Shown: positions 1-23,764 of the stretch, piece by piece
Position numbering within the stretch: the first letter of the stretch is position 1
Layout: the number at the start of each line of letters is the position of its first letter
Source of the DNA: a virus
Direction: 5' to 3' (one strand)
IMG/VR virus record: IMGVR_UViG_3300036814_000149
Location: 1-23,764 of that record
Length of the DNA stretch: 23,764 nt
The notes under the pieces: generated by a model
What the model was told of the DNA's origin: nothing
Databases searched by the model: none
Seen by the model: only the letters and a program-made list of their open reading frames with translations
Made by a program: the position numbers and the translations under genes

Positions 1-279
1 ATGGAGCGAGCCTGTGAGGAGATAGACGATTTGCGTATCCAGGGGATACTGATGCAAGCCTTGATTGATGAGGCCGAGAAGCGCCTGGACGGTGTTGACA
101 GCGTGACAGGGGACGGCCTGTCCCGTGTCCCGTCCGTGTCCGTGTTGGATGCTGCGTCTGTTGGTGCCTGGCTGGACGCGGAAGGCGTCAAGTTATTGCC
201 TTGGCAGCGCAAGCGTTTGGGGCTGTCCCCCACCCGAACAGACCCCGAAAAGCAAAGAACACTTGAAAACGTGCAGTAA
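1..279 (+). CDS. Small hypothetical phage protein, possibly 5'-truncated
   Basis: An ATG sits on the first base of the window, so I cannot tell whether this is the true start or an internal methionine of a longer gene. The visible 92 residues are acidic in the first third (helix-like, rich in Glu and Asp). A more basic segment around residues 60-75 contains the motif LLPWQRKRL. I do not recognise a family. The PWQ motif recalls the region just upstream of ATPase motifs in terminases, but no Walker motif follows, so I do not call it one. The gene ends five bases before a possible hairpin and T/A tract. Confidence 0.5.
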   Translation: MERACEEIDDLRIQGILMQALIDEAEKRLDGVDSVTGDGLSRVPSVSVLDAASVGAWLDAEGVKLLPWQRKRLGLSPTRTDPEKQRTLENVQ

Positions 280-283
280 ACGG

Positions 284-319
284 CTTGGTTGTGCCATTTT
301 TTCTAAAAAAAACACCGAG
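284..319 (+). terminator. Possible hairpin with T6/A8 tract after the first gene
   Basis: Bases 284-289 (CTTGGT) can pair with 314-319 (ACCGAG) using one G-U pair, and the T run at 297-302 faces the A run at 305-312. The element starts five bases after the stop of the first gene. It is the most A/T-rich stretch in an otherwise G+C-rich window. The internal loop is asymmetric and the stem short, so terminator function is a guess; it could also be a leader structure of the next gene. Confidence 0.25.
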
Positions 320-321
320 CT

Positions 322-717
322 ATGAACAGATCCAGAACAATAGTAAACAAGTTAAACAAGAAACAACCTATGGGTGGGGGTGATGGCGGCTCAGTTCTGG
401 ACAGGGTTGGCCCGCGCCCTGCCGTCGCCCTTGCCTCTGCGATGATCGTGACGGCCGTCAAGGATATGCGTGAGCTTCGTCCGTCATCAGACGGTAGGCG
501 CGGGAACACACGAAACCGCATCGACGCCACGCTTTGGCTAGTGAGCAGAGCGGCCACGCCCTGGTTCGACACCTCGAACGTGGACCAGCAGTATGCTCTT
601 GACGGCATGGATTGGACGAAACACGCACGACAGGTGCTTGACGAACACACTGGCGATCTGTCGCTCGGTCAGTTGAAGTTGTTGAGGGACGGCATAAGCT
701 ATTTGAGCGGTTGGTAG
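322..717 (+). CDS. Hypothetical phage protein
   Basis: This reads as 131 residues from the ATG at 322. A second in-frame ATG at 370 would give 115 residues starting MGGGDGG. Neither start has a good ribosome binding site, and the bases between them are unusually A-rich, so the start is uncertain. The C-terminal half is mixed helical, with a WTKHARQVLDEHTG segment and a final SLGQLKLLRDGISYL helix. I recognise no domain. It lies in a run of small genes upstream of the large terminase, where phages often carry poorly conserved accessory genes. Confidence 0.5.
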   Translation: MNRSRTIVNKLNKKQPMGGGDGGSVLDRVGPRPAVALASAMIVTAVKDMRELRPSSDGRRGNTRNRIDATLWLVSRAATPWFDTSNVDQQYALDGMDWTKHARQVLDEHTGDLSLGQLKLLRDGISYLSGW

Positions 718-792
718 CATAAGGGCCATGATCAAGTTATGGTCTACGCAGATAGCGTGTAGTCCAGGGGACGACGAACGGAGGCATTTGTG

Positions 793-1074
793 ATGAACGG
801 GAAGAACGGGAAACTCAAGAAGTTGCTGGGTATGCGTCAGCGTCCCACGACAGCCGGTCAGGCACGGTTCGGTGATGTCGATGTGGCGGGCGCACAGACC
901 ACTGATCGCGAACGGGCACGAATGAACGAGGGGTTGGGTGCGGCAGCGGGTGCTGGCTTGCGTGACCTAGTGGGTGCCCAGGTGACGGAACAGGAGCGTC
1001 AGCGTCTGCGTAAGTCTATGGGCGCACAGATGACGGAGGCAGAGCAAAGGCGTTTGTTGCGTGGCGGTCGCTGA
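793..1074 (+). CDS. Small repeat-containing phage protein (GAQ-x-T repeats)
   Basis: The ATG at 793 is preceded by CGGAGG at 779-784, a good ribosome binding site; a GTG directly before it is less likely. The 93-residue product has a basic N-terminus and three imperfect copies of a motif of the form GAQxTxxExxR, starting at residues 33, 61 and 77. The motif is followed by a Lys/Arg-rich tail. The repeats look like charged helices. I do not recognise the family. The stop overlaps the next start (ATGA), so the two are probably translationally coupled. Confidence 0.6.
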   Translation: MNGKNGKLKKLLGMRQRPTTAGQARFGDVDVAGAQTTDRERARMNEGLGAAAGAGLRDLVGAQVTEQERQRLRKSMGAQMTEAEQRRLLRGGR

Positions 1075-1271
1075 TGGCGAAGCTCACCACCAAGACACGC
1101 AAGCGGATGAAGGACTCCTCGTTCGCGCTTCCACGGCAGCGAGCCTACCCGATCCCCGATCTCAGCCACGCCCGCATGGCGCTCTCGATGGTTGCGGCCC
1201 ACGGCACTGACGGTGAGAAGGCGAAGGTCAGGCGAGCGGTCGAGAAGAAGTTCCCGTCGCTGAAGAAGTGA
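1074..1271 (+). CDS. DUF6582-type small phage protein
   Basis: The 65-residue product has the pattern I associate with DUF6582: an N-terminal KLTTKTRKRM, then SSFALPRQRAYPIPD, then a helix beginning SHARMALSMVAAHGT, and a C-terminal basic segment EKAKVRRAVEKKFP. In this family the pattern occurs as a stand-alone small protein or as a domain in larger phage or plasmid proteins. No biochemical function is established that I know of. The gene overlaps the previous stop by four bases and ends three bases before the next ATG. The family call is from memory of the motif, not a search. Confidence 0.7.
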   Translation: MAKLTTKTRKRMKDSSFALPRQRAYPIPDLSHARMALSMVAAHGTDGEKAKVRRAVEKKFPSLKK

Positions 1272-1274
1272 TGA

Positions 1275-1460
1275 ATGCTCTATAGCGTGGAAGTTACCCG
1301 CTTGTGTGAATGCTGTGGTGATACTTACGCGAAACCAAAGATTGAGACATGGGGCCGCTGGGCTAGGCGGCGGTTCTGCTCTCGAGAATGCTGGTGGGCT
1401 ACGCGCCCTAACTGGAATCGATACGCAACGACGAGAGATGATGAATGCCTTATAGGGTGA
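1275..1460 (+). CDS. Cys-rich zinc-finger-like small protein
   Basis: The 61-residue product carries Cys11, Cys13, Cys14 and Cys35, Cys39 in the arrangement CxCC...FCSREC. This is typical of small phage zinc-binding domains often seen near HNH nucleases or alone. The intervening segment is basic and tryptophan-rich (WGRWARRR), compatible with nucleic acid binding. No nuclease motif is present. The last codons run into the first copy of the 39-bp direct repeat at 1444-1482. Bases around its own start also resemble the start of that repeat: GATGAATGC, then TATAG, then GTG. Zinc binding is inferred from cysteine spacing only. Confidence 0.6.
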   Translation: MLYSVEVTRLCECCGDTYAKPKIETWGRWARRRFCSRECWWATRPNWNRYATTRDDECLIG

Positions 1461-1482
1461 AGGGCAAGGCGGTCGAGGTGAG
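1444..1482 (+). repeat. 39-bp direct repeat, copy A
   Basis: These bases match 1951-1989 at 38 of 39 positions; the one difference is G versus A in AAG(G/A)CGG. The repeat contains a start codon and the first 12 codons of the small gene that follows copy B. Similarity stops sharply at the 3' end (GAAGAGG here, TAGACCC in copy B). The two copies are 507 bases apart and bracket the genes at 1498-1806 and 1807-1962. Confidence 0.9.
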
Positions 1483-1495
1483 GAAGAGGATGTAG
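1445..1495 (+). pseudogene. Truncated duplicate start of the gene at 1952 (16 codons)
   Basis: An open frame of 16 codons reads MPYRVKGKAVEVRKRM and then stops. Its first 13 residues are nearly identical to the start of the gene at 1952 (MPYRVKGKTVEVS). It overlaps the end of the zinc-finger-like gene and its stop is two bases before the next ATG. It could be a vestige of a duplicated gene, a recombination scar, or a short translated leader coupling the flanking genes. I cannot tell which. Confidence 0.5.
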
Positions 1496-1497
1496 CT

Positions 1498-1806
1498 ATG
1501 TTTTGGAGAGCAAGGACAAGAACACTGGAAGAGGCTGGATGCCCGATACGCGCCAACGATTCCTGGCCGCGCTGGCTTAAGCTACGAGATGGGTCGGTGA
1601 TCTGGTTCGATGAGGTGGTCAGTTGGGATGGCGAGTGGATCAAGGTCAAATACTGCGACGATACATACGGCCACGGCAGTGTGGGCGACCAATCGATGGT
1701 AACGACCGAGAATACGGTAGGCGACTGGATCGACTGCTCGGGGTATCTGCGGGCGACTTCCATCCGCTGGAGCGAGGTGGTGGGGTATGGTGAGGTGGGG
1801 TCTTAG
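1498..1806 (+). CDS. Hypothetical phage protein
   Basis: The ATG follows AGAGGA with a suitable spacing, giving 102 residues. The product is rich in Trp, Asp and Val and reads as mostly beta strand (WLKLRDGSVIWFDEVVSWDG, then a variable loop). I do not recognise a family. The gene lies between the two copies of the 39-bp repeat, so it may belong to an inserted or rearranged segment. Its stop codon is immediately followed by the ATG of the next small gene. Confidence 0.5.
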   Translation: MFWRARTRTLEEAGCPIRANDSWPRWLKLRDGSVIWFDEVVSWDGEWIKVKYCDDTYGHGSVGDQSMVTTENTVGDWIDCSGYLRATSIRWSEVVGYGEVGS

Positions 1807-1962
1807 ATGAGGGCGCGACACACGGGCTCCTGCCATAATTGCAACAAGTTGATAGAGGCCGGTGACGTTATCCGTCAGGATTACGACAACGTGAGAGAAA
1901 GCTGGCGGGCCGTGCATGGCGATTGTAGAGCTCCAGGCCAACGGGAAAACAATGCCTTATAG
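1807..1962 (+). CDS. 51-residue zinc-finger-like protein
   Basis: An ATG directly after the stop of the previous gene opens a 51-codon frame. The product contains a CHNCNK motif, then IEAGDVIRQ, then WRAVHGDC. This is a Cys-x2-Cys...His-x2-Cys arrangement around a short beta hairpin, typical of small treble-clef or LIM-like zinc domains in phage proteins. The C-terminal codons run into copy B of the 39-bp repeat and the stop lies 11 bases inside the next gene. Its size makes it easy for gene callers to miss. Zinc binding is inferred from motif spacing. Confidence 0.6.
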   Translation: MRARHTGSCHNCNKLIEAGDVIRQDYDNVRESWRAVHGDCRAPGQRENNAL

Positions 1963-1989
1963 GGTGAAGGGCAAGACGGTCGAGGTGAG
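1951..1989 (+). repeat. 39-bp direct repeat, copy B
   Basis: This is the second copy of the element at 1444-1482, with 38 of 39 bases identical. Here the repeat forms the start of a longer, apparently intact gene. It also contains the stop codon of the preceding zinc-finger-like gene, so it serves both genes. Confidence 0.9.
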
Positions 1990-2101
1990 TAGACCCAAGG
2001 GCTGGGTCACGCTCAAGGTGCACAGCACCCCGGCCCACGCGAAGAAACACCTGGCGGCGCTGAACATGAACGTGAAACACAGCAGCACCAGGGATGTGTA
2101 G
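1952..2101 (+). CDS. Small basic phage protein (MPYRVKG family)
   Basis: I choose the ATG at 1952 over the in-frame ATG at 1916. The product then starts MPYRVKGKTVEV, the same start seen in the duplicated copy at 1445, and similar short basic proteins with this start are familiar to me from environmental phage genomes. The 49-residue product contains GWVTLKVHST followed by a basic helix AKKHLAALNMNVKH. A strand-strand-helix fold is plausible. The function is unknown. Its TAG overlaps the GTG of the terminase by one base. Confidence 0.65.
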   Translation: MPYRVKGKTVEVSRPKGWVTLKVHSTPAHAKKHLAALNMNVKHSSTRDV

Positions 2102-3486
2102 TGAACTACGAAGCGTCCATCGAAGAGATGCGGGCAGATCCGGCCCTGTTCGTGGAAGGGATACTCGGCGCTGAACCGGATGCGTGGCAGTCTGATGTGA
2201 TGGCTGCGGTAGCGGCAGGGAATCGCGGTATCAGCATCCGGTCAGGCCACGGCGTAGGCAAGACGAGCGTTCTTAGCTGGCTCGCTCTTTGGTGGATTGG
2301 CACACATTACCACGCAAAAGTAGTGATCACCGCCCCAACGGCAGCGCAGTTACATGATGCCCTACTGCCCGAAGCGAAATCATGGCTAAAGCAGTCACCA
2401 GCGGCGTTCCGCGACTTGTTCAACGTCAAATCCGACCGGATAGAGCTACTCGCTGACCCGGAACGCAACTTCATATCTGCGAAGACCAGCCGTGCGGAGC
2501 AGCCGGATGCGTTGCAAGGCGTCCACGCCGACCACGTTCTTTTGATCTGCGACGAAGCCAGCGGCGTACCCGAACAGGTCTATGAATCTGCTGGCGGCTC
2601 AATGTCAGCACATCACGCCACGATGGTACTGGCCGGGAACCCCATCAGAAGTACCGGCTATTTCTACGATACTTTCCACAAACTCGCTGATCGGTGGAAA
2701 ACTTTCCACATATCGTGCGAGAAGTCTGGGCGCGTATCTGACGAATACATCGAAGAATGCCGACTGCGCTACGGTGAGGAGTCGAACACCTACCGGGTTC
2801 GGGTGCTTGGAGAATTTCCCAAGGGCGATGACGATACGGTTATCCCCCAAGAACTCGTCGCAGACGCGATCAGCCGCGACATAGTGCCGACCCAATTTGG
2901 ACCCACGATCTGGGGCGTCGATGTGGCCCGGTTTGGGGCTGATGCGTCTGCGCTTTGCAAGCGAAAAGGTAACGCGATCACGGAACCGATCCGATTGTGG
3001 CGCAACCTCGATACAATGCAACTGACCGGAGCGATTAAGGCCGAATATGACGCCAGCGAAGAAAAACCGACCGAGATATTCGTGGACGCTATCGGGTTGG
3101 GCGCTGGTGTAGCAGACAGGCTGCGTGAGCTTGAATTGCCAGCCTACGCGATCAACGTCAGCGAAAGTCCGGCGATGGGCCACCACTATCTGAACCTTCG
3201 CGCCGAACTCTGGTATAAGGCGAAAAGCTGGCTAGAAGGCCGTGATGTGCGGTTGCCCAGGGATGAATTGTTGAAAACAGAATTGACTACTGTGCGCTAC
3301 ACCTATACATCTAGCGGCAGAGTGAAGATCGAATCGAAAGCCGATCTCAAGCGCAGGGGGGTCGCATCACCTGACAGCGCAGACGCCTTTGTTTTGACGT
3401 TCGCGTCAGAGGCCGGGACCGCTATGGGTGGACGAGCGGGTAGAAGTATGGGTAAGATTAGAAGGAACTTGGTGGGGGTAGTCTAG
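2101..3486 (+). CDS. terL: Terminase large subunit (DNA-packaging ATPase/nuclease)
   Basis: The product is the motor that pumps DNA into the prohead and cuts the concatemer. It has 461 residues, a normal length. The N-terminal ATPase shows a Walker A-type loop SGHGVGKT at residues 48-55. A Walker B strand VLLICDE at 146-152 carries Asp151 and Glu152, and a coupling-type motif LAGNP lies at 177-181. The C-terminal RNase H-like nuclease shows acidic residues in GVDVARFG (Asp274), FVDAIG (Asp329) and SPDSADAF (Asp425, Asp428). The GTG start overlaps the stop of the preceding gene (TAGTG). The gene is followed by a long non-coding stretch rather than directly by the portal, which is less usual. 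A candidate partner small subunit is on the other strand at 22732-23223. Confidence 0.95.
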   Translation: MNYEASIEEMRADPALFVEGILGAEPDAWQSDVMAAVAAGNRGISIRSGHGVGKTSVLSWLALWWIGTHYHAKVVITAPTAAQLHDALLPEAKSWLKQSPAAFRDLFNVKSDRIELLADPERNFISAKTSRAEQPDALQGVHADHVLLICDEASGVPEQVYESAGGSMSAHHATMVLAGNPIRSTGYFYDTFHKLADRWKTFHISCEKSGRVSDEYIEECRLRYGEESNTYRVRVLGEFPKGDDDTVIPQELVADAISRDIVPTQFGPTIWGVDVARFGADASALCKRKGNAITEPIRLWRNLDTMQLTGAIKAEYDASEEKPTEIFVDAIGLGAGVADRLRELELPAYAINVSESPAMGHHYLNLRAELWYKAKSWLEGRDVRLPRDELLKTELTTVRYTYTSSGRVKIESKADLKRRGVASPDSADAFVLTFASEAGTAMGGRAGRSMGKIRRNLVGVV

Positions 3487-3491
3487 GGGGG

Positions 3492-3536
3492 TAGCCCGGT
3501 GGGATGGTGGTCCTATGGGCTAACTTAAATTCCCAC
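3492..3536 (+). other. Possible H-type pseudoknot just after the terL stop
   Basis: TAGCCC at 3492-3497 can pair with GGGCTA at 3517-3522. GTGGGA inside that loop (3499-3504) can pair with TCCCAC at 3531-3536. The two stems cross, with connecting loops of 1, 12 and 8 bases. The first stem starts five bases after the TAG stop of the terminase. Readthrough would add only 13 codons, so a recoding role is weakly supported; it may simply be part of the structured intergenic region. Confidence 0.3.
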
Positions 3537-3870
3537 AGCCTTACGGTTCGCCGCTCTACAGGGCCGCGAATGGTGCCCCTAGGCTCGCCTTTTTAGTGTG
3601 GGGGTGTAGGATACATCTGAGGAGCCAGGAGCGGGGGAGTTGCACCGCCGAGAGGTACGCGCCAGTCAGTCCAACCGGGTACTCAGTCCGGCCCTGACAA
3701 GTCCTGACGCGACCAGAGCAGTTAAGAAGGGGACAGGAAGCAGGAACGAGAAGCACGGTTGCTTGGGGTGCCAGAGAGATGCTCATCTCTGCCGAGCGTT
3801 AAGACCGTGCGAGAGAGGAAGGAGAGGGCATCCTACTTCCCCAAGGGGTCTGCCCCTAGACGATTGAACC

Positions 3871-3901
3871 CTGGTGGGGTGGGGGCTTCGGCCCCTGCCC
3901 C
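3871..3901 (+). repeat. Strong UUCG hairpin, copy 1 (31 bases identical to 8280-8310)
   Basis: GGGGTGGGGGC at 3876-3886 pairs with GCCCCTGCCCC at 3891-3901 around a TTCG loop, using two adjacent G-U pairs. The C(UUCG)G closing arrangement is among the most stable RNA tetraloops. No T tract follows, so it is not a classical intrinsic terminator. It lies 39 bases before the portal start. It may act as an RNA processing or stability element, or as a weak terminator. Confidence 0.8.
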
Positions 3902-3940
3902 TCACAGGGCGCAACATAAACTTTTCGGGAAGCTGAGATA

Positions 3941-6004
3941 TTGGCCTACATAGACGAAGCTGAAACCGAAGCTGGCGTTGGGATGAGTGAAGCTGACCTG
4001 CAAGCAGTGGTCGGCAACTACATCTCAGACGCGATCCAATACATAGACGACGATATCAGCCCGACTAGGGCAGAATCGACTAAGTATTACCGTGGCGACC
4101 CGTTCGGCAACGAGGTCGATGGCCGTTCCCAGGTTGTCAGCCGCGATGTACGCGATTCCGTACAGGCCGTGCTGCCCTCCATGATGCGCGTCTTCTTCGG
4201 CTCGGAGAAGGTGGTTCAGTTCGTGCCGCGCACCGCGAACGACATGGCGATGAGCGAACAGGCGACCGACTACCTGAATTACATCATCAAGCAGGACAAT
4301 GACGCGATAGGCATATTCTACAGCGTGTTCAAGGACGCGCTGATGAATAAGGGCGGGTTCGTTAAGTGGTGGTGGGACGATTCGGTAGAAGTCCAGACGC
4401 ACAGCTTCGAGGGGTTAGACGAAGGCGCTCTTGGCCTAATCCTCCAAGAAGAGGGCGTTGAGGCCGTTAGCGTCGAGGGCCGACCAGCGACCGGCATCTC
4501 GCCGGAACAGATAGCCCAGATGGAAGCGGCGGGCCAATCTGCGCCACAGCTTTACGATGTAGAGATCAAGCGGTCCCGTAAGCGCAACCAAGTCAAGATC
4601 GAAACAATGCCGCCCGAAGAATTCTTTGTGGACGCGGCTGCTACATCGCTGGACGATGCGATGATTGTCGGCCACCGCACGATGTCCACCGTATCGGCTC
4701 TCGTCGCACTCGGATACGACGAGGATATGCTGGACGATCACCTGTCCGACGAGTTCGCGTTCGTTGATAGCGATGAATACACGGCCCGCTACTCGAATAC
4801 CGAGATGCCTGGCCCCGTATCGTCCGCTGAACGGAGGCGCGTTCTCTATACAGAGGCATATTGCTACATCGACTATGACGGCGACGGCATAGCGGAACTC
4901 AGGCGCATCTGCACGGTCGGCAACAACTACCAGATCGTGAACAACGAGGCGGCGGACTCAATCCCGTTCGCGATGTTCGCTTGCGATCCCGAGCCGCACG
5001 TTTTCTTCGGTAGCGATATCGCGGACCTGACGAAAGACATCCAGCGCGTGAAAAGCGCAGTACTGCGTGGGATGCTCGACTCGCTCTCGTTCGCGCTGTA
5101 TCCCAGGACCGGCGTGGTCGAGGGCATGGTCAACATAGACGATGTCCTGAATCCAGAGGTCGGATCGGTCATCAGAATGCGCCAGCCCGGCATGGTGCAG
5201 CAGTTGGATGTGCCGTTCTTGGGCAAAGACGCCTTCCCGATGATCCAGTATCTCGACAGCATGAAAGAATCGCGAACCGGACAGACAGCCGCGTCCCAGG
5301 GCCTGGACCCCGATGTGCTGCAATCGACTACGAAAGCGGCGGTAAGCGCGACGATCCGTGGCGCAGAACAGCACTTGGAACTCATGGCGCGACTATTCGC
5401 TGACAGCTTCAAGCGGATGTTCAAGGGCGTACTCAAGCTCGTCATCACGCATCAAGACAAAGAGCGTATTGTCCGGTTGCGCGACGAGTGGGTGCCCATT
5501 GATCCGCGTGTCTGGGACTCGACGATGGATTGCAGCGTGAATGTCGGGTTAGGTGTGGGCACAATCGACGAACGGCTGGCCGTGCTGAACCAAGTCGCGA
5601 TGCGCCAACAGGAAGCACTCGAGAAGCTAGGGCCGAACAATCCGCTGGTCGGGCTGGGCCAGGTACGCAATACGCTGGCTAAGATGCTCGAAATCAGTGG
5701 GTATCCCGACTCGAACCAGTTCTTCAAGCAAGTCCCGCTCGACTATGAGCCGCCACCGCCAGAGCCACCGAAACCGTCACCGGAAGAGTTGCTCGCCCAG
5801 GCGCAGATGGCCGATATCCAGGCGCGTACAGCTATCGACGAGCAGAAGATCCAGCTTGGCGTCCTGAAACAGCAGCAGTTGGATGAGCGTGAAAGCGCCA
5901 GAATTGCCGGTGACCTAGCCATTAGAGAATTCCAGGCACAAGAGAAATTCCAGAATGACGTTGATCTTGAGGTCGTAAAGGCGAGTCTTCAGGAAGGGTT
6001 GTGA
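3941..6004 (+). CDS. Portal protein (P22-type)
   Basis: The product forms the dodecameric ring at one capsid vertex through which DNA passes and to which terminase and adaptor bind. It has 687 residues, close to P22-type portals. Residues about 20-95 hold a characteristic N-terminal segment: an acidic helix, then YYRGDPFGNE, a VVSRDVRD motif, and PSMMRVFF. A C-terminal proline-rich segment near residues 604-614 leads into a long charged helix to the end, as expected for a portal barrel. The start is read as TTG at 3941 with GGGAAG upstream. An ATG at 3983 is the alternative and would remove 14 residues. The gene overlaps the next by one base (TGATG). Assignment is by pattern recognition. Confidence 0.9.
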   Translation: MAYIDEAETEAGVGMSEADLQAVVGNYISDAIQYIDDDISPTRAESTKYYRGDPFGNEVDGRSQVVSRDVRDSVQAVLPSMMRVFFGSEKVVQFVPRTANDMAMSEQATDYLNYIIKQDNDAIGIFYSVFKDALMNKGGFVKWWWDDSVEVQTHSFEGLDEGALGLILQEEGVEAVSVEGRPATGISPEQIAQMEAAGQSAPQLYDVEIKRSRKRNQVKIETMPPEEFFVDAAATSLDDAMIVGHRTMSTVSALVALGYDEDMLDDHLSDEFAFVDSDEYTARYSNTEMPGPVSSAERRRVLYTEAYCYIDYDGDGIAELRRICTVGNNYQIVNNEAADSIPFAMFACDPEPHVFFGSDIADLTKDIQRVKSAVLRGMLDSLSFALYPRTGVVEGMVNIDDVLNPEVGSVIRMRQPGMVQQLDVPFLGKDAFPMIQYLDSMKESRTGQTAASQGLDPDVLQSTTKAAVSATIRGAEQHLELMARLFADSFKRMFKGVLKLVITHQDKERIVRLRDEWVPIDPRVWDSTMDCSVNVGLGVGTIDERLAVLNQVAMRQQEALEKLGPNNPLVGLGQVRNTLAKMLEISGYPDSNQFFKQVPLDYEPPPPEPPKPSPEELLAQAQMADIQARTAIDEQKIQLGVLKQQQLDERESARIAGDLAIREFQAQEKFQNDVDLEVVKASLQEGL

Positions 6005-6261
6005 TGAGCCTAAGCGCCGAACAGAAAGGATACCGTGCCAAGGAGATCTTAGAGGACGAGGTTTTCGTGGAGGTCATCGATAGCGTGAGGACACACATCC
6101 TGACGCAGTGGAATCTCACCGATTTCGACCAAACTGAGGCGCGTGAAAGCCTTTATCATCAAGGCCGCGCCCTTGACGAGGTACTGCGCGGGTTGCGAAC
6201 ATTGGTGTCGGATTGGACTATGGATCAGTCGCGTAAGAAAACTAGAAAAGGAAGGAAGTAA
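6004..6261 (+). CDS. Small helical protein between portal and scaffold
   Basis: The ATG at 6004 overlaps the portal stop; a GTG three bases upstream is an alternative. The 85-residue product is highly charged and predicted helical, starting MSLSAEQKGYRAKEILED. It contains a RALDEVLRGLRTLVSDW helix and ends in a Lys/Arg-rich tail. Small proteins with this start are common between portal and scaffold in podovirus-like environmental phages, but I know of no defined function. Head assembly is suggested only by position. Confidence 0.6.
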   Translation: MSLSAEQKGYRAKEILEDEVFVEVIDSVRTHILTQWNLTDFDQTEARESLYHQGRALDEVLRGLRTLVSDWTMDQSRKKTRKGRK

Positions 6262-7250
6262 TGAGCGAAGCCGGTACTACAGAAGCTGGCCCACGCTCTA
6301 TGGGACAAATTGAGGATACGTTTTCCCAAATGCTCACCGGGACCGAAGAGCAACCCGAAGAAGATTCTTCTAACGAAGAGCAACCCTCAACGGATTCTTT
6401 GGATATAGAGCAAGAGGACGCCGAGTTTGCCGATGACTCGGTGGTGGATGAGCAGTACGATGACGAACAGGACGATGAACAACTCGACAGCGAGGCCCAG
6501 GCGTTTACCGTCACAGTTGACGGCAAGCCTGAAGAGGTGCCGCTGGACGAACTCATCGCTGGATACCATCGCTATGCTACATACACGAAAAAGAGCCAGG
6601 AGCTTGCACAGGAGCGAGATGGCTTTGGTGAGGAGCAACAGGCTCTACGGCAAATGTACCAGCAATACCAGGGGGTACTGAGCCAACTCCACGGACAGAT
6701 GGAGGCCGCCAACAAGCCGCCAAATATGGATTGGGACGCTCTTGAACGAGAGAATCCGGTCCAGTTTCTGAAACTCAAATACCTTGAGCAACAGAGGGCT
6801 GGCGAGATACAGGCGGTGCAAGCCGAACAGGCGCGTATGCAACAACTTCTTGCCGGTGAGAATGACAAGAAACTGCAAGAGCGCCTGACGGTCGAGCAGA
6901 GTCTGGTGTTGGAGAAAATTCCCGAGTGGGCCGATGGCGATCTACAGGCCACCGAACAGCGCAAGCTGGTCGAGTTCGGTAAGGCGATTGGGTACAGCGA
7001 CAACGAACTCAATACGCTTTACGATCATAGGGCGTTGGTCGTGTTACGCGATGCGATGCGCTATAACGAACTCACGAACGGCGACAGGATCACAGAGGCG
7101 AAATCAAAAATCGGTAGCGTGAAGGGCGGCAACAAAGAGACATCCCGCCGAGTGCGCTCCCGTCAGGTGAAGTCAAAGAGGGCGCAGTTGAAAAGGACCG
7201 GAAAGGTCGATGACGCTGCGGCTTTGTTTGCCGACATCTTGACGGAATAA
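6261..7250 (+). CDS. Scaffolding-like head assembly protein
   Basis: The product probably guides coat assembly and is then released or degraded. It has 329 residues. It begins with a long, very acidic region (to about residue 80, rich in Glu, Asp and Gln). A segment FTVTVDGKPEEVPLDELIAG follows at about 81-100, then glutamine-rich helices to about 220. The Lys/Arg-rich C-terminus (about 275-315) matches the basic coat-binding end typical of scaffolds. Position directly before the capsid gene supports the role. The ribosome binding site GAAGGAAG precedes the ATG, which overlaps the previous stop by one base. I see no protease motif. Confidence 0.8.
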   Translation: MSEAGTTEAGPRSMGQIEDTFSQMLTGTEEQPEEDSSNEEQPSTDSLDIEQEDAEFADDSVVDEQYDDEQDDEQLDSEAQAFTVTVDGKPEEVPLDELIAGYHRYATYTKKSQELAQERDGFGEEQQALRQMYQQYQGVLSQLHGQMEAANKPPNMDWDALERENPVQFLKLKYLEQQRAGEIQAVQAEQARMQQLLAGENDKKLQERLTVEQSLVLEKIPEWADGDLQATEQRKLVEFGKAIGYSDNELNTLYDHRALVVLRDAMRYNELTNGDRITEAKSKIGSVKGGNKETSRRVRSRQVKSKRAQLKRTGKVDDAAALFADILTE

Positions 7251-7266
7251 CTGGAGATTTAGAATC

Positions 7267-8274
7267 ATGGCAGTGGTCACCAATACGTTTCTTACCTACG
7301 ACGCGAAAGGCATTAGGGAGGATCTCAGTGACTTGATCTCTGATATCAGCCCGACTACAACGCCCTTTCAGAGCAACATTGGGTCGAGAGACGCAGATAA
7401 CACCTATTTCGAGTGGCAGACCGACAGCCTCGCTACGGCCAGTGGGACGCCCGTAATCGAAGGCGCGGATCTATCGACATTCACGGCAGTCACACCAACC
7501 GTTCGTCTTGGCAACTACGCCCAGATCAACATGGTGGACTTCATCATCTCAGGCACCGAGCAGCGCGTGGACAAGGCTGGTCGGGCGTCAGAGGTTGGCT
7601 ACCAGGCAGCGAAAGCTGCGAAGGAACTCAAGCGCAACGTCGAAGTAGCTGCGCTGCTGAACGGAGTTGGTGCGGTTGCTGGTGCGACTGCGACAGCCCG
7701 TGTCACAGCCGGGTTCCCTTGCTGGCTGAAAACCAACGAAACCTCCACAAACGTGACAGCGCCTAGTTACTCGGGTTCAACCCCGACAGGTGCAGCCCAG
7801 GTGTGGAAGGCTTTCGGAACGCCCACGGCGTTTACGGAGGCGATGCTCAAAACCACGATGCAGGAATGCTATTCCAGTGGTGGCGAGCCGTCGATGCTTA
7901 TGGTTGGTCCTTTCAACAAGACCGCCGTTAGCGCCTTCAGTGGTATCGCTTCTAGCCGCTACAACGTGGACGGCGCAGAGCCGTCAGTGATCATCGGGGC
8001 CGCAGACATTTATGTCAGCGACTTCGGTAATCTGTCCGTTGTGCCGAACCGTTTCTTCACATCAGTGATCGACGCTGGTGCTGGTTCGCTGATGAATAAC
8101 TGGGCGTTCTTGATCGACCCAGACGAGGTGAGGATCGCGAATCTGCGGCCTTACACCATCGAGACATTGGCGAAGACGGGTGACGCTGATAAGCGGATGG
8201 TACTCCAAGAGTGGGGGCTTCAGGTTAATAATGAGAAGGCCCACGGTGTAGTCGCCGGAATTACCTCGGCGTAG
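7267..8274 (+). CDS. Major capsid protein (DUF5309/SU10-like, HK97 fold expected)
   Basis: The 335-residue product has the pattern of the DUF5309 family, which includes the SU10-type major head protein. It shows NTFLTYDAKGIREDLSDLI at the start, then ISPTTTPFQSNIG, then FEWQTDSL, a strand region LGNYAQINMVDFIISGTE, and a helix VGYQAAKAAKELKRNVE that resembles the spine helix of HK97-fold coats. A GGAG at 7253-7256 gives a good ribosome binding site. No N-terminal protease-cleaved delta domain is evident, fitting a separate scaffold. A strong hairpin lies six bases after the stop. Confidence 0.9.
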   Translation: MAVVTNTFLTYDAKGIREDLSDLISDISPTTTPFQSNIGSRDADNTYFEWQTDSLATASGTPVIEGADLSTFTAVTPTVRLGNYAQINMVDFIISGTEQRVDKAGRASEVGYQAAKAAKELKRNVEVAALLNGVGAVAGATATARVTAGFPCWLKTNETSTNVTAPSYSGSTPTGAAQVWKAFGTPTAFTEAMLKTTMQECYSSGGEPSMLMVGPFNKTAVSAFSGIASSRYNVDGAEPSVIIGAADIYVSDFGNLSVVPNRFFTSVIDAGAGSLMNNWAFLIDPDEVRIANLRPYTIETLAKTGDADKRMVLQEWGLQVNNEKAHGVVAGITSA

Positions 8275-8279
8275 TTCTG

Positions 8280-8310
8280 CTGGTGGGGTGGGGGCTTCGG
8301 CCCCTGCCCC
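8280..8310 (+). repeat. Strong UUCG hairpin, copy 2, after the capsid gene
   Basis: These 31 bases are identical to 3871-3901. The stem GGGGTGGGGGC/GCCCCTGCCCC closes on TTCG. The hairpin lies between the capsid stop (8274) and the next ATG (8326). Here too there is no following T tract. A hairpin after a highly expressed capsid message would be expected to block 3' exonucleases or mark a processing or partial-termination point. Confidence 0.8.
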
Positions 8311-8325
8311 CTAGTAGGCACCATA

Positions 8326-8646
8326 ATGTCTATGAAACGAGTGCTGGACTACGATCCAGCCACGGGCATCACGCAGTGGTTTCATTACGATGAGGCCACT
8401 GGCGATATGGGTCTGGAATCCGAGCAGGATGTGACCTCAATAGTTGAGGGCACAAAAGGCGCTTTTAACCCGGTGGACGAACGTGCTGCCTGGAAGGGTG
8501 ACGTTCACAAGATCGCGTCGATCCCAATGACCATCTACCACGAACTCGCGAAGATATCGAACAATTTTAAGGACCAGCGAGCGATCCGTAGGTGGCTGAA
8601 CGACAAAGACAATCGCGTGTTCAGGACGAGGCCGGGGAGGGTCTAG
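8326..8646 (+). CDS. Conserved phage protein between capsid and adaptor
   Basis: The 106-residue product starts with a beta-hairpin-like DYDPATGITQWFHYDEATGD. It continues with a QDVTSIVEG segment, then KIASIPMTIYHELAK, and ends LNDKDNRVFRTRPGRV. This order is familiar to me from many marine and T7-like podoviruses, at the same place after the capsid gene. No function is established that I know of. The start is ATG at 8326, with another ATG two codons later. The stop is directly followed by the GTG of the adaptor gene. Confidence 0.65.
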   Translation: MSMKRVLDYDPATGITQWFHYDEATGDMGLESEQDVTSIVEGTKGAFNPVDERAAWKGDVHKIASIPMTIYHELAKISNNFKDQRAIRRWLNDKDNRVFRTRPGRV

Positions 8647-9279
8647 GTGGCGATCACGACCTACGCACAGTTACAGACGGCGACAGCGAACTGGCTCGAC
8701 CGCACTGACCTGACGGCGCGCATCCCAGAGTTCATCGAACTCGCGGAAGCCAACTTCAATCGCGTGATCCGACAGCCGGATATGATCGCGAAGGATGACT
8801 CGTTTTCGCTCGCGAGCCGTTACACCACACTGCCGACTAACACGCTTGAGATCATCAGAATCGTGGTCGATCTCTCGCCGGTAATTGTGTTGGAGTATAT
8901 GACGCCGGAAGAGATATCAGAGCGCAGAATCGTGATGAACGCGACCGGCAAGCCGTACTACTTTACGACGATTGGCGGGGCGAGCGGCCAGTTGGAGATA
9001 TTGCCCTCACCTGACTCGACCTACACTTCCAGCATCGTCTACTACACGCGGATCGCTGCACTAACTGATTCGGCTACGAGCAATTGGCTGTTAGCCGCAC
9101 ATCCCGACATCTACCTGTTCGGGACGCTAGTAGAGGCAGAGCCGTACCTCAAGAATGACGAAAGACTCGCGATGTGGTCGGCCCGTCTCGACAAGGCGCT
9201 CAATGATCTGCGCTTACAGGGACAGCGGGAGCGGCATACTGCGTCTGGCCTCCGAATGCGCTCACGGGTACTAGGATAG
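8647..9279 (+). CDS. Head-tail adaptor protein (SU10-type)
   Basis: The product probably binds under the portal ring and connects it to the tail. The 210-residue sequence has the pattern of SU10-type adaptors. It starts TTYAQLQTATANWLDRTDL, followed by a helix IPEFIELAEANFNRVIR. A beta-rich middle contains TLPTNTLEIIRI and YYFTTIGGASGQLEILPSP. A C-terminal helical segment contains GTLVEAEPYLKND and AMWSARLDKALNDL. Helix-beta-helix order and position after the capsid agree. The start is GTG at 8647, immediately after the previous stop. Confidence 0.8.
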   Translation: MAITTYAQLQTATANWLDRTDLTARIPEFIELAEANFNRVIRQPDMIAKDDSFSLASRYTTLPTNTLEIIRIVVDLSPVIVLEYMTPEEISERRIVMNATGKPYYFTTIGGASGQLEILPSPDSTYTSSIVYYTRIAALTDSATSNWLLAAHPDIYLFGTLVEAEPYLKNDERLAMWSARLDKALNDLRLQGQRERHTASGLRMRSRVLG

Positions 9280-9283
9280 GACT

Positions 9284-11464
9284 ATGGCTACTGCAAATCT
9301 GGAGATCACGCTGCCAACTGTCGGGGGAAGCACCGACACCTGGGGCGGAACGCTCAACACGGGGATCACGAAGATAGACGCCCTGTTCAGTGTCAGCGGC
9401 ACCGATGTCACTATGGCTAACGTCAAGTTCAACAGTATCGGACTTCAGGAAACGGGCGCTGGCACCGACACGGTCAAGATTCAAGCTCCTTCGGCGGTCA
9501 CCCAGCACACGCTGACGATGCCAGGGGCTGTGCCTTCAGCTAACGAGGTACTGACGGCTTCGGACGGAAGCGGCACCCTGAGCTGGGCTGCACCTACTGT
9601 TGGCGACATCACCTCTGTGGTGGCTGGCGCAGGAATGACAGGTGGCGGCACAAGCGGAGCGGTCACCCTGAATGTGATCGGCACGGCAGATAAGATCACA
9701 GTATCGGCTGACGCAGTAACCATCGCCTCTGGGTATGTAGGCCAAAGCAGCATTACCACGTTGGGCACGATAGGGACAGGCGTCTGGAATGGCACTGCTA
9801 TCACTGGGGCGTACATCGATCCCACAAGTTCACCGCTCGCTAACACCAAAATCTGGATCGGCAGTGCGTCAAATGTTGCAGCGGAATTTGCGCTTTCCGG
9901 CGATGCGACAATGTCAGCCGGGGGAGCCGTCACGGTAGTGGCCGCTCCTGCTGGGACGCTGACGGGAACGACCCTGAAGTCTACCGTGGTCACCTCCAGT
10001 TTGACCGCCGTAGGCACGATTGCTACAGGCGTCTGGAATGGCACCGCTATCGCGAACGCTAATCTCGCCAACTCGACGGTCGCCTACGGAGGAGTGACGC
10101 TGGCTCTGGGGGCCTCCGACGCAACCCCGGCTTTCAACCTCTCCGACGCGACCGCCTATACGGGCGACAGTGCGCTCGTCACTACCGGGACTATCACCAG
10201 TGGGACATGGCAGGGCACGACTGTAGCGGTGAATAAGGGCGGCACGGGGCTGGCGTCTTATGCCGCCGGTGACATTGTATACGCGAGTGGCGCTACCACG
10301 CTCGCAAAACTCGCCAAAGGCTCAGACACCGAAGTGTTGACACTCGCTAGTGGCGTCCCAACCTGGGCCGCTCCTACTGTTGGCGACATCACAGGCGTAA
10401 CTGCTGGCACCGGGTTGTCAGGAGGCGGCACTACCGGCACGGTCACACTCAACGTCGAAGCCGCGCAGACCCAGATCACCTCAGTCGGTGCATTGGGTGC
10501 TGGCTCCATCAGCAGTGGCTTTGGGGCCATCGACGTTGGCTCCTCCTCCATCGACGGCGGCACGATCACCGGGACGTTCGTGGGCAATGTCACTGGCAAC
10601 GCCTCTGGCTCTTCTGGATCCTGCACGGGCAACTCAGCCACTGCTACCCTCGCCTCCACGGTCACCGTGGCGGCCTCTGGTGGTGACGCGACTTCGCATA
10701 TCGCGATGTTCGACAGCGCCACCGGCTCGCTTGCAGCATTGACTGATCCGGGCATCACTTACAACGCTACCACGAATGTACTGACATCGACTTTCGCTGG
10801 AGCATTGACCGGCAATGTCACTGGCAACGCCTCTGGCTCTGCATTAACCGTAACTCAGGCGGCGCAGACGGCGATCACAAGCGTCGGAACGCTGAGTGCG
10901 CTGACTGTCACGGGTGCCCTTGTCGCAAATGACGATGTGACGATGGCCGCTACGAAAAAGCTGTACTTAGACGGAGGTGGTGACACCTATCTGGCGGAGC
11001 AGGGGGCGGATGATTTCCACATATTCGTTGGTGGCTCTGAAAAGATGAGGCTCACAGGAAACACCGCGCGCTTCCCCGGAGCCTACGCGAACACCACCGG
11101 AAGCGCCGTCAATATGTTTGTGAGTTCCTCAGGCGACTTGGCCCGCTCGACATCATCGCTGCGGTATAAGACTGATGTCGTGGATTACGAATTGGAACGG
11201 GCGCAGAGCCTAATTGCCGCGCTTGAGCCGATTAGTTATAGGCACAAGCAGGAGGATCATCACCACCTTGGATTTACAGCGGAGGCGGTGTCCCCGCTTG
11301 AGCCCTTACTTGTGGCGCTCAATGAGGATGGAGAGCCAGATTCCCTTGAGTATGAGCGCATCGTCGTTCCGCTCACAGCGGTAGTGCAGAGCCAGATGGC
11401 TGAGATTGCCGCCTTAACGGACCGTATCGCGGCGCTAGAGGCAAGCGCGTCGGATGGAGTCTGA
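9284..11464 (+). CDS. Tail fibre/spike with C-terminal intramolecular chaperone (peptidase S74)
   Basis: The product is probably a trimeric host-binding fibre. It has 726 residues. Most of the length is Gly/Ser/Thr/Ala-rich beta repeats such as GTGVWNGTAI, repeated with variation. From about residue 622 the sequence becomes an S74-type chaperone. SSLRYK provides Ser624 and Lys629 at the spacing of the known Ser-Lys self-cleavage dyad. LEPISYRHK, HHLGFTAEAV and a final helix VVQSQMAEIAALTDRIAALEA follow. In this family the chaperone folds the trimer and then cuts itself off. The fibre sits between adaptor and tail hub. The last 11 bases overlap the next gene. Confidence 0.85.
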   Translation: MATANLEITLPTVGGSTDTWGGTLNTGITKIDALFSVSGTDVTMANVKFNSIGLQETGAGTDTVKIQAPSAVTQHTLTMPGAVPSANEVLTASDGSGTLSWAAPTVGDITSVVAGAGMTGGGTSGAVTLNVIGTADKITVSADAVTIASGYVGQSSITTLGTIGTGVWNGTAITGAYIDPTSSPLANTKIWIGSASNVAAEFALSGDATMSAGGAVTVVAAPAGTLTGTTLKSTVVTSSLTAVGTIATGVWNGTAIANANLANSTVAYGGVTLALGASDATPAFNLSDATAYTGDSALVTTGTITSGTWQGTTVAVNKGGTGLASYAAGDIVYASGATTLAKLAKGSDTEVLTLASGVPTWAAPTVGDITGVTAGTGLSGGGTTGTVTLNVEAAQTQITSVGALGAGSISSGFGAIDVGSSSIDGGTITGTFVGNVTGNASGSSGSCTGNSATATLASTVTVAASGGDATSHIAMFDSATGSLAALTDPGITYNATTNVLTSTFAGALTGNVTGNASGSALTVTQAAQTAITSVGTLSALTVTGALVANDDVTMAATKKLYLDGGGDTYLAEQGADDFHIFVGGSEKMRLTGNTARFPGAYANTTGSAVNMFVSSSGDLARSTSSLRYKTDVVDYELERAQSLIAALEPISYRHKQEDHHHLGFTAEAVSPLEPLLVALNEDGEPDSLEYERIVVPLTAVVQSQMAEIAALTDRIAALEASASDGV
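10583..10840 (+). repeat. Internal fibre repeats (30-base exact copies)
   Basis: Bases 10583-10612 and 10811-10840 are identical over 30 positions (protein GNVTGNASGS). A second pair lies outside this span: 20 identical bases at 9593-9612 and 10373-10392, encoding the core of two about 33-residue repeats that both read WAAPTVGDIT. Exact DNA copies inside a receptor-binding shaft point to recent internal duplication or recombination, a common route to fibre length change. Confidence 0.8.
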
Positions 11465-11669
11465 GTTGACCACCATACTGAGTTTCCTGGCTATTCCGGC
11501 GGCAGCGGGCGCAGCGTGGGCTGGCGTGAAAAGCGGCCTGAATGGCGCGAGACAGTCGATAGCCCAGATAGAGAAAATAGTCACCAGACTAGACGATAAG
11601 GTGGATTCACATGGCGAAAGGATCACGGCACTTGAAGTCGAAACTAGCAACCTCAAAGAGCGACGGTAA
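11454..11669 (+). CDS. Small membrane-anchored coiled-coil protein (holin-like candidate)
   Basis: The 71-residue product has one hydrophobic segment at about residues 7-25 (ILSFLAIPAAAGAAWAGV). A charged helix with heptad-like spacing follows, from about 32 to the end (IAQIEKIVTRLDDKV, then ITALEVETSNLKER). One membrane segment plus a coiled coil resembles XhlA-type lysis accessory proteins, but with the membrane segment first. It could instead be a virion or superinfection factor. It starts 11 bases inside the fibre gene, so it is probably coupled to it. A more typical holin is at 20736. Confidence 0.55.
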   Translation: MESELTTILSFLAIPAAAGAAWAGVKSGLNGARQSIAQIEKIVTRLDDKVDSHGERITALEVETSNLKERR

Positions 11670-11670
11670 T

Positions 11671-11922
11671 ATGAGTGCAGTCGAGGGACAGGATTTCGGG
11701 AGCGATGTCACGGCCATCTCTATGGACGAGATTGTGCCACTTGAGGACGGGCAAGCTGAGATTTACGAGCGAGCGTTCCAGGGGTTCCATGATTCTCGCG
11801 AGAATCTCCAGAGCCTTCTGGTCGCGGGCGGGTTCGCGAACAAGGACATCATCAAGGCAGAGTTTCAGGGCGACAACAAGCATTTTGTTACCCGGCCCTC
11901 TGCGAATGGCGCACCTGGCTAA
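11671..11922 (+). CDS. Hypothetical phage protein
   Basis: The ATG at 11671, one base after the previous stop, gives 83 residues. An upstream in-frame ATG at 11611 would overlap the previous gene by 59 bases and adds a basic 20-residue segment that looks out of place. The product is acidic, with a helix GQAEIYERAFQGFHDSRENLQSLL, split by Gly. It ends NKHFVTRPSANG. I do not recognise the family. Its stop overlaps the start of the tail hub gene, so it belongs to the same translational series. Confidence 0.55.
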   Translation: MSAVEGQDFGSDVTAISMDEIVPLEDGQAEIYERAFQGFHDSRENLQSLLVAGGFANKDIIKAEFQGDNKHFVTRPSANGAPG

Positions 11923-13745
11923 TGCCTCCCGCGCAATACGTTCCACTTCAGTTCGCGCCAGGTGTCTGGAAGAACGGCACCTTATACCAGGCGCAAGGTC
12001 GCTGGTATGACGCTGATCTGATGCGGTGGAGCGTTGGCGCGTTAGGCCCCGTGGGCGGCTGGCGGGCATGGGGTCCTAGTACGACCCCCATCACGAATGT
12101 GCCACGAACCTCGCTCCCGTGGATGGACAATACGTTCCGGCGTTGGATCGCTGTCGGCACCTACGCGAATCTGTATGTCTACGATCATGCCGCGAACCTG
12201 TACGACATCACGCCTACCGGATTCACGGCTGGCCGAGAGGACGCTGACCCGAATACGGGCTACGGTAACGGAGTTTACGGCCAATCGACTTACGGCAACG
12301 CCCGCCCAGACCTTGGCATCCCCGAACCAGCCACGATCTGGAGCATGGATCTGTGGGGCGAGGATTTCGTTGGATGCACCCCCGATGACGGCGATATCTA
12401 CCAGTGGGACTTGAGCGGTGGGACGCCAACCTCGACCGTAGCAGCGCGTATCGCGAACTCGCCACAATTCGTTATTGCCACGGCGGTGACCAGCCAGAGA
12501 ATCCAGATGGCGTTTGGTGGAGTGCCTTCTGGCGGGGCAGAAGCCAACCGAGATCGCCGTAGAATCTTCTGGTCGGACTCGGAGGACAACACCGATTGGA
12601 CGGCGAGTGCAACGAACCAGGCCGGTGACCACATCCTTGAGACTGAGGGCGACCTACTCGGCGCGGTCAAGGTTCGCGACAAGCTGCTCATCTTCACTAC
12701 GATTGACGCCCACACTGCTACCTACGTTGGCCTCCCCTACGCTTATCAGTTTGACCGTATAGGCGACAGTTGCGGCCCCGTTTCGATCAATGCGGTGGTG
12801 GTAGCTGGCCCGACAGCGTATTGGATGGGACGCAGCGCCCAGGGCTTCTTCATGTACGATGGCTACGTTCAGGCGATACCATGTGATGTAGAATCGTTCC
12901 TCGTCAACGAGATAAACCAAGCGCAAGCGAGTAAGGTGATCGCTTGGCACAACACTCTATTCAACGAGGTGTGTTGGTTCTATCCAGGCGATAGCAGTGA
13001 GGTCGATGCCTATATCAGCTATAACTACCTCGAGAAGCATTGGTCGGTCGGCACGATGGCGCGTAGCGCGGTGATGAGTCGCGGCATCTTCCTGCACCCG
13101 ATCCTCTTCGATCCTAGCGGCAACCCATACGAGCATGAGGCGGGCAACACCTACCAAGACGCGGGTCCAGCGGTGGCACTTGGCACTAATCCAGTCGCAA
13201 CGACAAGCACTTCCGACGCGGTCATCAAGATTACCGATAGCGCAGGGCACGGCCTAGAGATTGGAGACAGTGTGAAGATCGCTAGGGCTACTGCGGTTGG
13301 CGGGATAATCGCCGCTCGGATCAATGTGTGGGTGACGGTGGCTTCAGTGCCCACGGCAACCACTTTCACCGCGAATCTTGGTGGCGCGAACGCGACAAGC
13401 GTGACAACAGGCGGTGGCTCCACGGTCATCGCCACATATAGTGCTGGTCCGATATTCGTGCCATATGTAGAATCTGGGCCGGTCGAGCTTGGTGACGGGA
13501 ATAGAATCCTGTCAGCTACGAGCTTGATCCCCGATGTGACGGCGCTAGGCGACATCACGACCACGTTCTATACAAGGCTGTACCCGACTGACTCCGATGC
13601 AACGCACGGGCCGTACACGCTCGCCGCGCCGACTTCAGTCCGCTTCACGGGCCGAACTTGCCGCATGAAGGCGACTTCTGACTCTAGCGCAGCATGGAAT
13701 CTGGGTATTCCGCGCCTTGAGATGCAGCCAGGGGGCAGACGATGA
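11922..13745 (+). CDS. Tail hub/stabilisation protein (P22 gp10-like)
   Basis: The product is probably the beta-rich hub that closes the portal channel and carries fibres or needle. It has 607 residues. The N-terminus (PLQFAPGVWKNGTLYQAQGRWYDADLMRW) and a following blade pattern (WIAVGTYANLYVYD, IFWSDSEDNTDW, LLIFTTIDAHTATYVG, GFFMYDGYV, WSVGTMARSA) resemble the propeller-like P22 gp10 family and its environmental relatives. Residues about 425-505 look like an inserted domain, with HGLEIGDSVKI and a GGGSTVIATY end. That insert resembles small ubiquitin/Ig-like modules found in phage structural proteins. Stop and next start overlap (ATGA). Confidence 0.75.
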   Translation: MPPAQYVPLQFAPGVWKNGTLYQAQGRWYDADLMRWSVGALGPVGGWRAWGPSTTPITNVPRTSLPWMDNTFRRWIAVGTYANLYVYDHAANLYDITPTGFTAGREDADPNTGYGNGVYGQSTYGNARPDLGIPEPATIWSMDLWGEDFVGCTPDDGDIYQWDLSGGTPTSTVAARIANSPQFVIATAVTSQRIQMAFGGVPSGGAEANRDRRRIFWSDSEDNTDWTASATNQAGDHILETEGDLLGAVKVRDKLLIFTTIDAHTATYVGLPYAYQFDRIGDSCGPVSINAVVVAGPTAYWMGRSAQGFFMYDGYVQAIPCDVESFLVNEINQAQASKVIAWHNTLFNEVCWFYPGDSSEVDAYISYNYLEKHWSVGTMARSAVMSRGIFLHPILFDPSGNPYEHEAGNTYQDAGPAVALGTNPVATTSTSDAVIKITDSAGHGLEIGDSVKIARATAVGGIIAARINVWVTVASVPTATTFTANLGGANATSVTTGGGSTVIATYSAGPIFVPYVESGPVELGDGNRILSATSLIPDVTALGDITTTFYTRLYPTDSDATHGPYTLAAPTSVRFTGRTCRMKATSDSSAAWNLGIPRLEMQPGGRR

Positions 13746-13984
13746 CGGTTTCCGCACCATCTGGCGTAAAACGGCTAACGCTGCCCGAACCCCGGCAAGA
13801 ATATGACCGCCAGGCGCTTATATTTAACAATATCGCGATGGAAGAGGCCGACAGAAGCAATTTTAAGCACTTTGAGGATGTCGATTTAGCCAACAACGAG
13901 CGTTTGATCTTGGTTTCTGCCAACGGGACACGCTATAGTGTTACCGTGACCGACGCGGGCACCTTGGGGACTACGGCGATATGA
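13742..13984 (+). CDS. Small conserved virion-module protein
   Basis: The 80-residue product has the pattern RLTLPEPRQEYDRQALIF, then a charged linker, then beta strands RLILVSANGTRYSVTVTDAG. Similar short proteins with LPEPR-x2-YD followed by an NGTRY strand pair are familiar from the tail region of other podovirus-like phages. They may be fibre-attachment or small structural proteins, but I know of no proven role. It overlaps both neighbours by four bases, so it is strongly coupled to the hub gene. Confidence 0.55.
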   Translation: MTVSAPSGVKRLTLPEPRQEYDRQALIFNNIAMEEADRSNFKHFEDVDLANNERLILVSANGTRYSVTVTDAGTLGTTAI

Positions 13985-14373
13985 ATTCGACTCAGCACAA
14001 CGGGTTCACAGAGGCTTGGGAGCGCAGCAAGCCGTTTTTAGCTGATGCGCTAGAAAAAAGCGGCAACGAATACACGGTAGACGATGTTTTGAAGGAGATA
14101 GAGGACGATCACGCGATCTTCTATCCAACCCAAAAGGGCGCGTCAGTTTTTCGAATTGCGCTATATCCACAGAAGCGGATGCTTCGAATCTGGCTCGCTG
14201 GTGGCGACATGGAGTCGAGCATTGAGAGCATTTTAGCGACGGCAGAATTCCACGCTAAAGAACACGAATGTGACGGGATCGAAGTGGTGGGGCGCAGGGG
14301 CTGGGAGAAAGTCCTAAAGCCCTACGGCTATGAGCATAAGCGGGTGGTGCTTATCAAGGAGCTAGGGAACTAA
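13981..14373 (+). CDS. Acyltransferase-fold-like phage protein
   Basis: The 130-residue product shows YTVDDVLKEIEDDHAIFYP, a strand pair around ASVFRIALYPQKRMLRIWLAGG, a helix, then CDGIEVVGRRGWEKVLKPYGY. The last motif and overall order resemble a GNAT-like acyltransferase fold seen in small phage proteins, including T7 gp13-type internal virion proteins. I do not see a clear acetyl-CoA loop, so catalysis is doubtful. Its place just before the large ejection-type genes fits an internal virion or assembly role. It overlaps the previous stop by four bases. Confidence 0.55.
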   Translation: MNSTQHNGFTEAWERSKPFLADALEKSGNEYTVDDVLKEIEDDHAIFYPTQKGASVFRIALYPQKRMLRIWLAGGDMESSIESILATAEFHAKEHECDGIEVVGRRGWEKVLKPYGYEHKRVVLIKELGN

Positions 14374-14374
14374 A

Positions 14375-16702
14375 ATGGGTCAGAGCCAGAGCGGCGAGTT
14401 AAAGCTGATGAGTGAGGAAAAGAAAGATGACAAGACTCAGGCCCGCGAGAGAACGCTATGGGATCAGTCTAAGGCACTAGCTGCCGTAAACCCTTTCGAG
14501 GGGCAGTATGGTGGCGCGAGTGCGATGCCTGGGATGTCAGCCATGTCGGGGGCTGGACAACAGTATCTAGCAGACTCGATCCTTGGACCCGGCCAGTATT
14601 CGGCCCAGAATCTTGGCTTTACCGACTATATTCGCCCAGGGTCAGCCGGTAATTCGAGCGCAGAACAGATAGCGGAAGCCCAGGCCGCTGCGAGAAGGCG
14701 TACAGATGCACAGACCCTGCGGGATGAGGCGCTGTACGACCTGCAAATGCGAACGGGGTACAAGAGCGGTACGGGGGATGGGGGGTATGGTGGAGGTAGC
14801 GCCGGAAATGTAACTCGCACCGGGGGTGAGCAGAACATCATAGAGAACCTTAGCAAGGACATTGATAGCAGCGAGAGTGGGGCCTCGTTTGACACGATTG
14901 GTGCCGACACCATTCAAGGTCCGACTACTGGGACCATTGCTAGGCCAGTAGTCCCACCGCCCCCCGCCACACCTCAATATACACCTATGTCGGGGCTGCT
15001 CGGTACTAGAGCGGAAGAAGAGCGCATCCGCGCTCCTGGCCCAATGAGGGTGGGGCCGAACGACCCAGGCTGGGAGGCTTTTCTAGCCGCCGAAGACGCA
15101 CGAAGCCCCGGAAGGGGGGCTGGCTTGCGGGCAGACGCGGCATCGCACCCCGATTGGACCTGGGACATCCCCGCTGAACAAAGGGTACCGGGACGGTCCT
15201 ACTCGCAAACGGTGGGTGTGCGGGAGATGGAAGAGGGGGCCGAAGCTACGCGCAGACTGTTGGAACAAGCCGCTCCAAGCGCCCCCACCTATGCCGACAT
15301 CACAGACCCGACGATTGGCACGACAACGGTTGCCGGTGTGACTGATACCAGTGGGATCGGGGAAGCTACTGCGGCTGCGGCCCAAGGACCGTGGAAGGTC
15401 GATGCCCCGGCTGCGATAGGGCAGACTAAGGTTGCGGGACCGACTGACATCTCAGCCCAATCGATTAGTGGGCCTACGGCGTATGATGCGAGCGATGTCA
15501 CGGGCCAGACAACTCAGGCGATTTATGGTGTAGATCCCGCAGAGTTTAAAGGCGCATCGTTTCTCAGTGGCCCCGCTATCGAAGACTACATTAATACGGC
15601 GGGTGTCGATGCCCAGGTATCACAAGCGGAAGAGGATTATCAGCGTCAGTTGAATGCTCTTCAGGCGCAACAGGCTGGGTCTGGTGCATTCGGTTCGCGA
15701 GCGGATCTTCAGGACTTGGGTGCGCTAGAGGCACAGCAACGTAATGTTGCAGCGATTCGTGGAGCCGGATTCGACCGTGCTGCACAGTTAATGGAAGCTG
15801 ATATTGGCCGTCAGCAAGAAGCTGGCCTACAAAGTCAGCGGTTAGGTGTGGATGTGGGAAGAGGCAGTCAAGCACTCGAGGCACAGCGCAGGGAGTCTGA
15901 TGCAAACCGTGCCCAACAGGCTATGCTGGCTAATCAACAGGTGGGTGTAGAGGTTGGGCAGCTAGAACAAAACTTGGGTACGCAAGTCGATATCCAGAAT
16001 GCCCAGAATGCGCTGTCAGCGTCTCAGGCCAATCTGAATGCGGCTATGCAGAGTGGTGACCGTCAGGCACAGATCGATGCCCAACGTCAGATGCGTGACG
16101 CGGAGCTTAATGTGGAGACGGCGGCAAATACCCAAAGGTTTCAGGCTCAGTCGGGTATGCAGGACCAGCAGCTTAGGACACAGGTTGCGATGCAGAATGC
16201 ACAGAACGAGATAGCGATTGCCGAACAGAATATGCAGTCAGCTTTGCAGACGGGTAACCAACAGGCACAGATCAACGCCCAGCGCGAGATGGCTGAAGCA
16301 CAGATGGGCCTGGACGCCGCTACGCGCAATCAAGCGGCTAGTCTCGAGGCGGCTGGCATGGGACTCGACGCTCAAGCGCAGTTCAGACAGCAGCAGATGC
16401 AGAATGCCCAGCAGTTAGCCGATATCGGTGGCATGACGCAGGGCGCTACATTCGGTGCCGCAGGGCAGTTGCAGCAGATGGGCGCCCAACAGGAACAGGC
16501 GGAAAGGCTGCAACAGGCGTTTGACTACGAGCAATGGCTGCGCGGCCAGGAGGGCGGCGTACAGGCGTTGTCGCTCATGCAGGGCATGATGCCAGGTGGA
16601 AGTATGCAGCAGTTCCAGCGTCCGCCGGATAGATTGGGCCAGCTAATGGGGCTGGGGACAACCCTTGGCGCGGCATACCTTGGGAGCCCAGGACCAACGT
16701 GA
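14375..16702 (+). CDS. Large Gln-rich ejection/internal virion protein
   Basis: The product is probably packaged and ejected with DNA. It has 775 residues. The N-terminus is low-complexity Gly/Ser/Ala. Residues about 305-405 repeat short Thr/Pro strands (TTVAGVTDTSG, TKVAGPTDIS, SISGPTAYDAS). A GSGAFGSRAD motif near 434-443 introduces a long Gln/Ala coiled coil running to about residue 735, with a Met/Gly-rich end. The GAFGSR motif followed by Gln-rich helices is familiar to me in proteins of this type in environmental phages. A 66-residue tandem repeat lies at residues 537-668. I infer the ejection role from composition and position. No enzyme motif is visible. Confidence 0.65.
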   Translation: MGQSQSGELKLMSEEKKDDKTQARERTLWDQSKALAAVNPFEGQYGGASAMPGMSAMSGAGQQYLADSILGPGQYSAQNLGFTDYIRPGSAGNSSAEQIAEAQAAARRRTDAQTLRDEALYDLQMRTGYKSGTGDGGYGGGSAGNVTRTGGEQNIIENLSKDIDSSESGASFDTIGADTIQGPTTGTIARPVVPPPPATPQYTPMSGLLGTRAEEERIRAPGPMRVGPNDPGWEAFLAAEDARSPGRGAGLRADAASHPDWTWDIPAEQRVPGRSYSQTVGVREMEEGAEATRRLLEQAAPSAPTYADITDPTIGTTTVAGVTDTSGIGEATAAAAQGPWKVDAPAAIGQTKVAGPTDISAQSISGPTAYDASDVTGQTTQAIYGVDPAEFKGASFLSGPAIEDYINTAGVDAQVSQAEEDYQRQLNALQAQQAGSGAFGSRADLQDLGALEAQQRNVAAIRGAGFDRAAQLMEADIGRQQEAGLQSQRLGVDVGRGSQALEAQRRESDANRAQQAMLANQQVGVEVGQLEQNLGTQVDIQNAQNALSASQANLNAAMQSGDRQAQIDAQRQMRDAELNVETAANTQRFQAQSGMQDQQLRTQVAMQNAQNEIAIAEQNMQSALQTGNQQAQINAQREMAEAQMGLDAATRNQAASLEAAGMGLDAQAQFRQQQMQNAQQLADIGGMTQGATFGAAGQLQQMGAQQEQAERLQQAFDYEQWLRGQEGGVQALSLMQGMMPGGSMQQFQRPPDRLGQLMGLGTTLGAAYLGSPGPT
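15983..16378 (+). repeat. Two tandem 198-base (66-residue) units in the Gln-rich ejection protein
   Basis: The unit at 15983-16180 and the unit at 16181-16378 encode parallel sequences. QVDIQNAQNALSASQANLN matches QVAMQNAQNEIAIAEQNMQ, and QAQIDAQRQM matches QAQINAQREM. The repeat length of 66 residues equals six 11-residue turns, which would suit a right-handed hendecad coiled coil. The DNA copies have diverged, so the duplication is not recent. Confidence 0.75.
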
Positions 16703-16740
16703 TGGAACAGTTTAATGTACCCAAGTTAAGGACTGTCTAA
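16702..16740 (+). CDS. 12-codon ORF bridging two large genes
   Basis: The frame reads MEQFNVPKLRTV. Its ATG overlaps the TGA of the upstream gene by one base, and its TAA overlaps the ATG of the downstream gene by one base. It thus fills the 37-base gap exactly. A TAAGGA ribosome binding site for the downstream gene lies inside it. It may be a coupling peptide that carries ribosomes from one long gene to the next, or a chance frame. Confidence 0.3.
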   Translation: MEQFNVPKLRTV

Positions 16741-18803
16741 TGGCATACGAGCCACCCCGTCTAGGGCTATCACCAGCACAGTCATGGCGACAGGGGTTGC
16801 TGGATAGGGCGCGTGGAGGGAGAAACCTTCTTGGCCCCAACCTCCCACCCGATGGTATCCCTATGGGTGGCAGGGTGAGTCTGATAGGTCCAAATCCCAA
16901 CGCTCTAAATGCCACGAAAGGCTGGACTGATAGCATAGCGCCCCGTTCCACTGCTGTCGCGCCGAAGGTTTATAGCGCGGGAAATAGGGCGGTAAGCGAC
17001 ATCTTGAGGGATGTCCGAATGGGAGAGGGCAGTGCCCCAAGAGCGGTAGGCGACATCTTGAACGACTACGGGACGCCGGGGTCTTCCAACGACCTGGGCG
17101 CTATCACAGACACTCAAGGCGAGTATAGGACCAGCCCCGAAGTCGCGTATGGTGGGTTCGCTCAGAATCCAACTGCTTTCCCAATCCCAGAGGGATTCGG
17201 GGAGGGGGGCGGTCCACCCGCCGAATCCGGCCCCTCTGTCCCCGAAGGAGGCCCAGAGGACGTACTGGCTCCTGCCCAGGGATTTTTTGGGCGGTTGCTC
17301 GGAGATAGAGGCAGCGGTAAACGGAGCGATATAGCCAGGGCGATGATGGCTGCTGGTGGTCGCATGATGGAGGGCAACCCGTGGGGTACCCTCGCAACCG
17401 TTGGGCAGGGTGTTGAAGCAGGGTTGGGTGCATACGAGGAACTGGAAGGACGGAGGCTTCTAGGAGGTGAGAGAGAAGAAGCGAAGCGCATCCAAGACGA
17501 GGACCGCGCTAGAAGGATTGCAGCAGAGGATCTGGCGACATCTCAAGATGCTGCTAGGCGCGAAGCATACGGCAAGATAATGCCTGTTGATCCAGAAACT
17601 GGCGAGCGTGGTGAGTTCAGTATGGAGGCCTGGGACGATGCTTGGGCGATTGCGCTTGAACAGGGTGACACGGATTTCGCTATGGTATTGACGCAGATGC
17701 GACCGGAAGATCCCGAAGAGATACCTCTGGACGATTTTAAGCAGATGACTCGGTCCCAACGGCAACCTGACGGGACTTACAAGGACGTATTCTACAGGAC
17801 CGGCGCAGACGGTAATGTGGAATTCCAGCTTTCCGAATACGCGGTTCCCCCACCCGCTAGTGCCAGGGCAGGAGGCGCAGGAGGTGCAGGAGGCCAATTC
17901 CAGAAAGAAGAGTCTTTAGGTTTGGTTTCTCTTGCTGCGATTAACAGCCTTGTAGACACCGGAGGTTGGATGAGTCTGGCTGGATGGGTGAGGGACGATG
18001 ATGTGTTTGATGAATTGCAAGGTCAGATCCTTCTCGATAACCCAGATGCGACTGCCACCCAGATAATGGAGGCTACACGGTCATCTTGGAGTAAGGCCGA
18101 AGGTTATATGCCCGAAGGATCGTGGTTCAATGATGACGGCGAACTACAACTTGGTGACGAAGCAGCCATGATGATGAACATGGTTCTGAGTGACCCGTCA
18201 GGTTCATCCGAAGAAGGTGATTGGGCACCTACCAAGTTCCTCAAGGCGAAATTAAAAGAATGGTCCCAGAGCAATTCAGCAGGAGCAGCCTACGCGACGG
18301 CTACAGCCCACGCGCTCCAAGCCATCAACCCGTTGGTTCGCTATCTGTCCGGCGCACAGATGACCAATCGCGAAGCTATGCGCTATTACGGTGCAGTCAT
18401 CCCATCGTGGGGTGATTCTCAGCAGACGGTCAACGCGAAGATGAGAGGACTGTCGCTCTTGGCTCGTGCGATGGGTGGTGAGATGGAGGCGATGGAACGT
18501 GTAGACATGAGGGGTTTCGTGGATGATCCCAACCTGACGCGACAAAAGAACCTTGAAGCGAGAGGCGAATGGGCAAAGACGCAGTTGACTCGAGTAGTGA
18601 TGGAAGAGGAATCGTCTGATTTGCGTGGGGCGAATGTGGAGGCAGCACAGGCTCGCGCAGACGCCGATGCCGTGGTGGCTGCTTCGATAGCGGCGCAGAA
18701 TGAGCCATTTAGTATGTTCCGTCCAGGCTATACTCCGACCGAAGAAGAGAGAAGGCGCGCGGGGATGGCTCCAACGCCGCTGGTGGGCTCGGTGCCGCGA
18801 TGA
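16740..18803 (+). CDS. Large ejection/internal virion protein
   Basis: The 687-residue product starts with a Pro/Gly-rich segment. It then has a short internal duplication around residues 83-110 (RAVSDILRD and RAVGDILND). A charged helical middle follows (about 230-290, LLGGEREEAKRIQDEDRARR). The C-terminal region near residues 530-565 contains INPLVRYLSGAQMTNREAMRY followed by VIPSWGDS, a motif I associate with large internal virion proteins of podovirus-like phages. No lytic transglycosylase or protease motif is evident. The start uses TAAGGA upstream and is linked to the previous gene by a 12-codon frame. The stop overlaps the next start by four bases. Confidence 0.65.
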   Translation: MAYEPPRLGLSPAQSWRQGLLDRARGGRNLLGPNLPPDGIPMGGRVSLIGPNPNALNATKGWTDSIAPRSTAVAPKVYSAGNRAVSDILRDVRMGEGSAPRAVGDILNDYGTPGSSNDLGAITDTQGEYRTSPEVAYGGFAQNPTAFPIPEGFGEGGGPPAESGPSVPEGGPEDVLAPAQGFFGRLLGDRGSGKRSDIARAMMAAGGRMMEGNPWGTLATVGQGVEAGLGAYEELEGRRLLGGEREEAKRIQDEDRARRIAAEDLATSQDAARREAYGKIMPVDPETGERGEFSMEAWDDAWAIALEQGDTDFAMVLTQMRPEDPEEIPLDDFKQMTRSQRQPDGTYKDVFYRTGADGNVEFQLSEYAVPPPASARAGGAGGAGGQFQKEESLGLVSLAAINSLVDTGGWMSLAGWVRDDDVFDELQGQILLDNPDATATQIMEATRSSWSKAEGYMPEGSWFNDDGELQLGDEAAMMMNMVLSDPSGSSEEGDWAPTKFLKAKLKEWSQSNSAGAAYATATAHALQAINPLVRYLSGAQMTNREAMRYYGAVIPSWGDSQQTVNAKMRGLSLLARAMGGEMEAMERVDMRGFVDDPNLTRQKNLEARGEWAKTQLTRVVMEEESSDLRGANVEAAQARADADAVVAASIAAQNEPFSMFRPGYTPTEEERRRAGMAPTPLVGSVPR

Positions 18804-20734
18804 GTAACGGAGTGGAGCGCGGTTATCGTTACACTGATCCCGAAACCGGGGTCGAGTATGTGTGGAACGGGACTAAGGCAGTTCCGGTCGATAGCGCCGA
18901 GGGCCGTAGGATACTCGAAGGGTCTGCTGCTCCCGAGTCTCGAGATCCTGGCGATAGCGGAGATCAGTCGGGTCTGGCTGGGTTCGCTCGCACAGCCGCG
19001 CAAGGCGCAACATTCGGATTGTCCGATGAACTCGCGGGGCTTGTTGCCAATCTTCCAGGCGGCAAAACTCCCGAGGAAGCCAGGACCGGAGCCCGACAGA
19101 ATCTCGCCCAATACCGCTCAGACCATCCTGGGATGGCTATAGGCGCGGAAGTGCTTGGTGGTCTGGCATCTGGATTGTTCGTGCCGGGCGGTGCTGCGAG
19201 AGTCTTACCTACACTGGGGCGCGGCCTCAGATCGGCCCGTACTGGTCAACGGGCACTCGCCGCTAGTGGGCTCGGTGCCGCCGAGGGTGCGCTTTACGGT
19301 GCGGGTTCTGCGGACGAAGGTGGGCGTCTTGGTGGAGCCGTGAAGATGGGACTTGCTGGCGGCTTATTGGGTGCTGGTATCGGAGCAGCCACGCCTAAGT
19401 ATACGGGTTGGGCAGGTGGTGGCTTGGCTCCCACGCGGGGAGGTCAGGCACTAGAGTCTGTGCAAGCAGCAAGGGGTGGGCCGCGACGGGCTCCCGCACG
19501 GGCTCCAAGGCCAGATCCTGCCGACATACCAGTGACACCGATAGGGCAACAAGGTGCGCCACCGAGCTTGCTAGGGAGAGCGCAGCAGAAGGTAGGGGAG
19601 CGGGTTAGACAGGCCGTACAGTTGCCCCAGCCGTCCCCGGTTAGACAAGCTGTAATCGGGGCGGCACGGAAAGCTGGACAAGCGGGACAAGCGGCGGCTG
19701 GATCGAGGGCCGGACAAATAGGGGGCCTACTACGACCGCCGATACCGGGGCTTAGGCCAAGTGCTTGGGGTGCAGAGGCTACGGAACAGGCACTGAGGCC
19801 CGTCACCAGGGCCGGATCTCGGAGGCTGGGGGAGCTTGACACTGCACTGGAGGCGGCTTCCGGCACATTCAAGAAGTTGGATACGTCATTCCCGACAGGT
19901 TGGGGCGATAAAGCGCGACCGAAGATGGGTGCGGATCGACTCAACGCGCTCAACCAAGAGGCGGTGGATGTCGTTCAGGAGATTTCCAAGCATTCCCAGG
20001 TAAAGACGGCCCTCAGTTCGGCACAGGGGACGTTCAAGGACATGACCTCCATAGGCAAGCTAAGGAACGCGGTCAAGTTCAAGAACGGCAAACTCAGGCC
20101 CGTAAAGTCAGTGCCACGTTTGGCGCACAAAGAAGTGAAGGCTCTGTGGCAGAACCTACGACATATGTCCGGTGAGGTGGAAGAAGCCGACATCCTCTTC
20201 GACAAGTTGGACGATGTGTACCGGAGGCTTTACGGGAAGGGTACGGACAGAGCTACCAAGGGCTACAAGGCCGCGATCCAAGACGTTGACGCTTACCTTA
20301 TGGGAAGTGGTTCTGTTAAGAATCTAGCCGGAAGAAGAATGGGGAGGCCACAACTGTTCAACAAAGGGGCTCTCCAGACGCCGGACGGGTTGAGGATCGC
20401 GATCAAGGAGATCAGCGAACATGGCGGGGTAGGTAGCACCGAAAGGACACTCGGCAATTTCATGGAGGGTCTTTTCGATACGGAAGTGCGCCAAGCCTTA
20501 ACAAAAAACCCCGAGGAGGCTGTCAAGCGATTGGCAGGAAGGAAGGAGTGGCTGCGTATGTTCTTTAAGCCGGGGAAGGAGGGCGACAAAGCGTTCAACG
20601 GAGCCTGGAAGGAAGTCCAAGCACTTGCCAAGGCTGGCGGGAAAAAGAAGGGTCTGGCTGGCAAAGCTGGGTTGCTCGGTGGAGGCGCACTTCTGGGTGG
20701 TTCGGGGTTGTTCGTTTGGGATCTTTTTGACTAA
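18800..20734 (+). CDS. Pilot-like ejection protein with glycine-rich membrane-active segments
   Basis: The 644-residue product begins with a beta-hairpin-like tag (YRYTDPETGVEYVWNGTKAV). A motif FARTAAQGATFGLSDELAG follows at residues 62-80, then YRSDHPGMAIGAEVLGGLA near 105-123. Both are familiar in phage pilot or injection proteins. Gly/Ala-rich hydrophobic stretches at about 113-135 and 178-200, and a final GLLGGGALLGGSGLFVWDLF, could insert into membranes. The middle is basic and Pro-rich (about 225-345) and the C-terminal half is helical and charged. I infer that it forms part of a transient envelope channel for DNA. It starts inside the previous stop (ATGA) and ends one base before the holin ATG. 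Confidence 0.65.
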   Translation: MSNGVERGYRYTDPETGVEYVWNGTKAVPVDSAEGRRILEGSAAPESRDPGDSGDQSGLAGFARTAAQGATFGLSDELAGLVANLPGGKTPEEARTGARQNLAQYRSDHPGMAIGAEVLGGLASGLFVPGGAARVLPTLGRGLRSARTGQRALAASGLGAAEGALYGAGSADEGGRLGGAVKMGLAGGLLGAGIGAATPKYTGWAGGGLAPTRGGQALESVQAARGGPRRAPARAPRPDPADIPVTPIGQQGAPPSLLGRAQQKVGERVRQAVQLPQPSPVRQAVIGAARKAGQAGQAAAGSRAGQIGGLLRPPIPGLRPSAWGAEATEQALRPVTRAGSRRLGELDTALEAASGTFKKLDTSFPTGWGDKARPKMGADRLNALNQEAVDVVQEISKHSQVKTALSSAQGTFKDMTSIGKLRNAVKFKNGKLRPVKSVPRLAHKEVKALWQNLRHMSGEVEEADILFDKLDDVYRRLYGKGTDRATKGYKAAIQDVDAYLMGSGSVKNLAGRRMGRPQLFNKGALQTPDGLRIAIKEISEHGGVGSTERTLGNFMEGLFDTEVRQALTKNPEEAVKRLAGRKEWLRMFFKPGKEGDKAFNGAWKEVQALAKAGGKKKGLAGKAGLLGGGALLGGSGLFVWDLFD

Positions 20735-20735
20735 C

Positions 20736-21053
20736 ATGATCCGCCAGATCCTAGCCGACGAGAAAGGCAAACTGTCAGCCGCTCGAGTTCTACTGGTAGC
20801 GTCCTTGGCGTTCACTGCCGTGATCATCGTAGCTGACTCGCTTTTGTGGGCTCAAGTGCCCAACGCTGCCTACGCACTGCTCGGCACGATCTTCACTGGC
20901 CTTCTGATGTGGACTGCCGGTCCCAGGATCGCTCAGTATTTCGGGCCACAGATCGGTGCGATAGTGGGCGGGATCGGCGCATCTCTGACCAGAGAGCCGA
21001 GTAGGCCCGATCTCCTCGACAATGACCCTGGCTTTCGCGATGACGAAAGATGA
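20736..21053 (+). CDS. Holin (two to three membrane segments)
   Basis: The ATG at 20736 follows the previous stop by one base; a longer in-frame extension upstream would overlap that gene by 110 bases and is unlikely. The 105-residue product starts MIRQILADEKGKLSAARVLL. It has membrane segments at about 18-37 and 44-62, with a weaker third around 66-84, and a charged C-terminal tail DNDPGFRDDER. The pattern ILADEKG followed by VPNAAYALLGT and AGPRIAQYFGPQ is one I associate with phage holins. The next gene is an endolysin. It would form membrane lesions that time lysis. Confidence 0.8.
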   Translation: MIRQILADEKGKLSAARVLLVASLAFTAVIIVADSLLWAQVPNAAYALLGTIFTGLLMWTAGPRIAQYFGPQIGAIVGGIGASLTREPSRPDLLDNDPGFRDDER

Positions 21054-21504
21054 GTGGGTCGAGGTGTGCGGCGAAGCCCTAGAAGCAGGGGGCATTGAGC
21101 ATTTCCACCCGCTAGAAATCTGTGACGTTGGCCGAGAATCACTTGGGACGAAGCTGTACCAGCCCTGGAAGCTGCGGGTTCCACCGCTCCACCTAATCCA
21201 CAACGCGATCCTGCTATGCCGGGTGCTGCTCGACCTTCGCTCATCAAGGCGCGTGATGCCCGTGCGCGTGAATTCTTGGTATCGCGACTCCTCGTACAAC
21301 CACCGGATCGGTGGCGTCCCGAGGTCCATGCACCTCACCTGTGGTGCTGCCGATGTTGTTAAGGCTGGTTTCACGCCTAGCGAGGTCGCGGATATGTTGG
21401 AAGCTCATCCTGACAGCGCCCAGTTCGGTATCGGTCGCTACAAGACCTTCACGCACATCGACATTCGTGGGATGATCGGCAGAAGCGCACCAGCACGATG
21501 GTAA
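21022..21504 (+). CDS. Endolysin, M15-family peptidase (D-Ala-D-Ala carboxypeptidase-like)
   Basis: The product probably cuts peptide cross-links of peptidoglycan. It has 160 residues. Residues 82-91 read RVNSWYRDSS, the usual strand before the active site. SMHLTCGAAD supplies zinc ligands His104 and Asp111 at the family spacing. FTHIDIRG supplies His145 and Asp147. No signal peptide is seen, so release through the upstream holin is expected. Starts at 21022 or 21040 are both possible; I give the longer one, which overlaps the holin gene by 32 bases. One position differs from common members: the usual Gly after His-x-x is Cys107. Confidence 0.85.
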   Translation: MTLAFAMTKDEWVEVCGEALEAGGIEHFHPLEICDVGRESLGTKLYQPWKLRVPPLHLIHNAILLCRVLLDLRSSRRVMPVRVNSWYRDSSYNHRIGGVPRSMHLTCGAADVVKAGFTPSEVADMLEAHPDSAQFGIGRYKTFTHIDIRGMIGRSAPARW

Positions 21505-21517
21505 GGAGAAGATCATC

Positions 21518-21829
21518 GTGAGTGGATACAAAGATTGGGAGCAACCAACCCGTGATGGCGTAGCTTTGTGGCAAAGCTCTTACTGGGACTCAGAGCATGA
21601 GGAAGGCCCAGAAGAGCTTGTTCTCAACATACGAAAACTTCTTGACGAGATGCTTTTTAACACTCACATGGAAATGGATCGTGGAAGCGCAGAGGGGTCG
21701 GAACACCCAGAAACCCTAGAAACCCTACTTCATACCTGCCGACTGATTCATACCATGAAACTTGGGATTAAACACTATTTATTGCACCAGCACGGTGTTG
21801 AGCCGGAGAACCTGTTCGTTGAAGAATAA
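21518..21829 (+). CDS. Hypothetical phage protein in lysis region
   Basis: A GTG start at 21518 is preceded by AAGGAG, a strong ribosome binding site at good spacing. The 103-residue product is acidic and helical (ELVLNIRKLLDEMLF, then ETLLHTCRLIHTMKLGIKHYLL). It has two Trp/Tyr-rich N-terminal segments. I do not recognise the family and see no membrane segment or signal peptide. Base use here is more A/T-rich than in the structural genes, as in the next gene. The next ATG follows the stop directly. Confidence 0.6.
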   Translation: MSGYKDWEQPTRDGVALWQSSYWDSEHEEGPEELVLNIRKLLDEMLFNTHMEMDRGSAEGSEHPETLETLLHTCRLIHTMKLGIKHYLLHQHGVEPENLFVEE

Positions 21830-22105
21830 ATGAGTAGCGGCAAAATCGTATACGGCCCAATGGGCGAGGAAGAGTGGGTCAACGTCAGAAATTTTATGAA
21901 TAAAAAGTTTCGTGCCCAAGGCCCGTGTTCGCTTTGTCGGGCAACAAGCTGTGGGATGGTCTGGTACAGCATAAAGACCGAAGAAGTGCGTTGCATGAAG
22001 TGTTTCACGCCAGAGCGTCATCCTGACCACCCAGACGGCGTATCAGAATGGGACCGGAAGCACAAAGCGGAAACTGAAAGAATGAAATCAGTGTGGTTCG
22101 GATGA
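21830..22105 (+). CDS. Zinc-ribbon-like small protein
   Basis: The 91-residue product contains Cys33-x2-Cys36, Cys41, and Cys55-x2-Cys58 in CSLC...CMKC, which would form a zinc ribbon. A charged, His/Asp-rich helix follows (ERHPDHPDGVSEW and RKHKAETERMK). It starts at the base after the previous stop and overlaps the spanin-like gene by four bases. The function is unknown; DNA, RNA or protein binding are all possible. Confidence 0.55.
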   Translation: MSSGKIVYGPMGEEEWVNVRNFMNKKFRAQGPCSLCRATSCGMVWYSIKTEEVRCMKCFTPERHPDHPDGVSEWDRKHKAETERMKSVWFG

Positions 22106-22725
22106 GAATCCCGCCTTGGGTCTGGATCGGCATCGCGGTTGTCGGTGTTTTGGCGGTCTTCATCCAGCAAAGCTCCCAGGCGAGTTACTGGCGTGGGATA
22201 GCAGATGACGCAGAGTCCCGACTAGAGGTACAGCAACTCGTTCTGGACTCTGTGGCTGTCCACGCCGATTCGTTGGCCGCAGCACTCGCAGCGGCAGATT
22301 CGGCGGCTTCCCAGCAGAGGATCCAGGCTGAGCGTGAGGTCGCCAGGCTCACCCGTAGCCGTGAGGCAGCGCGAGAGCGTTCTGAGGCCATCTCAGAGAG
22401 CCTGAGAGCGTCCCTGGACTCCGTGCAAGTCGTAGAACTAGACGCGGTGGTCGAAAACTACGAGATCCAGATCGCCGCACTGGAAGAGGTGATCGAAGTC
22501 GAGCGCAGCCTGACAGCGGCTGAACGGCTACGCGCCGGTCAGGCCAGCGAGTTGGCGTTGGGACTCAGGGCCGTGATTGTGGAGCATGAGGCGAGCGCGG
22601 TCATCATGGTAGGCCAGATCGAAGCGTTGCGCTCGTCCATGTCCCCCAGCTTCGGGCTGCGGCTCAAGGCTGATTGGTGGATGGCCGCTGCCGGGTTCGC
22701 GATTGGCATGGCAGTCAGTAAATAG
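22102..22725 (+). CDS. Rz-like inner-membrane spanin candidate
   Basis: The product probably joins the inner and outer membranes at lysis. The ATG at 22102 overlaps the previous stop. The 207-residue product has an N-terminal membrane anchor (PPWVWIGIAVVGVLAVFIQ, about residues 4-22). A long, highly charged Ala/Glu/Arg/Ser coiled coil runs from about 35 to 170, which fits i-spanins although it is longer than lambda Rz (153 residues). Unusually, the last about 18 residues are again hydrophobic (WWMAAAGFAIGMAV). I find no separate small lipoprotein gene for an o-spanin. Two anchors could mean a different topology or a single-protein system. Confidence 0.6.
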   Translation: MRIPPWVWIGIAVVGVLAVFIQQSSQASYWRGIADDAESRLEVQQLVLDSVAVHADSLAAALAAADSAASQQRIQAEREVARLTRSREAARERSEAISESLRASLDSVQVVELDAVVENYEIQIAALEEVIEVERSLTAAERLRAGQASELALGLRAVIVEHEASAVIMVGQIEALRSSMSPSFGLRLKADWWMAAAGFAIGMAVSK

Positions 22726-22731
22726 CCTGGG

Positions 22732-23223
22732 TCACGCTTCCTCCTCCACGATCTCGTAGTCGGCTTCCGGGATCTCTTCGTGCTTGGCTTTCGTTTTCGC
22801 TTCGACGGCCTTGAGCCCTGCCAGCCAATCGCCATCTATCCCGACAGCTACGTTTATCTGAGCGTCCGCCTTGCCGAATGTGCCCCGGTCATAGCGTTCG
22901 GACATCCATCTGCGTTGTTCTACTTGCAGCCGTGCGACACTCACAGTTTCGGGATCGGTTCCGTCTGCTATCGCCAGGGCCTCTTCAGCGAGGTCAGCCG
23001 CGACGATCTTCAGGTTTTCTTTCCATCGCTTCCAGCGTCCTTCGGTTTTATCGGCATGAAGCCAATCGTAGAACATACGCTTCGACATCTTGCCGATACT
23101 AGGCTCGAGACCATGCAACATCTTCTTGACATGGCGATACTGCACATAGCTGGCGAAGACGTTTTTCTCGCCATATGCGTCGAGCCGTTTAGCGGTTTTT
23201 TGAGTAATGCTTTTTCCTGCCAT
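22732..23223 (-). CDS. terS: Probable terminase small subunit (Sf6-type)
   Basis: The product would recognise the packaging site and load the large terminase. I choose the ATG at 23223, preceded on this strand by AGGAG at good spacing, giving 163 residues. Residues about 45-66 look like a helix-turn-helix end (SKRMFYDWL). They are followed by a helix ADLAEEALAIADG and VARLQVEQRRWMSERYDRGTFG, a pattern typical of Sf6-type small terminases (ADE.., then RLQVD-R-KW, then YG.K). The C-terminus is acidic. It lies six bases from the convergent plus-strand operon and about 19 kb from terL on the opposite strand. Confidence 0.7.
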   Translation of the reverse strand: MAGKSITQKTAKRLDAYGEKNVFASYVQYRHVKKMLHGLEPSIGKMSKRMFYDWLHADKTEGRWKRWKENLKIVAADLAEEALAIADGTDPETVSVARLQVEQRRWMSERYDRGTFGKADAQINVAVGIDGDWLAGLKAVEAKTKAKHEEIPEADYEIVEEEA

Positions 23224-23479
23224 AACGCTTCTTCTCCTGTTCCCAACTGGGCCATGAATCAATAATAATCTGAAGTCTTCTCTGGAGCCTCTCTTCCGAC
23301 ACCAACTCACCGCCGTCGTACCTCAACGGATCGTCAGGGGGCAGTCCCCCACCCCGTAGGTCGCGGATCGCGTCTTCGATATCTCGACGCCACTCCGCAG
23401 CATCCGGCGTACACTTCTCCAACGGCAGCAACTCCAACGCAGACAGGAGCCTTATGGCGTTTGCTGTGTCTTTAGCCAT
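23189..23479 (-). CDS. Hypothetical protein upstream of terS
   Basis: On the minus strand the ATG at 23479 overlaps the stop of the preceding gene by eight bases; an ATG at 23494 would add five residues. The 96-residue product is charged and helical (AKDTANAIRLLSALELLP, then AAEWRRDIEDAIRDLRGG) with a basic end (KKRYGRKKHYSKNR). I do not recognise a family. Its last 35 bases overlap the terS start, so the two are probably translated together. A regulatory role is possible but not shown. Confidence 0.5.
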   Translation of the reverse strand: MAKDTANAIRLLSALELLPLEKCTPDAAEWRRDIEDAIRDLRGGGLPPDDPLRYDGGELVSEERLQRRLQIIIDSWPSWEQEKKRYGRKKHYSKNR

Positions 23480-23756
23480 TTTGGTGTATCGCATCTAGCA
23501 GTGTGCCAATCGGGTGAAGCGCGGATTGAGGCACCATCCAATTTGGATACTCAATCGTGTCGTCCCACCACTCATCCCGCCTCGCTTCATCCGGCCCAAC
23601 CCATCCCCGAACAAAAAATACCGGCGCGGTGCCTGTGACGAGGACGAACCACCGATCTTCTGGGTCAGTTCGTTTGACTGGGAGCCTGTGGTGGTGCCCA
23701 GGCGTAGTCCTCACCTCAATGCAGTGGAGTAGGTCTGGCCCTTTCATTATTCCCAT
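23472..23756 (-). CDS. Phage protein resembling the PD-(D/E)XK nuclease fold, probably 5'-truncated by window edge
   Basis: The frame is open to the window edge, so the true start may lie outside; the ATG at 23756 gives 94 residues. The visible pattern is PDLLHCIEVR (Asp8, Glu14, Arg16), then VKRTDPEDRWFVLVTG, then FFVRGWVGPDEARRDEWW, and VPQSALHPI. A strand IEVR followed by a Trp/Val strand pair resembles the core of small PD-(D/E)XK proteins in phages, but Arg replaces the usual catalytic Lys and the N-terminal acidic motif is not seen. Activity is therefore uncertain. Confidence 0.45.
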   Translation of the reverse strand: MGIMKGPDLLHCIEVRTTPGHHHRLPVKRTDPEDRWFVLVTGTAPVFFVRGWVGPDEARRDEWWDDTIEYPNWMVPQSALHPIGTLLDAIHQNG

Positions 23757-23764
23757 CCCCGGAG

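Follow-up and report, generated by a model that had tools for sequence, protein, structure and literature searches.

Covariation among viral sequences shows that the 454-base gap between the genes for the large terminase subunit (terL, ending at 3486) and the portal protein (starting at 3941) encodes an RNA structure of the terL direction, and that nucleotides 3482-3583, which I will call the core, represent a new RNA family. The window, by which I mean the whole stretch of DNA analyzed, is the IMG/VR virus record IMGVR_UViG_3300036814_000149, 23,764 bases in length. The features considered are these:

2101-3486, plus strand: terL, large terminase subunit (PHROG 2, E 7e-48; Pfam Terminase_6N)
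3482-3583, plus strand: core RNA, a three-way junction of P1, P2 and P3 with a conserved J2/3 (match to covariance model R1 at 3481-3584, 88.9 bits)
3482-3489, plus strand: 5' strand of P1, UCUAGGGG, paired with CCCCUAGG at 3576-3583 (7 of 8 pairs covary; 94.7% of cells paired)
3492-3522, plus strand: P2 hairpin with a one-base bulge (11 of 12 pairs covary; seen in individual folds)
3524-3531, plus strand: J2/3, CUUAAAUU (CUUAAA unpaired and invariant, 98-100% of 62 sequences)
3532-3574, plus strand: P3, with closing pairs, an internal loop (ACAG...) and an apical hairpin (covarying helices 4-6)
3576-3583, plus strand: 3' strand of P1, CCCCUAGG (individual folds and covariation)
3604-3723, plus strand: module A, a clade-specific structured insert (29 predicted pairs, only 2 of them double-changed)
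3737-3845, plus strand: module B, a second recurrent structured RNA (covariance model R3)
3869-3909, plus strand: UUCG-loop hairpin, without a terminator-like U-tract
3941-6004, plus strand: portal protein gene, TTG start (Pfam SU10_portal, E 1e-203; PHROG 1216)

According to the list of open reading frames in the window, the terL-portal gap is the sole one exceeding 300 bases, as the earlier note had remarked, and the stems picked out there are exact: gcacggt (3753-3759) with accgtgc (3804-3810), and agagat (3775-3780) with atctct (3785-3790). The UUCG hairpin that was said to end the gap is present at 3869-3909, though about 30 bases short of the end. The MFE of the 454 bases taken together is ordinary (z -1.11, with 12 of 100 shuffles as good; z -0.27 for the minus strand), so the 3' hairpins by themselves are unconvincing. 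A search of positions 3300-4000 of the window found no promoter-like or terminator-like sites. Coding explanations of the gap were considered and rejected: its small ORFs are not retained in relatives, where the stretch is absent or reordered, and readthrough of the terL stop codon does not fit variation in length that is not in multiples of three, with no frame conserved. At some distance, about 19 kb from terL, a candidate terS lies on the minus strand (22732-23310; PHROG 1482, E 1e-5), convergent to the late operon.

Searching viral contigs with terL provided 80 loci, with 78-100% identity. The gap could be measured in 79 of these close relatives and comes to 63-456 bases, except for one of 1424 bases (L032, longer downstream of the core). 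The notion that selection has kept 454 bases in place is thus not sustained: lengths differ by a factor of seven, and what nearly all relatives share comes to about 100 bases. Those bases are the core, found at the terL stop codon or slightly further on in all relatives except L066, L068 and L069, which lack it between terL and portal; it is missing as well from the rest of the 26-kb L066 record. Two relatives give weak core scores (L023, 29 bits; L025, 21 bits). The variation in length comes from the modules downstream of the core. Module A precedes module B in the window, L007 and L062, the order is reversed in L013, L014, L017 and L079, A occurs without B in L003 and B without A in L005, L006, L009 and L077, and many relatives have neither. 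The inserts between core and promoter in the gaps of L034, L067, L070 and L073 share pieces such as GTTCAAAGCTGTTCAGAGT. The earlier note was right about its stems, which prove to be part of a second RNA (3737-3845), but it did not include the most conserved element, 3482-3583.

The core is about 102 bases long and begins within terL, whose stop codon TAG (3484-3486) falls within the 5' strand of P1. P3 is entered through three pairs (ACC/GGU in most sequences, CCC/GGU in the window, AAC/GUU in types like L042), followed by a long 5' internal loop and a variable apical hairpin. J3/1 is a single invariant G (3575), leading back into P1, and the near-invariant unpaired bases are G3490, CUUAAA, A3535 and G3575. 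The core of the window folds better than its shuffles (z -2.28). Of the individual cores taken from seven contexts, six do so, with z between -2.1 and -4.3, and L037 reaches only -1.5. A pseudoknot between the P2 loop (GUGGU) and ACCAC of J2/3 could be drawn in the clade of the window, but the complementarity is absent from types L088, L111, L118 and L033 and was therefore left outside the consensus. A permuted form of the core was also sought, with one pattern; its single hit (L140), without any core context, was taken as chance.

The evidence for the structure comes mostly from covariation. Over 62 distinct sequences, 30 of the 34 pairs of the core have changed on both sides with pairing kept, giving a score of 0.385 on the model-based alignment, compared to 0.171 for shuffled alignments and 0.05-0.11 when partners are slid. 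Because such an alignment is fitted to the structure, the count was repeated on a plain MAFFT alignment, and there 29 of 34 pairs are double-changed, with a score of 0.290 against 0.160 shuffled. Simulation of 200 alignments along a tree without structure gave 0.13 +- 0.02 and at most 0.20, where 0.52 was observed. P1 provides an instance, its sequence swapped wholesale from context to context with the pairing kept (CUAGGGG, CUAAGGG, ACAGAGGG, CUCGAGGG, UGUAAAGG, AAAGGGGG), a replacement that concerns the outer pairs of the helix. G-U combinations outnumber A-C combinations 194 to 67 within the pairs of the core, which identifies the molecule as an RNA of the terL strand.

No Rfam 15 family reached its gathering score in the window, the gap yielded only chance matches at E<=10, and there was no match at the core in 10 relatives. 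The suggestion that the gap contains a structured phage RNA outside the known families is accordingly upheld, given the strong covariation, the G-U asymmetry and the lack of an Rfam match. The earlier note had said that it would give up the idea if collected terL-portal regions lacked covariation or if a known family, such as an intron, were matched; covarying pairs were found in those regions, and no family was matched.

Model R1 was built from 55 sequences and gives 74 matches in 654 kb. Together with DNA patterns, it places the core in viral contigs at about nine other kinds of site, including sites around other terL genes and among early genes, in a leader and where a late operon ends:

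Between terL of an unrelated phage and a small ORF: L088, L090, L098, L102, L108
In a leader, before the same small ORF as in the L088 type, terL having moved away: L106
Before an N6/N4 DNA methylase gene: L084, L096
In early-gene blocks: L111, L117, L123, L116, L137
Upstream of the terS-terL-portal genes of another phage: L118
As a second copy of the core, upstream of terL: L013, L087, L103
Where a late operon ends opposite convergent genes: L138, L147

At these sites the core is placed at gene borders, on the strand of the adjoining operon. Two contexts outside the training set were found by the model alone, with E about 4e-6 to 1e-8 (rough values, from a short calibration). L123 and L111 stay alike until P1 is complete, after which their sequences part and lead into an extra gene. 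Some phages have two copies of the core (L013/L087 and G001). There is no same-strand gene downstream of the core in L138 and L147 and none upstream of it in L106, so the core need not act on one particular neighbor.

Within the collections searched, the core was found only in viral contigs. Among 85,000 bacterial and archaeal genomes, a DNA-pattern scan matched only three times, always without P1/P2, and L125 scores only 22 bits with the model. Five named phage relatives with terL 48-58% identical have no core RNA, and a nucleotide search of a phage collection returned nothing save one short chance match. Some of the loci present features of their own. In L087 the second core copy (7480-7573; 3406-3499 in L013) replaces most of the gene that matches the ORF at 322-717 of the window. 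The ORF that follows the RNA in L088, L106 and L108 (about 102-116 amino acids, DGYDDCVIGVLERFG...) is a conserved small protein with no Pfam match, and its gene adjoins the RNA even where terL has moved. The 59,795-base record G003, containing L027, L049 and L138, has two different terL genes and three core RNAs, and it is possibly a chimeric or concatenated assembly.

Module B, which contains the two stems noted earlier, is also shown by covariation to be an RNA family absent from Rfam 15: 11 of its 27 pairs change on both sides (score 0.334, compared to 0.181 shuffled and about 0.1 slid), and Rfam had no match at module B in four sources. Copies with different stems occur in L147, L138, L168, L170, L165 and L169 (E 1e-7 to 1e-26, equally rough), directly 5' of the core copy in L147 and L138, at the end of a late operon in L168 and L170, and in L165 and L169 following the gene for the major capsid protein of an unrelated phage. 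The last two also carry, close to module B, a Mu-gpT-DE RNA on the minus strand (RF03012; L165 4022-4073, L169 9502-9553) in the gap that separates the capsid gene from the next one, and so have two structured RNAs in one intergenic region. Module A was found only in the clade of the window, with one copy at another locus (L005 3394-3513), alone between two small genes and just 5' of a Shine-Dalgarno sequence. Since the terL-portal gap of L005 has only B, the modules evidently move within genomes. As to the UUCG hairpin, an exact second copy of 31 of its bases (3871-3901) stands at 8280-8310, behind the major capsid gene. Many relatives have near-identical copies (89-100%) downstream of portal, and the terL-portal copy co-occurs with the A and B modules.

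One sister group (e.g., L037, L044, L051, L067, L075 and L080) has a sigma-70-like promoter between the core and portal, in L037 TTGACA-18-TATGTT. In 16 sister phages the apical loop of P3 is complementary to the portal leader just after this internal promoter, at a site mostly 12-23 bases before the start codon. Loops paired with their own leaders score 371, compared to 302.5 +- 14.6 for swapped combinations (p 5e-5 for the 16 sequences, by a statistic that ignores phylogeny), and compensatory exchanges are seen at at least three positions (UCCUCGCCCG/CGGGCGAGGA, UCCUCGCCUG/CAGGCGGGGG, UCCCCGACCA/UGGUCGGGGG, UCCCUGCCC/GGGCAGGGG). In the window, the loop-leader pairing is not significant (p 0.25) and there is no promoter of the sister-group kind. 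The complementarity as a universal rule is unsupported outside this one clade, and I take it as a lead to what the P3 arm may be capable of, not as the function of the copy in the window.

What the core does can be proposed from sequence comparison with about an even chance of being right: it may be a portable cis-acting control element of polycistronic phage mRNA. The rigid junction would serve as a docking site or scaffold for a protein, a ribosome or a tertiary contact, and the P3 arm would be the adaptable part, setting the output for the neighboring gene. In the sister lineage, the P3 loop would pair with the first bases of the portal leader, beside the Shine-Dalgarno sequence, so that mRNA reading through from terL would hide the ribosome site of portal and mRNA from the internal promoter, lacking the core RNA, would be translated. 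The combination would amount to a timing switch of the type described for T4 gene e. As the window has neither the sister-type promoter nor the pairing, its core presumably separates or tunes the expression of terL and portal within one transcript by another route.

The main rival, which I consider unlikely, would make the core a small self-cleaving ribozyme of a new class, with the junction as active site, cutting mRNA between genes or releasing a processed RNA. This would suit a compact RNA of about 100 nt with roughly ten near-invariant bases clustered at the junction, where an A-rich unpaired stretch lies beside a G-N-G strand, and would suit also its scatter, in varied copy numbers, over unrelated gene contexts, much as pistol RNAs are located near phage genes (PMC4604425). 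However, no Rfam ribozyme family matches at E<=10, the sole hit of the one permuted-form pattern tried resembles a chance match, J3/1 is just one G, and no dinucleotide stands out as scissile. That the core might be a new catalytic three-way-junction phage RNA, with CUUAAA as its active-site strand, spread through operons as a portable mRNA-cutting module, is a conjecture I regard as unlikely. It is quite unlikely that the core is released from the terL transcript by processing and works as a c4-like antisense or trans-acting RNA, with a P3 loop that pairs with the portal leader or other phage mRNAs. The c4 RNAs are an established phage class (PMC2864571), and the loop-leader complementarity with compensating changes in 16 phages speaks for such an RNA, all the more because the promoter between the partners would give a short portal mRNA without the core RNA, reachable only in trans; but the complementarity is not significant in most other clades, that of the window included, and RF01695 does not match.

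The core often immediately precedes early genes or long operons (those of portal and late genes), a position that would agree with a nascent RNA of the put kind, by which bound RNA polymerase is kept from terminating in the operon that follows. That reading is very unlikely, since put consists of two stem-loops near promoters and the core is a three-way junction in mid-operon, and in L138 and L147 the core closes the operon, with a separate terminator-like repeat right behind it. The same two loci, with the core in the 3' UTR at an operon end, might instead indicate an intrinsic terminator or an element protecting the mRNA 3' end of the upstream gene, and some members do have a U-run after P1 (e.g., L033, L072, L100 and L028). 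Yet the U-tract is not conserved, there are 0 sites with a GC hairpin and U-run in window 3300-4000, a 102-base three-way junction with an invariant junction goes far beyond the needs of a terminator, and L138 and L147 have that separate repeat downstream, all of which makes a terminator highly improbable. Scarcely credible is a packaging signal, whether a pac- or cos-like DNA or a pRNA-like RNA, despite the presence of the core next to terL in nearly all terL-portal relatives and beside the unrelated terL of the L088 type. The G-U/A-C asymmetry argues for RNA and not DNA, copies occur in early regions and at operon ends, and the number varies from two (L013/L087, G001) to none in the terL-portal gaps of L066, L068 and L069 and the 26-kb L066 record. 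These facts go against the packaging-site RNA or DNA element put forward in the earlier note; the long leader it offered as another choice describes the core in some of the other contexts only.

Whether a portable control element or a ribozyme, the core has an invariant junction, portability between unrelated phages and a context-independent placement, as expected of a functional RNA module (ribozyme or docking site), and with either outcome phage biology would gain an RNA tool or a principle of regulation that is new. The phages concerned are known from metagenomes alone, and two recurrent RNA families that Rfam 15 lacks are now added to them. The covariation models are good enough for immediate searches of other data, and the pairing in the sister clade provides a concrete timing-switch hypothesis for a structural gene.

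Comparison with known systems provides partial likenesses. In T4 gene e and I-TevI (PMC3014915), read-through mRNA hides the ribosome site by means of a simple local hairpin. The sister phages share with gene e complementary arms that flank an internal promoter near the ribosome site, but the 5' arm in the core is predicted to be the loop of a three-way junction some 80-100 bases upstream. The put RNA of HK022 is a cis RNA of about 70 nt (PMC9378689) and resembles the core as a small cis RNA in phage operons, differing in that it comprises two stem-loops downstream of early promoters, in contrast to a three-way junction at gene borders. The c4 antisense RNA (RF01695, phages P1 and P7) is likewise a small structured phage RNA with a loop complementary to the leader of a downstream gene, a property of the core in one sister clade only; it is unlike the core in that there is no covariance-model match, the contexts differ, and the window is without the pairing. 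The pistol ribozyme has a hairpin followed by an A-rich linker of the UUAAA type. The core is similarly phage-associated, with a hairpin and then a linker of that type (pistol, RF02679). The core as a pistol ribozyme was rejected nonetheless, in view of the lack of a covariance-model match and of a closing P1 in pistol, and complementarity between the P2 loop and ACCA, tested as the pistol pseudoknot, is found in only part of the core members. Mu-gpT-DE (RF03012) resembles module B in being small, structured and located behind a major head gene of phages, but it is a different RNA, matching neither the core nor module B. Structured RNAs at the borders of phage genes are already known in c4, pistol, put and Mu-gpT-DE; the family of the core is itself new.
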